From Pseudacidovorax sp. RU35E (lineage in GTDB: Bacteria; Pseudomonadota; Gammaproteobacteria; Burkholderiales; Burkholderiaceae_C): 64,000 bases of DNA. Of the stretch, positions 1 to 64,000 are shown piece by piece. The notes under the pieces are model-generated. The model was not told where the DNA came from, made no database searches, and saw only the letters and a program-made list of their open reading frames with translations. How positions within the stretch are numbered: the stretch's first letter is position 1; every line of letters begins with the position of its first letter. Made by a program: the position numbers and the translations under genes. The DNA lies in the NCBI RefSeq assembly GCF_900156165.1, contig NZ_FTMY01000017.1, positions 1 to 64,000 of the forward strand, given 5' to 3'.

Positions 1-527
1 GACACGCTTCTTTTTAAGAAGGCAACTTCTTTTTCATCAGAAGCCGCTGCCACTCTCTCAAGCCACCCACCAACCAAACTCAGCAAAAAAGCTGCTAATC
101 AGTCAGCGAGCCGGCCAGTATACGAGAGCTTTTCAGAACCTTGCAAGACCACTCCTACAAAAAGTTTAAACAGCCTCCAGCCTCCCAACTAAGCGCACCA
201 GCGTCGCCCACCTGAACGTCAGCAAGGCCAGAGCGGCAAAGACAAGCGTGCGATGAAGGCCCTACCGGGATGCTCTAGGTAGTTATGCGTGACCGTCAAC
301 AGCGGATCGCCACCACGACGAGTAATGCGTGACGGTCAAAGCGGAGGGCCACAACGAAGCACAGCGCAAGCAATCAGCCCCTCCACCTCCCTTGCGGGAA
401 AGTCGTCCCCACCCAGCAGGGACCAAGTTCGACCCCGCGCCCAGCGGCTTGGTCCACGCGCGAGGGTTCAGCCCTCTCGAGCATCGCCCCAGGCCCGCAC
501 AGCCGCCGCTTCGATAATCCCCGCCCA
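1..527. other. non-coding left edge
   Basis: I see no convincing gene in this stretch. The first 200 bases or so are clearly less GC-rich than the rest of the window and contain several short A and T runs. Bases 283-306 and 323-345 form an imperfect direct repeat with a 40-base period. Small open frames exist here, but they have no plausible ribosome binding site or family resemblance. The region must hold the promoter of the gene at 528, which I cannot place precisely. Confidence 0.5.
283..345. repeat. imperfect direct repeat, 40-bp period
   Basis: Two copies of about 23 bases share the core ATGCGTGAC(C/G)GTCAA followed by AGCGGA. They sit at 283-306 and 323-345. Each core contains a near-palindrome TGAC-x-GTCA. 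Paired sites like this could be a regulator binding pair or the end of a decayed mobile element. Nothing else identifies which. Confidence 0.55.
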
Positions 528-2429
528 ATGGCACTCATCACCTTATTGGACGCACAGCTGGCCTTCGGCCATGTGCCGCTTCTGGACCACGCCGATTTCT
601 CCCTGCAGGCGCAGGAGCGCGTCGGGCTCATTGGGCGCAATGGCGCAGGCAAGTCGTCGCTGCTCAAGATTCTTGGGGGGCTTGAAAAGACCGATGACGG
701 AACGATGCAGGTGCAGCAGGGGTTGCGCGTGGCCTTCGTCGCGCAGGAACCGGTGCTCGATGCCGGCCACAGCGTGTTCGACGCCGTCAGTCACGGCCTG
801 TCCGAGATCGTGAGCCTGCGCGCCCGCTACCTGGCGGGCGGTGAGGGTGAAGACCTCGACGCCCTGCAGTCCCAGATCGAGGCCCAGGCGGGCTGGAACT
901 GGGAACAGCGCGTCGACGAGACCCTGCACCGCCTCAACCTGGCACCCGACGCACGCATCGGCGCGCTCTCCGGCGGCATGCGCAAGCGCGTCGCGCTGGC
1001 CCAGGCGCTGGTGGCCGCGCCCGACGTCCTGCTCCTCGACGAGCCAACCAACCACCTGGACCTCGAAGCCATCGAATGGCTGGAGCAGTTGCTGATCGCC
1101 TTCAAGGGCAGCGTCGTCACGATCACCCATGACCGCGCCTTCCTCGACGCGGTGGCCACGCGCATCGTCGAACTGGACCGGGGCCAGTTGCGCAGCTATC
1201 CGGGCAACTTTGCGCGCTACCTGGTGCAAAAGGAAGAGCAGCTCGCGCAGGAAGCCGTGATCAACGCCAAGGCCGACAAGCTGCTCGCGCAGGAAGAGGT
1301 GTGGATCCGCAAGGGCGTCGAGGCCCGCCGCACGCGCAGCCAGAGCCGCATCGGCCGGTTGGAGACGCTGCGCAGCCGCCGCGCCAGCCGGCGCGAGGCG
1401 CTGGGGCGCGTCAAGATGGACGTTGCCAGCGGCCTGCCCAGCGGCAAGATCGTGGGCGAACTCACCGACGTGACCAAGCGCTATGGCGACCGCGCCGTGG
1501 TGCGCGATTTCTCGGCCACCATCCTGCGCGGCGACAAGGTCGGACTGATCGGCCCCAACGGCGCGGGAAAGACCACGCTGCTCAAGATGATCCTGGGCGA
1601 GATCGCCCCAGATGCCGGCCGCGTGCGCCAGGGTGCCAACCTGGAGGTCGCCTACTTCGACCAGATGCGCGACGCACTGGACCTGGACGCCACGCTGGAG
1701 GATTTCATCAGCCCCGGCAGCGAATGGATCGAGATCGGCAAACAGCGCAAGCATGTCAAGAGCTACCTGTCGGACTTTCTCTTCTCTCCTGCCCGGTCGC
1801 AATCGCCCGTGCGCTCGCTCAGCGGCGGCGAGCGCAACCGGCTGCTGCTGGCACGCCTGTTTGCACGGCCGGCCAACGTGCTCGTGCTGGACGAGCCGAC
1901 CAACGATCTGGACATCGACACCCTCGAACTGCTGGAAGAGCTGCTGCAGGATTACGAAGGCACCGTGTTCCTGGTGAGCCACGACCGTGCCTTCCTGGAC
2001 AACGTGGTGACAAGCACCATCGCTGCGGAAGGCGACGGCCGCTGGCGCGAGTACGAAGGTGGCGTTCAGGACTGGCTGATCCAGTCGAGGCGCGCACGGG
2101 AGATCGCCGCCGCTTCGGCCGCCGCGTCGGCGGCGAGCACACCCCCCGGGGCGCCTGGACCCGCGACGCCACCCACCGCAGACACGACCGCGCCGGCCCC
2201 TCGCCGCAAGCTCAGCTACAAGGAACAGCGCGAACTCGACGCGCTGCCCGAGCGCGTCGCGGCGCTCGAAGCCGAGCAGAAGTCCGTGCAGACCGAACTC
2301 GAACGCGGCGGCGGCGCCATCTACGGCACCGACCCCGGCCGGGCGGCCCAGCTGGCGCAACGCTTTGCGCAGATCGAGGAAGAACTGCTGGAAGCGCTGG
2401 AGCGCTGGGAAGTCCTCGAGGCCCGCTGA
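528..2429 (+). CDS. uup: ABC-F family ATPase Uup
   Basis: A soluble protein of 633 residues with two ABC ATPase domains and no membrane segments, as in the ABC-F family. Walker A motifs are GRNGAGKSS near residue 36 and GPNGAGKTT near 342. The signature sequences are LSGGMRKRVALAQAL and LSGGERNRLLLARLF, each followed by a DEPTN Walker B. A charged linker lies between the domains. An alanine/proline-rich stretch then leads to a C-terminal coiled-coil-like tail (KLSYKEQRELDALPERV), the layout of Uup. Family members bind ribosomes or branched DNA and affect transposon excision and translation. No strong Shine-Dalgarno precedes the ATG. The downstream gene starts 166 bases later. Confidence 0.93.
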   Translation: MALITLLDAQLAFGHVPLLDHADFSLQAQERVGLIGRNGAGKSSLLKILGGLEKTDDGTMQVQQGLRVAFVAQEPVLDAGHSVFDAVSHGLSEIVSLRARYLAGGEGEDLDALQSQIEAQAGWNWEQRVDETLHRLNLAPDARIGALSGGMRKRVALAQALVAAPDVLLLDEPTNHLDLEAIEWLEQLLIAFKGSVVTITHDRAFLDAVATRIVELDRGQLRSYPGNFARYLVQKEEQLAQEAVINAKADKLLAQEEVWIRKGVEARRTRSQSRIGRLETLRSRRASRREALGRVKMDVASGLPSGKIVGELTDVTKRYGDRAVVRDFSATILRGDKVGLIGPNGAGKTTLLKMILGEIAPDAGRVRQGANLEVAYFDQMRDALDLDATLEDFISPGSEWIEIGKQRKHVKSYLSDFLFSPARSQSPVRSLSGGERNRLLLARLFARPANVLVLDEPTNDLDIDTLELLEELLQDYEGTVFLVSHDRAFLDNVVTSTIAAEGDGRWREYEGGVQDWLIQSRRAREIAAASAAASAASTPPGAPGPATPPTADTTAPAPRRKLSYKEQRELDALPERVAALEAEQKSVQTELERGGGAIYGTDPGRAAQLAQRFAQIEEELLEALERWEVLEAR

Positions 2430-2595
2430 AGGCGGCCGCCTCGACGCTCCTGCGCCCGGGCATCGGGCCGCCATCCCGCCCGGGCGCGGCGCCCAACAAA
2501 AGGCGCCTTCCGGCGCGCCGAGCGCCCGCTTGTCCGACACGGCAGACAGCCGCCGCAGGCTATACCGCACGCTCCATGCCTGCCATCCCTGCGCC

Positions 2596-4353
2596 ATGCC
2601 GCTTCAACTGAATTCATCCGCCAAGGCCCTGCGCCGCGGCCTCGGCGTCGCGCTGCTCGCAGGGGCCGCCTTGCTTGGCGCCACCGTCGGCGGTTGCACC
2701 AGCCTGCCGGAGAACGTGAACCGCCCTGTCTCGCAGGCCCTTCCTCCCGTACAAGACGGTCCGCTTGCCCCGTTCGCACGAGACAACGGAGGCGACCCAA
2801 GCGCCGCTTCCGCCACGACAGCGCGGCCCCGCTCCGGCTTCATGCTAGTGGACGGCCCGCAGGCCGCCTACGCGAGCCGTTTGGCGCTCGCGGAGCAGGC
2901 GCAGCGCAGCCTGGACCTGCAGTACTACGCCATCCATGCCGACGCCAGCACCGGCCGCCTGATGCGCGCCGTGCAGGACGCCGCAAAGCGCGGCGTGCGG
3001 GTTCGCATCCTGATCGACGACTTCCACAGCGCCGGCCGCAACGCGCTGGTACTGGGCCTGGCCGACACGCCCAATGTGCAAATCCGTCTGTTCAACCCGC
3101 TGGCCGGTGCGCGGGCTTCGTCCATCGGCCGCATCGTCGTGTCGCTGGGCGACGTCGGCCGCATCCAGCAGCGCATGCACAACAAGCTCTTCATCGCGGA
3201 CAACACGCTGGGCATCACCGGTGGGCGCAACCTGGGCGATGCGTACTTCGGGCTGGGCGACGCGGGCAACTTCGTGGACCTCGACGTGCTGGCCGCCGGC
3301 CCCATCGTGCAGCAGATGTCCAAGAGCTTCGACCAGTACTGGAACGACGAGCGCGCCTACCCGGTCGAGTCGCTGGTGGATCGCAAGGAGATGGACAGCA
3401 TCCGCGACAAGGCGGCCGAGAGCGCACGCTCGGGCGCCGGATCGCATCCGCAAGGCTCGCCCTCGCCGCCCGACGGCGAGCCCCGCCCCGATGCCCGCAG
3501 CGCGGCCGCCTTTGGCGACAGCAAGGCCGCCCAGCGCCCGGGCTGGGACGAAAAGCCGATGGACCTGAAGACGGTGAAGTTCGTCTGGGCGCCTTCCCTG
3601 CTGCTGGTCGACCGCCCCGGGAAGATCCCCGCCGACGAACAGGCCAAGGAAGGCCCGTCGCCCGCCAAGCCCGATGCGCCCCATGGGGAGATGCCGGCGG
3701 GCGAAACCGTGGTCGAGGGCCTGCTGCCCTTGATCGCAGAGGCCCGGCAGGATCTGGTGATCGTCTCGCCCTATTTCGTGCCGGGCGATCAAATCCGCAC
3801 CGCCCTGGCCAAGGCGCGCGAGCGGGGCGTGCGGGTGCGCGTGCTGACCAACTCGCTGGCCTCCAATGACGCGCCCGTCGCGCATGTGGGCTATGCCCGC
3901 CATCGCACCGACCTGCTCGACATGGGGGTGGAGTTGTACGAGATGCGCGCCGACCAGGCTGGCCTGCGCCAGGCGCTGGGCACCGGCAGTGGCGTGACGG
4001 GGGGCATGGGCGAGTCCAAGGCCATGCTGCATTCCAAGTTCATCGTCCGCGACGGTCGCGTGCTGGTGATCGGGTCGATGAACCTGGACCTTCGTTCGCA
4101 GAAGCAGAACACCGAGATCGCGCTGCTGGTTCGCAGTCCGGCGCTGTCGACCCAGGCCACGTCCATCGTCGAGAAGAGCCTCAAGGAAGGTGCCTGGAAG
4201 GTGGAGCGCGATCCGGCATCCCGCGGCGCCCTCGTCTGGCGTGCGCCAGCGGGCAGCGGTCTCCAGGACGCCCACACCGAACCCGACACCAGCGCCAGCC
4301 TGCGCGCCCTGCTGTGGCTGATCGGGCCCCTGGCGCCGGATTCGATGCTGTGA
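2596..4353 (+). CDS. phospholipase D-like lipoprotein
   Basis: A 585-residue protein with a hydrophobic N-terminus and a lipobox-like GGC near residue 35 (ATVGGCTSL), so probably membrane-anchored outside the cytoplasm. It has two HKD catalytic motifs of the phospholipase D superfamily: HNKLFIAD around residue 195, followed by GGRN, and HSKFIVRD around residue 479, followed by GSMNLD. This is the pattern of cardiolipin synthase-like and PLD-like hydrolases. I chose ATG 2596 because the upstream in-frame sequence overlaps uup and would bury the signal peptide. The stop overlaps the next gene in a GTGA junction, suggesting translational coupling. The substrate is unknown; phosphatidyl transfer or hydrolysis in the envelope is inferred. 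Confidence 0.85.
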   Translation: MPLQLNSSAKALRRGLGVALLAGAALLGATVGGCTSLPENVNRPVSQALPPVQDGPLAPFARDNGGDPSAASATTARPRSGFMLVDGPQAAYASRLALAEQAQRSLDLQYYAIHADASTGRLMRAVQDAAKRGVRVRILIDDFHSAGRNALVLGLADTPNVQIRLFNPLAGARASSIGRIVVSLGDVGRIQQRMHNKLFIADNTLGITGGRNLGDAYFGLGDAGNFVDLDVLAAGPIVQQMSKSFDQYWNDERAYPVESLVDRKEMDSIRDKAAESARSGAGSHPQGSPSPPDGEPRPDARSAAAFGDSKAAQRPGWDEKPMDLKTVKFVWAPSLLLVDRPGKIPADEQAKEGPSPAKPDAPHGEMPAGETVVEGLLPLIAEARQDLVIVSPYFVPGDQIRTALAKARERGVRVRVLTNSLASNDAPVAHVGYARHRTDLLDMGVELYEMRADQAGLRQALGTGSGVTGGMGESKAMLHSKFIVRDGRVLVIGSMNLDLRSQKQNTEIALLVRSPALSTQATSIVEKSLKEGAWKVERDPASRGALVWRAPAGSGLQDAHTEPDTSASLRALLWLIGPLAPDSML

Positions 4354-5636
4354 AGCGCTTCGTGTCACGTTTGGGCCGCCACGTGACAAGCGGCGCCGTC
4401 CACCTGCGCCGATGGCTTGGCACGCCCGCCGCGGGTGCGCTGCTGCTGTCGCTCTCCGCGGCAGCCAGCGCAGAGGTCCAGCCATTGGCGCCCCCACCCG
4501 TGACCGTTCCGGGCACGCCTTCGCACGCCGCCCCGGTGCCGGCCGTCGTTCCTTCGATGCCCGCTCCGTCCGCGGCCAGCACGGACTGGCGTGGCCGCAT
4601 GGCCACCGCGGTACAGCAACTCGACAGCCACCCGCAGACGGGCCTCGGCGTGTACGTGCTGGACCTGGCCACCGGGCAGTCCTTCGGCCATCGGGCCGAG
4701 GAGCGTTGGTACCTCGCCTCGATGGTCAAGGTGCCGGTGGCCATCGCTGTGCTGCAGGCGGTCGAACGCGGCGACATCACGCTGGACACCACGGTCACCC
4801 TGCGCGCCGGGGACCGCGTGGACGGCGCGGGCGCCACGCTGCGCCAGCCGCTGGGTGCATCGCTCAGCGTGCGATGGCTGATGGGCCAGATGATCATCTA
4901 CAGCGACAACACGGCGACCGACATGCTGATCGACCTGGTCGGGCTGCAGGCGGTCAATGGTGTCGTCCAGGCGCTGGCGCCGCGCGGCATTGCGCGCATC
5001 ACGCCGCTGGCCGAGGTGCGGCGCCAGGTCTATGGCCAGCTCACGCCGGCGGCCAGTCACCTGTCGGGCAGTGACCTGCTGGCCCTGCACCGCGCGGGCA
5101 GCGACGCGACAAGGCGCCGCCAGCTCGCCGAGCTGCTGGCCGTGTCTCCCAGCCAGCTCAAGGCCGGCTCCCTTGATGCCGCCTACGACGCCTACTACGC
5201 CGAAGGCCTCAACAGCGGCCGGCTGGATGCCTATGCCCAGATCCTCGTCGCGCTGGCCGAGGGCCGCGCCCTGGGTGCCGAGGCTACGCAGACGCTGCTC
5301 AAGCTGATGGAAGACGTCGCCACCGGCCCGCAGCGGCTGCGTGCCGGCTTGCCGCCGCAGGCACGCCTTGCGCACAAGACGGGCACCCAGCGCCGCCGCA
5401 TCTGCGATGCCGGCCTGGTGCGCATGCCCGGCACCGATGCACGGCACCCGGTGGCGCTGGTGGCCTGCGTGCGCGACGCACCCAGCCTGACCCGTGCCGA
5501 ACATCTTCTGGCCCAGACCGCCGCCGCCCTCTGCCGATCCGGACTGCTCACGCAAGGAACCCCCGATGCGCCCACCTGCCCTGCTTTCATGCCTGACGAT
5601 CGCCACGGCGCTGCTGCTGCCGGCGTGGCGCGCTGA
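4350..5636 (+). CDS. class A beta-lactamase-like serine hydrolase
   Basis: A 428-residue protein with a signal peptide ending near AAASAEV and a proline/alanine-rich linker, then a penicillin-recognising serine hydrolase domain. Motifs seen: SMVK (nucleophile S124, K127), SDN at 185-187 and KTG at 343-345. The omega-loop region reads ITPLAEVRRQVY and does not show the canonical E-x-x-L-N of class A beta-lactamases. True beta-lactamase activity is therefore uncertain, and a carboxypeptidase-like or other role is possible. GTG 4350 is chosen because it overlaps the previous stop by four bases (GTGA); a GTG at 4314 is the alternative. A related paralogue follows directly with a 71-base overlap. 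Confidence 0.8.
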   Translation: MKRFVSRLGRHVTSGAVHLRRWLGTPAAGALLLSLSAAASAEVQPLAPPPVTVPGTPSHAAPVPAVVPSMPAPSAASTDWRGRMATAVQQLDSHPQTGLGVYVLDLATGQSFGHRAEERWYLASMVKVPVAIAVLQAVERGDITLDTTVTLRAGDRVDGAGATLRQPLGASLSVRWLMGQMIIYSDNTATDMLIDLVGLQAVNGVVQALAPRGIARITPLAEVRRQVYGQLTPAASHLSGSDLLALHRAGSDATRRRQLAELLAVSPSQLKAGSLDAAYDAYYAEGLNSGRLDAYAQILVALAEGRALGAEATQTLLKLMEDVATGPQRLRAGLPPQARLAHKTGTQRRRICDAGLVRMPGTDARHPVALVACVRDAPSLTRAEHLLAQTAAALCRSGLLTQGTPDAPTCPAFMPDDRHGAAAAGVAR

Positions 5637-6618
5637 GGCCGCCGACGACGGCGCCTGGTCGCAGCGCCTGGCCGAGCGCATCGCGCGCATCGACCAGCAG
5701 ACGCCCGGGCGCCTGGGCGTGTACGTCAAGCGCCTGTCCGACGGCAGCGAGATGAGCCATGGCGCCGACGAGCGCTGGTACCTGGCCTCCATGGCCAAGG
5801 TGCCGGTGGCACTGGCCGTGCTGCGCCAGGTGCAGGACGGACGCCGCACGCTCGACGACGAAGTGGCGCTTGAAGACGGCGACCGCATCGACGTCGGCAA
5901 CATCGTCTGGAACGACACCGGCACCCGCTACAGCCTGCGCACGCTGATCGAACGCATGCTGCTGGAGAGCGACAACACGGCCGCCAACATGCTGATCCGC
6001 ACGGTGACCGTGCAAACGCTCAACGACGGTACGCGCCAGGCCATGGGCACGCCCAACGTCACGTTCACCACCTTCGCGCAAGTGCGGCGCGACGTGTATG
6101 CCGAGGTGCACCCGAAGGCGCGCGACCTGGACAACGGCACGCTCGTGCGCATCGCCTCGGCCCGCAACGGGCCGGCGCGTGTCGAGGCCATCCGCCGTGC
6201 CGTCGACGCGAAGCGCACCGACCTCGCCACCACCAGCATGGACGAGGCCTACGACCGCTACTACCGCCGCGACCTGAACACCACCACGCTGATCGCCTAC
6301 GGCGGCATGCTGGAGCGCCTGGTCCGCGGGCAGGTGCTGCCCGATGGCCCGCCGCGGGCGGTGCTCTACAAGGCGATGAAGCACGACATCTACACCGGCT
6401 ACCGGCTGCAGGCCGGCCTGCCGCGCGACCATGCCTTCATCCACAAGACCGGCACCCAGCACCGCCGGGCCTGCCATGCCGGCGTGCTCGACCCGGACGA
6501 CCTGCAGAAGGCGCTGGTGATCGTGGCCTGCACGGCCGACCTGGACGAGCAGAAGCAGGCCGGGCCGGTGCTGGAGTCGGTGGGACGCGCGATCCGGCAG
6601 GCCGCGCTGGACCGTTGA
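5566..6618 (+). CDS. second class A beta-lactamase-like serine hydrolase
   Basis: A 350-residue secreted protein with a short signal peptide (MRPPALLSCLTIATALLLPA). The active-site motifs are SMAK (S75, K78), SDN (135-137) and KTG (294-296). It shares the ERWYLAS-M-KVPVA block and the HKTGTQ-RR-C-AG block with the preceding gene, so the two are probably tandem duplicates that diverged. The omega-loop region reads FAQVRRDVYAEV, again without a canonical glutamate/asparagine pair. ATG 5566 has an AAGGA Shine-Dalgarno at 5554-5558. The gene starts inside the end of its neighbour in another frame. Exact substrate unknown. Confidence 0.8.
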   Translation: MRPPALLSCLTIATALLLPAWRAEAADDGAWSQRLAERIARIDQQTPGRLGVYVKRLSDGSEMSHGADERWYLASMAKVPVALAVLRQVQDGRRTLDDEVALEDGDRIDVGNIVWNDTGTRYSLRTLIERMLLESDNTAANMLIRTVTVQTLNDGTRQAMGTPNVTFTTFAQVRRDVYAEVHPKARDLDNGTLVRIASARNGPARVEAIRRAVDAKRTDLATTSMDEAYDRYYRRDLNTTTLIAYGGMLERLVRGQVLPDGPPRAVLYKAMKHDIYTGYRLQAGLPRDHAFIHKTGTQHRRACHAGVLDPDDLQKALVIVACTADLDEQKQAGPVLESVGRAIRQAALDR

Positions 6619-6651
6619 AGAGCCGGCAGCGACGGTGCACGAGGGCGACGA

Positions 6652-8088
6652 TCAGCGCATTGCGTCCCGCGTGCGGCCGAAGGCCTTCCAGAAGCCAGCG
6701 TCCTGCGCGGTGGCGAAGTTGATGCGCATCAGCGTGGTGGGCTGCCGCCGCGCATGGAAGAGCGATCCGGGCGCCAGCAGGTAGCCCTGGTCCAGCATGC
6801 GCTGGGTGAGGGTGTCGGTGTCCACGCCCGTGTCCAGCCAGCCGAACAGGCCCGCGGGCTCCGACGCCAGCGTGCAGCCGTGGGCCAGCGCCAGCTTGAC
6901 GGCGCGCCCGCGGGCGCCGTCAAGCCGCAGGCGGATGCGCTCAACATGGCGGCGCAGCTGGCCCTGGTCGATGCACCAAGCCAGCGCCCGCTCGAACAGG
7001 GCCGGCGTGGTCAGCGTGGCGAGCAGCTTGGTCTCCAGCAGCCGCTCCACCAGCGGCGGCGCGGCCGCCAGAAAGCCGATGCGCCAGTTGGGCGCCAGCA
7101 CCTTGGCGAAGCCGCTCACGTAGATCACGCGCTGCAGGCCGTCGAGCACGGCCAGCCGGGTCGCATGCTCGGGCGCGAGGTGGCCGTAAGTGTCGTCCTC
7201 GACGATGTGGAAGTCGTGCTGCGCCGCCAGCTGGAGCACGCGGTGGGCACTGCCGGGCGCCAGGCAATGGCCGGTGGGGTTGTGCAGCACGCTCACGCTC
7301 ACGAAGAGCTTGGGCGCATGGGCCTCGCAGTAGCGCTGCATGACGGCCAGGTCGGGCCCGTCGGCGCGGCGCGGTACGGGCAGCACGCGCATGCCCAGGG
7401 CTTCGAGCCGTGCGAACTCGACCGCCCAGCCGGGCTCCTCGACCATCACCGGATCGCCGGCGCGCAGCAGGGTGCGGCTGACGATGTCCAGCGCATGGGT
7501 GGCGCCCACGGTGCTGACGATCTGCGACGGCGTCACCGGCAGCTGCAGGCCGGCCAGCTTCTGCGCCAGGCTGGCGCGCAGCGTGGCGTCGCCGGCCGGG
7601 TCGCCGTACTGCAGCGAGAACTCGCGCAACGCCGCGGGGCCGGTCACGCGGCGCACGGCGGCGGGCATGAAGCTGCTGTCCAGCCAGTCCGGGGGCAGCA
7701 CGCCCATGCCGGGCTGGGGCTTGTCGCTCTGGCGGTGGAACATGCCGCGGATCAGCGTGCTGGCATCGGCCGGTGCGGCCGGCGGCGCGGCCAGCACGGT
7801 GGCGACCGGCGCGGCCGGTGCCGCCCCGCGGGCATTGGGCTCGGCACGGTCGGCCGCCTCCGCCTGCCGCACGAAGAAGCCGCGCTGGCGCCGCGCCTCC
7901 ACCAGGCCCTGCGCCAGCAGCTGGTCGTAGGCGGCGACCACGGTGTGCGGGCTCACGCTGTGCTGGCGCGCGCATTCGCGCACCGACGGCAGCCGCGCGC
8001 CCGGCGCCAGCAGGCGGTTGCGGATGCGCTCGGCAAACAGCGCGGCCAGTTGCTCGGTGAGGGTCTGGCTGTGGGTGCGGGTGAGCAT
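6652..8088 (-). CDS. MocR-type GntR/aminotransferase regulator
   Basis: A 478-residue transcriptional regulator with an N-terminal GntR winged helix (LPSVRECARQHSVSPHTVVAAYDQL) and a C-terminal class I aminotransferase-like domain. The expected PLP lysine lies in VSGFAKVLAPNWRIGF. MocR proteins use PLP or its amino-acid adducts as an effector and usually control a divergent target. Here the divergent target is the LysE gene at 8181. Start ATG 8088 is chosen over an in-frame GTG at 8109 because the winged-helix domain begins right after it (MLTRTHSQTLTEQLAALF). Two direct repeats in the shared promoter, listed separately, are likely binding sites. Confidence 0.9.
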   Translation of the reverse strand: MLTRTHSQTLTEQLAALFAERIRNRLLAPGARLPSVRECARQHSVSPHTVVAAYDQLLAQGLVEARRQRGFFVRQAEAADRAEPNARGAAPAAPVATVLAAPPAAPADASTLIRGMFHRQSDKPQPGMGVLPPDWLDSSFMPAAVRRVTGPAALREFSLQYGDPAGDATLRASLAQKLAGLQLPVTPSQIVSTVGATHALDIVSRTLLRAGDPVMVEEPGWAVEFARLEALGMRVLPVPRRADGPDLAVMQRYCEAHAPKLFVSVSVLHNPTGHCLAPGSAHRVLQLAAQHDFHIVEDDTYGHLAPEHATRLAVLDGLQRVIYVSGFAKVLAPNWRIGFLAAAPPLVERLLETKLLATLTTPALFERALAWCIDQGQLRRHVERIRLRLDGARGRAVKLALAHGCTLASEPAGLFGWLDTGVDTDTLTQRMLDQGYLLAPGSLFHARRQPTTLMRINFATAQDAGFWKAFGRTRDAMR

Positions 8089-8136
8089 GTGTGCTGGTGC
8101 GGCCACCAATACAGATGGGCCTGTTTGTTCGAAAAA

Positions 8137-8155
8137 CTGTACTGCTTCTGTACTG
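8137..8155. promoter_or_regulatory. probable MocR operator, two CTGTACTG repeats
   Basis: Two perfect copies of CTGTACTG at 8137-8144 and 8148-8155 are spaced 11 bases start to start, about one helical turn. They lie between the divergent MocR regulator and lysE-type gene. A possible -10 element for the plus-strand operon, TAGAGT, lies at 8167-8172. Direct-repeat operators are usual for MocR proteins, so autoregulation and control of the exporter are inferred. Confidence 0.6.
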
Positions 8156-8180
8156 GCGCCAAAGTGTAGAGTGGCCCTCC

Positions 8181-8780
8181 ATGACCTGGCAAGAATTCAC
8201 CGCGCTGCTGGTGCTGGCCTCGGCGATGAGCTTTTCGCCCGGCCCCAACACCACGCTCTCGACCACGCTGGCGGCCAATGGCGGCCTGCGCCGGGCGATG
8301 CGCTTCGTCTGCGCGGTGCCGGTGGGCTGGAGCCTGCTGCTGTTGCTGACGGCGGCCGGCCTGGGCGCACTGGTGACCGCGGCGCCCGCGCTGCGGCTGG
8401 CCGTGAAGGCCGCGGGCATTGCCTATCTGCTGTGGATGGCCTGGCGCCTGTGGGGCGCGGACCGGATGGCGCAGGCCTCGGCCGCGCAGTTGCGGGTGGG
8501 CTTCTGGCAGGGCGTGGGTCTGCAGTTCGTCAACATCAAGGCCTGGCTGCTGGCCCTGGCCATCGTGGCCGGCTGGGTGAGCGGGCAGGCGCAACCCATG
8601 CTGCGCACCGGCATCGTGACGGGCGTGATGATCCTCTTCGCACTCGCCAGCAACCTGGCCTATGCGGCCGCCGGCGCCCTGCTGCGCGGCTGGCTGGCGC
8701 AAGGGCGCCGGCTCCTGATGTTCAACCGGGCGATGGCGCTGCTGCTGGTGCTGACGGCGGCGTGGATGGTGAAGGCATGA
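8181..8780 (+). CDS. LysE/RhtB family amino-acid exporter
   Basis: A hydrophobic 199-residue protein with about five to six membrane segments. The family block SFSPGPNTTLSTTLAANGG near the N-terminus marks the LysE/RhtB translocators, which export amino acids or related metabolites from the cytoplasm. The start at ATG 8181 places this block after the first 20 residues, as in other family members. The stop overlaps the next start by four bases (ATGA), so the two exporters are probably translated together under the divergent MocR regulator. The transported compound cannot be read from sequence. Confidence 0.88.
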   Translation: MTWQEFTALLVLASAMSFSPGPNTTLSTTLAANGGLRRAMRFVCAVPVGWSLLLLLTAAGLGALVTAAPALRLAVKAAGIAYLLWMAWRLWGADRMAQASAAQLRVGFWQGVGLQFVNIKAWLLALAIVAGWVSGQAQPMLRTGIVTGVMILFALASNLAYAAAGALLRGWLAQGRRLLMFNRAMALLLVLTAAWMVKA

Positions 8781-9718
8781 GCACGAGCACGCACGCCCGC
8801 GACCAGCGCCTGGGCCTGTGGCTGGGCATCCTGGGGGTGGCGGTGTTCGGCATCACGCTGCCCGCCACCCGCCTGGCCACGGGCACGGCCGAGGCGCCGC
8901 AGCTCTCGCCCTGGTTCGTGACCCTGGGCCGAGCCGCGCTGGCGGGGCTGCTGTCGGCGGCCTTCCTGCTGGTCACCCGCTCGCCGCTGCCGCAGCGCCA
9001 CCACTGGCGACCGCTGGCCTTCGCCACGCTGGGCAATGCGCTGGGCTATCCGCTGCTGCTGGCGCTGGCCCTGCGCACGGTCACCGCCGGGCATGCGGCC
9101 GTGGTCACGGCGCTGCTGCCGCTGGTGACCGCGGTGATCGCCGCGATGGTGCTGCGCCAGCGGGCGCACTGGGGCTTCTGGCTGTGCGCCGTGGCCGGCA
9201 GCGCGCTGGTGATCGTGTTCTCGCTGCTGCGCGCCTCGCCGCAGGGCGGCTTCGGCCTGGACCCGGCCGACCTGCTGCTGGTGGGCGGCGTGGTCGCGGC
9301 CTCGGCCGGCTACATCTATGGCGCGCAGGTCACGCCCGCACTGGGTGCGGAGCGCGTCATCTGCTGGGTCTGCGTGCTGGCGCTGCCGGTCACGCTGCCG
9401 GCCACCTTCTTTCTGTGGCCCACCACGCCGGTGGCGCCGGTCGCGTGGGGCGGCCTGGTGTACCTGGGCGTGTTCTCGATGTGGGCCGGCTTCTTCGCCT
9501 GGTACCGTGGCCTGGCGCTGGGCGGCGCGCTGCGCGTGAGCCAGGCGCAGCTGCTGCAGCCCTTCTTCTCCATCCTGGCGGCAGTGCCGATCCTGGGCGA
9601 GCGCATCGACGCCATGACACTGGGCTTCGCCCTCGCCGTGGTGGCGACGGTGCTGCTCGGCAAGAAGCTCGCCCAGCCGCCGGCCGCGGCGCGCGCCGCC
9701 ACAGAACGACCCCTCTGA
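8777..9718 (+). CDS. EamA/DMT superfamily exporter
   Basis: A 313-residue integral membrane protein with about ten predicted hydrophobic helices in two similar halves, the layout of EamA-type drug/metabolite transporters. The second half includes the VPILGERID stretch typical of this family. Its ATG overlaps the lysE-type stop (ATGA). Paired LysE and EamA exporters under one MocR regulator suggest export of surplus amino acids or amino-acid analogues. I cannot name the substrate. Confidence 0.88.
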   Translation: MSTSTHARDQRLGLWLGILGVAVFGITLPATRLATGTAEAPQLSPWFVTLGRAALAGLLSAAFLLVTRSPLPQRHHWRPLAFATLGNALGYPLLLALALRTVTAGHAAVVTALLPLVTAVIAAMVLRQRAHWGFWLCAVAGSALVIVFSLLRASPQGGFGLDPADLLLVGGVVAASAGYIYGAQVTPALGAERVICWVCVLALPVTLPATFFLWPTTPVAPVAWGGLVYLGVFSMWAGFFAWYRGLALGGALRVSQAQLLQPFFSILAAVPILGERIDAMTLGFALAVVATVLLGKKLAQPPAAARAATERPL

Positions 9719-9786
9719 CCCTTTTGCAAGACCCTGCCCCGGCCCGCGTGAGGCCTGGCACACGACAACCCGACAAGGAGCACCCC

Positions 9787-11001
9787 ATGACGACCTGGAA
9801 ACTCGCCGCCCGCGCCGAGAAGATGAACCCCTCCGCCATCCGCGAGATCCTCAAGGTGACCGAGCGGCCGAACGTGATCAGCCTGGCCGGCGGCCTGCCC
9901 TCGCCCAAGACCTTCCCGGTGGCGGAGTTCGCCGCTGCCTGCGCCGAGGTGCTGGCCACCGATGGCCAGGGCGCGCTGCAGTACGCGGCCAGCGAGGGCT
10001 ACGCGCCGCTGCGTCAGGCCGTGGCCGACATGCTGCCCTGGGACGTGGATGCCGACCAGGTGCTGATCACCACCGGCTCGCAGCAGGGCCTGGACCTGAT
10101 CGCCAAGGTGCTGATCGACCCGCAAGCCAAGGTGCTGGTGGAGACGCCCACCTACCTGGGCGCGCTGCAGGCCTTCAGCCCCATGGAGCCGCAGGCCGTG
10201 AGCGTGGCCAGCGATGCCGAAGGCGTGCTGCCCGAAGACCTGAGCGCCAAGGCCGCCGGTGCGCGCTTCATCTACCTGCTGCCCAACTTCCAGAACCCCA
10301 CTGGCCGCACCATGAGCGAGGCGCGCCGCGCCGCGGTGTCGGCCGCCGCCCAGGCCGCGGGCCTGCCGATCATCGAAGACAACCCCTACGGCGAGCTGTG
10401 GTTCGACGAGGCGCCGCCGCTGCCGCTGACGGCGCGCAACCCCGAGGGCTGCATCTATCTGGGCTCCTTCTCCAAGGTGCTGGCGCCGGGCCTGCGGCTG
10501 GGCTTCCTGGTGGCGCCCAAGGCGCTGTACCCCAAGCTGCTGCAGGCCAAGCAGGCGGTGGACCTGCACACGCCCATCTTCACGCAGCGCATGGTGAGCA
10601 CGGTGATGCAGGGCGGCTTCCTGGAGCGGCATGTGCCCAAGATCCGCGCGCTCTACAAGGCGCAGCGCGACGCCATGGTGAGTGCGCTGCAGCGCGAGAT
10701 GAAGGGTCTGGATGTCGAGTTCAACGTGCCCAAGGGCGGCATGTTCCTGTGGCTGCGCATGCCCGAGGGCATCGACGCGACGGCGCTGCTGGCCCAGGCC
10801 GTCGAGCGCAACGTGGCCTTCGTGCCCGGCTCGCCCTTCTATGCGGGCGAAGCCGATCCGCGCACGCTGCGCCTCTCGTTCGTGACCGCCACCGAGCAGC
10901 AGATCGCCACCGCCATCGCCGCCCTGGCCGAGACGGTGCGTGAGGCACTGGCCCACCGCGCCGCGGCGCTGGTGCAGCAGCAGCTGGCCGCGGCCCACTG
11001 A
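9787..11001 (+). CDS. PLP-dependent class I/II aminotransferase
   Basis: A 404-residue fold-type I aminotransferase. The N-terminal block ISLAGGLPSPKTFP resembles 2-aminoadipate, aromatic and AlaA-like transaminases. The PLP lysine is K230 in SFSKVLAPGLRLGF, and the PLP aspartate lies in IIEDNPYGELWF. The start ATG 9787 has an AAGGAG Shine-Dalgarno at 9775-9780. It probably transfers amino groups between an amino acid and 2-oxoglutarate; the preferred donor is unknown. Its place behind two exporters and a PLP-sensing MocR regulator suggests amino-acid homeostasis or catabolism. Confidence 0.88.
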   Translation: MTTWKLAARAEKMNPSAIREILKVTERPNVISLAGGLPSPKTFPVAEFAAACAEVLATDGQGALQYAASEGYAPLRQAVADMLPWDVDADQVLITTGSQQGLDLIAKVLIDPQAKVLVETPTYLGALQAFSPMEPQAVSVASDAEGVLPEDLSAKAAGARFIYLLPNFQNPTGRTMSEARRAAVSAAAQAAGLPIIEDNPYGELWFDEAPPLPLTARNPEGCIYLGSFSKVLAPGLRLGFLVAPKALYPKLLQAKQAVDLHTPIFTQRMVSTVMQGGFLERHVPKIRALYKAQRDAMVSALQREMKGLDVEFNVPKGGMFLWLRMPEGIDATALLAQAVERNVAFVPGSPFYAGEADPRTLRLSFVTATEQQIATAIAALAETVREALAHRAAALVQQQLAAAH

Positions 11002-11026
11002 CGCCCGACGCCAAAGGCCCCCCGCC

Positions 11027-11644
11027 ATGCACACCGCCATCCTCACCTTCGACGGCTTCAACGAGCTCGACTCGCTGATCGCCCTGGGCGTGCTCAACCG
11101 CATCAAGCGCCCTGGCTGGCGCGTCACGCTGGCGGCACCCACGGCGCGCGTCACCTCGATGAACGGCGTCACGCTGGAGGCCACCGCCTCGCTGGAAGAA
11201 GCCGCCCAGGCTGACGCCGTGCTGGTGGGCAGCGGCCTCCGCACGCGCGAGGTGGTGGCCGATGCGGCGCTGATGGCACGCCTGCGCCTCGACCCGACGC
11301 GCCAGCTCATCGGCGCCCAGTGCTCCGGCACGCTGGTGCTGGCGCGCCTGGGCCTGCTGGGCACGGTGCCTGCCTGCACGGACCTCACCACCAAGCCCTG
11401 GGTACAGGAGGCCGGCGTGCGCGTGCTCGACCAGCCCTTCTTCGCCGACGGCAACGTGGCCACGGCCGGCGGCTGCCTGGCCTCGCCCTACTTGGCCGCC
11501 TGGCTGATCGCGCGCAGCGAAGGCATCGCCGCCGCCCGCGATGCGCTGCACTACGTCGCGCCCGTCGGCGAGAAGGACGACTACGTGGCCCGCGCGATGG
11601 CCGCCGTCGCGCCCTACCTGCCCGCCGCCGCTGCCACGGCCTGA
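11027..11644 (+). CDS. DJ-1/PfpI family protein
   Basis: A 205-residue protein of the DJ-1/PfpI class I glutamine-amidotransferase-like fold. The nucleophile elbow is GAQCSGTLVLARLG, with the reactive cysteine near residue 98. It begins MHTAILTFDGFNELD, with the acidic residue usual in the family (FDGFNE). Members act as deglycase/glyoxalase-like enzymes, isonitrile hydratases or regulators, so the exact role stays open. ATG 11027 lies 25 bases after the aminotransferase stop, consistent with one operon. Confidence 0.82.
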   Translation: MHTAILTFDGFNELDSLIALGVLNRIKRPGWRVTLAAPTARVTSMNGVTLEATASLEEAAQADAVLVGSGLRTREVVADAALMARLRLDPTRQLIGAQCSGTLVLARLGLLGTVPACTDLTTKPWVQEAGVRVLDQPFFADGNVATAGGCLASPYLAAWLIARSEGIAAARDALHYVAPVGEKDDYVARAMAAVAPYLPAAAATA

Positions 11645-11668
11645 TCCGCCTCGACAAGGAAACCGACC

Positions 11669-12310
11669 ATGCTCAATCTCTGGGGCCGCATCAGCTCGAT
11701 CAACGTGCGCAAGGTGGTGTGGTGCGCGCAGGAACTCGGCCTGGACTTCCAGCGCACCGAGGCCGGCGGCGCCCATGGCCTGGTGCACACGCCCGAATAC
11801 CTGGCGATGAACCCGAATGCGCTGGTGCCGCTGCTGCAGGACGGCGAGGGCGACGCCCGCTTCGTGCTGTGGGAAAGCAACGTGATCGTGCGCTACCTCT
11901 GCGCCCGCCATTCGCACGGGCTCATGTACCCCGAGCCGCTGAAGGCGCGCTTCGACGCCGAGCGCTGGATGGACTGGCAGCAGACCACACTCAACCCCGC
12001 CGGCCGCGACGCCTTCGTGCAACTGGTGCGCGTGCCGGCCGCCGAACGCGATGCGCAGGCCGTCGCCGCCTCCATCGCCGCGACCGAGCCGCTGATGGCC
12101 ATGCTCGACACCCGCCTGGCCGGCCGCGACTTCATGACCGGCGAGCGGTTCACCATGGCCGACATCCCGGTCGCCTGCGAAGTGCACCGCTGGTTCGGCC
12201 TGCCACCGACCGAGTACCGCCGCCCTTCATGGCCGAACGTGGAGCGCTGGTTCGACGCCCTGCGCACCCGGCCGGCCGCCCTCGGCGTGCTGGATCTGGC
12301 GCTGGCCTGA
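11669..12310 (+). CDS. glutathione S-transferase family protein
   Basis: A 213-residue GST with an N-terminal thioredoxin-like domain (LWGRISSINVRKVVWCAQELGLDF) and an all-helical C-terminal domain. The serine pair in RISSINVRKV and the WESNVIVRYL glutathione-binding segment fit the bacterial theta/beta-like GSTs. It starts 24 bases after the DJ-1/PfpI gene, preceded by an AAGGAAA ribosome binding site. Conjugation of glutathione to an electrophile is the family reaction; the substrate is unknown. Confidence 0.88.
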   Translation: MLNLWGRISSINVRKVVWCAQELGLDFQRTEAGGAHGLVHTPEYLAMNPNALVPLLQDGEGDARFVLWESNVIVRYLCARHSHGLMYPEPLKARFDAERWMDWQQTTLNPAGRDAFVQLVRVPAAERDAQAVAASIAATEPLMAMLDTRLAGRDFMTGERFTMADIPVACEVHRWFGLPPTEYRRPSWPNVERWFDALRTRPAALGVLDLALA

Positions 12311-12416
12311 TCCGCCGCGGGCCCGCCCGCGGCACATGGCGCCCGACCGGCGCCCGCAGGCGCCACGGCGCCGCCCTCTCCGCTTCCTCCTTCATTTCCG
12401 CTTCCCGAGTCCCGCC

Positions 12417-13367
12417 ATGAGAACCCGCCCCTTCCGCCAGCCCGACGTCTTCACCGACACGCCCACCCGCGGCAATCCGGTCGCCGTGGTGCTGGACGGC
12501 CAGGACCTGGACGACGAGGCCATGCAGCGCTTCGCGCGCTGGACCAACCTGTCGGAGACCACCTTCGTGCTGCCGCCCACCGCCGAAGGCGCGGCCGGCG
12601 GTGCGGACTACCGGGTGCGCATCTTCACGCCCGGCGGCGAGCTGCCCTTCGCCGGCCATCCCACGCTGGGCACCTGCCGCGCCTGGCTGGCGCATGGCGG
12701 CCAGCCGCGGCGGGCCGGCGGCATCGTGCAGGAATGCGCCATCGGCTTGGTGCCGATCCGCGCCGAGGGCGAACGCCTGGCCTTCGCCGCGCCGCCGCTC
12801 CGGCGCAGCGCGCCCAGCCCCATGCTGCTGTCCAAGGTGGCGGCGGCCATGGGCCTGAAGGCCTCGCAGATCGAGGCGGCGCAGTGCCTCGACAACGGCC
12901 CGGTCTGGCTGGGCCTGCTGCTGGACAGCCCCGACTCGGTGCTGGCGCTGCGGCCCGACCATGCCGCGCTCAAGGCACTCGGCCAGAAGGTGGGCGTGGC
13001 CGCGCGCACGCCTGCACAGGATGCCGGCGCGCCGCCGCTCATCGGCCGCGCCAACCGCGAGGCCCGCGCCTTCGGGGCCCGCAGCAGCACGGCGGCCGCC
13101 GCAGCGGTGGCCGCGCCCGCGGTCGATCTGGAAGTGCGCGGCTTCGCGGCCCCCATCGGCGTGGAGGAGGACCCGGTCACCGGCAGCCTCAACGCCAGCC
13201 TGGCGCAATGGCTGATCGCCGATGGGCTGATGCCGACGCGCTACGTCGCCGGCCAGGGCCAGTGCCTGGGCCGCGACGGCCGGGTGCATGTGACGCAGGA
13301 CGAATCGGGCCAGGTCTGGATCGGCGGCGACGTGGCCGACTGCATCGAGGGCCGGGTGCTGCTCTGA
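12417..13367 (+). CDS. PhzF family isomerase/epimerase
   Basis: A 316-residue member of the PhzF/diaminopimelate-epimerase-like fold. The N-terminal FRQPDVFTDTPTRGNPVAVVLDG, here shortened to the recognisable DVFTDTPTRGNPVAV, and the catalytic-glutamate block NLSETTFVLPP are typical. PGGELPFAGHPTLGTC and, near the end, GVEEDPVTGSLNASLAQW are further family signatures. No phenazine genes lie nearby, so a role in phenazine biosynthesis should not be assumed. Most PhzF paralogues act on unknown small molecules. ATG 12417 is chosen because the family fold begins there. Confidence 0.88.
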   Translation: MRTRPFRQPDVFTDTPTRGNPVAVVLDGQDLDDEAMQRFARWTNLSETTFVLPPTAEGAAGGADYRVRIFTPGGELPFAGHPTLGTCRAWLAHGGQPRRAGGIVQECAIGLVPIRAEGERLAFAAPPLRRSAPSPMLLSKVAAAMGLKASQIEAAQCLDNGPVWLGLLLDSPDSVLALRPDHAALKALGQKVGVAARTPAQDAGAPPLIGRANREARAFGARSSTAAAAAVAAPAVDLEVRGFAAPIGVEEDPVTGSLNASLAQWLIADGLMPTRYVAGQGQCLGRDGRVHVTQDESGQVWIGGDVADCIEGRVLL

Positions 13368-13439
13368 CCGACCACTAACGGCAACACCATCCGTTCCTGC
13401 ACAGGCCGCCGCCTCAACCGCCTGACACCGAGCCCTTCC

Positions 13440-14132
13440 ATGACCGTCCACGTCGACCATCTCGTCATCGCCGCCGCCTCCCTGGACCAGGGCATCGCCT
13501 GGTGCGAGGCCACGCTGGGCCTCCTGCCCGGCCCGGGGGGCGCCCATCCGCTGATGGGCACGTACAACCGACTGCTGGCGCTGGGTGGCGCGGACCATCC
13601 GCGCTGCTACCTGGAGATCATCGCCATCGACCCGACGGTCCGCCCGACGCGCGCGCCAGGCCTGCGCCGCTGGTTCGACCTGGACGACGAGGCGATGCAG
13701 GCCTCGCTGGCGCGACAGGGGCCGCGCCTGGTGCACTGGGTGGCCCGCGTGCCCGATGCGCCAGCGGCCGTGCAGGCCCTGGCCGCCCCCCCGCTGTCCA
13801 TCGCCCGCGGGCCGCTGCTGGCGGCCTCACGCGAGACGGCGGCGGGCCGGCTGCAGTGGCGCATCACCGTGCGCGACGACGGCCAGCGCCTCTTTGGCGG
13901 GGCGCTGCCCACGCTCATCGAATGGGGCGGCCTGCACCCGGCCGAGCATTTGCCACCGTCGGGCCTGGAACTGCGGGGCCTGGCCGCCAGCCAGCCCGAC
14001 CCGGCGCCGCTGCGGGCCGCCCTGGCAGTGCTGGGCCTGGCCGACGGCATGCCCGTCACCGCCGGCGCACCCGGGCTGCAGGCGCGGCTTCTGACGCCCC
14101 GCGGCGAGGTGCTGCTCGACTCGCGGGTCTGA
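13440..14132 (+). CDS. VOC/glyoxalase-like domain protein
   Basis: A 230-residue protein opening with the vicinal oxygen chelate pattern VDHLVIAAASLDQGIAWCEATLG, in which H7 could be a metal ligand. It matches the longer glyoxalase-like (Glyoxalase_3 type) proteins common in proteobacteria. A YLEIIAIDP strand supports the fold. The precise reaction is unknown. It lies 72 bases after phzF-like and 88 bases before the PLP dehydratase gene, all on one strand. Confidence 0.78.
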   Translation: MTVHVDHLVIAAASLDQGIAWCEATLGLLPGPGGAHPLMGTYNRLLALGGADHPRCYLEIIAIDPTVRPTRAPGLRRWFDLDDEAMQASLARQGPRLVHWVARVPDAPAAVQALAAPPLSIARGPLLAASRETAAGRLQWRITVRDDGQRLFGGALPTLIEWGGLHPAEHLPPSGLELRGLAASQPDPAPLRAALAVLGLADGMPVTAGAPGLQARLLTPRGEVLLDSRV

Positions 14133-14220
14133 GCGCGCGCCGTCTTCGACGATCCGCCCGCCGCGTCGAGGCCTCAACTCCGGACGACCCGTCCGCTTCC
14201 TTGCCTTTCCAGGACCCGCC

Positions 14221-15204
14221 ATGCGCTTTTCTGCCGACGACATCACCACCGCCCTGGCGACCGTGCGCAGCGCCCTGCCGCCCACGCCGCAATACCGCTG
14301 GCCGCTGATCGAGCAGCCGCTCGGCGCCGAGGCCTGGGTCAAGCACGAGAACCACACCCCGGTGGGCGCCTTCAAGGTGCGCGGCGGGCTGACGTATTTC
14401 GAGCATCTGCGTCGCACGCAGCCCGAAGTGCGGCATGTGATCAGCGCCACCCGAGGCAACCACGGACAGTCGGTCGGCTTCGCGGCGCGACGCCATGGCC
14501 TGCAGGCCACCATCGTGGTGCCGCACGGCAATTCGCTCGAGAAGAACGCCGCCATGCGCGCCCTGGGCGTGGAACTGGTCGAGCACGGCGATGACTTCCA
14601 GGCGGCGGCCGACCACGCTGCCGCGCTGGCGACGCAGCATGGGCTGCACCGCATCCCGTCCTTCCACCGCGAACTGGTGCGCGGCGTGGCCACGGCCTAC
14701 GTCGAATTCTTCGAGGCGACGAAGGCTGCCGGCGGCGCGCCGGACGTGCTGTTCGTGCCGATCGGGCTGGGCTCGGGCTTTGCCGGCGCGGCGGCGGCGC
14801 GGGCTCATTGCGGCGTCGCCACGCAGCTGGTGGGTGTGGTGTCGGCGCATGCGGACGCCTGCCTGCAGTCCTGGCGCAGCGGCACGCTGGTGGAGTCGCC
14901 CGCCACCACCCGCATCGCCGACGGCATGGCCTGCCGCACGCCGGTCGCCGAGTCGGTGGCGGTCGTGCGCGCGGAGGCCGAGGACGTGGTGGCCGTCAGC
15001 GACGACGAGGTGGCCGCCGCCATGCGCCTGCTCTACACCGCCACGCACAACGTGGCCGAAGGCGCCGGCGCCGCCGCGCTGGCCGCGGCGCTGCAGCAGC
15101 GGGGACGCTGGGCGGGAAAGCGCGTCGGGCTGGCGCTGACTGGCGGCAATGTGGATGCACCGATGTTTGCCGAGGTACTGGCCGGCGCTGCCACCGGGGG
15201 CTGA
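14221..15204 (+). CDS. threonine/serine dehydratase-like PLP enzyme
   Basis: A 327-residue fold-type II PLP enzyme. The PLP lysine sits in TPVGAFKVRGG near residue 54, the substrate loop is ATRGNHGQSVGFAA, and the phosphate-binding glycines are in IGLGSGFAG. These match the threonine/serine ammonia-lyase family, including catabolic dehydratases. No C-terminal ACT domain is present, so it resembles catabolic rather than feedback-controlled biosynthetic enzymes. It deaminates a hydroxy-amino acid to a keto acid by inference. It is the last clear metabolic gene of the plus-strand run that begins at 8181. Confidence 0.85.
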   Translation: MRFSADDITTALATVRSALPPTPQYRWPLIEQPLGAEAWVKHENHTPVGAFKVRGGLTYFEHLRRTQPEVRHVISATRGNHGQSVGFAARRHGLQATIVVPHGNSLEKNAAMRALGVELVEHGDDFQAAADHAAALATQHGLHRIPSFHRELVRGVATAYVEFFEATKAAGGAPDVLFVPIGLGSGFAGAAAARAHCGVATQLVGVVSAHADACLQSWRSGTLVESPATTRIADGMACRTPVAESVAVVRAEAEDVVAVSDDEVAAAMRLLYTATHNVAEGAGAAALAAALQQRGRWAGKRVGLALTGGNVDAPMFAEVLAGAATGG

Positions 15205-15328
15205 GGCAGGCCCTTCCTCTCCCGCACGGCGAGAGGGCGCACAGCAGCGGTCACCGAAGCGACGGCCGCCGCGCCCCCCGTCCCACGCGCGACAAGCGCA
15301 GCACGCTCGCTTTGGACAATCGCCCGCC

Positions 15329-16003
15329 ATGGGAACGCTCTACCTCGTGCGCCACGGCCAGGCCTCGTTCGGCTCCGACGACTACGACCGCCTCAGCGAG
15401 CTCGGCCACCGGCAGGCCGAACGGCTGGGCGAATACTGGCGCGAGCGCGGCATGCGCTTCGATGCGGTGATCACCGGCACCCTGCGCCGCCACCGCGAGA
15501 CCTGGGAAGGCATCGCCCGCGGCATGCAGCTGCCGCCGCAGGACGTGCTGCCCTGGCCGGGCCTGAACGAATACGACAGCGAGGCGGTGGTCGCCACCAT
15601 CCATCCGGAGAAGCTGCCCAAGGCCGACACGCCCGAGCTGTACAAGGCCCACTTCCGCCTGCTGCGCCAAGGCCTGTCGGCCTGGATGAACGGGCAGGCG
15701 GCACCGGTGGGCATGCCGAGCTATGTGGACTTTCTGGCCGGCGTGACGACCGCGCTGGACCATGTGCGCGACCGCCACCATGGCGCGAAGGTGCTGGTGG
15801 TCAGCAGCGGCGGGCCGATCTCGACCGCCGTGGGCCATGTGCTGGGCACCTCACCCGAAACCACGATCGAGCTGAACCTGCGCATCCGCAACACGGCCGT
15901 CACGGAGTTCGCGTTCACGCCCAAGCGGCACATGCTCGTGACGTACAACACCCTGCCGCATCTGGACGGTCCGGCCTACGAAAAGTGGGTGACGTACGCC
16001 TGA
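15329..16003 (+). CDS. histidine phosphatase family protein
   Basis: A 224-residue member of the phosphoglycerate mutase-like histidine phosphatases. The catalytic LVRHGQASFGSDDY block lies at residues 6-19. A second conserved arginine region reads ITGTLRRHRETW, and the late VSSGGPISTAV replaces the usual second-histidine stretch. The substrate could be a small phosphate ester or a phosphoprotein. The stop abuts the convergent cutA stop in a TGATCA sequence. Confidence 0.85.
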   Translation: MGTLYLVRHGQASFGSDDYDRLSELGHRQAERLGEYWRERGMRFDAVITGTLRRHRETWEGIARGMQLPPQDVLPWPGLNEYDSEAVVATIHPEKLPKADTPELYKAHFRLLRQGLSAWMNGQAAPVGMPSYVDFLAGVTTALDHVRDRHHGAKVLVVSSGGPISTAVGHVLGTSPETTIELNLRIRNTAVTEFAFTPKRHMLVTYNTLPHLDGPAYEKWVTYA

Positions 16004-16339
16004 TCAGGCGGCCGCGGGCGGCTCTGCGGTGGCTTCGGCCAGCCAGCGCAGGTAGGCCGGCGAGCCGGCCGTGATGGGCAGTTGCACCACCTCCGGCACG
16101 GCATAGCTGTGCTTCTCGTCGATCAGCGCCTGTAGCGCCTCGAACCGGCCTGCGCGTGTCTTGCAGATCAGCAGCCACTCGGGCTCGCGGCGGGTCTCGC
16201 CTTCCCAGCGGTAGACGCTGCGCACCCGCTGGATCTGCACGCAGGCCGCGAGGCCCGCCTCGACCATCGCGCCGGCCAGATCCTCGGCCTCTTCTTCGGT
16301 GCCGGCCGTGGTCATCACCACGCATGCGGTGTCGGTCAT
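16004..16339 (-). CDS. cutA: divalent cation tolerance protein CutA
   Basis: A 111-residue CutA homologue of normal length. The central VYRWEGETRREPEWLLICKTRAGRF, typified by WEGE and ICKT, and the C-terminal EVVQLPITAGSPAYLRWL are family signatures. CutA forms stable trimers and has been linked to copper tolerance, though its biochemical role is unsettled. It starts four bases after the stop of the small membrane protein gene upstream, with no good Shine-Dalgarno, so translation is probably coupled. Confidence 0.93.
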   Translation of the reverse strand: MTDTACVVMTTAGTEEEAEDLAGAMVEAGLAACVQIQRVRSVYRWEGETRREPEWLLICKTRAGRFEALQALIDEKHSYAVPEVVQLPITAGSPAYLRWLAEATAEPPAAA

Positions 16340-16343
16340 GACT

Positions 16344-16595
16344 TCAGCGGCGGCGGCCGGCGACCATGCCCCAGACGAACAGCAGGATGATGGCGCCGAT
16401 CACCGAGGCGATGAAGCCGGCCGGCTGGCCCACCGTGTACCAGCCCATCGCCTGGCCCAGGTAGGTGGCGATGAAGGAGCCCACGATGCCGATCAGCGTG
16501 GTGACGATGAAGCCCGCCGAGTCGTTGCCCGGCTTGATGGCGCGCGCCACGAGGCCGACGATGAAGCCGATGAGGATGGTGCCGATGATGCCCAT
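16344..16595 (-). CDS. GlsB/YeaQ/YmgE family membrane protein
   Basis: An 83-residue protein with three hydrophobic helices, starting MGIIGTILIGFIVGLVARAI and carrying glycine-rich helices typical of the transglycosylase-associated/YeaQ stress proteins. An AAGGAG Shine-Dalgarno lies about seven bases upstream of ATG 16595. The family is stress-inducible in many bacteria, but its molecular role is unknown. It lies between a hybrid histidine kinase and cutA on the same strand. Confidence 0.9.
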   Translation of the reverse strand: MGIIGTILIGFIVGLVARAIKPGNDSAGFIVTTLIGIVGSFIATYLGQAMGWYTVGQPAGFIASVIGAIILLFVWGMVAGRRR

Positions 16596-16639
16596 GGTGT
16601 TCTCCTTGAAGGTTGAGAGGGTGAAGAAAAGGGTACTGC

Positions 16640-18334
16640 TCAGTGCAGGGTGCCGGGGCGCGGACCTGCGGTGGGCGCCAGCGCCTGGACCACGCAGGCC
16701 GCCAGCGCAGAAATCTCGAACGGCTTGATGAGGATGGACTGCGTGCCCAGCACGCGCCCCACTTGCGCCATGTCCGCATAGCCGGTGGCCAGCACCACGG
16801 GCACCGCGCCCACGCGATTGCGTGCATGCACGATGAACTCGGCTCCGGTCATGCCGGGCATGGCGTAGTCGACCACCATCAGGTCGGGCCGCGGCTGCGC
16901 GCCCAGGACCTCGAGACCCTGACGGCCGTCCTCGGCCTGGGTGACGCGACATCCGAGCAGCGCCAGGCTGTCGGCGATGACGCGGCGCACTTCGGCATCG
17001 TCCTCCACCACCAGCACCGAGCGGCCCGAAGCCAGCGCCTGGACTTCAGCCTCGGGCGGCGGGGGCGCCGCGTCCGCGGCCGGCGCGGCCACCGCGGGAA
17101 AGAGCAGGTTCACACGGGTGCCGTGGCCTTCCTCGCTGTCGATGGTCGCTTCGCCGCCCGACTGCCGCGCGAAGCCGTAGACCTGGCTCAGGCCCAGCCC
17201 GCTGCCGCTGCCGAGCGGCTTGGTGGTGAAGAAGGGATCGAAGACCTGGCCCAGCACGCCGGCCGGGATGCCGGTGCCGGTGTCCTGCACGCGCACGGCC
17301 ACGAAGTCGCCCGCGGGCAGGCCGCCTGCGGCCTCCCGCTCCACGTGCTCCGTGCGCACCGTGAGCACGCCACCGGCCGCCATGGCCTCGCGCGCATTCA
17401 CGGCCAGGTTGATGAGGGCCATTTCGAGCTGGCTGGCGTCGAGGACGGCCCAGCACGGGGACGGGTCGAGTGCCAGTTCCACCCGCACGCCCGAGCCGAC
17501 CGAGACCGCGATCAGCTCGCGCATGCCTTCCACCAGCGCATTCACATCGGACAGCCGCGGCAGCAGCGACTGCTTGCGGGAGAAGGACAGCAACTGACCG
17601 GTGAGCCGCGCGCCCTTGGCCACCGCGCCCCGCGCGCGGCCACTGATCTCCTGCACCTTGGCTTCCTTGGAAAGGCGCCCCAACAGGTCGAGGTTCATCT
17701 GTACCACGTGCAGAAGGTTGTTGAAGTCGTGCGCGATGCCGCCGGTGAGGCGCCCCACGGCTTCCATCTTCTGGGCGTGCAGCAAAGCGGCCTGGGCGCG
17801 CTCACGTTCGCCGATTTCGGCCGTCAGCCGGTCATTGGCGCCGGCCAGCTCGCGCGTGCGCTCGGCGATGCGGGTCTCGAGTCCGGCATTCAGGCGTTGC
17901 ACCTCGGCACGCGCAGCCTCCAGCTGATCGATCTGCTGGCGCATCGTGTACTGGCGATGGCGCTGCCGCACTGCGGCATGCACGGCGCGGGCGAGCGTCT
18001 CGTCGCAGGCGGGATGGTCCACCACCACCACGTTGCCCAGTTCGCGCAGCCGAGCCATGGCCTCGGGCGTGTGACCTTGCTGGCTCATCAGCACGACAAA
18101 GGGGAAGTCGGACCAGGCGGGCTGTGTCGACAGCCAGGCATCGAGCGACGCATCGGGCAACAGGGCCAGCGAGGGGCCGGTGAGCAGCGCGGCCGCCGCA
18201 CCTTCCTGCAGGTGCGTCATCAGCCCCGCCATCGAGGCGCACGCCACGGCGTTGAGGCCAAGGCCGCGGGTGACGCGGGCAAGGGCCTCGGCGTCCGCCG
18301 GCACGGGCGCATGGATGAGGACGCGGCGCTCCAT
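16640..18334 (-). CDS. hybrid histidine kinase with degenerate receiver
   Basis: A 564-residue cytoplasmic protein. Residues 1-120 resemble a receiver fold but lack the usual phospho-acceptor aspartate. A coiled-coil linker (about 130-195) follows. The dimerisation domain carries the phospho-histidine in GGIAHDFNN, and the ATPase domain shows NLAVNAREAM, DTGTGIP and GSGLGLS. A C-terminal receiver has the expected aspartate in MVVDYAMPGMTG. No membrane segments are seen, so it probably senses through a partner. Only 44 bases separate it from the downstream membrane protein gene, so it may head a three-gene transcript with cutA. Confidence 0.88.
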   Translation of the reverse strand: MERRVLIHAPVPADAEALARVTRGLGLNAVACASMAGLMTHLQEGAAAALLTGPSLALLPDASLDAWLSTQPAWSDFPFVVLMSQQGHTPEAMARLRELGNVVVVDHPACDETLARAVHAAVRQRHRQYTMRQQIDQLEAARAEVQRLNAGLETRIAERTRELAGANDRLTAEIGERERAQAALLHAQKMEAVGRLTGGIAHDFNNLLHVVQMNLDLLGRLSKEAKVQEISGRARGAVAKGARLTGQLLSFSRKQSLLPRLSDVNALVEGMRELIAVSVGSGVRVELALDPSPCWAVLDASQLEMALINLAVNAREAMAAGGVLTVRTEHVEREAAGGLPAGDFVAVRVQDTGTGIPAGVLGQVFDPFFTTKPLGSGSGLGLSQVYGFARQSGGEATIDSEEGHGTRVNLLFPAVAAPAADAAPPPPEAEVQALASGRSVLVVEDDAEVRRVIADSLALLGCRVTQAEDGRQGLEVLGAQPRPDLMVVDYAMPGMTGAEFIVHARNRVGAVPVVLATGYADMAQVGRVLGTQSILIKPFEISALAACVVQALAPTAGPRPGTLH

Positions 18335-18558
18335 GCGTCAGCGGGCGGCCACCGCCACTGGATCGGACAAGGTCAGGAAGGGGTGGCAGGGCATGGAGAC
18401 GGAACCGGGGGAATCGACAGGCCAGGTACATCCGCAACGGCGGCACTGGACACAAATAGGACGACGGTCAACGAACACATTCTGGCGAGCGCGTCTGGCG
18501 CGCCATGTCGTTTGAAGTCCTACATCGGTGTGGGTGACTTGCGCCTAATTTGCGAGCC

Positions 18559-19179
18559 ATGCTCGAAAAACTCCCCGAAGCCATCGGCCACGCACTGTCC
18601 GGCGTGCGCGCCGGTCTAGACGACATCGTCTTCAACACAGCGGGCCTGCGGGCGGGTCATGGGACGCTCGAACTCACCAGCCTGGCCTTCGGGGACCATG
18701 CGCCGATTCCCCAGCGCTACACCGCCGACGGCGAGGGCCTGTCACCGCCGCTGGCGTGGACAGGCGTCCCGGCTGGCACGGCAGAGCTGGTGCTGATCGT
18801 GGAGGACGCGGATTCGCCCACGCCGTGGCCACTGGTGCATGCCATCGCCGTGAAGCTGCCGTCGGAGGACGGCCACCTGTCCGAAGGGGCCTGGCCGAGC
18901 CCCGACCATGAAGGCGAGGGCCTTCACGCCGGGCGCAACTCCTATCTCCAGGCGGCCTGGCTGCCGCCAGATCCTCCCCCGGGCCACGGGCCGCACCGCT
19001 ATGCCTTCCAGCTCTATGCACTGGCCGCGGGCGAACCCCTCGACGAGACCCCCGGCCGCGACGCGCTGGTGGATGCGATCAAGGCACGGGCGATGGCCAG
19101 CGGGCTGCTGATCGGTACCTATGCGCGCGGGGATGGAACGATTCCCGTCGGCGACGCGGGAGCGGTGGCAGCGGGCTGA
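18559..19179 (+). CDS. YbhB/YbcL (PEBP/Raf kinase inhibitor-like) protein
   Basis: A 206-residue protein of the phosphatidylethanolamine-binding family. Recognisable blocks are IPQRYTADGEGLSPPLAW, VLIVEDADSP and the later YAFQLYALA. The bacterial subfamily YbhB/YbcL has unknown ligands. It carries about 30 extra residues at the N-terminus compared with compact family members. ATG 18559 is preferred over TTG 18550. It stands alone between a leftward kinase gene and a convergent creatininase gene. Confidence 0.88.
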   Translation: MLEKLPEAIGHALSGVRAGLDDIVFNTAGLRAGHGTLELTSLAFGDHAPIPQRYTADGEGLSPPLAWTGVPAGTAELVLIVEDADSPTPWPLVHAIAVKLPSEDGHLSEGAWPSPDHEGEGLHAGRNSYLQAAWLPPDPPPGHGPHRYAFQLYALAAGEPLDETPGRDALVDAIKARAMASGLLIGTYARGDGTIPVGDAGAVAAG

Positions 19180-19247
19180 ATCCCGCTCGCCCAGCGTGGG
19201 CGCCGGGATCGCGACGCCTGTGCCCATTCGCCGAAGGCGAGCACGCC

Positions 19248-20096
19248 TCAGCGCCGCGGCGGATCGACGCCCAGCGTCGAGAGCGGAAGGCGCGAGACCT
19301 CGGCCAGCGCCTGTGCCAGTCCGCGCGCGGCGGCGTCCAGCAGGGCGTAACCTTGTGCGCGCGTCGCCGCCGCCGCGTTGCCGGCCGCTCCCTCCGGGTG
19401 GTAGTCCTGCATGGCCCAACCCAGCTTGGCACTGCGGCCGTTGCCCAGGATCGCGTAGTCGCGGGCCCGCTCGCGGGAGGTGGACGGAAAGTCCTTCACC
19501 GCGTAGTGCCGTACCTGCTGCGGCGCCAGCGCCAGCATCAGTGCTGTCTCGAATTCGCCGGCGTGTACGTCGAAGCGGTCTGGCACCAGCGGCTGGCCGG
19601 TGGTGGCGTCCGTCAACGGCAGGTTGAACCAGCTCAGGCTGTAGACGATCAGGTCGTGCGCCTCGCGCAGCTCGCGTGCGGCGATGTCCATTGCGCCGGT
19701 GTGGCCGCCGTGGGCGTTGAAGAGCACCAGCTTGCGCACGCCGGCCCGCGCGACGCCTGCGCCGATCTCCTTCCACAGGCGCAGCACCGTCTCCGACGAC
19801 AGGGTGAGCGTGCCGGCGAAGCGGGCATGTTCGGGGCTCAGGCCCACGGGCAGCGTGGGCAGGAAGAGCGCGGGCAGTTCGGACGGCAGCAGCGGCAGCG
19901 CGGCCTGCACGATGCCCTCGGCGATGACGGTGTCCACGCCCAGCGGCAGGTGCGGGCCATGCTGCTCGGTGGCACCCAACGGCAGCACCGCGACGGTGGT
20001 GGCCGGGTCCAGCGCGGCGAAGTCGCGGGTGCCGAGTTCGGCCCAGAAGCGGGGAAACGTCGGCGGCATGGGCGGCTTGGCGGGCGTGGCGGTCAT
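19248..20096 (-). CDS. creatininase family amidohydrolase
   Basis: A 282-residue metal-dependent amidohydrolase of the creatininase family. Metal-ligand blocks are ATEQHGPHLPLGVDT (Glu, His, Asp) and FNAHGGHTGAMD, followed by DVHAGEFETALML. Substrates in the family include creatinine, mycofactocin precursor and formamidopyrimidines, so the name gives the fold rather than the reaction. Its start overlaps the stop of the LysR gene by four bases (ATGA), an unusual arrangement in which regulator and enzyme share a transcript. Confidence 0.86.
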   Translation of the reverse strand: MTATPAKPPMPPTFPRFWAELGTRDFAALDPATTVAVLPLGATEQHGPHLPLGVDTVIAEGIVQAALPLLPSELPALFLPTLPVGLSPEHARFAGTLTLSSETVLRLWKEIGAGVARAGVRKLVLFNAHGGHTGAMDIAARELREAHDLIVYSLSWFNLPLTDATTGQPLVPDRFDVHAGEFETALMLALAPQQVRHYAVKDFPSTSRERARDYAILGNGRSAKLGWAMQDYHPEGAAGNAAAATRAQGYALLDAAARGLAQALAEVSRLPLSTLGVDPPRR

Positions 20097-21073
20097 CCGG
20101 CAATGTTAGGCCGGCCCGCCGCACTGCCTGCACCGGTGCTGCCTCCGGCGGTGGCGATGCCGGCCGGATCGTCGGCCAGCCAGTGCGCCAGCCAGTCGGC
20201 CAGGAAATCCACCAGCGCCCGCACTCGCGCTGGCACGAAGCGGTTGCTGGGCAGCAGGGCATGCAGCGGATAGGGCTCGGTGTCCCAGTCGGGCAGCAGG
20301 CGCACCAGGGCGCCGCCGTCCAGGTCGGCCCGCACGTCCAGGTAGGACTTGAAGGTGATGCCCACGCCGGCCACCGCCCATTCGCGCGCCAGCGAGGCAT
20401 CGTCGGCATGGCGGTCGCCGTCGATGCGCACCGCCACCCACTGGCCGCCCTGGCCGAAGCGCCATTCGCGCTGGCGGCGGCCACCGCGGTGGAAGCTCAG
20501 GCAGTTGTGCTGCGCCAGGTCCTGCGGCGTGCGGGGCATGCCGCGCCGCTGCAGGTAGGCAGGGGCGGCGCAGAGCACGGGTCGGGTCTGCGCCAACGGG
20601 CGCGCCACCAGCCGCGAGTCGGCCAGCGGGCCATAGCGCAGGGCCAGGTCCACCTCGTCGCGCATCACGTCCAGCGGCCGGTCGCCGACCGACAGCGCCA
20701 GCTGCACGCCGGGATGCCGGGCCAGGAACTCGTCGAAGGCGGGCAGCAGCACGCGGCGGGTGAGGTCCGAGGGCGCCGCCACCCGCAGCGTGCCGACCAG
20801 CTCGCCACGGCCGGCCGTCACCTGCGCCTCGGCCTCGGCCAGCAACTCGAAGGCGCGGCCGGCGTAGTCGAGCAGGGTCTGGCCCTCGGCGGTGAGCCGC
20901 AGCGCGCGTGTGGAGCGCTCGAACAGCCGCGCGCCCAGTTGCGCCTCCACCCGCTTGAGCGCCGCGCTCGCCGCGGCCGGCGTCAGGCCCAGCGTGCGGC
21001 CCGCCGCGCTCAGCGAGCCGCCGCGCGCCGCCTCCTGCACCAGCCTCAGGTCGGCCAGATTTTCAATTCCCAT
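20093..21073 (-). CDS. LysR family transcriptional regulator
   Basis: A 326-residue LysR-type regulator. The N-terminal helix-turn-helix region is RLVQEAARGGSLSAAGRTLG followed by LTPAAASAALKRVEAQLGARLFERSTR. A substrate-binding domain follows, with a C-terminal extension rich in alanine and glycine. It sits divergently to the alcohol dehydrogenase gene at 21163 and upstream of the creatininase gene on the same strand. A TTCAA-N7-TTGAA inverted repeat overlaps its start codon and may be an autoregulatory T-N11-A type site. Confidence 0.92.
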   Translation of the reverse strand: MGIENLADLRLVQEAARGGSLSAAGRTLGLTPAAASAALKRVEAQLGARLFERSTRALRLTAEGQTLLDYAGRAFELLAEAEAQVTAGRGELVGTLRVAAPSDLTRRVLLPAFDEFLARHPGVQLALSVGDRPLDVMRDEVDLALRYGPLADSRLVARPLAQTRPVLCAAPAYLQRRGMPRTPQDLAQHNCLSFHRGGRRQREWRFGQGGQWVAVRIDGDRHADDASLAREWAVAGVGITFKSYLDVRADLDGGALVRLLPDWDTEPYPLHALLPSNRFVPARVRALVDFLADWLAHWLADDPAGIATAGGSTGAGSAAGRPNIAG

Positions 21074-21078
21074 TTGAA
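21062..21078. promoter_or_regulatory. possible LysR box
   Basis: TTCAA and TTGAA, separated by seven bases, form an inverted repeat over the start codon of the LysR gene and 85 bases before the divergent dehydrogenase gene. The spacing fits the T-N11-A pattern of LysR-type regulators, but such short motifs occur by chance, so this is tentative. Confidence 0.35.
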
Positions 21079-21162
21079 GATGATGCCACCGGCGAGCAGC
21101 TTATCAATGCGGGGCGCGGAACCTAGAGTGGAGTCATCCCTCTTCCCTGCCTGGAGAACCCC

Positions 21163-22173
21163 ATGAAAGCCGTCGGCTACCGCCAGAACCTGCCCATCGA
21201 ACAACCGGAATCGCTGATCGACCTCGACCTTCCCGAGCCGCAGCCCGGCCCGCGCGACCTGCGCGTGCGGGTGGCTGCCATCTCGGTGAACCCCGTCGAC
21301 ACCAAGGTGCGCCGCAATGCCGCCCCCGAGGCCGGCCAGGCCCGCACGCTCGGTTGGGACGCCGTGGGCACCGTCGATGCCGTCGGCAGCGCCGTGACCG
21401 GCTTCGCCCCCGGCGACCGGGTGTACTACGCTGGCTCCATCGTGCGGCCGGGCGCCAACAGCGAGCTGCATCTGGTCGACGAGCGCATCGTCGCAAAGGC
21501 CCCGGCCACGCTGGGCGATGCGGAGGCCGCGGCCCTGCCGCTCACGGCCATCACGGCCTGGGAGCTGCTCTTCGACCGCCTCCAGGTGCCGCGCGGCAGC
21601 GGCGCCGGCCAGACGCTGCTGGTCACCGGGGGTGCCGGCGGCGTGGGCTCGATCCTGATCCAGCTCGCGCGGCAGCTGACACAGCTGCGGGTCGTGGCCA
21701 CCGCCTCGCGGCCCGAGACCCGCCAGTGGTGCCTGGACTTGGGCGCCCATGTCGTGGTCGACCACAGCCGGCCGCTCGCCGCCGAGCTGAAGGCCGCCGG
21801 CATCGAGGCCGTGGACCTCGTCGCCAGCCTCACGCAGACCGCGCAGCACTACCCGCAGCTGATCGAGGCGCTCAAGCCCCAGGGCCGCCTGGGCCTGATC
21901 GACGACATGCCGCAACTGGACGCGATGCCGCTGAAGACCAAGGCCATCTCTCTGCACTGGGAAATGATGTTCACCCGCTCGCGCTTCGAGACGCCCGACA
22001 TGGCCGAGCAAGGCGCGCTGCTGGCCGAGGTGGCCGCGCTGGTCGACGCCGGCCGCCTGCGCACCACGCTGGGCGAACACTACGGCCGCATCGACGCAGC
22101 CAACCTGCGCCGCGCCCATGCCTTCGTCGAAAGCGGCCGGGCGCGGGGCAAGGTGGTGCTGGAAGGCTTCTGA
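21163..22173 (+). CDS. zinc-type alcohol dehydrogenase-like/quinone oxidoreductase
   Basis: A 336-residue medium-chain dehydrogenase/reductase. The N-terminal GroES-like domain includes ISVNPVDTKVRRN and GWDAVGTVDAVGSAVTGFAPGDRVYYAG. The Rossmann domain has the nucleotide motif VTGGAGGVGSILIQLARQL. No catalytic zinc cysteine cluster is visible, so it is probably a zinc-free NADPH:quinone/enal reductase type despite the family name. It starts at ATG 21163, after a GGAG-like sequence, and is transcribed away from the LysR gene, a likely regulator. Confidence 0.88.
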   Translation: MKAVGYRQNLPIEQPESLIDLDLPEPQPGPRDLRVRVAAISVNPVDTKVRRNAAPEAGQARTLGWDAVGTVDAVGSAVTGFAPGDRVYYAGSIVRPGANSELHLVDERIVAKAPATLGDAEAAALPLTAITAWELLFDRLQVPRGSGAGQTLLVTGGAGGVGSILIQLARQLTQLRVVATASRPETRQWCLDLGAHVVVDHSRPLAAELKAAGIEAVDLVASLTQTAQHYPQLIEALKPQGRLGLIDDMPQLDAMPLKTKAISLHWEMMFTRSRFETPDMAEQGALLAEVAALVDAGRLRTTLGEHYGRIDAANLRRAHAFVESGRARGKVVLEGF

Positions 22174-22232
22174 GCCGCCGGCCCCGCACGCGGCGTGCGT
22201 GCCATGCCGGCGGGGCGCGACGCGTGGCTCGG

Positions 22233-22389
22233 AAGGTGTGAACGAGCCCGGCGTGGCCGAGCGGGCTGCGAAAACGTGGCCAATCAAGGCGCAAAGCGCA
22301 GCCATAGCTCGGGCTATGGCGAGCATTTGCAACGCGGAGTGGGCGTGTTTTGGCAGAACGAGCGGGCATGGCGGGCTCGTTCACACCTT
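22233..22389. repeat. closed palindromic intergenic element
   Basis: Eighteen-base arms AAGGTGTGAACGAGCCCG (22233-22250) and its exact reverse complement (22372-22389) enclose about 120 bases. Inside are a perfect 8-bp hairpin GCCATAGC-TCGG-GCTATGGC (22301-22320) and a GCGC-AAA-GCGC hairpin (22289-22299). It fills the gap between the 3' ends of two convergent genes. It may act as a bidirectional terminator or be a dispersed palindromic repeat. Confidence 0.8.
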
Positions 22390-22390
22390 C

Positions 22391-23266
22391 TCAGTCCTGC
22401 TGCTCGTAGTGCGCCTGCCGCGCCTCCATCTCCGCCCAGCCGATCACCCGCTTGAACTCGGCCATGGGCACCTGGCCGGCCGGCAGGCCATCCACCTCGC
22501 CGCTGCGGCGGGCGGCCAGCGTGGCCAGATTGGCCTGCAGCGCATGCACCGTGCTCATCAGCGTGACGATGGGATAGGTGGCGAAGGCCGCCACCGACTC
22601 CACCTGCTCGCGCGTGAGCTTCTCCATCCACAGGCCCTGCATCAGCTGCAGCGAAAGCCGGCGGCCCGACACCTCGCGCAGCTTCACCAGGTCCTCGTAG
22701 CCCTTGAAGGTGCGCGAGATCGGCTGGATCAGGTCGGCGCCCGCCTCGGCATAGCGCGCGGCGCGGTCCATGGCCTCGGCGGGGTCGAGCACATCGGTGC
22801 GCGCGACGATCAGGAAGTCCGGGTCCTGCCGCGCGTCGACCGCGGCGCGGATGCGCGCGACCGCATCCTTGACCGGCACCACCGGCATCACCGAGGCGGC
22901 GGCGGGGCAGCGCTTGGGGCTGATCTGGTCCTCGATGGAGATGGCGGCCACGCCCGCCTTCTCGAACTCGCGCACGGTGCGGGCCACGTTGATCACGTTG
23001 CCGTAGCCGGTGTCGGCGTCCGCGAAGATGGGCTTCTTCACAACGTTGGCGATGCGGTTGACCACCGCCACGTTCTCGGTGAGGGTGTAGACCTCCATGT
23101 CCGGCTGGCCCAGCAGCGAGGCCGAGATGCCGAAGCCGGTGGTGAAGATGCCGTCGAAGTCCGACTGGTCCACGAGCAGGGCCGACAGGGCGTCCTGCAC
23201 GCCGGCCATCCAGAAGGTGGGGCCGTCGGTGATGCGTTGGCGAAGGGTCTGGCGCAGAGTGGGCAT
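22391..23266 (-). CDS. isocitrate lyase/PEP mutase family lyase
   Basis: A 291-residue TIM-barrel enzyme of the isocitrate lyase/phosphoenolpyruvate mutase superfamily, the size of 2-methylisocitrate lyase, 2,3-dimethylmalate lyase and oxaloacetate decarboxylase. The Mg-binding DADTGYGN lies at residues 83-90, and EDQISPKRC holds the lid cysteine C120. The residue after it is proline, where KKCGH/KRCGH proteins have GH. VARTDVLD is also conserved. It is the last gene of an eight-gene operon with an aconitase-like pair and an importer. C-C cleavage of a hydroxy-dicarboxylate to pyruvate or glyoxylate plus an acid is inferred. Confidence 0.85.
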   Translation of the reverse strand: MPTLRQTLRQRITDGPTFWMAGVQDALSALLVDQSDFDGIFTTGFGISASLLGQPDMEVYTLTENVAVVNRIANVVKKPIFADADTGYGNVINVARTVREFEKAGVAAISIEDQISPKRCPAAASVMPVVPVKDAVARIRAAVDARQDPDFLIVARTDVLDPAEAMDRAARYAEAGADLIQPISRTFKGYEDLVKLREVSGRRLSLQLMQGLWMEKLTREQVESVAAFATYPIVTLMSTVHALQANLATLAARRSGEVDGLPAGQVPMAEFKRVIGWAEMEARQAHYEQQD

Positions 23267-23287
23267 GGTGGCTCCTTTCGCGGACGG

Positions 23288-24496
23288 TCAGCGCTTGACC
23301 GGGTCGATGTAGCCACCCAAGGGCGCGAACTTGTCGCCTTTCAGCTCCATCAGTGCCACGCCGGTCTGGCCGCGGCGCGAATAGGGGCCGGCGTTGAGCG
23401 GCTGGAAGGTGATCTTGGGGCCGATCTTCTGGTCGAAGTCCTTCAGGCCGTCCAGCGCCGCCACCACCTTGGCGCGCGAGGGCTCGTTGCCCGCGCGCTG
23501 CAGCGCCTCCACGGCGACGGCCGCGGCCGAGTAGCCCATCAGCGCATTCGACGATGGCGCCGACTTGGGATAGGTCTTGGTGTAGCGCGCGAAGAAGGAC
23601 TGGATCGCCGGGTTGTCGCCCTCGATGGCGTCGTAGTAGGAAGCCACGTACAGCTTGGACTGCGTCTTGCCCAGCAGCTCCACGAACTTGGGATCGTTCA
23701 GGCCGCCGGCACCGAACACGGTGGGCTTCCAGCCCAGCTTCTCAGCGCTGCGGAAGAACTGCACCGCCTCCTGGCCCAGCGCATAGACCACCACCACATC
23801 GGGCTCGGCCTGCTTCAGCTTGAAGACCTGCGAGGTGAGGTCAGTGGCGAAGCGCTCGAAGCTCTGCGCCTCGACCAGCTTCATGCCGTGCTTCTCCAGC
23901 TGCTTGACGGCGATGTCGTAGGCCGGTTTGCCCCAGCCGTCGTTCTGGTAGAGCATGGCCACCTTCTTGGCCTTGAGCGTGCCAACGGCATAGTCGATGT
24001 ACGCGGCCGTCTCGGTGGACTGCGGCGAGGGCAGCACATAGAGCAGCTCGCGCGGCGGCGTGCTGGTCAGGTCCGAGATGGACAGCGCGCCGATGGTCGG
24101 CACCTTCTTGGTCGAGCTGTATTCGTAGGCGCTCACGTTGGTGGCGTGGCCGATGTTGCCCACCATGGCGAGCACGTTGTCGCGCTCGATCAGCAGCTTG
24201 GCATTGGCCACCGACTTGGCGGGCTTGAGCTCGTCGTCGTAGGTGATCAGCTTGATCTTGCGGCCGTTGACGCCGCCCTTCTCGTTGACCATGTCGAAGT
24301 AGGTGCGCATGCCCTCGTCCACGGCCTTGCCCATGTAGGCCAGCGTGCCGGACAGCGGCTGCGAGGAGCCGAGCACGATCTCCTTCTCCAGCACGCCTTC
24401 GTCCTTGTTCTCGAAGGCGGCGGCCGGCAGCGCGGCGGCGGCCAGCGCACAGGCGGCCGCGGCGATCAGGGTGCGGCGGGAATGCAGCGTCATCAT
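23288..24496 (-). CDS. branched-chain-type ABC substrate-binding protein
   Basis: A 402-residue periplasmic binding protein of the LivJ/LivK type. It has a signal peptide (MTLHSRRTLIAAAACALAA) cleaved near PAAAFEN. The mature part reads IVLGSSQPLSGTLAYMGKAVDEGM and contains conserved blocks such as NEKGGVNGRKIKLITYDD. A strong AAGGAG precedes ATG 24496 by eight bases; an internal ATG at 24493 is an alternative. It should capture the substrate for the permeases LivH/LivM in this operon. Although such systems are called branched-chain amino-acid transporters, many carry aromatic acids, amides or dicarboxylates. Confidence 0.92.
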   Translation of the reverse strand: MMTLHSRRTLIAAAACALAAAALPAAAFENKDEGVLEKEIVLGSSQPLSGTLAYMGKAVDEGMRTYFDMVNEKGGVNGRKIKLITYDDELKPAKSVANAKLLIERDNVLAMVGNIGHATNVSAYEYSSTKKVPTIGALSISDLTSTPPRELLYVLPSPQSTETAAYIDYAVGTLKAKKVAMLYQNDGWGKPAYDIAVKQLEKHGMKLVEAQSFERFATDLTSQVFKLKQAEPDVVVVYALGQEAVQFFRSAEKLGWKPTVFGAGGLNDPKFVELLGKTQSKLYVASYYDAIEGDNPAIQSFFARYTKTYPKSAPSSNALMGYSAAAVAVEALQRAGNEPSRAKVVAALDGLKDFDQKIGPKITFQPLNAGPYSRRGQTGVALMELKGDKFAPLGGYIDPVKR

Positions 24497-24554
24497 GGGT
24501 ATGTCTCCTTGGGGTGGGTTTGTCGCGGAAGGAAGAAGCGCAAGGGCCGTGGCA

Positions 24555-25281
<727 letters not shown>

Positions 25282-25298
<17 letters not shown>

Positions 25299-26139
25299 TC
25301 TTGCCTCCTCCCAGGTAGGCCTCGATCACGGCCGGATGCGATTCGATCTCCCGCGGCGTGCCCTGCGCCAGGAAGGCGCCGTTGTGCATCACGGTAATGG
25401 TGTCGGAGATGGACATGACCAGCGGCATGCTGTGTTCGATGAGCAGCAGCGTGGCGCCGGTGCGTGCCTGCAGCGTGCGCAACGTGTCGCCCAGGGCGTC
25501 GATCTCGCGGTTGTTCATGCCGGCCGCGGGCTCGTCCAGCAGCATCAGCACGGGCTCCAGCGCCATGGCGCGGGCCAGTTCGACCAGCTTCTGCGTGCCG
25601 TAGGGCAGGTCGCGCACCAGCGTGTGGGCATGGGGCGCGAGGCGCAGCTCCTCCAGCAGAGCCTGCACGCGCTCGCGCTCGGCGCGCTCCTCGCGGCGCT
25701 GGCGCGGCAGGTTGAGCAGGGCCTCGGCCAGCGTGGCGCGCATGGCCTGCGAGCGGGCGATGAGCACGTTGTCGAACACCGTCAGCTCGGCGAAGAGCTC
25801 CAGGTTCTGGAAGGTGCGGGCGATGCCCAGGCGCGAGATCTGGTGCGCCTTCAGGCGCAGCAGGTCGTGCTCGCCCTGCGCCGTGCGCAGCAGCATGCGG
25901 CCCTGCTGCGGCGTGTAGAAGCGGCTGATGCAGTTGAGCATCGTGGTCTTGCCGGCACCGTTGGGGCCGATGAGCGCATGCACGGTGCCGGGCATGACGT
26001 CGAAGCCCACGTCCTGCACGGCCACGATGCCGCCGAAGCTCATGCGCACACCGGCCAGGGACAGCAGTGGTGCGGCGGCACCGGCCGGCCGCGCCGCGCC
26101 CCGAGCGGGCGTGGCCTGGGCGTCGATCGCGCGCATCAT
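25282..26139 (-). CDS. livG: ABC transporter ATP-binding protein (LivG type)
   Basis: A 285-residue ABC ATPase with Walker A GPNGAGKTTMLNCISRFY, the LivG-type long insert (FQNLELFAELTVFDNVLIAR) and Walker B VLMLLDEPAAGMNNREID. An N-terminal extension of roughly 25 alanine-rich residues precedes the domain; starting at the second methionine would remove only one residue. It overlaps livM by four bases, which suggests strict co-translation. Confidence 0.93.
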
Positions 26140-27113
26140 GTGCCCTCCTTGCCGGGCGCGTCGGCGCCGGGCAGGCGGCGCGTCTTGAACAGGCTGGCCA
26201 GCCCGTCGGGCAGGAACATCAGCGCCAGGATCATGGCCACGCCGTACAGCGCGCGCTGGAACTGGTCGAAGCCGAAGTAGGTGAGCAGCTGCGGTGCGCC
26301 GATGACGAAGATCGCCCCCAGCACCGAGCCCAGGATGGAGCCCAGGCCGCCCACGATCACCATCGACACGAAGCTGATCGACACCATGATGTTGAACAGC
26401 GACGGGTCGATGAAGCGCACCAGCGGCGCATAGAGCGCGCCCGACAGGCCCGTATAGAAGGCGCAGACGCCGAAGGCCACCAGCTTGAGGCCCGTGGTGT
26501 TGAGCCCCAGCGCGCGGGCCGCCGTCTCGCTGCCCTTGATGGCCAGGAAGCCGCGGCCGAAGCGGCTGCGCGCCAGGTTGCGCGCCAGCCAGAGGGCGGC
26601 GCCCAGCACGCAGGCGGCCAGCAGGTGGTAGGCGCGCTCGTCCAGCGCCAGCCCGAAGAGCGTGGGGCCGGGCGCGCCCATGCCGTTCTCGCCGCCGGTC
26701 AGGTCGCCGCCGGACTTGGCGATCTCCACCGAGATCATCACGAAGCCCAGCGTGGCGATGGCGAGGAACACCTCCTCCAGCCGCAGCACCGGCAGCGCCA
26801 GCACCAGGCCGACCACCGTGGCGATGGCCGCCGCGATGAGCATGGCCAGCAGCATCGGCACGCCGAACTGCTGCGTCAGGATGGCCGTGCCGTAGGCGCC
26901 GATGCCGAAGAACACCGCGCCCGCCATCGAGATGAGGTTGGTGTAGCCGGTGAGGGTGTTGGTGCCGAACGAGGCCAGCGTGTAGATCAGCACCAGCGTG
27001 GCGATGTAGAGCACGTAGCCGCCGGGCACCAGCGGTGCCAGCACCAGCAGGGCCACGAACAGGGCGGGAGCCAGCCAGGGGCGGCCGTCGAGCAGATGGG
27101 TCATGCGCGTCAT
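26136..27113 (-). CDS. livM: branched-chain-type ABC permease (LivM type)
   Basis: A 325-residue inner-membrane permease with about eight to ten hydrophobic helices. The LivM family block SLGFGTNT-like segment reads ASFGTNTLTGYTNLISMAGAVFFGIGAYG, here recognised by its GYTNLISMAGAVFFG core. The cytoplasmic coupling stretch includes RFGRGFLAIKGSETAARALG. It pairs with LivH to form the channel. It begins seven bases after livH. Confidence 0.93.
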   Translation of the reverse strand: MTRMTHLLDGRPWLAPALFVALLVLAPLVPGGYVLYIATLVLIYTLASFGTNTLTGYTNLISMAGAVFFGIGAYGTAILTQQFGVPMLLAMLIAAAIATVVGLVLALPVLRLEEVFLAIATLGFVMISVEIAKSGGDLTGGENGMGAPGPTLFGLALDERAYHLLAACVLGAALWLARNLARSRFGRGFLAIKGSETAARALGLNTTGLKLVAFGVCAFYTGLSGALYAPLVRFIDPSLFNIMVSISFVSMVIVGGLGSILGSVLGAIFVIGAPQLLTYFGFDQFQRALYGVAMILALMFLPDGLASLFKTRRLPGADAPGKEGT

Positions 27114-27120
27114 CGCTTAC

Positions 27121-27984
27121 TCAGACCTTCTTGACCTGCCGGCGCGCCAGCAGCCCGTGCGGCCGCAGCACCAGGATGGCCAGCATCACGATGAAGGGCA
27201 CGGCGTCCTTCCAGGCCGAGGACACATAGGCGCCGGTGAGGTTGCTGCTCACGCCGATGATCACGCCGCCCAGCAGCGCGCCCGGCATGCTGCCGATGCC
27301 GCCCAGCACCGCCGCCGCGAAGGCGAAGTGCAGGGCGTGCTGCATCATCGAGAAGTGCACGAAGGTCAGCGGCGCGATCAGCAGCCCCGCCGCAGCCGCG
27401 ATGACGTGCGACAGCGCCCAGGCCAGCGCATAGATGCGCTTGATGGGGATGCCCATCAAGCGCGCCGCCACCGGGTTCTCCATGGTGGCCTGCATGGCGA
27501 TGCCCAGCCGCGTGAAGCGGAAGAAGGCGAACAGCGCCGCGGCCAGCGTGGCGCACACGCCCACGATGCCCAGGTCGATGCCCGACACCACCGCATCGCC
27601 CACCTGCAGCGGCGTGCTCGGGAAGATGCTCGGCAGTTCCTGGGTGTCCTTGCCCCAGATCCAGATGGCCATGTCGCCGAACAGCAGGAACAGCCCCAGC
27701 GTGCAGATGGCCGAGGACAGCAGCGCCTTGCCGATGAAGCGCCGGATGATGAAGCGCTCGATCGCCATGCCCAGCGCCGCGCCGAACAGCAGCGTGAGCG
27801 GCACCACCGCCCACATCGGCAGACCCAGCCGCACCAGCGTGCAGGCAGTGAAGGCCGACAGCATGGCGGCCTCGCCATGCGCGAAGTTGAGGATGCCCGT
27901 GGCCTTGAACACCATCACGATGCCCAGGGCGATGAGCCCGTAGATGGCGCCCAGGGCGACGCCGCTGACGATCATCTGCAGCAT
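27121..27984 (-). CDS. livH: branched-chain-type ABC permease (LivH type)
   Basis: A 287-residue inner-membrane permease with about eight helices. The N-terminal SGVALGAIYGLIALGIVMVFK and the ILNFAHGEAAML block are characteristic of LivH. The coupling region reads TRLGIAMQATMENPVAARLMG. It starts 11 bases downstream of the LeuD-like gene, tying the importer to the aconitase-like enzyme in one transcript. Confidence 0.93.
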   Translation of the reverse strand: MLQMIVSGVALGAIYGLIALGIVMVFKATGILNFAHGEAAMLSAFTACTLVRLGLPMWAVVPLTLLFGAALGMAIERFIIRRFIGKALLSSAICTLGLFLLFGDMAIWIWGKDTQELPSIFPSTPLQVGDAVVSGIDLGIVGVCATLAAALFAFFRFTRLGIAMQATMENPVAARLMGIPIKRIYALAWALSHVIAAAAGLLIAPLTFVHFSMMQHALHFAFAAAVLGGIGSMPGALLGGVIIGVSSNLTGAYVSSAWKDAVPFIVMLAILVLRPHGLLARRQVKKV

Positions 27985-27995
27985 GCGCGACGCCC

Positions 27996-28565
27996 TCAGC
28001 CTGCCGTGGCGCCGGTGGTGGCGGCGTCGGCGGCCGCCTTCTGCGCCGCCTCGCGCGCGAGCCGTGCCTTCAGGTAGGGCACGAAGCCGCCGGCCGCCAG
28101 CGTGCCCCGCTCGACCGAGGACAGCGGCTCGAAGGGCAGCTCGGCACCGGTGTCGAGGTTGAGCACGCGGCCGAGCGCCCAGTCCACGCGCAGCCGCTGC
28201 CAGCGCGCGGTGGCGGCGCGGATGCCCGGGCAGGTGACGAGCGGAAAGCCCATGCTGATCTCGCCGCGGAAGAAGCCGGGCGAGAAGGATTCGGCGATCA
28301 CACCCTCCACGCCCAGGTGGCGCATCGCGCGCATGGCCGGGTAGTGCGGATGGCCGTAGCCGAAGTTGTGGCCGCCCACCAGCAGGTCGCCCTTCTGGAC
28401 GCTGGCGGCGAACTGCGGGTCATAGCTGGTCATGGTGACCCCGGCCAGCTCATGGATGTCGGTGATCTTGATGTTCTTGATGCCCACGATGAGGTCGATG
28501 TCGTAGTCGTCCTCGGTGAAGATCCAGGCCGCGCGGCCTTCGAGGTTGGGCAACTGGGCGCTCAT
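27996..28565 (-). CDS. LeuD/DmdB-like aconitase-family small subunit
   Basis: A 189-residue small (swivelling-domain) subunit of the isopropylmalate isomerase/dimethylmalate dehydratase type. AAWIFTEDDYDIDLIVG and VIAESFSPGFFRGEISMGFPLVTCPG follow the family pattern. The loop that normally reads GCGSSREHA and holds substrate carboxylates is GYGHPHYPA here (residues 69-77), so the usual serines and arginine are gone. Start ATG 28565 overlaps the large-subunit stop by four bases (ATGA). It should form a complex with the large subunit; a substrate other than isopropylmalate is likely. Leucine synthesis is unlikely in this context. Confidence 0.84.
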   Translation of the reverse strand: MSAQLPNLEGRAAWIFTEDDYDIDLIVGIKNIKITDIHELAGVTMTSYDPQFAASVQKGDLLVGGHNFGYGHPHYPAMRAMRHLGVEGVIAESFSPGFFRGEISMGFPLVTCPGIRAATARWQRLRVDWALGRVLNLDTGAELPFEPLSSVERGTLAAGGFVPYLKARLAREAAQKAAADAATTGATAG

Positions 28566-29848
28566 GCCGCGCTCCCTTCGGCCGCGGCGGCCGCCAGATA
28601 GGGCCGCGGGTCGGCGATGCGCCCCTCCAGGGCCGAGGCGGCGACCACCGCCGCATTGCACAGGAAGATCTCGGTATCGGCACTGCCCATGCGGCCGGGC
28701 GTGTTGAGGGTGCCCGTGGACACCGCGCGCTGGCCGTCGGCCATGGTGGCGATGCGGCCGTAGCAGTAGTCGCAGCTCGACGAGCTGATGAAGGCCCCGG
28801 CATCCACCAGGGTGGCGATCAGGCCCTCGCGCGCGGCCTGCGACATGATGGCCTGCGAGGTGGGCACCACATGCAGCTGGAAGCCCGGCTTGATGCGCTT
28901 GCCGCGCAGCACGTCGGCGGCGGCGCGCAGGTCCTCCAGCCGGCCGCTGGCGCAGGAGCCCAGGTAGCCGGTGTGCACCTCCAGGCCCGCGTACTCGGCC
29001 AGGTCGCGGGTGTTGGCGGGGCTGGGCGGTGCCACGACGATGGGCTCCAGCGCCGAGATGTCGATCTGCACCACGCGCTCGTACACCGCATCCGCATCGG
29101 GATACACCGGGTCGAGCGCGATCTTGGCCCGCTCGCGGGTGTACGCCAGCGTCTTGGCGTCCGGCGCGATCAGCATGGTGGTGGCGCCCAGGAACATGGC
29201 CTGGCCGCAGATGGTCTGGCGGCCCTCGATGCTCATGGCTTCGATCACCGGGCCGCTGAGCTCCACCACCTTGAAGCGGCAGGAGGACGGGCCCATCACC
29301 CGCACCATGTGGTGGAACACGTCGCGCGCCATCACGCCCGGCTGCAGCGTGCCGGTGAGTTCGACCTTGACGGTGGCGGGCACGGTGAGCGCCATCTTCT
29401 CGCTCACGAAGGTCTCGAGCACGCTCTTGCGCGCGCCGAAGGCCAGGGTGCCGAAGGCGCCCAGCTGGCTCACATGGCCGTCGAAATGCACGGCGAAGGC
29501 GCCCGGAGTGGCATAGCCCAGCTCGGCCGACACCTGGTGGCCGATGCCCTCGCGCTCGTGCACCGGCACGCCCTGCTCGGCGCCCCAGGCGCGGGTGACG
29601 CGGTGCAGTTCTTCTTCCTTGGGCGCGGCGGCCGGGACCATGTGGTCGATGAAGAGCACGAAGCGCTCGGGGCTCGTGACCTTCTCGACGCCGAATTCCT
29701 CGCGGGCCTCCTTGAAGAACACGTCGGTGTAGCCGGGGAAGTCGTAGGCGATCACGAAATCCGGCCGGGCCAGGATCTCGTCACCGGCCTTCACGGTGGG
29801 CAGCCCGGCCACGCGGGCCAGGATCTTCTCGGTCATCGTCAGGGGCAT
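28562..29848 (-). CDS. LeuC/DmdA-like aconitase-family large subunit
   Basis: A 428-residue [4Fe-4S] dehydratase large subunit. Cluster cysteines C299 (LGSCASGR), C359 and C362 (SSSCDYCYG) keep the 60- and 3-residue spacing of LeuC. Two substrate motifs differ: the usual TDSHT is FDGHV at 122-126, and the usual STSNRNF is STGTLNT near 377-383. The following PGRMGS is kept. Compared with LeuC of about 465 residues it is short. ATG 29848 has AAGGAG ten bases upstream; M5 is an alternative. It heads an operon with the small subunit, ABC importer and lyase, opposite an IclR regulator. It probably hydrates or dehydrates a substituted dicarboxylate. Confidence 0.85.
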   Translation of the reverse strand: MPLTMTEKILARVAGLPTVKAGDEILARPDFVIAYDFPGYTDVFFKEAREEFGVEKVTSPERFVLFIDHMVPAAAPKEEELHRVTRAWGAEQGVPVHEREGIGHQVSAELGYATPGAFAVHFDGHVSQLGAFGTLAFGARKSVLETFVSEKMALTVPATVKVELTGTLQPGVMARDVFHHMVRVMGPSSCRFKVVELSGPVIEAMSIEGRQTICGQAMFLGATTMLIAPDAKTLAYTRERAKIALDPVYPDADAVYERVVQIDISALEPIVVAPPSPANTRDLAEYAGLEVHTGYLGSCASGRLEDLRAAADVLRGKRIKPGFQLHVVPTSQAIMSQAAREGLIATLVDAGAFISSSSCDYCYGRIATMADGQRAVSTGTLNTPGRMGSADTEIFLCNAAVVAASALEGRIADPRPYLAAAAAEGSAA

Positions 29849-29866
29849 GGCGCCTCGTCTCCTTAT

Positions 29867-29877
29867 CCACAATGTGG
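29867..29877. promoter_or_regulatory. IclR-type operator, copy 1
   Basis: CCACAATGTGG is a palindrome with an unpaired centre (CCACA-A-TGTGG). It lies two bases upstream of the Shine-Dalgarno of the LeuC-like gene. The same 11 bases recur at 29953-29963. The two lie in the divergent promoter region of the iclR-type gene and its neighbour operon, where binding would block the operon's leader. Confidence 0.65.
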
Positions 29878-29952
29878 CGCCCTGTTCGGCGCCCATGGAT
29901 GGATTACAGAGCGCCCACCCGGCTCACCCTGATGCGGTTAACCCTAGATTGC

Positions 29953-29963
29953 CCACAATGTGG
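29953..29963. promoter_or_regulatory. IclR-type operator, copy 2
   Basis: A second CCACAATGTGG, 86 bases centre to centre from the first. It overlaps an alternative GTG start (29960) of the regulator and lies 20 bases before the preferred ATG 29984. The TCCACA-x-TGTGG core extends outward in mirror orientation to the other copy. Two such sites suit a tetrameric IclR protein that loops DNA and represses itself. Confidence 0.65.
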
Positions 29964-29983
29964 ATGCAAACTACAAAGCCCAC

Positions 29984-30829
29984 ATGAGTGAAGAGAACGA
30001 GGAAGTCGCCGAAGGCACAGACGGACCGCCACAAGGTGGACAGCAGCGCACCGGCACGCAGAGCATCGAACGGGTGGTGAACATGCTCCGCGTTGTGGCG
30101 TCCCGGGGCCGCAATGGCATGCGCATCGGCGAGGTGGCGGCCACCAGCGGACTGCCGCAGAGCACCTGCTTTCGCATGCTCGCGCGGTTGGAACTGGAGG
30201 GCCTGGTGGACCGCGATGCACGCACCCGCAAGTACTACCTGGGGCCGCTGCTGCACGAGCTGGGCCTGCTGGCGCGTCCCCGCTACCGGCTCAGCGAGAT
30301 GTGCGACGCGGCCCTGCACCGGCTGGCCGAGACCACGCAGGACACGCTCTACCTGAGCGAGCGCAGCGGCCTGGAGGCGGTGTGCACCAACCGCGCGCTG
30401 GGCGACTACCCGATCAAGGCATTGCCGCTGGACATCGGCATCCGCCGGCCCCTGGGCGTGGGCGCGGGCGGGCTGGCCATGCTGTGCGCCATGCCGGCGG
30501 CCGAGGCGGAGTCGATCATCCAGGCCAACGGACACCGCTATGAGAAGTACGCCTCCTTCTCGGCCGACTTCCTGCGCGAGGTCGTCGCCCAGGGGCGGCA
30601 TCAGGGCTACTCGTTTCTGGACAGCGCGGTGACGCCCGGCACGGCGGCCATCGGCGTGGCATTTCCGCCGGACAACCCGGTCGCGGCCATCAGCGTGGCC
30701 GCGATCTCGGGCCGGCTGACGGCCGAGCGGCGCGAGGAGATCGCGCGCGAGGTGCAGCGGCAGGTGCGGCTGATCTGCGCCGACATGACGGCGCATGCGC
30801 TGCTGCCGCCGGAGGCGGGCGCCAGCTAG
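29984..30829 (+). CDS. IclR family transcriptional regulator
   Basis: A 281-residue IclR-type regulator. The helix-turn-helix is MRIGEVAATSGLPQSTCFRMLARLELEGLV, here recognised by GLPQSTCFRMLARL. The C-terminal effector domain includes RRPLGVGAGGLAMLCAMP and a late TAAIGVAFPP stretch. ATG 29984 is favoured because the upstream GTG 29960 lies inside a palindromic site. It is divergent from the aconitase-like/ABC/lyase operon and probably senses its substrate or a breakdown product. Confidence 0.92.
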   Translation: MSEENEEVAEGTDGPPQGGQQRTGTQSIERVVNMLRVVASRGRNGMRIGEVAATSGLPQSTCFRMLARLELEGLVDRDARTRKYYLGPLLHELGLLARPRYRLSEMCDAALHRLAETTQDTLYLSERSGLEAVCTNRALGDYPIKALPLDIGIRRPLGVGAGGLAMLCAMPAAEAESIIQANGHRYEKYASFSADFLREVVAQGRHQGYSFLDSAVTPGTAAIGVAFPPDNPVAAISVAAISGRLTAERREEIAREVQRQVRLICADMTAHALLPPEAGAS

Positions 30830-30842
30830 GGCTCGAGAGACG

Positions 30843-32171
30843 TCAACGCGCGCGAGACACGCGCCAAACCGCGCCGCCCACGTCGTCGGCCACCAGAAGC
30901 GCGCCCGACTTGTCCAGCGCCACGCCCACCGGCCGGCCCAGCGCCTTGCCGTCGGCCGAGAGGAAGCCCGTGAGGAACTCGCGCGGCGCCCCGCTGGGCT
31001 TACCGCCGATGAAGGGCACGAAGCTCACGCGGTAGCCCGAGGGCGGGTTGCGGTTCCAGGAGCCGTGCTCGCCGATGAAGGCGCCGTTGGCGAATTCCTC
31101 CGGCATGCCGCGCGCGCTGGAGAAGGCCAGGCCCAGGGGCGCCACGTGATTGCCCAGCGCGTAGTCGGGGCGGATGGCGGTGGCCACCTTCTCGGGTTGC
31201 TGCGGCTGCACGCGGGTGTCGACCATGCCGCCCCAGTAGCTCCAGGGCCAGCCGTAGAAGCCGCCTTCGCGCACCGAGGTCAGGTAGTCGGGCACCAGGT
31301 CGCTGCCGATCTCGTCGCGCTCGTTGACCACCGTCCACAGCACATTGGTGTCGGGCTCCCAGGCCATGCCGTTGGGATTGCGCAGGCCGCTGGCCATCAT
31401 GCGCTTGGCGCCGGTCGCGCGGTCCACCTCCCAGATGGCGGCGCGGCCTTCCTCGTGCTGCATGCCGTAGTCGGCGATGTTGCTGTTGCTGCCGACGGTG
31501 ACGTAGAGCTTGCTGCCGTCGCGGCTGGCGATGACGTTCTTGGTCCAGTGGTGGTTGAAGCCGGCGGGCAGGTCCGTCACCTTCACGGCCGCGCCACTCG
31601 CCTGGGTCTGGCCTTCGGTGTAGGGCAGCTTGACCAGCGCATCGGCATTGGCCACGAACAGCTCGTTGCCCACCAGCGCCATGCCGTAGGGCGAGGTCAG
31701 GCCGCTGGCGAAGACGGTGCGCGTCTCGGCCACGCCGTCGCCGTCGGCATCGCGCAGCAGGGTGATGCGGTCGGCACTGGGCACGCCGGAGCCGGCGCGC
31801 TTCATGACCAGGCCGGTGATCTTTTCCTTGATCTTGTCGAAGAAGCCGCCGGGCTTGGGATCGGCATTGCGGGGCCGGTCGCTCTCGGCCACCAGCACGT
31901 CGCCATTGGGCAGCACGTACACCCAGCGCGGATGGTCCAGGCCGCGCGACAGGGCCGTCACCTTGAAGCCGGGCAGCGGCGTGGGCGCGGCGGTGTCCTG
32001 CCAGCCGGTGGCGGGCGCCACCTTCATGGTGGGCAGCAGCGTCTTGTTGGGCGCGGGCAGTTGCGGGTTGGGGCCGGTGCCGGCCTCGAATGGCAGCTTG
32101 GCGGTGTCGCCGCAGCCGGCGAGGGCCAGCACCGCGGCGGCGGCAAGGGTGAGGGTGGCGGTGCGCATCAT
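30843..32171 (-). CDS. PQQ-dependent sugar (sorbosone-type) dehydrogenase lipoprotein
   Basis: A 442-residue exported protein. The N-terminus [20 protein letters not shown] ends in a lipobox cysteine. The body is a beta-propeller of the glucose/sorbosone dehydrogenase family, with [40 protein letters not shown] and [14 protein letters not shown]-like blade repeats (seen as [13 protein letters not shown]). The late [19 protein letters not shown] is typical. These enzymes oxidise sugars or aldehydes in the periplasm and often need PQQ. No PQQ biosynthesis genes lie here. It converges on iclR with a 13-base gap. Confidence 0.85.
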
Positions 32172-32288
32172 GGGCGCGGATGATCGGGGCGGACCGAAGC
32201 GGCGCATGTAGTCGCAGACCGCGAGCCGCCGGAAGCCGAAGGCTGCGCCCGCGCACGATCCGAGAGAGCCCAGGGCTACCATCGCAGG

Positions 32289-33107
32289 ATGACCGCCGAC
32301 GCCCCTGCGGCTGCGCCCTCGCCGGCCGCACCCGCCATCCCGCCCACGACCACCGACGACCTGTTCCGCGCAGACGCCTATCTGCGCGAACGCCCCGCCC
32401 GCGTGCTGCGCGTGGAGGCCGCAACCGGCACCGTGGTGCTGGACCGCACCGTGTTCTATCCGCTGGGCGGCGGCCAGGCCGGCGACAGCGGCGTGCTGCG
32501 GCTGGCCGATGGCGGCGAGCTGACCATCGCCGACACGCGCAAGGGCAAGGACGAGGAAGGCCAACCCACGGCCGAGATCTGGCACCTGGCTGCGCCGGAG
32601 CAGGAAGCCGTGCTGGCCCGTCTGACACCGGGCGACACCGTCACCGCCGCCATCGACTGGGAGCGCCGCCACCGCATGATGCGGCTGCACACCGCCAGCC
32701 ACCTGCTGTGCCACCTCGTGGCGCAGCCGGTCAATGGCTGTTCCATCACGCCCGAGGCGGTGCGCGTGGACTTCCACATGAGCGAGGCGCTGGACGCCGC
32801 GGCCCTGGCCGAGGGCCTGACTGCCCTGGTGGCCCAGGCCCTGCCGGTGACCGTGGGCCGCGTCACCGATGCCGAGCTGGACGCCAACCCCGGCCTGGTC
32901 AAGAGCATGAGCGTGCAGCCGCCGCGCGGCAGCGGCACGGTGCGCACCATCCGCGTCGGCAGCACCGAGGCGCCCATCGACCTGCAGCCCTGCGGCGGCA
33001 CTCACGTGGCCAACATCGCCGAGATCGGCGCGCTGCGCGTGGCCAAAGTCGAGAAGAAGGGCGCGCAGGCCCGGCGCGTGGTGCTGGCCTTCGCCGAGGC
33101 AACCTGA
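32289..33107 (+). CDS. alanyl-tRNA editing protein (AlaX type)
   Basis: A 272-residue stand-alone editing-domain protein related to the second half of alanyl-tRNA synthetase. Zinc ligands are HTASHLL and, further on, [13 protein letters not shown]. The N-terminal [14 protein letters not shown] and [13 protein letters not shown] are also typical. It hydrolyses misacylated Ser- or Gly-tRNA(Ala). An alanine/proline-rich N-terminus of about 25 residues precedes the domain. Confidence 0.9.
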
Positions 33108-33229
33108 TGACGGCCTGGCGGCACGCTGCGGCCGACGCCGTAGACGGATGCGCTGCGGCTGGCGGCAAGAAAGGATCCACGACCCTGGCGGCCGGAACTT
33201 CAGGCCCGGGCCCCGCTCCGACCCCGCGC

Positions 33230-35494
33230 ATGCGCACCGCCCTCTCCCCTCTTCCTGTCCGCTGGCTGCTGCCGCTCTTCGCGGCCTTCCTGCTGGCCAC
33301 GGGCCTGCTGCCCCGCGCATCCGCCCAGCTCACGCCCGCCAGCAACGGCGGCGGCAGTGCCGTCGTCACCACGCCGCATGTGCGGGCCGAACTGGTGGCC
33401 CAGGCGCCGCAGGGCGTGGGCCCCGGCGCCACCGTCTGGCTGGGCCTGAAGATCAGTCACCAGCCCGAGTGGCACACCTACTGGAAGAACGCCGGCGATT
33501 CCGGCCTGCCCACCGAACTGCGCTGGCAGTTGCCGCCCGGCCTGGACGCTGGCGAGGTCGACTGGCCGGTGCCGCACAAGCTCTTCATCGGCAGCCTGGC
33601 CAACTACGGTTACGAGGACGAGGTGCTGCTGCCAGTGCCTGTGACGGTGGCGCCGGACTTCCGCCCGCCCACCACGCTCCCCGGTACGGCCACGCTGCCG
33701 ATCCGCCTGTCGGCCACCTGGCTGGTGTGCCGCAAGGAATGCATTCCCGAGGACGGCGAGTTCCGCCTTGACCTGCCCGTGCGCAGTTCGACCGCGGGCC
33801 ATGGGGCCGAGTTCGACGCCGCCTGGGCCGCGCGGCCGGTGGCGGTCGACGCGGCCGCCACCGCCAGGCTCGCCACCGATGCCCGCAGTCTGGCGCTGCG
33901 CGTCGAGGGCCTGCCCACCGCTGCGCAAGGTCGCCCGCTGGAGCTGATGCCCGAAACCGCCGAGGTGCTGCGCAACGGCGCCGTCGCCGGCACCGACTGG
34001 CAGCAGCGCTGGGAGGGCGGCGTGTGGACGGCGCAGTTCCCGGTGGCCGACCAGCGCTCGGCCAGCCCTGCGCGCATGCCGCTGGTGCTGGCCCTCACCG
34101 GCGAGGATCGGCGGAAGGCCGAGGTCGCCGGCGAGCCCGTCGGCTGGCGGGTCGATGCCGCGGTCGACGGCCAATGGCCCGCCGTGGGCGCGCCCGCCAC
34201 GGTCTCGCCCGCGCTGCAGGCGGCGTTGGACGCAAATGCCCGCCCGGCCGCGCCCGTGGCCCCCACCTCGGTCGCGCCGGCCGGCCTGCTGCTGGCCCTG
34301 CTGGGCGCCTTCGCCGGGGGCCTGCTGCTGAACCTGATGCCCTGCGTCTTCCCGGTGCTGGCGATCAAGGTGCTGGGCTTCACCCGCCATGCCGACGACC
34401 GGCGCGGCCACCGGCGCGCTGCCCTGGCCTACAGCGCGGGCGTGGTGCTCAGCCTGCTCGCCCTGGGCGGCCTGCTGATCGCGCTGCGCGCGGCGGGCGC
34501 GCAACTGGGCTGGGGCTTCCAGCTGCAGTCGCCGGGCATGGTGGCGGCGCTGGCGGCGCTGTTCACGCTGCTGGGGCTCAACCTGGCGGGCGTGTTCGAG
34601 GTGGGCATGCTGGCGCCGGCGCGGCTGGCGGGGGCGCAGGTGCGCCATCCGGTGCTCAACGACTTCCTCTCCGGCGTGCTGGCGGTGCTGGTGGCCTCGC
34701 CCTGCACGGCGCCGTTCATGGGCGCCTCGCTGGGCCTGGCCATCGGGCTGCCGGCGGCGCAGGCGCTGCTGCTCTTCGCCGCGCTGGGGCTGGGCCTGGC
34801 CCTGCCCTACCTGCTGGCCGGCTTCGTGCCGGCGGTGGCGCGGCTGCTGCCGAAGCCCGGTCCCTGGATGGACACGCTCCGGCGGCTGCTGGCGTTCCCG
34901 ATGTTCGCCACCGTCGCCTGGCTGGTGTGGGTGCTGGGCCAGCAGGCCGGCATCGACGGCGCGGGTGCGCTGCTGGCGCTGCTGGTGGCCGGCAGCGCCG
35001 TGGTCTGGGCGCTGGGCACGCTGGCCGGCCGCACGCGGCTGCTGCTGGGCGGCATGCTGGCGCTGGGCTTTGCGGCGCTGGCCGTGAGCATCGGGCCGCT
35101 GCTGCTGCAGATGGCGCCTGCGCCGCAATCCACGGCGGGCGGCGCATCGGCCGAGTCGCGTTGGCAGCCCTGGTCGGCCGAGCGTGTGGCGCGACTGCAG
35201 GCCGAGGGCAAGCCGGTGTTCATCGACTTCACGGCTGCCTGGTGCGTCACCTGCCAGGTCAACAAGAAGACCACGCTGGGCAATGCCGCGCTGCTGGCCG
35301 ACTTCGACGCCCGCGGCGTGCAGCTGCTGCGCGCCGACTGGACCCGGCGCGACCCGGCCATCGCGGCCGCGCTGAATGCGCTGGGGCGCAATGGCGTGCC
35401 GGTGTACGTGCTGCAGGCGCCCGGGCGGGCGCCGGTGGTGCTGAGCGAGCTGCTGTCACCGGCGGAGGTGCGCGACGCGCTGGCTCGGCTGTAG
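33230..35494 (+). CDS. ScsB/DsbD-family protein-disulfide reductase
   Basis: A 754-residue inner-membrane thiol-disulfide transporter. It has a signal peptide ending near PRASAQL. A periplasmic N-terminal domain ([16 protein letters not shown]) follows, with a [13 protein letters not shown] cysteine pair. The DsbD transmembrane core (about residues 345-630) includes [17 protein letters not shown] and [14 protein letters not shown], whose cysteines shuttle electrons. The C-terminal thioredoxin domain has CVTC at 672-675. This resembles ScsB more than classic DsbD. ATG 33230 gives a proper signal peptide; an ATG at 33107 overlaps the previous stop but adds a non-signal leader. The peroxiredoxin-like partner at 35746 may receive electrons. 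Confidence 0.88.
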
Positions 35495-35745
35495 GCCCGC
35501 GCTGCCGGACAGTTGCGCCAAGGTGCCGTTGACACGCGCGGGCCTGGCTGGAGCATTGTGCGCAATGTTGAGTCGACTGCCTTTGATGCAAGCCGCAGCG
35601 GGCATTTCCCCCGGCCCGTACAGGTTGTCGCGCGGGCTTCAAGAAAGCGGTCTAAGCTCCCGCTGCGCTTCATCATTCAACCCGGCCACCACGGCGCTCA
35701 AAGACCGTGCAAGGCCTCCTTCCGTCATGAGGAGCTGATCCATCC

Positions 35746-36456
35746 ATGTCGACCTCGCCGTCGCCATCCAACCTTTCGCGCACCGAGCGCGCCGCGCGCA
35801 ATGTCCGCGCAGCCCGTGCCGCCCTCTCCCGTGCTTCCCGCCGCGCCGTCATGACGGCCGCCATGGCCCTGGGCGCCAGCCTGCTGATCAACGCCCAGGC
35901 CCATGCCGCCCCGACGGTGGGCCAGAAGGCGCCCGACTTCGTCGCCGTGGACACCAACGGCCAGCGTCACCAGCTGTCCGATTTCGCCGGCAAGTACGTG
36001 GTGCTCGAATGGACCAACCCCGGCTGCCCCTTCGTGCGCAAGCACTACGGCAGCGGCAACATGCCGGCCACCCAGAAGGCCGCCACCGCGCGGGGCGCGG
36101 TCTGGCTGGCCATCAATTCCACCGAGCGCGCCGCCAGCGACTACCTGCCGCCGGCCGAACTGGCCGCGTGGATGAAGGCACAGTCGGGCGCCCCCACCGC
36201 CGTGCTCATGGACGAGGACGGCATCGTGGGCCAGGCCTATGGCGCACGGACCACGCCGCACCTGTTCATCATCGATCCCAAGGGTGTGCTGGTGTATGCC
36301 GGTGGCATCGACAGCATCGCCTCGGCCCGGCCCGACGACATCAGGACCGCGACCAACTATGTGAATCAGGCGTTGGCCGATGCCTTTGGCGGGCGCCCGA
36401 TCTCGGCGGCGAGCACGAAGCCCTACGGTTGCTCGATCAAGTACCGAACGAGTTGA
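35746..36456 (+). CDS. exported peroxiredoxin-like thioredoxin-fold protein
   Basis: A 236-residue protein with a long N-region and a signal peptide ([19 protein letters not shown]) followed by a redoxin domain: [20 protein letters not shown] and the cysteine in [13 protein letters not shown] second cysteine lies close to the C-terminus (KPYGCSIKY). The family is often labelled thioredoxin or AhpC/TSA-like; the CPFV rather than CxxC active site suggests peroxidase or thiol-sensing chemistry. An AGGAG precedes ATG 35746. It follows the ScsB/DsbD-like gene by 251 bases, a likely functional partner in the periplasm. Confidence 0.83.
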
Positions 36457-36496
36457 GCCAAGGCACGGGCGGCGGCACCGCTGCGACAATCCAGCG

Positions 36497-37603
36497 ATGC
36501 CCTTCGCCCCTCTCCAGAACGACAGCTTCCTGCGCGCCTGCTGGCGTCAGGCCACCGACCACACGCCCATCTGGCTGATGCGCCAGGCCGGCCGCTACCT
36601 GCCGGAGTACGTCGCCACACGCGCCCGGGCCGGCAGCTTCATGGGCCTGGCCACCAACGTCGACTACGCGACCGAGGTCACGCTGCAACCCCTGGACCGC
36701 TTTCCGCTGGACGCGGCGATCCTGTTCTCCGACATCCTGACCGTGCCCGATGCGATGGGCCTGGGACTGTCCTTCGAGGCCGGCGAGGGCCCACGCTTCG
36801 CGCGCACCGTGCGCGACGAGGCGGCGGTCGACGCCCTGCAGGTGCCCGACCTGGAGCGCCTGCGCTATGTGTTCGACGCGGTCGCCTCGATCCGCCGCGC
36901 GCTGGCGGGCCGCGTTCCACTGATCGGCTTCTCGGGCAGCCCGTGGACGCTGGCCTGCTACATGGTCGAAGGCAGCGGCTCCAGCGACTGGCGGCATGCC
37001 AAGGCGCTGATGTACGGCCGCCCGGACCTGATGCACCGCATGCTGGCCGTCAACGCCGACGCCGTGGCGGCCTACCTCAACGCCCAGATCGACGCCGGCG
37101 CGCAGGCGGTGATGGTGTTCGACAGCTGGGGCGGTGCGCTGGCCGACGGCGCCTTCCAGGAATTCAGCCTGGCCTACACGGCCCGCGTCCTGTCCCAGCT
37201 CAAGCGCGAGGGCGCGGACGGCCAGCGTGTGCCGCGCATCGTCTTCACCAAGGGCGGCGGCCTGTGGCTGGAGGCGATGGCGACGCTCGACTGCGAGGTG
37301 CTGGGCCTCGACTGGACGGTGGACCTGGCCCTGGCACGCGCCCGTGTGGGCGAAGGCCCGGGCGGCAAGGCGCTGCAGGGCAACCTGGACCCGAACGTGT
37401 TGTTCGCGCCGCCCGGCCGGGTCGCGGCCGAAGCCGTGCGCTTGCTCGACCGCTTCGGCGCGCCGCATCGGGATGCGGCGACCACCGGCCCGACGCACAT
37501 CTTCAACCTCGGCCATGGCATCAGTCAGTTCACTCCCCCGGAGCATGTGGCAGCGCTGGTGGAGGCGGTACATCGGCATTCGCGGGCCCAACGCGCGGGC
37601 TGA
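36497..37603 (+). CDS. hemE: uroporphyrinogen decarboxylase
   Basis: A 368-residue HemE of normal length. It decarboxylates the four acetate side chains of uroporphyrinogen III to give coproporphyrinogen III in haem synthesis. The substrate-binding signature [15 protein letters not shown] lies near residue 24. [16 protein letters not shown] and the C-terminal [16 protein letters not shown] are also conserved. It lies 41 bases after the peroxiredoxin-like gene and upstream of priA across a 332-base gap with DnaA boxes. Confidence 0.97.
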
Positions 37604-37673
37604 ACCCGCGTGAAGCCGCATGAACAGGGCGCCGGCAGCGGATTCGCCCTTTGTCAAGCCCCCGGGGCATCAC

Positions 37674-37682
37674 TTATGCACA
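37674..37682 (+). promoter_or_regulatory. DnaA box TTATGCACA
   Basis: TTATGCACA matches the nine-base consensus TTATNCACA on the plus strand, 71 bases after hemE. The next four bases AAGT continue the AT-rich context. Single matches occur by chance in a genome, but the second match 187 bases away in the same gap makes it more notable. Confidence 0.5.
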
Positions 37683-37860
37683 AAGTTCGTGCTGCGGTGC
37701 GCCAAACGTTGAAGCGCCTCGCAGTCGGCCTGAACCGCAGACCCGCCCCGCTAAGTCCTTGATTTTCCTCGGATCGGCTAAATGCCTTTTTTGTGGGCAT
37801 CTTGGCCAAGCCCTTGATTCGACGGGCTTCGGAGGCTTTCGCAGCCGCCTATCAACAAAG

Positions 37861-37869
37861 TTATCCACA
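37861..37869 (+). promoter_or_regulatory. DnaA box TTATCCACA
   Basis: TTATCCACA, the strongest form of the DnaA box, lies 67 bases before the priA start, embedded in AACAAAGTTATCCACAGC. Its position suggests DnaA control of priA or a secondary DnaA-binding locus. Confidence 0.6.
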
Positions 37870-37935
37870 GCAACGCTGGATGACTGCCAAACCCCACACG
37901 AATCAACTACTTAGCTGTTGCTTCTTGAAACAAGC

Positions 37936-40062
37936 ATGAAAGAAGCCGCCCAAAGCCGCATCCGCGTCCAGGTGGCGGTGCAGACGCCCGCCCACAGCGG
38001 CATTGCCGAACCTTTGACTTACATGGCCCCGCATCCCCTGCCGGCCGGGGCGCTCGTGCGCGTGCCGCTGGGGCAGCGCGAGGTGCTCGGCGTGGTCTGG
38101 GGAGAGGCCGCACAGGCGCCTGAAGGTGCCACGCTGCGCGACGTGACCGCCGTGCTCGAGGGGCTGCCGCCGCTGTCCGCCGGCTGGCGCGACCTGGTGG
38201 CCTTCGCGGCGCGCTACTACCAGCGTGCCATCGGCGAAGTGGCACTCGCCGGCCTGCCGCCGCAGTTGCGGGAGCTGGGTGCCGAGCAACTCGCGCGGCG
38301 CCTGGCCCGCAAGGCCAAGACCTCGCCCACCGTGGCCGAGGGTGACGTGCCCCGCGCGCCCACCCCGGAACAGGCCGCCGTGCTGGCCGAGCTGCGCGCG
38401 GGCGACGCCGGTGCCTTCCTGCTGCACGGGAGTACGGGCAGCGGCAAGACCGAGGTCTACCTGCAGACCGTGGCCGAACTGCTGGCCGCCGACCCCGAGG
38501 CGCAGGCGCTGGTCATGGTGCCCGAGATCAACCTCACGCCCCAGCTGGAGGCCCGCTTCGTCGCCCGCTTTGCGCCCGTGTATGGCGCCGGCGCCGTGGT
38601 GTCGATGCACAGCGGCCTGACGAATCCGCAGCGTCTGGGCAGCTGGCTGGCGGCGCACCTCGGGCGCGCCCGCATCGTGCTGGGCACGCGCATGGCCATC
38701 TTCGCCAGCCTGCCGAAGCTGGCGCTGATCGTGGTCGACGAGGAGCATGACCCCAGCTACAAGCAGCAGGAGGGCGCCCGCTATTCCGCCCGCGACCTCG
38801 CCGTCTGGCGAGGCCGGCGCGAAGGGGCCAGGGTGCTGCTTGGCTCGGCCACCCCCTCCCTGGAGAGCTGGTGGGGCAGTCGCCCCCCATCGGACGGCGA
38901 TGCCGGGGGCCGCTACCGGCGGCTGGCCATGCCCAGCCGCGTCGGGGCCGGCGCATTGCCCACCGTGCGCCTGGTGGACATGAACCTGCAGCCGCCGCGC
39001 ACCCGACTCAGCGCGGGGCTGATGGACGCCATCGCCCAGCGCGTGGCGCGCGGCGAACAGAGCATGCTGCTGCTCAATCGCCGTGGCTACGCGCCGGTGC
39101 TGGCCTGCAGCGCCTGCGAGTGGAAGAGCGAATGCCCACACTGCAGCGCCTACCGCGTCTTCCACAAGATCGACCGCAGCCTGCGCTGCCACCATTGCGG
39201 CTTTGCCGAGCGCGTCCCACGCGCCTGCCCGACCTGCGGCAACCTGGACATCGCGCCCGTGGGTCGCGGCACCGAGCGGCTGGAAGAGGAACTGGCCGAG
39301 CTGCTGGCCGGCGTGCGGCGGCCCGAGGCGCAAGGCCGTGGACCGGTGCGCATCGCCCGTATCGACGCCGACAGCACCCGGCTCGAAGGCGCGCTGTCCC
39401 GTCAACTGGCACAGGTCCACGATGGTGCCGTGGACGTGCTGGTGGGCACGCAGATGATCGCCAAGGGCCACGACTTCCGCCGCGTCACGCTGGTGGCGGC
39501 CATCAACCCGGACGGCGCGCTGTTCTCCAGCGACTTCCGCGCGCCGGAGCGGCTGTTTTCACTGCTGATGCAGTCCGGCGGGCGCGCGGGACGCGACAGC
39601 GCATGGCTGGCAGCGCAAGGCAGCCGGGCGGAGATGTGGATCCAGACCTTCCACCCGCAGCATCCGCTGTTCGCCGCGCTGCGCCGGCACGACTACGCGG
39701 CATTTGCCGAGCAGCAACTGGAGGAGCGTCGCGCCGCGAGCCTTCCGCCCTTCGCCTTCCAGGCCCTGCTTCGCGCCGATGCGCGCACGCAGGAGGCGGC
39801 GCAGGCCTTCCTGACAGCAGCGAGCGCGGCCGTCGACGACCTGCCGGAAGCGGCGGCCGTGCAGCGCTACCCGGCCGTGCCGCTGGCCATCCAGCGGGTG
39901 GCCAATGTGGAACGGGCACAGATGCTGGTGGAGAGCGAATCGCGCATGGCGCTGCAGCGCCTGCTGGCGCACTGGCATCCGCGGCTGCATGCGCTCAGGC
40001 GCAGCCCGGAGGGCCAGGGAATCATTCGGTGGCTGGTGGACGTGGATCCACAAAGCATCTGA
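37936..40062 (+). CDS. priA: primosomal protein N' (replication restart helicase PriA)
   Basis: A 708-residue superfamily 2 DNA helicase that reloads the replisome at stalled forks. It has an N-terminal DNA-binding domain (VAVQTPAHSGIAEPLTY), Walker A GSTGSGKTEVYLQ and a DEEH box (VVDEEHDPSYKQQ). The zinc-binding cysteines are CSACEWKSECPHC and CHHCGFAERVPRACPTCG. GRGTERLEEEL and QMIAKGHDF are also family motifs. ATG 37936 is chosen over TTG 37918, which lacks family similarity upstream. Two DnaA boxes lie upstream. Confidence 0.96.
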   Translation: MKEAAQSRIRVQVAVQTPAHSGIAEPLTYMAPHPLPAGALVRVPLGQREVLGVVWGEAAQAPEGATLRDVTAVLEGLPPLSAGWRDLVAFAARYYQRAIGEVALAGLPPQLRELGAEQLARRLARKAKTSPTVAEGDVPRAPTPEQAAVLAELRAGDAGAFLLHGSTGSGKTEVYLQTVAELLAADPEAQALVMVPEINLTPQLEARFVARFAPVYGAGAVVSMHSGLTNPQRLGSWLAAHLGRARIVLGTRMAIFASLPKLALIVVDEEHDPSYKQQEGARYSARDLAVWRGRREGARVLLGSATPSLESWWGSRPPSDGDAGGRYRRLAMPSRVGAGALPTVRLVDMNLQPPRTRLSAGLMDAIAQRVARGEQSMLLLNRRGYAPVLACSACEWKSECPHCSAYRVFHKIDRSLRCHHCGFAERVPRACPTCGNLDIAPVGRGTERLEEELAELLAGVRRPEAQGRGPVRIARIDADSTRLEGALSRQLAQVHDGAVDVLVGTQMIAKGHDFRRVTLVAAINPDGALFSSDFRAPERLFSLLMQSGGRAGRDSAWLAAQGSRAEMWIQTFHPQHPLFAALRRHDYAAFAEQQLEERRAASLPPFAFQALLRADARTQEAAQAFLTAASAAVDDLPEAAAVQRYPAVPLAIQRVANVERAQMLVESESRMALQRLLAHWHPRLHALRRSPEGQGIIRWLVDVDPQSI

Positions 40063-40070
40063 GCACAGGC

Positions 40071-40298
40071 TCAGGCCTGTCGATGCTCGACGTGTCCGAT
40101 GGGTGGCTTGATGACCTGCACATAGGAGAGCACGCGGCGACGCGTCGACCGCAGTCGGCCTGCCCACGCGCCAAGCGCGAGCAGCACACCCGCGGCCGCA
40201 AGCAGGGCGGCGGCCCAACGCACCTGGCCATGCATTGCCATTGCACCCACCGCGGCCAGCGCCGCCACGGCGACCATCACGCGAACCCATGTCTGCAT
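40071..40298 (-). CDS. small two-helix membrane protein
   Basis: A 75-residue protein with two hydrophobic segments (VRVMVAVAALAAVGAMAM and WAAALLAAAGVLLALGAWAG) and a basic tail (RLRSTRRR). I do not recognise a family. It lies convergent with priA, nine bases from its stop, and 115 bases downstream of the AEC transporter on the same strand. A GAGG sequence lies about nine bases upstream of ATG. It is plausible but unproven. Confidence 0.5.
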   Translation of the reverse strand: MQTWVRVMVAVAALAAVGAMAMHGQVRWAAALLAAAGVLLALGAWAGRLRSTRRRVLSYVQVIKPPIGHVEHRQA

Positions 40299-40413
40299 GA
40301 TCAGAACCTCGGAAACATGCGCTCACATTAGGCGGTGTGCCGCAGGCGCGGCGTAGGAATATCGCGCATGCCTGCAGGGTCGAACGGCCTATGGCGAACG
40401 GCCCGGCCGGTGC

Positions 40414-41388
40414 TCAGCGCACCCAGGCCACGGCCAGCGGAAAGCTCAGGAACGCCACCACGGTGGTCCACAGGATGATGCGCGCCACCCGGCCGGTGTC
40501 GGCGCCATAGCGCTCGGCCAGCATCGAGACGTTGCTGGCGCTGGGCAGTGCCGCCGTCAACACCAGGGCAGCGCCGGCCAGCGGCAAGAGCCCGGTGCCG
40601 GCCGCTGCCAGCGCTGCCACCAGACCGACGATCAGCAGCGGGTGGACGACCAGCTTGAAGCCGACCACCGGCAGCAGGTCACGCAGCGCCACACCCCACG
40701 GCGCCTGCGCGCCCTCGTCCCGCGCCCGCAAGGCGGAGCGGGCCAGCACCGCACCGATGGTGAACAGCGCCGCCGGCGATGCCGCATCCGCCAACATGCC
40801 CACCGTGCGATCGACTGGCGCGGGCAGCTTCCACTGCAGTGCCGAGGCCACCGCGCCCAGCACCATCGACCAGGGCATGGGATTGCGCACGATGCCCCCC
40901 AGCGCGCGCCGCACGGCCTGCGCCGCCGCGCCGCCCTCGTGCACATCGAGCCGCGACAGCGCGATGCACAGCGAGGAGGTCAGGACCATGTCGAAGGCGA
41001 TGGTGACGATCACCGGGCCCGCCACCGCCGGCCCCATCAAGGCCGCGAGCAAGGGCACGCCCATGAAGCCGGTATTGGGGAAGGCCGCCACCAGCGCACC
41101 GAAGGCGGCGTCGTTCCAGCTGTGGCCGGCGCGCCGCGCGGTGGCGGTGGCCAGCGCGACCATGGCCAGGGCGGCCACGCCCCACACCAGCGCCACGCGC
41201 GCGTCGAGCAGCTGCGCCAGCGGCGTACCGGCCGCGAAGCGGAACAGCATGCAAGGCAGCGCGAAGTAGAGGACGAAGACGTTCAGGCCCGGAATCGCCT
41301 CCAGCGGCATCAGGCCGCGCCGGGCGGCCAGATAGCCCAAGGCGATGAGCGCGAAGAAGGGGAAGGTGGCGGCAAAGACGGCGAGCAC
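40414..41388 (-). CDS. AEC family transporter
   Basis: A 324-residue integral membrane protein of the auxin efflux carrier family with about ten helices. Conserved pieces are LPCMLFRFA near the first helices, FPNTGFMGVPLL and, near the end, LTAALPSASNVSMLAERYG. Substrates in bacteria include malate, malonate and other carboxylates. I favour GTG 41388, which has AGGAG eleven bases upstream; an ATG at 41427 would add 13 residues. It is divergent from rep with a short shared upstream region. Confidence 0.85.
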   Translation of the reverse strand: MLAVFAATFPFFALIALGYLAARRGLMPLEAIPGLNVFVLYFALPCMLFRFAAGTPLAQLLDARVALVWGVAALAMVALATATARRAGHSWNDAAFGALVAAFPNTGFMGVPLLAALMGPAVAGPVIVTIAFDMVLTSSLCIALSRLDVHEGGAAAQAVRRALGGIVRNPMPWSMVLGAVASALQWKLPAPVDRTVGMLADAASPAALFTIGAVLARSALRARDEGAQAPWGVALRDLLPVVGFKLVVHPLLIVGLVAALAAAGTGLLPLAGAALVLTAALPSASNVSMLAERYGADTGRVARIILWTTVVAFLSFPLAVAWVR

Positions 41389-41490
41389 GACCGCGCATTC
41401 TCCTCGCAGGCCCCCCGCCAGTATCATTGCGCGCTTTTGCGTCCGGCCGATCCAGCGTCGCGGCGCGTGCAGCCCTCCCCCCTTCTCGCC

Positions 41491-43557
41491 ATGTCCTCCG
41501 GCCTCAATCTCGCCCAGCAGGAAGCGGTCAACTACCTCCACGGGCCCTGCCTGGTGCTCGCCGGCGCGGGTTCGGGCAAGACGCGGGTGATCACCCACAA
41601 GATCGCGCGCCTGATCCAGGCCGGCCTGGAGCCCAAGCGCATCGCGGCCATCACCTTCACCAACAAGGCGGCGGCCGAGATGCGCGAGCGGGCCAAGGGC
41701 CTGATCGGCCGCGACGCCAAGCAGGTGGTGGTGTGCACCTTCCACGCCCTGGGCGTGCGCATGATGCGCGAGGACGGCGGCGTGCTCGGCCTCAAGCCGC
41801 AGTTCAGCATCCTGGACGCGGACGACGTCACCAAGATCCTCAAGGACGCCGGCGGCACCACCGACACGGCCACCGCCCGCACCTGGCAGTGGACGATCAG
41901 CAAGTGGAAGAACATGGGCCTCAATTCGGCCGAGGCCGAGGCCCAGGCGGTGGACGACAACGAGCGCATCACCGCCAAGATCATGGCCCGCTACGAGGAG
42001 CGGCTGACGGCCTACCAGAGCGTGGACTTCGACGACCTGATCGGCATGCCGCTGCAGTTGCTGCACAAGCACGAGGCGGTGCGCGAGAAGTGGCAGAAGC
42101 TGCTGGGCCACATCCTGGTGGACGAATACCAGGACACCAACGCCACGCAGTACGAGGTGCTCAAGCTGCTGGCCGGCGAGCGCGGCCGCTTCACCGCGGT
42201 GGGCGACGACGACCAGTCCATCTACGGCTGGCGCGGCGCCACGCTGGACAACCTCAAGAAGCTGCCGATCGACTATCCGCAGCTCAAGGTCATCAAGCTG
42301 GAGCAGAACTACCGCTCCACCAGCGCCATCCTGCGCGCGGCCAACAACGTGATCGGGCCCAATCCCAAGCTCTTTCCCAAGACGCTGTTCAGCGAGCTGG
42401 GCGAGGGCGAGCCGGTGCGCGTGGTGGACTGCGACAACGAGCAGCACGAGGCCGAGCGCACGGTGGCCCGCATCCAGGGCCTGCGCGAAAGCTCCACGCA
42501 CAAGGAATGGCGCGACTTCGCCATCCTCTACCGCGCCAACCACCAGGCGCGCATCTTCGAGCAGGCGCTGCGCCGCGCCAACATCCCGTACAAGGTGTCG
42601 GGCGGCCAGAGCTTCTTCGACCGCGCCGAGATCAAGGACCTGTGCGGCTGGTTCCGGCTGTGGGTCAACAACGACGACGACCCGGCCTTCCTGCGCGCCG
42701 TGACCACGCCCAAGCGCGGCATCGGCCACACCACGCTGCAGCAGCTGGGCGTGTTCGCCAGCCAGTACAAGATCAGCCTGTTCGAGGCGCTGTTCTCGCC
42801 CTCGCTGCCCAGCGCGGTACCCAAGCGCGGCATCGAGGGGCTGCACGAGTTCGGCCGCTACATCAACGACCTCGAATACCGCGCCCGCCACACCATCGGC
42901 GCCGAGGGCGCGCGGGCCTTCCTGACGGACTGGCTCAAGGACATCGAGTACGAGAAGCACCTCTACGACGGCGAGGACAGCGAGCAGGCCGCGGCCAGCC
43001 GCTGGACCAACGTGCTGGAGTTCTGCGACTGGATGTCGCAGCGATGCGGCGGCCAGGTGGAGGACGCCTCCGGCGCCACCAGCGGCCCCGAGGCCAAGAG
43101 CCTGCTGGAAGTCGCGCAGACCATCTCGCTGCTGTCCACCATCAGCGAGCGCGAGCAGGACCAGAACGTGCTCACGCTCTCCACCCTGCATGCCTCCAAG
43201 GGCCTGGAGTGGCCGCACGTGATGCTGGTCGGCGTAAACGAGGGCCTGCTGCCCTTCAAGCTGGACGACGACGAAGGCCGGCAGGAGAAGGTCACGGAGA
43301 ACATCGCCGAGCGCCTGCAGGAAGAGCGCCGCCTGATGTACGTGGGCATCACCCGCGCGCAGCGCACGCTGGCCGTGAGCTGGATGAAACGCCGCAAGAA
43401 GGGCCGCGAGATGGTGCAGGCCGCGCCCAGCCGCTTCATCGCCGAGATGGCGCTCGACAAGACGACCGCCAAGGAAGACCCGCGCGAGAAACTCAAGGCG
43501 CTGCGGGCAGAGTTCGCCCGCCGCGCGGCAGCCGCGGCTGCCGAACCGTCCAACTGA
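41491..43557 (+). CDS. rep: ATP-dependent DNA helicase Rep
   Basis: A 688-residue superfamily 1A helicase. Motif I is GAGSGKTRVITHKIA, motif Ia ITFTNKAAAEM, motif II VDEYQDTNATQYE, motif III GDDDQSIYGWRGA, motif IV EQNYRSTSAIL, motif V TLSTLHASKGLEW and motif VI MYVGITRAQRTL. The length and the NLAQQEAVNYL start fit Rep, the accessory replicative helicase, rather than UvrD. ATG 41491 is the first in-frame start after the divergent promoter. Confidence 0.95.
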   Translation: MSSGLNLAQQEAVNYLHGPCLVLAGAGSGKTRVITHKIARLIQAGLEPKRIAAITFTNKAAAEMRERAKGLIGRDAKQVVVCTFHALGVRMMREDGGVLGLKPQFSILDADDVTKILKDAGGTTDTATARTWQWTISKWKNMGLNSAEAEAQAVDDNERITAKIMARYEERLTAYQSVDFDDLIGMPLQLLHKHEAVREKWQKLLGHILVDEYQDTNATQYEVLKLLAGERGRFTAVGDDDQSIYGWRGATLDNLKKLPIDYPQLKVIKLEQNYRSTSAILRAANNVIGPNPKLFPKTLFSELGEGEPVRVVDCDNEQHEAERTVARIQGLRESSTHKEWRDFAILYRANHQARIFEQALRRANIPYKVSGGQSFFDRAEIKDLCGWFRLWVNNDDDPAFLRAVTTPKRGIGHTTLQQLGVFASQYKISLFEALFSPSLPSAVPKRGIEGLHEFGRYINDLEYRARHTIGAEGARAFLTDWLKDIEYEKHLYDGEDSEQAAASRWTNVLEFCDWMSQRCGGQVEDASGATSGPEAKSLLEVAQTISLLSTISEREQDQNVLTLSTLHASKGLEWPHVMLVGVNEGLLPFKLDDDEGRQEKVTENIAERLQEERRLMYVGITRAQRTLAVSWMKRRKKGREMVQAAPSRFIAEMALDKTTAKEDPREKLKALRAEFARRAAAAAAEPSN

Positions 43558-43579
43558 GATTGCCCTCCCGGAGCCTTCG

Positions 43580-44005
43580 ATGCGCCTGTTGTCGCCCCTG
43601 TTGATCGCGCTGGCCGTTGCCGGCTGTGCGGGCACGCGCGTGCCTCCGGGCTGCCCTGCGACGGCCAGTGACATGAAGCCCTCGGACCTGTACGGCTGGT
43701 GGGATGCGCGCTTTCAACCCGACGCGGCCGTGGCCGACGTCGAACTGCGCCCTCATCCGGAATACGCAGGCAGCGTGCGCGGCACCATCGCCAGAGCCGG
43801 CGCTCCGCTGGCCCAGCTGGCCGGAGACATCAACCCTGACGGCCAGCTCAGCCTCGACGAATCACGGGACGGCCGCACGATCAGCGCGGTCTGGACCGCA
43901 GACCTGCAGCCCGCCTCATGCGGCAAGGAGTTCACTGGAACATGGCGCAATACCGCCACCGAGCAGAGCGTGCCCGTCGCCCTGCGCAAACGCCCCTCAC
44001 CCTGA
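43580..44005 (+). CDS. hypothetical lipoprotein
   Basis: A 141-residue protein with a lipoprotein signal (MRLLSPLLIALAVAGCAG, cysteine 16). The mature part is acidic and contains a DLYGWWDARFQPDAAVADVEL stretch, here seen as LYGWWDARF, and two further cysteines near residues 25 and 112. I do not recognise a family. It overlaps the start of the pldA-like gene by 64 bases, so the two are probably co-expressed; a helper role in outer-membrane lipid handling is only a guess. Confidence 0.75.
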   Translation: MRLLSPLLIALAVAGCAGTRVPPGCPATASDMKPSDLYGWWDARFQPDAAVADVELRPHPEYAGSVRGTIARAGAPLAQLAGDINPDGQLSLDESRDGRTISAVWTADLQPASCGKEFTGTWRNTATEQSVPVALRKRPSP

Positions 44006-45189
44006 GCATCCTGGCGTTGGCCGCCCTGACGGCCCCGCTGGCCGCACAGGCTCAGTCCCGCGCCCCCGCGCAGTCCGCCCCCGCGCCCGGCCTGCCGCCG
44101 AGCCCTCTGGCCGGGGCCCAGCTCACCTGGCAGCAATGCGCCCGCCTGGACCAGGACAATGCCGCGCGGCTGGCCTGCTTCGACCGCTGGGCATTGCAGC
44201 AGCAGGCGCCTGCCGCCGCGCTGCCACCGGCACCGCCGGCGCTCGCCGCAGCCCAGCCACCGGATGCGCCCGCCGTCGACAAGCCGGTGGACGTGGCCCA
44301 GCCCGCCACCCGCGTGATCGCCGTGGCCGACACCGAAGGCTGCCGCGACCGCCAGTACTCGGTGCTCTCGCGTTTCTGGGAGCTGGAGGAAGGCAGCAGC
44401 TGCGGCACCTTCACCTTCCGCGGCTACCGGCCGCTGAACGTGTCGATTTCGGCCGCCGACGGCCGGCCACAGACGCCCACCTCGCCCGCCGAAGGGCACA
44501 CCGGCACGGCCATGGCCTACCAGCCGACCGAGATGCGCATCGGCCTGTCGGTGCGCACCAAGCTGGCCGAAGGCCTGCTCACGCGCGGTGACCCGCTGCG
44601 CCGCGATTCGCTGTGGTTCGGCTACACGCAGCAGTCCACGTGGCAGGTCTTCAACTCGGACCTGTCGCGGCCCTTCCGCACCACGGACCATGAGCCCGAG
44701 CTCATGTATGCCTATCCCCTCGACCTGAACCTGCCTGGCGGCTGGCGCTGGCGCTACGCAGGCCTTGGGCTCGTGCACCAGTCGAACGGCCAGAGCCTGC
44801 CGCTGTCGCGCAGCTGGAACCGCGTCTACCTGATGGGTGGCGTGGAGCTGGACAACCGCTTCGCCATCACGGCGCGCGTGTGGCAGCGCATCCACGAGAG
44901 CGCCGCCGACGACGACAACCCCGACATCACCAAGTACCTTGGCCACAGCGAGATCATCGGCACCTGGAACATGGACCCGGTGAACACCCTGCGTGGCACC
45001 GTGCGCGGCATGCTCGGCGGCAGCGGCAAGGGCTCGGTGCGGCTCGAATGGCTGCGCGCCATCGGCGATCCGGCCAAGAGCGACCTGCGCTTCCACCTGC
45101 AGCTGTTCCATGGCTACGGCGACACGCTGGTCGACTACAACCGCAAGCGAACCGTGTTGTCCCTCGGCGTGAGCCTGGTGGACTTCTGA
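43942..45189 (+). CDS. pldA: outer membrane phospholipase A (PldA type)
   Basis: A 415-residue exported protein with a signal peptide (LSILALAALTAPLAAQAQS) and an alanine/proline-rich linker. A PldA beta-barrel domain follows. The catalytic triad region is H279 and S281 in LVHQSNGQS, followed by SWNRVYLMGG, which supplies the asparagine. ELMYAYPLDLNLPG and the C-terminal LSLGVSLVDF with aromatic end support an outer-membrane barrel. It hydrolyses acyl chains of phospholipids in the outer leaflet. ATG 43942 has AAGGAG at 43925-43930. The stop overlaps the patatin start (TGATG). Confidence 0.9.
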   Translation: MAQYRHRAERARRPAQTPLTLSILALAALTAPLAAQAQSRAPAQSAPAPGLPPSPLAGAQLTWQQCARLDQDNAARLACFDRWALQQQAPAAALPPAPPALAAAQPPDAPAVDKPVDVAQPATRVIAVADTEGCRDRQYSVLSRFWELEEGSSCGTFTFRGYRPLNVSISAADGRPQTPTSPAEGHTGTAMAYQPTEMRIGLSVRTKLAEGLLTRGDPLRRDSLWFGYTQQSTWQVFNSDLSRPFRTTDHEPELMYAYPLDLNLPGGWRWRYAGLGLVHQSNGQSLPLSRSWNRVYLMGGVELDNRFAITARVWQRIHESAADDDNPDITKYLGHSEIIGTWNMDPVNTLRGTVRGMLGGSGKGSVRLEWLRAIGDPAKSDLRFHLQLFHGYGDTLVDYNRKRTVLSLGVSLVDF

Positions 45190-46154
45190 TGCCACGGCGG
45201 CCCCGCATCGGCCTGGCGCTGGGCAGCGGCTCGGCGCGGGGCTGGTCGCACATCGGGGTGATCCGCGCGCTCGAAGAGGCGGGCTATGCGCCCGATGTGG
45301 TCTGTGGCACCTCCATCGGCGCGCTGGTGGGCGCCATCTATGCCGCGGGTCAGCTGGACTGGCTGGAAGGCTGGGTGCGCAAGCTCACCTGGCAGGGCGC
45401 GGTGGGCATGCTGGACCTGAAGATGGGCGGGGGGCTGATCGAAGGCGGCAAGCTGCTCAAGTTCTTCCGCGAGCATTCGCAGGACCCGGACTTCGCCGAC
45501 CTGCCGCGCGCCTTCGGTTGCGTCGCCACCGAGCTGGCCACCGGCCGCGAGGTGTGGCTGCGCGAGGGCCCCGTGATCGATGCGGTGCGCGCCTCGATGG
45601 CCCTGCCCGGTCTGTTCACACCGACGCAGCAGGATGACCGCCTGCTGGTGGACGGCGGGCTGGTCAACCCGATCCCGGTCTCGCTGTGCCGCGCCATGGG
45701 TGCCGACCTGGTGATCGCGGTGGACCTCAACTGGGACCTGATCGGCCGGCGCAACCGCACGGCCTCACCCGATGCGCAGGAGGCCGCCGGCAGTGCGGTG
45801 ACGGCGGCGCCGCCGGCTGCGGCCGGCGTCCTCGCAACGGTGCTGGGCAAGCTGCGGCCCGCGCCGCGCGCGCCGGCCGGCAGCACGACGGAGATGCCCT
45901 CGCTGCTCGACGTGCTGGGCACCAGCCTGAACATCATGCAGGTGCGCATCACCCAGAGCCGCATGGCCGGCGAGCCGGCCGATGTGCTGGTGCGCCCACG
46001 CCTGTCGGACATCGCGGCGATGGACTTCCACCGCGCCGCACCGGCCATCGCCGAGGGCGAGCGCGCAGCCCGTCAGGCGCTGCCGCTGCTGGCCGACCTG
46101 GCCGTGCCCCTCAAGGACGGTGGAAGTCTGCCGCCGGTGACCGTCCAAGGCTGA
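45189..46154 (+). CDS. patatin-like phospholipase (RssA/NTE type)
   Basis: A 321-residue patatin-fold hydrolase. The oxyanion loop is LALGSGSARGWSHIG, the nucleophile S42 lies in CGTSIGAL, and the catalytic D155 is in LLVDGGLVNPIPV. The size and order match RssA-like bacterial patatins. It probably acts on phospholipid or lysophospholipid acyl esters inside the cell, complementing the outer membrane enzyme next door. Its ATG overlaps the pldA stop by one base. Confidence 0.9.
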   Translation: MPRRPRIGLALGSGSARGWSHIGVIRALEEAGYAPDVVCGTSIGALVGAIYAAGQLDWLEGWVRKLTWQGAVGMLDLKMGGGLIEGGKLLKFFREHSQDPDFADLPRAFGCVATELATGREVWLREGPVIDAVRASMALPGLFTPTQQDDRLLVDGGLVNPIPVSLCRAMGADLVIAVDLNWDLIGRRNRTASPDAQEAAGSAVTAAPPAAAGVLATVLGKLRPAPRAPAGSTTEMPSLLDVLGTSLNIMQVRITQSRMAGEPADVLVRPRLSDIAAMDFHRAAPAIAEGERAARQALPLLADLAVPLKDGGSLPPVTVQG

Positions 46155-46256
46155 GCGGCGGCGCAGGCCGACCGGTGCTGCCGGGCGGTACCGGCACGCG
46201 GCGCCCCGCGCGGGGGCGGCACGGTCCCGGCATCCCACGCCACCGACCTTCGACGT

Positions 46257-48281
46257 TCAGCTGCGATGCAACGCAGCCTGCAGCGTCTCGTGCACGACCT
46301 CGGGGTCGGCCGGCTTGATCAGGTGCGCCGCGAAGCCGGCAGCCTGGGTGCGCTGGCGGTCGATGGGGCTGCCATAGCCGCTGAGCGCCACCACCGGCAG
46401 GCGGGCACCCAGGGCCCGGCCGATCTCCACGCCACTGCCGTCTGGCAGGCCCAGGTCGGTCAGCACGATGTCGAATTCCTTCTGCGCGGCGCAGGCCAGG
46501 CCCTCGGCCACCGACGCGGCATGGGTGATGGCGTAACCGTAGTCCTGCAGGAAGAGCATCAGCAGCTCGGCCGCCTGGCGGTTGTCCTCCACCATCAGCA
46601 CGCGGGCGCCCTGGGCGGCGGCGGGCGGCGGCGGCGGGCTGGGCGCGGCACGCAGCGGCTGGGTCTCCTCACGGTCGGCCAGTGGCAGGCGCATCTCGAA
46701 GGTCGCGCCCTGCCCTGGCCCGGCACTGGTGGCGGTGAGCATGCCCCCATGTTCGATGACCAGATGCCGTGCGATGGCCAGGCCCAGGCCCAGTCCGCCG
46801 AACTGACGCGCCACCTCGCGGTCGGCCTGCTCGAAGGCCTTGAAGATGCGCTCCATCGCATCGGGCGCGATGCCAATGCCGTGGTCGACGACGCGGACCA
46901 CGAACTGCCCGTCCTTCACCTCGGACTCCAGCCGGATGGCGGCGCCCGACGGGCTGAACTTGATGGCGTTGCGCAGCAGGTTGGCGATGACCTGCTTGAT
47001 GCGCGCGGCATCGGCCCGCACCCAGGCGCCTTCGGACACGCCGCGCATGCTGAGCTTGAGCTTCTTTTCGGCCAGCGCGCCGCGCATCATCTCGCCGACC
47101 TCGGCGGGCAGCGCGGCCGCGTCGAGCCGGTCGGCGCGCAGGCTGAGCTTGCCGCTCGTGATGGTGGAGACATCCAGCAGGTCGTCGATGAGGCGCGCCT
47201 CCAGTTCGACGTTGCGGCGGATGCCGGGGATCAGGTCCTTGTGGCGCTCGGGCACGGTCGCCAGGCGCTGCAGCAACTGGGCAGCGAAGGAAATGGCCGC
47301 CAGCGGGTTGCGCAGCTCGTGCGACACGATGGCCAGGAACCGGTCCTTGGCCTCGTTGGCGCGCGCCATCTCTTCGTGTGCGGCCTCGGCCTGGGCGACG
47401 GCCGCGCGCAGGGCCTCGGCATTGCGGTGCTCGGCAGTGCGGTCGCGGATGATCAGGCAGTAGCGCACGCGGCTGGTGGCCAAGGGCGCTGCGTGGCGCG
47501 AGGCATCGCCCTCCAGGCAGGCCACGACCACGTCGGCCCAGCAGGGCTCGCCGTGCAGGGGCTGCAGCCACAGCTGCGCATTGAAGCTGCCACCCGCACA
47601 GCTGGCATGGAGCCACTCCATGGGTTGCGGCCCTTCACGGCTGGTGAGGAATTCATGCAGCGCGCGGCCCAGGGCCTCGGGCTCGCTCGAGCCCAGGATC
47701 TGCCGGGCGCCCAGGTTCCAGCGCAGCACGCGCGCCTGGGCGTCGAGCAGCACGACGGCATAGTCCGCCAGCGAATCGACCAGGCGGCCGAAGAGCAGGT
47801 CGTTGTCCTGGAGGGCGCGCTCGGCGCGTACCCGGCCATCGCGCACCGCCACCTCGCGCAGCGCCCGGTCCACCACCATGGGCAGGCGCGACAGGCGACC
47901 CTTGCTCACGTAGTCGGTGGCGCCCTGGCGCAACAGCTCGACGGCGTTGTCCTCGCCGATCACCCCCGAGACGAAGACGAAGGGCACCTGCGGCGCCACG
48001 CTGCGCGCCAGCTCGAGCGCCTGCTGGCCCGAATAGCCGGGCAGTTCGAAGTCGGACAGGATCAGCTCGAACCGCTCCTGCTGCAGCGCCGCGGCGTAGC
48101 CGGCCTCGTTGCGCACGGTCTTGATCTGCGCATGCGGATAGGCGCGCAGCAGCGCCTCGATCAGCAGTTCGGCATCGAACACCGAGTCTTCCAGCATCAG
48201 CACGCGCAAGGGTGCCGCACCACTGCCGGCCGAGGGGACCCGGGAGCCAGGGCTCACGCCGGCGGCCGCCCTGTCATTCAT
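46257..48281 (-). CDS. hybrid histidine kinase of phytochrome operon
   Basis: A 674-residue soluble hybrid kinase. It starts with a receiver (VLMLEDSVFDAEL; aspartate in ILSDFELPGYSG). A PAS-like domain follows (LDAQARVLRWNLGARQILG). The histidine kinase core is FLAIVSHELRNPLAAI, with NLLRNAIKFS, DHGIGIAP and GLGLGLAIA in the ATPase domain. It ends in a second receiver (VLMVEDN; DIVLTDLGLPDGSG). Receiver-kinase-receiver proteins act as phosphorelay nodes. Its ATG overlaps the upstream regulator by eight bases, so it is tied to bphP. Output genes are not visible; no DNA-binding domain is present. Confidence 0.88.
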   Translation of the reverse strand: MNDRAAAGVSPGSRVPSAGSGAAPLRVLMLEDSVFDAELLIEALLRAYPHAQIKTVRNEAGYAAALQQERFELILSDFELPGYSGQQALELARSVAPQVPFVFVSGVIGEDNAVELLRQGATDYVSKGRLSRLPMVVDRALREVAVRDGRVRAERALQDNDLLFGRLVDSLADYAVVLLDAQARVLRWNLGARQILGSSEPEALGRALHEFLTSREGPQPMEWLHASCAGGSFNAQLWLQPLHGEPCWADVVVACLEGDASRHAAPLATSRVRYCLIIRDRTAEHRNAEALRAAVAQAEAAHEEMARANEAKDRFLAIVSHELRNPLAAISFAAQLLQRLATVPERHKDLIPGIRRNVELEARLIDDLLDVSTITSGKLSLRADRLDAAALPAEVGEMMRGALAEKKLKLSMRGVSEGAWVRADAARIKQVIANLLRNAIKFSPSGAAIRLESEVKDGQFVVRVVDHGIGIAPDAMERIFKAFEQADREVARQFGGLGLGLAIARHLVIEHGGMLTATSAGPGQGATFEMRLPLADREETQPLRAAPSPPPPPAAAQGARVLMVEDNRQAAELLMLFLQDYGYAITHAASVAEGLACAAQKEFDIVLTDLGLPDGSGVEIGRALGARLPVVALSGYGSPIDRQRTQAAGFAAHLIKPADPEVVHETLQAALHRS

Positions 48282-48732
48282 AGCGGCGCGAGGTCTTGAC
48301 CGAGCCGGGCGGCGGCTCGTTGAGCACCGCCCAGAACACGCCCAGGTCGGCAATGGCCGAGACGAACTGCTTGAAGTCCACCGGCTTGACCACGTAGGCG
48401 TTCACGCCCAGTTCGTAACTGCGCAGCACGTCCGATTCCTGCTGCGAGGAGGTGAGCATCACCACCGGCACGCTGCGCAGGCTGGGGTTGGCGCGCACCT
48501 GCTCCAGCACCTCCAGACCGTCGACCTTGGGCAGCTTGAGGTCCAGCAGGATGACCGCCGGGTTGCCCGTGCCGCGGTCGGCGAACTCGCCTTCCTGGTT
48601 GAGGTAGGCCAGCGCCTGGGCGCCGTCGCGCACGGTGATGACCTCGTTGGCCAACTGGCTGCGTTCGAGCGCCATCAGGGTGAGTTCGAGATCCCGCTTG
48701 TCGTCCTCGACCAGCAAGATGGGCTTAAGCAT
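48274..48732 (-). CDS. single-domain response regulator (Rcp type)
   Basis: A 152-residue receiver without output domain. It begins MLKPILLVEDDKRDLELTLMAL, the phospho-acceptor aspartate lies in VILLDLKLPKVDGLEVL, and PVVMLTSSQ and VVKPVDF complete the switch residues. This type, like cyanobacterial Rcp1, is the usual phospho-acceptor of phytochrome kinases. It overlaps bphP by eight bases and the downstream hybrid kinase by eight bases, so translation of all three is probably coupled. Confidence 0.92.
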   Translation of the reverse strand: MLKPILLVEDDKRDLELTLMALERSQLANEVITVRDGAQALAYLNQEGEFADRGTGNPAVILLDLKLPKVDGLEVLEQVRANPSLRSVPVVMLTSSQQESDVLRSYELGVNAYVVKPVDFKQFVSAIADLGVFWAVLNEPPPGSVKTSRRYE

Positions 48733-50971
48733 GCAGTTCTCCGGGCTCGTCCTGTGCGGGACCTGGGGGATGGGGGGGCAGCACGAAGCCGAAGCGGGCG
48801 CCGCGTCCGGGTTCGCCATGCGCCCAGACCCGGCCGCCATGACGCTCGACGATGCGCTTGACGTTGGCCAGGCCGATGCCGGTGCCCTCGAATTCCTCCG
48901 CGGCATGCAACCGCTGGAACACGCCGAAGAGCTTGCCCACGTACTTCATTTCGAAGCCGACACCATTGTCCTCGACCTCGATGCCGCTGCCGTCCGCCTC
49001 CCGGATCGCACGCACCTGGATGACGGCCGGGCTGGCACCGCGGGTGTACTTGAGCGCGTTGGCCAGCAGGTTGCGCGTGGCCACCTGCAGCAGCAGCGGA
49101 TCGGCCTCCAGCACGGGCAGCGGCGCGTCGACCTTCCACTGCACACCCCGGCCCGCGTCGCCGCGCGAGAGCTCGTGGATCAGCCCTTCGATCAGGTCCG
49201 CCATCTTCAACGGCCGCAGCTTGAGCGCGGTGCGGCCCATGCGCGAGAAGTCCAGCAGCGCGTCGACAAGTTCGCCGGCGAAGGCGGCCGCGTCCTTGAC
49301 GTTGGAGAGATAGCGCAGCGCCCGTTCGGAGAGCTGGCGCCCCTCCATGTCTACCACCAGATCGACGAATCCCGCGATGTGGCGCATGGGCGCGCGCAGG
49401 TCGTGCGAGACGGTGTACGAGAAGGCCTCCAGCTCGCGGTTGACGCGACTGAGTTCCGTGGCCACCGCGGCCATCTCCTCGGCGCGCCGCAGCACGATGC
49501 CGATGAGCGCCTGACGCAGTTCGTCGGCGGCAGCGCGCTCCTCGGCGGTCCAGGACAGGCTGCGGCCACGGATCTTCTGCGCCCAGCTGGAAAAACTGCG
49601 CCGCGGATGGAGGCGGCCATCCTCCGGCCGCACTTCCTTGCGCGGATCGCCCGCCCAGGTGATCGTGCGCACATGTTCGGGCCGGAACCACAGCACCAGA
49701 TGCCGGTGCACCTGCGAGATCGACACCGCCAGGCAGCCGGCGATCTCCTGCCCGGCAGCCCAGGACGGCACCGTGTGCGGGCTCAGCGCGTCGTTGGCAT
49801 AGACGGGCTCTTCGAGGCCGGCGATCCAGCTCGCCAGTGCGAGTACCTCGGACTTGGGTGGCGTCTCGCCGGTGGTCCAGACCTCGTCGTCCAGCACCAC
49901 GGCGGCACCGGCGGCGCGCGCCAGCCGCAGCAGGGGCGCGGGCTCGGCCAGCAGGCGCTGCAGGCTGGCATCGCTATCGGACAGGTGCGACACGATCTCC
50001 AGGATCAGCTTGCGCAGTTCCAGGCGCTGGGCCGCCGAGGCATTGCTTTCCTTGGCCTGGATCTGCAGCGAGACCAGCCGCCCGAGGTGCTCGCAGGCCA
50101 GGCGCGTCGTGGGCGCGAGGTGGCGCGGCTGGTGGTTGTGGCAGGAGATCAGGCCCCACAGGCGCCCCTGCACCACCAGCGACACCGACATGGACGCGAG
50201 CGTGCCCATGTTGCGCATGTATTCGAGGTGCACCGGCGACACGCTGCGCAGCCCCGACTGGGACAGATCCACGGGCCGTTCGCTGCCGGGCCCGACCAGC
50301 GGCACGGGCGTGTAGTTGGCGTCCGGGATGATCCGGAAGTGATTGAGCGTGTACAGGTCGCGCGCCTGCGCCGGAATGTCGGCGGCAGGGAAGTGGTGGC
50401 CCGTGTAGCGCTCGTAGCCATCCTCGGCCACCTCGGCCAGCACATGACCATCGTCGTTCTCGTCGAAACGGTAGAGCAGGCAACGGCCGAAGCCGCTGAG
50501 CTGCTTCATCTCGGCGACGGCCAGCTCGGCAAGGTCCTCGATGCTGTCCACGGCCTGCAGCCTCGGCATGAAGGCCCGCGCCACCGTATAGATGGAGGTG
50601 CTTCCATGGGCCGGCTCTTCATAAGGCGGCTCGAACTCCACGATGAGCCGGCCATCGCGCGCATGCGCCGAGGCCTGCATGCGGGCACCTTCGCCCACCG
50701 CGAAACTGCCCAGCGGCACGGGAAAAGCCTGTTCCGGCAGGGCCTGCAGGCCGCGGGCCAGCAGCTCTGTCACCGCTGCGTGGCGCTCATGCTCCGGCCA
50801 GTTGGCGCTCCAGGCGACCTGCCCCCCGGTGGCGATGTCGATCACCAGAAGCCGGCCATGCGGCTGGATGGCTCCGGGAATGCGGATCGGCTCGTCCTCG
50901 CAGCGCGCCAGGTCGGCGGACTCCGGACCTGGGGATGGCTTGCGCGCGGGAGAGGCGGGGGACAGAGTCAT
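48725..50971 (-). CDS. bphP: bacteriophytochrome histidine kinase
   Basis: A 748-residue red/far-red photoreceptor. A PAS-GAF-PHY photosensory core is followed by a histidine kinase. The biliverdin-binding cysteine C24 lies in DLARCEDEPIRIPGAIQPHG. GAF has HHFPAADIPAQARDLY (usual PASDIP, here PAADIP) and SPVHLEYMRNMG. The PHY tongue keeps PRRSFSSW. The kinase has SYTVSHDLRAPMRH as phospho-histidine region and NLLANALKYT, EDNGVGFEM and EGTGIGLANV in the ATPase. It should switch kinase activity by light and pass phosphate to the adjacent regulator. No haem oxygenase (bphO) is visible in this window, so biliverdin must come from elsewhere. Confidence 0.94.
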   Translation of the reverse strand: MTLSPASPARKPSPGPESADLARCEDEPIRIPGAIQPHGRLLVIDIATGGQVAWSANWPEHERHAAVTELLARGLQALPEQAFPVPLGSFAVGEGARMQASAHARDGRLIVEFEPPYEEPAHGSTSIYTVARAFMPRLQAVDSIEDLAELAVAEMKQLSGFGRCLLYRFDENDDGHVLAEVAEDGYERYTGHHFPAADIPAQARDLYTLNHFRIIPDANYTPVPLVGPGSERPVDLSQSGLRSVSPVHLEYMRNMGTLASMSVSLVVQGRLWGLISCHNHQPRHLAPTTRLACEHLGRLVSLQIQAKESNASAAQRLELRKLILEIVSHLSDSDASLQRLLAEPAPLLRLARAAGAAVVLDDEVWTTGETPPKSEVLALASWIAGLEEPVYANDALSPHTVPSWAAGQEIAGCLAVSISQVHRHLVLWFRPEHVRTITWAGDPRKEVRPEDGRLHPRRSFSSWAQKIRGRSLSWTAEERAAADELRQALIGIVLRRAEEMAAVATELSRVNRELEAFSYTVSHDLRAPMRHIAGFVDLVVDMEGRQLSERALRYLSNVKDAAAFAGELVDALLDFSRMGRTALKLRPLKMADLIEGLIHELSRGDAGRGVQWKVDAPLPVLEADPLLLQVATRNLLANALKYTRGASPAVIQVRAIREADGSGIEVEDNGVGFEMKYVGKLFGVFQRLHAAEEFEGTGIGLANVKRIVERHGGRVWAHGEPGRGARFGFVLPPHPPGPAQDEPGELHA

Positions 50972-51681
50972 GCAGTGGGATGGACGCGCTCAGGCCTGCC
51001 ATGGCAGACCCGTGGACCGGGGCGGACAAAAGGTGGTGGAGCTTCTCAGCTTTTGCTCGCCCGACTTGTAGGCGCAGGCCGACACGCAGGTCCGAAGAAT
51101 GGACCTCCCGCGTCGCAGGCAAACACCGCCCGGTGGCCCCGCCCAAAAAAAAGGACCTCCCGGATGGGAGGCCCGAAAAGACAGGGCGTGCCTTCGTCGG
51201 AAGGCGAGGGAGGAAAAATCAGCCGCCCTGCCTGAATGGCGGCACGGATGGGCCTCGGGAGGATTGGAACCAGGGCCTCGCCGGCGTCAATCGGCTGAGG
51301 CGTACCTTAATCGCTCGGAGAGCTTTCCACTGCGCGTCGCAATACATCCAAAGTGTTCGTTCATGAACGATTTCTCGGTTCGCGCCTTTGGTTCTCAGTC
51401 CATTCGGATGAGCCAGGCCCCAGCAGCGTGTGGCATTCGGAAGACGCGGACCCGCAGCATGACCTGGCCTGTCGGGCACGACGGCGCCCCTCGCATCCTG
51501 CCTTTGCCGTGAGCCCGCGAGCGGGACGGCGCCCAGCACCTGAGTGGGCGACGCGCACCGTCAAGGTCGCGCGGCGCGTCGTGACGTCAGCCAGTCGCGG
51601 GGCGGCAAGTCGGCCAGCGGCGCGACTGTGCCATTGCTGCCGAATGGCCCAACACAATGGGCGGCAAGGATGCCACCAGCG
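50972..51681. other. intergenic region between bphP and cyoA
   Basis: About 710 bases without a convincing gene, between divergent operons. It holds a minus-strand intrinsic terminator (51145-51174). Next to it, at roughly 51250-51335 on the minus strand, lies a stretch that resembles a class II tRNA (D-arm-like CCGAGCGATTAAGG, T-loop-like GGTTCCAATCC), but its stems do not pair well and there is no matching acceptor. The rest looks featureless. Promoters for both operons must lie here but I cannot assign them. Confidence 0.5.
51145..51174 (-). terminator. intrinsic terminator upstream of bphP
   Basis: Read on the minus strand, a 9-bp stem (GGGCCTCCC with GGGAGGTCC, one G-U pair) and an ATCC loop are followed by eight Ts. 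It would stop leftward transcription before bphP, insulating it from anything transcribed from the tRNA-like stretch at about 51335. Confidence 0.85.
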
Positions 51682-52605
51682 ATGAAGACTGCAGCGATCA
51701 CCGGGCCCGGCGTGGGCATCGCGCTCGTGGCCGTGGCGCTGCTGCTGACCGGCTGCGGCGGAATCGGGTTCCTGCATCCGCACGGGCCAGTGGCCGCCGT
51801 GCAGCGCGATCTCTTCTTCGAGGTGACGGGCTGGATGATGGTGGTGGTGCTGCCGGCCATCCTGCTCGTCCCCTTCATGGCGTGGCGCTACCGGCGCAGT
51901 GCGCGCCACTCGGCCTACCGGCCGGACTGGAAGTTCTCGTGGCCGATCGAGATCGCGCTGTGGGGCGTGCCAGTGCTGCTGGTCGTCATCCTGGCGACGC
52001 TCATCGTCCGCAAGGCCGTCGCGCTCGACCCCTATGCGCCCATCGCGTCGGACCAGCCGCCGCTGGAGGTCGAGGTGATCGGCCTCGATGACAAGTGGCT
52101 GTTCGTCTATCCACAGGAACAGATGGCCACCATCGGCGTGCTGCCGCTGCCAGTGGGGCGGCCGGTGCACTTCCGCCTCACCAGTGGCACCGTGATGCAG
52201 TCCTTCGCCATTCCGGCGCTGGGCAGTCAGATCTACGCCATGGCCGGCATGGTCACCGAGCTGAACCTGCTGGCAGACCGGCCCGGCATGCTGCTGGGCC
52301 AGAACACGCAGTTCAACGGCAGCGGCTTCCAGGCGCAGAAGTTCCAGGCCCGCGCCATGCCGCCGGCGGACTTCGCCCGCTGGATCGGGCAGGCCCGCGC
52401 CGCCGGCCGGCCGCTGGACGCTGCGGCCTATGCCCGCGTGGCCCGGCCCGGCCAGCTCGCCGAACTGCAACGGCACTTCGACGTCGATCCGGCGCAGGGC
52501 CTCGTCTTCTCGGCCGTTCCTCAGGGCCTTTTCGATGGCGTGGTCGCGCAAGCGCGGCCAGCGCTTCCCCATCCTCACACCGGAGCGGCCCATGCCCATC
52601 CATGA
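51682..52605 (+). CDS. cyoA: cytochrome bo-type quinol oxidase subunit II
   Basis: A 307-residue lipoprotein (lipobox LLLTGCGG) with two transmembrane helices and a cupredoxin-like periplasmic domain. The domain lacks the Cu-A cysteines, as expected for a quinol rather than cytochrome c oxidase. IGLDDKWLFVYPQEQMATI and the later TVMQSFAIPALGSQIYAMAGM are family features. The C-terminal FQARAMPPADFARWI segment is the COX-ARM region. AAGGA lies 12 bases upstream of ATG 51682. It starts the cyoABCD operon. Confidence 0.93.
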   Translation: MKTAAITGPGVGIALVAVALLLTGCGGIGFLHPHGPVAAVQRDLFFEVTGWMMVVVLPAILLVPFMAWRYRRSARHSAYRPDWKFSWPIEIALWGVPVLLVVILATLIVRKAVALDPYAPIASDQPPLEVEVIGLDDKWLFVYPQEQMATIGVLPLPVGRPVHFRLTSGTVMQSFAIPALGSQIYAMAGMVTELNLLADRPGMLLGQNTQFNGSGFQAQKFQARAMPPADFARWIGQARAAGRPLDAAAYARVARPGQLAELQRHFDVDPAQGLVFSAVPQGLFDGVVAQARPALPHPHTGAAHAHP

Positions 52606-54658
52606 CGGAGGGTGGGGCGTCGTGCTGGGACGCCTGTCCTTCGACGCCCTGCCTTTCTACAGTGCCATCGCCACGGCCGCAGCCTCGCTCGTGGTGCTCG
52701 GTGCGCTGGGCGTCGCCGGCCTGCTCACCTGGCTGGGCCGCTGGGGCTGGCTGTGGCGCGAATGGCTCACCAGCCTGGACCACAAGAAGATCGGCATCAT
52801 GTACGTGGTGCTGTCGCTGGTCATGCTGTCGCGCGGCGTGATCGAGGGCGCGCTGATGCGGGCGCAGCAGGCGGTGGCCCTGGACAGCCCCGGCTTTCTG
52901 CCGCCGGAACATTTCGCCCAGCTCTTCTCCACGCACGGCTCGATCATGGTCTTCTTCATGGCCATGCCCTTTCTGACGGGCCTCATCAACTTCGTGCTGC
53001 CGCTGCAACTGGGCGCGCGGGAAGTGTCCTTTCCGCTGCTCAATTCGATGTCGCTGTGGCTCACGGCGGGCGGCGCCGGGCTGATGATGGTGTCGCTGGT
53101 CCTCGGCAAGTTCTCCACCGGCGGCTGGAGCGGCTACCCGCCGTACACCGAGGCCGCGTTCAACCCGGGCGTGGGGCCGGACTACTGGATCTGGGCCGTC
53201 ACGCTCGGCTCCATCGCTTCCACCATGACGGGCATCAACGTGGCGGTCACGGTCTACAAGCGGCGCTGCCCGGGCATGACGCTGATGCGCATGCCGCTGT
53301 TCTGCTGGACGGCGCTGTGCACCGCCATCCTGATGATCTTCGCCATGCCACCGCTCACCGTGGCCACCGGGCTGCTGGCGCTGGACCGCTACGCCGGCAT
53401 GCACTTCTTCACCAACGATGCCGGCGGCAACATGATGAACTTCGCCAACCTGTTCTGGCTGTTCGGGCATCCGGAGGTCTACATCCTCATCCTGCCGCCC
53501 TTCGGCGTGTATTCGCAGGTCATCTCCAACTTCTCGTCCAAGGTGCTCTACGGCTACGACTCGCTGATCGCGGCCACCATGTGCATCGCCGTGCTCTCGT
53601 TCACCGTGTGGGTGCACCACTTCTTCACCATGGGCCAGAGCGCCAAGCTCAACGCCGTGTTCGGCATCGCCACCATGGCCATCGGCATTCCCACCGGCGT
53701 GAAGGTGTTCGACTGGATCCTCACCATGTTCCGCGGTCGGGTGCGCCTGTCGGTGCCCATGCTCTATGCGCTGGCCTTCATGGTGCTGTTCGTGGTGGGC
53801 GGCCTCACCGGCGTGCTGCTGGCCAACCCGGCCATCGACTACCAAGTGCACAACTCGGTGTTCCTGGTTGCGCACTTCCACAACATGCTGATCCCCGGCC
53901 TGCTCTACGGCCTGCTGGCCGCATACACCTACTGGTTCCCCAAGGCCTTCGGCTTCCGGCTGCACGAGGGCTGGGGCCGCATCGCCTGCGGCTGCTGGGT
54001 GACGGGCTTCTGCCTGGCCTTCCTGCCGCTGTACCCGCTCGGCCTCATGGGGATGCCGCGCCGCAGCCAGGCCTTCTTCGAGCCGCAGTACCTGCCTTAC
54101 ACCATCGTCGCCGCCATCGGCGCAGCGTTCATGCTGGCGGCGCTGGTGTCGCTGGGCGTGCAGCTGATCGTCTCCGTCCGCCAGCGCGCCGCCCTGGCCG
54201 TGCCGGGCGGCGACCCCTGGAATGCGCGCACGCTGGAGTGGTCCATTTCCTGTCCGGCGCCGCACTACAACTACGCGGTGCTGCCCGTGGTGCACGCCCG
54301 TGACGCCTTCCATGCCGCCAAGGCCGCGGGCACCGCCTACCCGGTCACGCGCGACTATGAGGACATCGAGATGCCCCGCAACACCGGCACCGGGGTGGTG
54401 GTGGGCGTGGCCCTGGCGGCGGCCTGCTTCGGCCTGGTCTGGTGGATGTGGTGGCTGGCCGGGGCAGGCCTCGTCGTGGCGGTCGGTGCCGTGGTCGCGC
54501 GCAGCTTTGCCACCGACACGCTGCACCGCATCCCCGCCGCCGAGGTGCGCCGGCAGGACCAGGCCTGGCTTGCCGTCGCCCGCGCATTGCCGCGCACGGG
54601 CCGCGAGGCCGAGGCGAGCCCCGCCAACCGCGGCATGGCCGAGGCGGCCGGCGTATGA
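52592..54658 (+). CDS. cyoB: cytochrome bo-type quinol oxidase subunit I
   Basis: A 688-residue haem-copper oxidase core with about fifteen helices. Visible ligands are the haem b histidine in FSTHGSIMVFF, the CuB histidine and cross-linked tyrosine in FGHPEVYILILP, the CuB pair in VWVHHFFTMG, and haem ligands in VAHFHNMLIPG. The quinone-site arginine in GALMRAQQA fits a quinol oxidase. It pumps protons while reducing oxygen to water. Its start overlaps cyoA by 14 bases. Confidence 0.96.
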   Translation: MPIHDGGWGVVLGRLSFDALPFYSAIATAAASLVVLGALGVAGLLTWLGRWGWLWREWLTSLDHKKIGIMYVVLSLVMLSRGVIEGALMRAQQAVALDSPGFLPPEHFAQLFSTHGSIMVFFMAMPFLTGLINFVLPLQLGAREVSFPLLNSMSLWLTAGGAGLMMVSLVLGKFSTGGWSGYPPYTEAAFNPGVGPDYWIWAVTLGSIASTMTGINVAVTVYKRRCPGMTLMRMPLFCWTALCTAILMIFAMPPLTVATGLLALDRYAGMHFFTNDAGGNMMNFANLFWLFGHPEVYILILPPFGVYSQVISNFSSKVLYGYDSLIAATMCIAVLSFTVWVHHFFTMGQSAKLNAVFGIATMAIGIPTGVKVFDWILTMFRGRVRLSVPMLYALAFMVLFVVGGLTGVLLANPAIDYQVHNSVFLVAHFHNMLIPGLLYGLLAAYTYWFPKAFGFRLHEGWGRIACGCWVTGFCLAFLPLYPLGLMGMPRRSQAFFEPQYLPYTIVAAIGAAFMLAALVSLGVQLIVSVRQRAALAVPGGDPWNARTLEWSISCPAPHYNYAVLPVVHARDAFHAAKAAGTAYPVTRDYEDIEMPRNTGTGVVVGVALAAACFGLVWWMWWLAGAGLVVAVGAVVARSFATDTLHRIPAAEVRRQDQAWLAVARALPRTGREAEASPANRGMAEAAGV

Positions 54659-55281
54659 ACGCCGTCGCCCCCAGCCGGCATCCCGGCATCAACCTTGGCC
54701 AGACCGACGCACCGGCCCATCGCGAGGCAGAGGAGACGGTCTTCGGCTTCTGGATCTTCCTGATGAGCGACCTGGTGCTGTTCGCCCTGCTCTTCGCGAC
54801 CTACGCCGCCATGCTCGGCGCGACGAACGGCGGCCCCGGCCCGCGCGATGTGCTGGAGCTGCGCAGCGTGGGCGCGCAGACCGCGCTGCTGCTGGTGTCT
54901 AGCCTGAGCTTCGGCATGGCCTCCCTCGCCATGAAGTACGGCGCGCCGGTGCGCCGCCTGCAGCTGTGGCTGGGACTCACGCTGCTGCTCGGGCTGGCCT
55001 TCCTGGGCCTGTCGCTGCGCGAGTTCGCGCACCTGGCGGCGGAGGGTGCGGTGCCGCAGCACAGCGGCTGGCTGTCGTCCTTCTTCGCGCTCGTGGGCAC
55101 CCATGGCCTGCACGTGGCGCTGGGCTGCTTCTGGATCGGCGTGATGATGGTGCAGGTGCGCGTGTTCGGTGTGCAGCGGCCCGTCAAGCTGCGCCTGCTG
55201 CGGCTGGGCCTTTTCTGGCACATGCTGGACGTGGTGTGGATCTTCCTGTTCTCGGTCGTCTACCTGGGGGGCCTGGCATGA
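54655..55281 (+). CDS. cyoC: cytochrome bo-type quinol oxidase subunit III
   Basis: A 208-residue membrane protein with five helices. FGFWIFLMSDLVLFALLFATYA near the start and GTHGLHVALGCFWI near the end are subunit III signatures. It stabilises the oxidase core. It overlaps cyoB by four bases (ATGA). Confidence 0.95.
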   Translation: MNAVAPSRHPGINLGQTDAPAHREAEETVFGFWIFLMSDLVLFALLFATYAAMLGATNGGPGPRDVLELRSVGAQTALLLVSSLSFGMASLAMKYGAPVRRLQLWLGLTLLLGLAFLGLSLREFAHLAAEGAVPQHSGWLSSFFALVGTHGLHVALGCFWIGVMMVQVRVFGVQRPVKLRLLRLGLFWHMLDVVWIFLFSVVYLGGLA

Positions 55282-55661
55282 GCGGACACCCTTCAGACAC
55301 AGGCGCCCCGCACGACGCAGGCGCGGCCGAACTGGCATCTGCGCGCAGCGACGACGTCCGGCGGGAGAAGCGCCGTGAACTGCGCGCCTATCTCGTCGGG
55401 TTCGTGATCTCTGTGCTGCTGACGGCCCTGCCCTTCGCGCTGGTGGCCGGCGGCTGGGCCACCGGGCTGCGCGCCTATGCCGTCATCGGCGCGGCCGCGC
55501 TGTTGCAAGTGGCAGTGCACTTCCGCTTCTTCCTGCACATCGGGCTGGGCCGCTCCACGCGCGACGACCTGCAGCTGATCCTTTTCACCGCGCTGATCAT
55601 CGTCCTGATGGTGGGCGGCACTGTGTGGATCCTGGGGAATCTGCACGCGCGCATGATGTAG
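55278..55661 (+). CDS. cyoD: cytochrome bo-type quinol oxidase subunit IV
   Basis: A 127-residue subunit IV with three helices; the segment LQVAVHFRFFLHIGL is highly characteristic. The N-terminal 35 residues are hydrophilic. It overlaps cyoC by four bases (ATGA) and ends the operon. No cyoE (haem O synthase) gene follows, so that function must be supplied elsewhere. Confidence 0.93.
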   Translation: MSGHPSDTGAPHDAGAAELASARSDDVRREKRRELRAYLVGFVISVLLTALPFALVAGGWATGLRAYAVIGAAALLQVAVHFRFFLHIGLGRSTRDDLQLILFTALIIVLMVGGTVWILGNLHARMM

Positions 55662-55834
55662 CTGCTGCGGCGGCGGAAGCGCACGGCGGCGGCCTTCACA
55701 CCGAGTTGCGTTTTCCGCGCGGACGCCGTGTGGCAGGGGGTCGATTATTGGAGATGCGGGCCGGCACAGCGGCGCGCCCCACGCGCGTGGTCAATGCCCT
55801 CGGGACGGCGCCAGCTCGGCGGATCGGAAGACGG

Positions 55835-55855
55835 TTCACGTTTCACGTTTCACGT
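55835..55855. repeat. TTCACGT tandem repeat
   Basis: Three contiguous perfect copies of the 7-mer TTCACGT, plus a partial TTC, located just after cyoD. Such a short tandem can expand or contract, or may be a regulator site array; no function is evident. Confidence 0.7.
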
Positions 55856-55913
55856 TTCTGCACGTGATGCGCCGGATTTCAGCGCCACTCCCAACATGCT
55901 CGCGGCAGACAGC

Positions 55914-55948
55914 AAAAAGCCCCTGACTCCGTTGGGAATCAAGGGCTT
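55914..55948 (-). terminator. intrinsic terminator after tRNA fragment
   Basis: On the minus strand, 14-bp arms starting AAGCCCTTGATTCC pair with GGAGTCAGGGGCTT (several G-U pairs) around a CAAC loop, and a T run follows. It lies immediately downstream of the tRNA 3' end at 55955-55975, as terminators normally do behind a tRNA gene. Confidence 0.85.
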
Positions 55949-55954
55949 CGCATT

Positions 55955-55975
55955 TGGTGGCCTGGGGCGGAATCG
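55955..55975 (-). other. tRNA 3'-end fragment (putative att site)
   Basis: On the minus strand the 21 bases end in CCAGGCC-A-CCA, an acceptor strand, discriminator base and CCA end, preceded by T-arm sequence CGATTCCGCC. The rest of the tRNA is missing. The fragment resembles the 3' end of a bacterial tRNA-Phe as I recall it. A tRNA tail joined to its terminator, without the 5' part, is the usual scar left by integrases that target tRNA genes. Confidence 0.75.
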
Positions 55976-56194
55976 CAAAAGGTCCGCAATGCCTCTATCC
56001 ACGCGCCCTCCGTGAAGTTACAAATTTCCCGGGGTACGGGACGGGGTACGGTCGCAGAAAAGCAACGTATGCGGTCAGTGGTTCGATGTTGGAATAACAC
56101 GCAACACAACATGTTGACGATGACCAAGGTCGAGAAAGCACATGTATCCGTGAAGATAAGCGGGCAGATAAACGCTGCTGGCGTGGATACGGTG

Positions 56195-56300
56195 GGAAGC
56201 CGACGACGACGCAAACACACTGCGCAGTTCAAGGCGGCGTGATCGCAGATTGCCCGAAGCCAATCGTGTCGATTGCGAGTGGCTTAAAGGCCATGGAGGT
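56195..56300 (+). pseudogene. IS66-type transposase accessory gene remnant
   Basis: Frame 1 encodes RRRRKHTAQFKAA before a stop at 56240, and a shifted frame continues with VIADCPKPIVSIASGLKA. Joined, they resemble the N-terminus of IS66-family TnpA proteins (RRR-H-x-x-FKAxVVAxC-x-P-xVSIA). The gene is frameshifted, shortened in the middle and cut off, with no TnpB or TnpC nearby. This reading rests on a short match, so it is tentative. Confidence 0.5.
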
Positions 56301-56337
56301 GTCGACCACTGGCTGTGAGGGACTTCGTCAGATGGGC

Positions 56338-57093
56338 CTATCGCGCATGGACGCACACACGCGTCAAGTCTTCCGCCCGCGAGCTCTCCATGCGTATCTC
56401 GAAGCAATCTGCGCGGCGCCAGCCCAGCAGCAATTGGACGGACGCGCGGGCCTCGTCCGACACCACGCGCTCCAGGCGCAGCACGGGCTCGTGCTCTGGC
56501 ACGCCGAGTGCCGCGGCGATGTTCGCCGGGCAGCGTTCGGCCCTCACCGACTGCTGTGCGCCGCCCACCTTCAAGCCGCCTTCCTCCAGGGCCCTGATCA
56601 GCGGCTGCCGTAACAGTCGGGCAAGATCCAGCAAATGGGCCAGGCGCTGAGGCACAAAGCTTTCGGTGTAGGTGAGCGGCACGCCGACGCGGCTGCGAAG
56701 ACGGACCACGCGCAAGACGCGTTCGCCTGCGCCGATGCCCAGCGACCCAGCCACCGGCAGCGTGGCCTCCACCGAGCCGAAGCGCAGCACCTTGCGGTGG
56801 TCGGCCCGGCCGCGATCCAGGAACTGGTCCACATGCTCGCGCAGCCGCCGCCGCCTGGCGGTACGCTCAGGGCTTACAGTGGCGGCTACCCGGCGTTCGT
56901 GGCGCGTGACCAAACTCTGGTCCTCCAGCCGGCGCAGTGCATGCCGCACCGTGACGCGCGCCACGCCAAACTCCAGGGCCAGTGCACGCTCGGTCGGCAG
57001 CGCGCCATCGGGATAGACGCCACTGCGGATGGGCTCGGCCGGCATAACCTCGACACGGTGGTATTTCGCAATGGGGCTGCTGCGGGTCGTCAT
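56338..57093 (-). CDS. GntR family regulator with UTRA domain
   Basis: A 251-residue regulator. The winged helix is YPDGALPTERALALEFGVARVTVRHALRRL, visible as LPTERALALEFGVARVTVRHA. The C-terminal UTRA effector domain shows VLRVVRLRSRVGVPLTYTESFVPQRL and ends near VLRLERVVSDEARASVQLL. This is the HutC/FarR subfamily, whose ligands are often sugars, phosphonates or histidine breakdown products. No target operon is adjacent. A perfect palindrome lies 22 bases before its start, so it may regulate itself and formerly the decayed neighbour. Confidence 0.88.
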   Translation of the reverse strand: MTTRSSPIAKYHRVEVMPAEPIRSGVYPDGALPTERALALEFGVARVTVRHALRRLEDQSLVTRHERRVAATVSPERTARRRRLREHVDQFLDRGRADHRKVLRFGSVEATLPVAGSLGIGAGERVLRVVRLRSRVGVPLTYTESFVPQRLAHLLDLARLLRQPLIRALEEGGLKVGGAQQSVRAERCPANIAAALGVPEHEPVLRLERVVSDEARASVQLLLGWRRADCFEIRMESSRAEDLTRVCVHAR

Positions 57094-57114
57094 GGGATGC
57101 GTGCCGGATGAGCT

Positions 57115-57132
57115 GGTTCTAAAAATAGAACC
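57115..57132. promoter_or_regulatory. palindromic GntR operator
   Basis: GGTTCTA-AAAA-TAGAACC, a perfect 7-bp inverted repeat with a 4-base centre, between the GntR start and the universal stress protein remnant. The position, shape and AT-rich centre fit a HutC-type GntR operator. Confidence 0.65.
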
Positions 57133-57388
57133 ACTGGTTGCCCTTACCGTTGCTGCACCACGTGGCAGACGTCTGCGCCTGGCTCCTCCGCCATGGCATT
57201 TCCGCTGAAGCGGTGGTTCAGCCCACAGGGACGGTGACGATCTGCTCGACGGCTTTGCGCGAGAGCATGGCGACGATCTGATCGTGGCTGGCGCCTACGG
57301 CCACAGCCGCATGGGCGAATGGATTTTCGGCGGGGCAACCCAGAGCCTGATGCAGCACGCCAGTCGATGCGTGCTTTTCTCGCACTGA
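57132..57388 (+). pseudogene. universal stress protein remnant
   Basis: Two frames on the plus strand give consecutive pieces of a UspA-type protein. Around 57159-57236 the sequence reads HVADVCAWLLRHGISAEAVV. After a frameshift, 57242-57385 reads LLDGFAREHGDDLIVAGAYG and HSRMGEWIFGGATQSLMQHA and ends at TGA 57386. The GAYGHSRxxEWIFGGAT block is the UspA nucleotide-binding motif. The N-terminal half is missing, since the fragment starts next to the GntR operator. It no longer encodes a working protein. Confidence 0.75.
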
Positions 57389-57579
57389 GGGCCTTGAATT
57401 GCGCCTGAGTGCCGCCATCTGACACTGTTGCCGAATGGGCGGACCCTTCCGCTTCCCGCTGGCCGATGCCGGCGTCTTGCAGACCCCCCTTCTTTTGCCG
57501 ACACACGCCAGCCGCTGGCATTGAGCGGCTGCGCACCCTCGCCCGCATTGCGGGCCGACCTCGAGAGCAGGAGCACTCC

Positions 57580-57714
57580 ATGGCAGAAAAAGAGCAGAAG
57601 CGCGGCAACCGGGAACTGAAAAAACCCAAGAAGAAGCCGGCATCGACAGTCCCGACAACCATTGCAGCGGATCGAACGCCGGCACCACCGGCACGCGTAC
57701 CCAAGAAGTCCTGA
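57580..57714 (+). CDS. small lysine-rich protein
   Basis: A 44-residue protein beginning MAEKEQKRGNRELKKPKKKP and ending RVPKKS; it is strongly basic and probably disordered. Short proteins with a KRGN(R)E-KKPKK core occur widely in proteobacteria, usually unannotated. An AGGAG lies six bases upstream of ATG 57580, which supports translation. Function unknown; nucleic-acid or ribosome association is a guess from charge. Confidence 0.7.
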   Translation: MAEKEQKRGNRELKKPKKKPASTVPTTIAADRTPAPPARVPKKS

Positions 57715-57826
57715 CAGACGCTGGGCCACTGCGCCCGGCCCCTTCCACGAGGGCCATATGGCCCATGTACTTCTCGGCGGGTTGATCGCGGGGCCACCCG
57801 TGCCCGCGGCGCCCTGAAAGGCGCCC

Positions 57827-60800
57827 ATGCATCCAGTTCTTCAGTTCGCGTTCCAGCGGTCCAGCCGAGGGCCGTGGTCAGACACCCCGCCCGTGCGCGA
57901 GGAGTTGTTCGGCATCGAACGCCTGGAGCAGCATGCGCGCAGCCTCGCAGCGGCCCAGCAGGTCACCGCCAATCCGCCCCGGGTGCTTTCGCTGCACAGC
58001 CGGTTGCGCGACAACGCCGCCGAACTGCTGCTGGCCTACCGTGCGGGTGCAGCGGAAGTGGCCCAGGGCCGCGGCGTGGTCCCGGCTGCCGAATGGCTGC
58101 TGGACAACTACCATGTGGTCGAGGCGCAGGTGCGCGAGATCCGCACCGACCTGCCGCCGGGTTACTACCGGCAACTGCCCAAGCTGGCAGACGGTCCGCT
58201 GGCAGGCTATCCACGCGTCTTCGGGCTCGCCTGGGCCTTCGTCGCCCATACCGACAGCCACTTCGACCCTGCCGTCCTGCGCCGCTTCATCGCGGCGTAC
58301 CAGGAAGTCCAGCCGCTGGACATCAGCGAACTCTGGGCCGTGGCAATCACCCTGCGTATCGTGCTGGTGGAAAACCTGCGCCGGCTGGCCGACCAGATCG
58401 CGGCGGGACGCGCTGCGCGGGCCGACGCGCAAAGGCTGGCCGACCGCCTGCTGGCGCCAGGCGGCGCGTATGCGGCGCTGCAGCGGGACATCGATAGCCG
58501 TGGGAGGGGCCCGCTGTCCGAGCTGTTTGCCGCGCAGCTCGCCAAACGCCTGCGCGACCAGGACCCTCGCACCACGCCCGCCCTGCAATGGCTGGAGGAA
58601 CGGCTGGGTCGCCAGGGTTCGGACACAGACCGGGCCATCCTTCATGCGCAGCAGCGCCAGGGTGCCTCCAACGTCTCGGTGCGCAACGTCATCACCAGCA
58701 TGCGCCTGATGTCGGACGTCGACTGGGCGGATCTGTTCGAGAGCAACAGCCTGGTGGATGCCCGCCTGCGGGCCGGCGGCGCCTTCGCGGCGATGGATTT
58801 CCCGACACGCAACCGCTATCGCACCGCGATCGAGCAACTGGCCCGAGGTTCGCCCCTGTCCGAGCTCGCGATCGCTGAGCGGGTGCTGGCGCTGGCTGCG
58901 GCGCAGAAGACGTCCGGGCTTCGCGTCCAGGACGCCAGCACGGCAGATCCCGGCTACTACCTGATCGCCGAAGGGCGCAACGCACTGGAGCAGGCCGTCG
59001 GATTCCAGCCGCCGCTGGCCGTGCGCATCAACCGCTTCAGCGTCCGCCTGGGGATCGGTGGCTACGTGGCCGCCATCCTCGTGCTGGCAGCGATGCTGCT
59101 GGGCCTGGCGTTCTGGGCCGCCTTGGGCACGGGCGCCTCGACGGCCGTTCCCGCCGGGCTGCTGGCGGCGCTTGCGCTGGCCGCATTCCTGCCTGCCACG
59201 GAGGTCGCCACGGCCCTTGTCCAGAGAATGGTCGGCTGGCACTCCGGGGCCGTGGGTCTGCCGGCCCTGGCGTTGGCCGACGGGGTGCCTGCCAACCTGC
59301 GCACACTGGTCGTCGTGCCCACGCTGCTGTCCAGCGAGGCGGAATTGCGCCGCCACGTCGAGAGCCTGGAAATCCACCATCTCGCGGGCGCGGGCGGCGA
59401 CCTGTCCTTTGCCTTGTTGTCGGACGGCCTGGACGCGGACACGGAGGTGCTGCCGGGCGACGCCCACCTGATCGGTATCGCACGGGAAGCCATTGCCGCA
59501 CTGAACCACCGGCATGGCCCGGCTCCGGGCGGCAAGCGCTTCTACCTGCTGCACCGGCGACGCCGGTTCAACGCCGGCGAGAACCGGTGGATGGGGTGGG
59601 AACGCAAGCGCGGCAAGCTCCACGAACTCAACCGGCTGCTGCGCGGCGCGACCGACACCAGCTTCATGCCGCCGGATGGCGGCGCGGCCGACAACACGCA
59701 GCAGCCCGACATCCTGGCCGGCGTGCGCTACGTCATCACGCTGGACGCCGATACCCGGCTGCCGCGCGATGCGGCGCTGCGGCTGATCGGCAAGATGGCC
59801 CACCCCCTGAACCGGGTGCGCTGGAGCGACGCCGAACAGCGCGTGGTGGGCGGCTACGCCATCCTGCAGCCGCGCGTGACGCCGGCGCTGCCGCTGGGCC
59901 GCGAAGGCTCGCTCTACCAGCGCCTGTCGTCCGGCCCGGGCGGCATGGACCCTTATGCGGCGGCCGTCTCCGACGTCTACCAGGACCTGTTCGGCGAAGG
60001 CTCCTACACCGGCAAGGGCATCTACGACGTCGATGCATTCGAAGCCGCGCTCGCAGGGCGCGTTCCCGAAAACACGATGCTCAGCCACGATCTGTTCGAG
60101 GGCGTGTTCGCACGCTCGGGGCTCGCGTCGGACGTCGAGGTCGTCGAGGAATTCCCGGCTCGCTACGACGTCGCCGCGCGGCGCCAGCACCGATGGACGC
60201 GGGGCGACTGGCAGCTCCTGCCCTGGGTGCTCGGGCGGCGCTACGCGGGTGCGGCCGTGCCGCCGGTGGGCCGCTGGAAGATGATCGACAACCTGCGGCG
60301 CTCCCTGCTGGCGCCAGCCAGCCTGCTGGCCCTGGTGCTGTGCGCCTGGCTGCCCTGGCCCCAGTCGCTGAAGGGCATGGGACTGATGATGCTGGCTCTG
60401 GCCGTGCCGGCCTTCCTGCCAGGCCTATCGGGCCTGCGTCCGCCACGCACGGGCATCGGACTGGCCAGCCACCTGCGCCTGATGGCCACCGACCTGCGGA
60501 TGGCAGCACTCCAGGCGGCCTGGGCGCTGGCACTGCTGCCGGACCAGGCGTGGCGCGCGATGGACGCGATCTCGCGCACCCTCACCAGGCTGTACGTGAC
60601 GCATCGTCACCTGCTGGAATGGACAACCGCCGCCCAAACCGCCACGCGTCCGCGCCCCGGCATGGCGGGCTTCTATGGTCAGATGGCCGGCAGCCTGCTG
60701 CTGGCCGGGACACTGGCGGCGGGCATCAGCGTGTTCGCGCCCGCAGCCTGGCCGATGGCGGCGGGTCTGGCTGCGCTCTGGCTCGCGGCGCCGGCCATGG

Positions 60801-63800
60801 CCTGGCGCGCCAGCCGCCGCCCGCCCTTGTCGCAGCCCGGCACCGCGGGCGCCGCCGACGCCATGGCTCTGCGCCGCACGGCGCGCCGCACCTGGCGCTT
60901 CTTCGAGACCTTCGTGACCCCAGCCGAGCACATGCTGCCGCCGGACAACTTCCAGGAAGACCCCAAGCCAGTGGTCGCGCACCGCACCTCGCCCACCAAC
61001 ATCGGCCTGTACCTGCTGTCGGCGGTGGCGGCCCGCGACTTCGGTTGGGCGGGCGCCGTACAGACCTGCGAGCGTCTGGAGGCGACGTTCGCCAGCCTCC
61101 ACACACTGGAGCGTTTCCGTGGCCATTTCTACAACTGGTACGACACGCGCACGACCCGAGTGCTGGCGCCAGCCTACGTGTCGTCGGTGGACAGCGGCAA
61201 CCTGGCGGGCCATCTGATCGCCGTGGCCAACGCCTGCGAGGAGTGGGCGGGCACGCCGCCGCCGCTCGACTGGACGGACGGTGCCGAGGACGCGCTCGCA
61301 CTGGCACGCGAATCCGCGCTCACCGCGGCGCAGGGCCCGCGCGGCCGGCGGCTGCTGGCCATCTTCGACGAGATCGGCGCCGGCCTCCACGGCCGTGCCG
61401 GTCAGCCGGTGCCCGTGCTCCAGCGCCTGGCCGACAGGGCTGCGGAAGAGGCGCGGGCACTGATCCCGGCGGCACAGGCTGAGGGCGACGACCTGTTGTT
61501 CTGGACCGAGGCGCTGTCCGGGCGGATCGAACAGCAATCGCGCGATGCCGCCTCATTCGCCGCCACGGCAAGTCCCCTCGACGCCCGCTGGCGGGCCCTG
61601 GCGCAGCAGGCGCGTACGCTGGCGCTCGGGATGGACTTCGCCTTCCTGCTGGACCCCGAACGCAAGCTGCTGTCCATCGGTTATGCCGCGACGGAGAACG
61701 TGCTCGACGCCAACTGCTACGACCTGCTGGCGTCCGAGGCGCGGCTGGCCAGCCTGTTTGCGATCGCCAAGGGCGACGTGCCCACGCTTCACTGGTTCCG
61801 CCTGGGCCGCACCGCCATCCCCGTGGGCCGGGGATCGGCCCTGGTGTCCTGGTCCGGGTCGATGTTCGAATACCTGATGCCCTCGCTGGTGATGCGCGCG
61901 CCGGCCGGCAGCCTGCTGGAGCAGACCACCCGCCTGGTCGTGCAGCACCAAGCGGCCTACGGCCAGCTGATGGGCGTGCCATGGGGCATCTCCGAATCGG
62001 CCTACAACGCCCGTGACCTGGAGTTCACCTACCAGTACTCCAACTTCGGCGTGCCGGGCCTGGGCCTCAAGCGCGGCCTGGCCGACGACCTGGTGATCGC
62101 GCCCTATGCCACCGGCCTGGCCGCCATGGTGGATGCACCGCTCGCGCAGCGCAACTTCGAGCGCCTGCAGGCACTGGGCGCGCTCGGGCGCCACGGTTTC
62201 TACGAAGCTTTGGACTTCACGCGCGCCCGCCTGCCCGGCGGCGCGCAGGTCGCCATCGTGCGCAACTACATGGCGCACCACCAGGGCATGACCCTGGTCG
62301 CCATCGCCAACACGCTGCAGGGCGCGCGCATGCGCGAACGCTTCCACCGCGAGCCCATGATCCAGGCCTGCGAACTGCTGCTGCAGGAGCGCATGCCGCG
62401 CCTGGTCGCCGTCGCGCATCCGCGGGCCGAGGAAGTGCCCTCGGGCGCGGCAGATCCGCACGGCGACCTGCACGCGATACGGCGCATGGACCCTTCGGCG
62501 GCGGCGGCGCCCGCCACGCACCTGCTGTCCAACGGGCGCTACGCCGTCATGCTGACCGCGGCGGGCACCGGCTACAGCCGCTGGCGCGACCTGGCCGTGA
62601 CACGCTGGCGCGAAGACGCGACCCGCGACCAGTGGGGCGCCTACGTCTATCTCCGCGACACGGACAGCGGCCGGGCCTGGTCCGCCGCGGCGCAGCCCCT
62701 GGGCGTGACGGCCGACAGCCACGAGGTGGTCTTCGCCGAGGACCACGCCACCTTCACGCGGCACGACGGCAGCCTGACGACCACGATGGAGGTGTTGGTC
62801 TCGGCCGAGGCCGATGGCGAAGTGCGCCGCGTCACGGTGGTCAACACCGGCCGCAAGGCGCGGGAGGTCGAGCTCACTTCCTATGCCGAGGTGGTGCTGG
62901 CGCCGCCCGCCGCCGACGATGCCCATCCGGCCTTCGCCAAGATGTTCGTGCAGACCGAATACCTGCCCGAGTTCGGCGCACTGATCGCGACGCGCCGCCC
63001 GCGCACACCCAACGAACCGCCGGTGTGGGCCGCGCATTTCGCGGTCGTGGAAGGCATGGTCACGGCGCCGGCGCAGTACGAATCGGACCGGGCGCGCTTC
63101 CTGGGGCGGGGACGCACGGCCGCCGCGGCGCAGGCCATGGCGGACGGTGCCGCGCTGTCCGGCACGGCCGGCACGGTGCTGGACCCGGTCTTCTCGGTGC
63201 GTCACCGTGTGCGCATCGCGCCGGGCAAGTTGGCGCGGCTGGCCTTCTGGACGTTGGTGGCCGCGACGCGCGAAGCGCTGCTCGACCTCGTGGACCAGCA
63301 CCACGACCGCAGTGCCTTCGAGCGCGCACGCACGCTGGCCTGGACCCAGGCTCAGGTCCAGTTGCGGCACATCGGCATCGAGGCCGGCGAAGCCGCGGAC
63401 TTCCAGCGGCTCGCTGCGCCGATCCTCTACGCCGACGCGCGTTTCCGCACCCCGTCCGAGGCCATCGCGCGCGGCGCCGGCCCGCAGTCGGGCCTGTGGC
63501 GGCACGCGGTCTCGGGCGACCTGCCCATCGTGCTGCTGCGCATTGACGACATCGAAGACATGGCCCAGGTGCGCCAGCTGCTGCGCGCGCACGAGTACTG
63601 GCGCATGAAGGGGCTGAGCGTCGACCTGGTGATCATCAACGAGCGCGCCTCGTCCTACGTGCAGGACCTGCAGACCGCCATCGAGACCGCCGTGCGCCGC
63701 AGCCAGTCGCGGCCCCGCCTGGACGGCGAGGCGCTGGCGCGCGGCGCGGTGCACACGCTGCGCGCCGACCTGATGGACGCGCCGTCCCGCGCCCTGCTGC

Positions 63801-64000
63801 AATCCGTGGCCCGCGTGGTGCTCCTGGCGCGCGCGGGCGGCATCGACCGGCAGATGGTGCGGCTGCCCGTGGCGACGCCCACCGCGCGGCCTGTTTCCGA
63901 GCCGCCCATGCAGCCGCCAGCCGCCGCGCTGCCCAAGCAGGCACAGAGTCCGGACGCGGCCTCACTGGAATTCTTCAACGGACTCGGCGGCTTCGACCAG
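57827..64000 (+). CDS. ndvB: cyclic beta-glucan synthase NdvB type (3' partial)
   Basis: An open frame of 2058 codons from ATG 57827 that runs off the window without a stop; family members are usually about 2800 residues. Residues 1-400 carry VREELFGIERLEQHARSL and other N-terminal blocks. Membrane helices lie near 409-432, 440-465, 826-868 and 952-986. A GT84-type glycosyltransferase core lies between, with VITLDADTRL (DxD around 640) and RQHRWTRGDWQLL near 786. A glycoamylase-like domain follows, including IVRNYMAHHQGMTLVAIAN near residue 1480, then GH94/GT36-type beta-sandwich repeats. It should make and export cyclic beta-1,2-glucan. The C-terminal phosphorylase domain lies beyond the edge. 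A GTG at 57892 is an alternative start. Confidence 0.9.
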   Translation, partial: MHPVLQFAFQRSSRGPWSDTPPVREELFGIERLEQHARSLAAAQQVTANPPRVLSLHSRLRDNAAELLLAYRAGAAEVAQGRGVVPAAEWLLDNYHVVEAQVREIRTDLPPGYYRQLPKLADGPLAGYPRVFGLAWAFVAHTDSHFDPAVLRRFIAAYQEVQPLDISELWAVAITLRIVLVENLRRLADQIAAGRAARADAQRLADRLLAPGGAYAALQRDIDSRGRGPLSELFAAQLAKRLRDQDPRTTPALQWLEERLGRQGSDTDRAILHAQQRQGASNVSVRNVITSMRLMSDVDWADLFESNSLVDARLRAGGAFAAMDFPTRNRYRTAIEQLARGSPLSELAIAERVLALAAAQKTSGLRVQDASTADPGYYLIAEGRNALEQAVGFQPPLAVRINRFSVRLGIGGYVAAILVLAAMLLGLAFWAALGTGASTAVPAGLLAALALAAFLPATEVATALVQRMVGWHSGAVGLPALALADGVPANLRTLVVVPTLLSSEAELRRHVESLEIHHLAGAGGDLSFALLSDGLDADTEVLPGDAHLIGIAREAIAALNHRHGPAPGGKRFYLLHRRRRFNAGENRWMGWERKRGKLHELNRLLRGATDTSFMPPDGGAADNTQQPDILAGVRYVITLDADTRLPRDAALRLIGKMAHPLNRVRWSDAEQRVVGGYAILQPRVTPALPLGREGSLYQRLSSGPGGMDPYAAAVSDVYQDLFGEGSYTGKGIYDVDAFEAALAGRVPENTMLSHDLFEGVFARSGLASDVEVVEEFPARYDVAARRQHRWTRGDWQLLPWVLGRRYAGAAVPPVGRWKMIDNLRRSLLAPASLLALVLCAWLPWPQSLKGMGLMMLALAVPAFLPGLSGLRPPRTGIGLASHLRLMATDLRMAALQAAWALALLPDQAWRAMDAISRTLTRLYVTHRHLLEWTTAAQTATRPRPGMAGFYGQMAGSLLLAGTLAAGISVFAPAAWPMAAGLAALWLAAPAMAWRASRRPPLSQPGTAGAADAMALRRTARRTWRFFETFVTPAEHMLPPDNFQEDPKPVVAHRTSPTNIGLYLLSAVAARDFGWAGAVQTCERLEATFASLHTLERFRGHFYNWYDTRTTRVLAPAYVSSVDSGNLAGHLIAVANACEEWAGTPPPLDWTDGAEDALALARESALTAAQGPRGRRLLAIFDEIGAGLHGRAGQPVPVLQRLADRAAEEARALIPAAQAEGDDLLFWTEALSGRIEQQSRDAASFAATASPLDARWRALAQQARTLALGMDFAFLLDPERKLLSIGYAATENVLDANCYDLLASEARLASLFAIAKGDVPTLHWFRLGRTAIPVGRGSALVSWSGSMFEYLMPSLVMRAPAGSLLEQTTRLVVQHQAAYGQLMGVPWGISESAYNARDLEFTYQYSNFGVPGLGLKRGLADDLVIAPYATGLAAMVDAPLAQRNFERLQALGALGRHGFYEALDFTRARLPGGAQVAIVRNYMAHHQGMTLVAIANTLQGARMRERFHREPMIQACELLLQERMPRLVAVAHPRAEEVPSGAADPHGDLHAIRRMDPSAAAAPATHLLSNGRYAVMLTAAGTGYSRWRDLAVTRWREDATRDQWGAYVYLRDTDSGRAWSAAAQPLGVTADSHEVVFAEDHATFTRHDGSLTTTMEVLVSAEADGEVRRVTVVNTGRKAREVELTSYAEVVLAPPAADDAHPAFAKMFVQTEYLPEFGALIATRRPRTPNEPPVWAAHFAVVEGMVTAPAQYESDRARFLGRGRTAAAAQAMADGAALSGTAGTVLDPVFSVRHRVRIAPGKLARLAFWTLVAATREALLDLVDQHHDRSAFERARTLAWTQAQVQLRHIGIEAGEAADFQRLAAPILYADARFRTPSEAIARGAGPQSGLWRHAVSGDLPIVLLRIDDIEDMAQVRQLLRAHEYWRMKGLSVDLVIINERASSYVQDLQTAIETAVRRSQSRPRLDGEALARGAVHTLRADLMDAPSRALLQSVARVVLLARAGGIDRQMVRLPVATPTARPVSEPPMQPPAAALPKQAQSPDAASLEFFNGLGGFDQ

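What the first reader, a model, noticed from the sequence alone, without database searches (positions are those of the whole stretch)
22391..30829. Aconitase-like dehydratase, ABC importer and ICL/PEP-mutase lyase in one IclR-controlled operon
Eight minus-strand genes, in order leuC-like, leuD-like, livH, livM, livG, livF, binding protein, lyase, are joined by overlaps of 4-17 bases or gaps of 7-58 bases. A divergent IclR gene completes the locus. Established knowledge: 2,3-dimethylmalate dehydratase (DmdA/DmdB, LeuCD-like) followed by 2,3-dimethylmalate lyase (ICL/PEP mutase family) exists in anaerobic nicotinate breakdown. Here the same two enzyme types are combined with a dedicated importer. 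I infer a complete uptake-to-cleavage pathway for an unidentified substituted dicarboxylate, which I do not recognise as a described system.
Basis: partly seen in the sequence, partly recalled or inferred. Interest (0 to 1): 0.8.

Follow-up and report, generated by a model that had tools for sequence, protein, structure and literature searches.

The report
Acid-cleaving operon with remodelled aconitase
A soil bacterium carries a self-contained gene set that appears to import an unidentified organic acid, convert it with an aconitase relative whose usual catalytic residues have been swapped, and split it into smaller acids; the enzyme pair recurs in several groups of bacteria with different transporters, but its substrate is unknown.

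Summary
The operon is real and lies where stated, in a Pseudacidovorax relative. LeuC-like, LeuD-like and ICL/PEP-mutase-type lyase genes form a conserved core: LeuD lies beside LeuC in 80 of 80 fetched loci and a lyase follows in 70 of 80. The core also occurs in Bacillota and on a Rhodococcus plasmid. The transporter is interchangeable (LivHMGF, TctC, TRAP, MFS).

The likeness to DmdAB is too simple. This LeuCD pair is a separate clade (100/99) that keeps the three cluster cysteines but has replaced 8 of 17 mapped aconitase active-site positions, including the Ser642 base: GSSR has become GHPH in 87 of 87 rows. The lyase keeps its keto-acid end and catalytic Cys, while the other end differs from PrpB. 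The binding protein lacks the LivJ/LivK amino-acid contacts in 20 of 20 rows, and a canonical leuCDB stands elsewhere. Paired CCACAnTGTGG palindromes are a likely IclR operator.

Best reading: uptake, Fe-S (de)hydration or isomerisation, then cleavage to pyruvate or glyoxylate plus a second fragment. Substrate unknown; nothing was assayed.

The parts
28562..29848 (-). LeuC-like large subunit, remodelled clade (ORF extends to 29896; likely start ATG at 29848)
   Evidence: searches (NF001614 367 bits, cut-off 385, so below it; 4nqy 248.6 bits), residues, start
27996..28565 (-). LeuD-like small subunit with GHPH in place of GSSR
   Evidence: (TIGR02087 98.8 bits, cut-off 108.95, so below it)
27121..27984 (-). 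LivH-type permease
26136..27113 (-). LivM-type permease
25282..26139 (-). LivG-type ATPase
24555..25298 (-). LivF-type ATPase
23288..24496 (-). Periplasmic binding protein (Peripla_BP_6) without LivJ/LivK amino-acid contacts
22391..23266 (-). ICL/PEP-mutase superfamily lyase, KRCP type
29960..30829 (+). IclR-family regulator (ATG at 29984 is an alternative start)
29867..29877 (.). Palindrome CCACAATGTGG, likely IclR operator copy 1
29953..29963 (.). Palindrome CCACAATGTGG, likely IclR operator copy 2, 86 bases from copy 1

Best explanation
A catabolic unit for one organic acid. The ABC importer brings the acid in (inferred). The LeuCD-like heterodimer, a [4Fe-4S] hydro-lyase or isomerase with a conserved His-Pro-His stretch where other aconitases have the serine base and its neighbours, converts it into the lyase substrate (inferred). 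The Mg-dependent lyase then breaks a C-C bond, releasing an alpha-keto acid, pyruvate or glyoxylate, and a second fragment protonated by the catalytic Cys (inferred from retained residues). The divergent IclR protein controls this operon through paired CCACAnTGTGG sites (inferred from conservation). Shown by sequence: conserved gene association, residue replacements, conserved palindromes, exchange of transporter type. Not shown: substrate, direction of the LeuCD step, any activity, Fe-S content, IclR binding.
For: Core of LeuC, LeuD and lyase in 70 of 80 loci; co-occurrence 12 of 12 in 200 family genomes; transporters for organic acids (TctC, TRAP) replace the ABC set; cluster cysteines kept and active site uniformly changed; lyase metal, keto-acid and Cys residues kept and PrpB-like fold model; binding protein without amino-acid contacts; palindromes in 50 of 66 loci with an IclR relative, 0 of 23 without, 29 of 1600 random segments; acyl-CoA ligase directly after the lyase in Caballeronia.
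Against: No lyase was found in 10 of 80 loci; 3 of these have under 2500 bases left downstream, but 7 do not (six alphaproteobacterial loci and L085). Six loci pair the LeuCD with a different lyase without the catalytic Cys. One genome has a related KRCP lyase with no LeuCD nearby. The palindromes were not found in 16 of 66 loci with an IclR relative. Loss of the serine base could also mean loss of hydro-lyase activity.
Confidence: 0.7

Rival explanations
1. One reading: an ordinary LeuCD-type dehydratase acting on an alkyl- or methyl-substituted maleate/malate, followed by a dimethylmalate-lyase-type cleavage to pyruvate or glyoxylate plus a short acid.
For: Gene types and order; retained lyase Cys and keto-acid residues; model matches 2,3-dimethylmalate lyase 3fa3 at TM 0.81-0.82, behind PrpB at 0.84-0.85; acid-type transporters in other loci; an acyl-CoA ligase that could take up the short acid in Caballeronia.
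Against: Ser642, S643, R644, E262, N258, N446, R447 and S166 equivalents replaced in essentially every row; PrpB residues G124, H125, F186, E188, N210 replaced. Lyase-LeuC pairs with the ordinary KRCGH motif exist elsewhere in the same genome and fit this reading better.
Confidence: 0.3
2. A hydroxy- or sugar-acid route: LeuCD dehydrates a polyhydroxy or lactone-derived monocarboxylate to a 2-keto-3-deoxy acid, and the lyase acts as a pyruvate-releasing aldolase.
For: Paraburkholderia oxyphila L085 pairs the LeuCD with a hydrolase close to 2,4-didehydro-3-deoxy-L-rhamnonate hydrolase (408.6 bits, below the cut-off of 500), an SDR (PRK07577, 332.6 bits, cut-off 310) and an MFS transporter, without a lyase. 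L067, L073, L097, L098 and L099 add an MBL hydrolase near lactonases and organophosphate hydrolases and an FAD oxidoreductase near glycolate oxidase and vanillyl-alcohol oxidase. The residues lost include ones that bind extra carboxylates in aconitase (roles recalled).
Against: Only one locus has the rhamnonate-type hydrolase; most loci (36 of 80) have just LeuCD, lyase and TctC; LeuD has a basic residue at the specificity loop in 87 of 87 rows, which suggests a second anionic group.
Confidence: 0.2
3. Branched-chain amino acid metabolism: LeuCD for leucine synthesis beside a leucine importer.
For: Gene names only.
Against: Canonical leuC-leuD-leuB elsewhere in the genome (LeuC 773 bits, LeuB 507 bits); binding protein lacks S79, T102, Y150, Y202 and E226 of LivJ/LivK in 20 of 20 rows; accessory distribution, 12 of 200 family genomes.
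Confidence: 0.02

Closest known systems
Isopropylmalate/citramalate isomerase LeuCD (M. jannaschii, PDB 4nqy and 3vba)
   Same: Best solved sequence matches over the whole length of both subunits; three cluster cysteines, D100, H101, H147, D165, H167, R452 kept.
   Different: S166, N258, E262, N446, R447 and the GSSRE stretch replaced; YLVY loop replaced by N-[IM]-[KR]-x; scores under the NCBIfam cut-offs.
2-Methylisocitrate lyase PrpB (E. coli) and 2,3-dimethylmalate lyase (3fa3)
   Same: Fold; D58, D85, D87, E115, K121, R122, C123, R158 kept against PrpB.
   Different: G124, H125, F186, E188, N210 changed; 158.8 bits against the prpB cut-off of 354.4. Residue comparison was made with PrpB only.
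2,3-Dimethylmalate dehydratase DmdAB plus lyase of anaerobic nicotinate breakdown (recalled)
   Same: Idea of a LeuCD-type enzyme followed by an ICL/PEP-mutase-type lyase.
   Different: Here with importer and IclR, in aerobes, with changed active sites; DmdAB sequences not compared.
Aconitase X (cis-3-hydroxyproline and mevalonate 5-phosphate dehydratases; passages of PMC8184944 and PMC5144071)
   Same: Precedent for aconitase relatives with altered active sites and new substrates.
   Different: AtAcnX keeps a serine equivalent to Ser642, this clade has His; PaLhpI keeps one cluster-cysteine equivalent, this clade all three.
LIV-type branched-chain amino acid importer (E. coli LivJ/K-HMGF)
   Same: Subunit families.
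   Different: Ligand contacts of LivJ/LivK absent in the binding protein.

Membership tests
LeuCD / isopropylmalate isomerase | Three [4Fe-4S] cysteines (C358, C421, C424 of aconitase) | tested here: met
   84 of 84 rows
LeuCD / isopropylmalate isomerase | Serine base Ser642 in the GSSRE stretch of the small subunit | tested here: not met
   His in 87 of 87 rows, GHPH; role of Ser642 from PMC8184944
LeuCD / isopropylmalate isomerase | N258, E262, N446, R447, S166 equivalents | tested here: not met
   Replaced in 84 of 84 (S166: 83, one gap); numbering recalled
LeuCD / isopropylmalate isomerase | Score above NCBIfam cut-offs | tested here: not met
   LeuC 367.1 vs 385; LeuD 98.8 vs 108.95
LeuCD / isopropylmalate isomerase | Isomerisation of 2- to 3-isopropylmalate | not testable with these tools
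   Needs an assay
DmdAB / dimethylmalate lyase pathway | Sequence membership with E. barkeri DmdA, DmdB, Dml | not tested
   Sequences not on hand
ICL/PEP-mutase superfamily | PF13714 fold with metal and keto-acid residues | tested here: met
   139.4 bits vs 31.5; D58, D85, D87 in 69 of 70 (one gap), E115 and R158 in 70 of 70; fold
2-Methylisocitrate lyase PrpB | NCBIfam cut-off and KRCGH motif | tested here: not met
   158.8 vs 354.4 bits; KRCP in 69 of 70
Branched-chain amino acid (LIV) importer | LivHMGF-type subunits | tested here: met
   PF02653 and PF00005; NCBIfam Liv models are the best hits but all below cut-off
Branched-chain amino acid (LIV) importer | LivJ/LivK ligand contacts S79, T102, Y150, Y202, E226 | tested here: not met
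   Absent in 20 of 20 rows; contact list recalled
Aconitase X | Serine homologous to Ser642 | tested here: not met
   His in 87 of 87; serine in AtAcnX from PMC8184944
IclR regulators | HTH_IclR and IclR_C domains | tested here: met
   38.7 bits vs 22 and 50.9 vs 24; best NCBIfam model BhcR only 87.2 vs 350

The most novel reading that the evidence does not exclude
A further functional lineage of the aconitase superfamily that works without the Ser642 base and without much of the canonical active site, using a conserved His-Pro-His stretch, and that has co-evolved with a re-tailored ICL-type lyase into a widespread, repeatedly re-plumbed route for a soil organic acid whose breakdown has not been described.
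Probability: 0.5. Interest if true: 0.75.

Novelty: new variant of a known kind. Interest (0 to 1): 0.58.

Why it matters
[quoted passage not shown] A clade found in Pseudomonadota, Bacillota and a Rhodococcus plasmid that has replaced 8 of the 17 positions mapped here, yet keeps the cluster cysteines and a partner lyase, is a good candidate for a new reaction. Importer, two enzymes and a likely operator make it directly testable in harmless soil bacteria. It would also correct the name '3-isopropylmalate dehydratase' that the LeuD-like genes carry in four annotated records.

Tried and rejected
Leucine synthesis or uptake: rejected. Maleate hydratase of gentisate breakdown: considered because L085 pairs the LeuCD with a FAA hydrolase; that hydrolase fits the rhamnonate type better, maleate hydratase sequences were not compared, so it stays open but weak. 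Other regulon members through the operator: the two other exact sites in the genome lie inside a reading frame (C13) and in what looks by eye like a terminator hairpin before a peroxiredoxin-like gene (C14), so they say nothing about the product. Alphaproteobacterial loci L077-L081 and L084, without a lyase: Pfam of selected neighbours in L077, L078 and L080 gave no clear link. Promoter and terminator scan: nothing above shuffles. Search across the phylum: 4 of 398 genomes, own included. Structure of the LeuC subunit: not obtained. Literature (PMC open-licence papers only): six searches for the gene combination, its enzymes or possible substrates listed no title or abstract start that describes such a system; searches found no paper. 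Four more concerned maleate hydratase, aconitase X, lyase relatives and the aconitase superfamily. Only passages of PMC8184944, PMC5144071 and PMC7609661 were seen.
Full report
What is there. The operon at 22391-30829 is as described: LeuC-like, LeuD-like, LivH, LivM, LivG, LivF, binding protein and lyase on the minus strand, with a divergent IclR gene; families agree. The nearest records are Pseudacidovorax, 98-99% for LeuC in four records. LeuC probably starts at the ATG at 29848; LeuD overlaps it by 4 bases.

Conserved association. One scan of a collection of 84,980 species genomes returned 80 loci (86 relatives confirmed, 80 kept). LeuD lies beside LeuC in 80 of 80. By arrangement: LeuCD-ABC-lyase 17; LeuCD-lyase-TctC 36; LeuCD-lyase with another context 11; LeuCD with a second lyase type 6; no lyase found 10, of which 3 (L050, L058, L092) have under 2500 bases left downstream. 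Other transporters near the core are TRAP DctP/DctQ in betaproteobacteria and DctP/DctM in Neobacillus, MFS in a Cupriavidus MAG and in Rhodococcus, and other LivHMGF sets. The Rhodococcus opacus plasmid reads: IclR-like gene (by eye, divergent), lyase, LeuC, LeuD, MFS. In 200 genomes of the family, own included, LeuC occurs in 12 (E <= 1e-120) and the lyase in 13 (E <= 1e-50); the 12 LeuC genomes all have both on one contig. In the thirteenth, G555, a KRCP lyase (44%) stands beside a TctC-like gene and, by eye, an IclR gene; tblastn finds no LeuC or LeuD in the 16 kb around it.

Remodelled aconitase. Positions were mapped on M. jannaschii LeuC and named by pig aconitase numbers (recalled, except Ser642 and the cysteines, which PMC8184944 gives). 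In 81 near rows and 3 Bacillota rows: C358, C421, C424 and R452 are kept in 84 of 84; D100, H101, H147, D165 and H167 in 83 of 84 (one gap); N258 is G, E262 is F, N446 is T and R447 is L in 84 of 84; S166 is G or P in 83 of 84 (one gap). Ten comparison rows (own paralogues, some of them two pieces of one gene, and two plasmid loci) are mostly canonical; L103 is an exception. In LeuD, G-S-S-R-E becomes G-H-P-H-[YFK] in 87 of 87 rows and YLVY becomes N-[IM]-[KR]-x in 87 of 87. So 9 of 17 mapped positions are kept and 8 replaced; the remaining active-site residues of aconitase were not mapped. A tree of 43 LeuC rows parts the 35 remodelled rows from the 8 others with 100/99 support, with long branches flagged. 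The loci with the second lyase type fall in one clade (100/98) together with L085.

Lyase. Of 70 rows, the window type keeps D58, D85 and D87 (69, one gap) and E115, K121, R122, C123 and R158 (70) of PrpB. G124 is P in 69, H125 is A in 63, F186 is I in 67, E188 is R or K in 65 and N210 is Q in 65. A two-residue insertion next to positions 186-188 makes those columns less sure. The AlphaFold model (mean pLDDT 80) matches PrpB best (TM 0.84-0.85 for the top entries) and 2,3-dimethylmalate lyase 3fa3 at 0.81-0.82. The second type lacks the Cys.

Importer. Against E. coli LivJ and LivK, 20 of 20 orthologues above 60% identity lack S79, T102, Y150, Y202 and E226 (contact list recalled; 5 weaker or duplicate rows dropped). 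It is therefore unlikely to bind ordinary alpha-amino acids. Its ligand is unknown; the best solved match, 3lop, is called only 'Substrate binding periplasmic protein'.

Regulation. CCACAATGTGG occurs twice between LeuC and IclR, 86 bases apart. Upstream of LeuC, with at most one mismatch, it is found in 50 of 66 loci that hold any IclR relative (36 with two or more copies) and in 0 of 23 that hold none. Random 350-base segments of the 80 loci have it in 29 of 1600. The own genome has four exact places, two of them here; a reversed-pattern control gave 0. The other two lie in a reading frame and in a terminator-like hairpin. I infer a local regulator of this operon.

Wider context. Caballeronia (L067), L073, two Azospirillum plasmids (L097, L098) and Variovorax SRS16 (L099) add an MBL hydrolase near lactonases and organophosphate hydrolases and an FAD oxidoreductase near glycolate oxidase and vanillyl-alcohol oxidase. 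L067, L073, L097 and L098 also have an alpha/beta hydrolase. L067 has an acyl-CoA ligase after the lyase. Three Pseudomonas loci (L086, L087, L090) and Paraburkholderia piptadeniae (L083) have a class III CoA-transferase and an acyl-CoA dehydrogenase within 9.5 kb. These may feed or drain the route; none identifies the substrate.

Own genome. A canonical leuC-leuD-leuB lies on C8. C20 and C9 each have a KRCGH lyase directly before a LeuC of the 470-residue type. C17 has a LivHMGF set followed by a LeuCD with ordinary GSSRE, and a lyase about 6 kb on. Such pairings recur, then, and the window operon is the remodelled version.

Verdict. A real, conserved, probably catabolic unit for an organic acid. 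The novelty rests on a residue pattern, which is a sequence result; the chemistry is inference.

Noticed in passing
L106 (G000 C20:150500-160500) and L107 (G000 C9:266500-276500): Two further lyase-LeuC pairs in the same genome, with ordinary KRCGH lyases and LeuC of the 470-residue type, next to TctC-like genes; L107 also has a PrpF/4-oxalomesaconate-tautomerase-like gene.
   Followed up: partly
L105 (G000 C17:163000-180500): A third cluster: binding-protein-like gene, LivHMGF, LeuC and LeuD with canonical GSSREQ, and a lyase about 6 kb further on.
   Followed up: partly
L103 8022-10020 (Roseomonas marmotae plasmid): Another LeuCD-like pair with a differently altered active site (EGN in place of DSH, GHHNH in place of GSSRE) beside a TctC gene.
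   Followed up: no
L085 3680-9823 (Paraburkholderia oxyphila): The remodelled LeuCD next to an SDR, a hydrolase close to 2,4-didehydro-3-deoxy-L-rhamnonate hydrolase and an MFS transporter, without a lyase.
   Followed up: partly
L086 10770-11666, also L076, L083, L087, L089, L090: A second ICL/PEP-mutase lyase type (ADAEGGFF, GGKHT, no catalytic Cys) paired with the remodelled LeuCD.
   Followed up: partly
L116 6763-12062 (G555) and window 19248-33107: By eye, the G555 locus shares creatininase-like and alanyl-tRNA-editing-like neighbours with the window, but holds only a TctC-like gene, a KRCP lyase and an IclR-like gene there, without LeuCD.
   Followed up: partly
L077-L081, L084 (alphaproteobacterial MAGs): Remodelled LeuCD without a lyase within reach; a carboxyltransferase-domain gene lies close by in L077.
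   Followed up: partly
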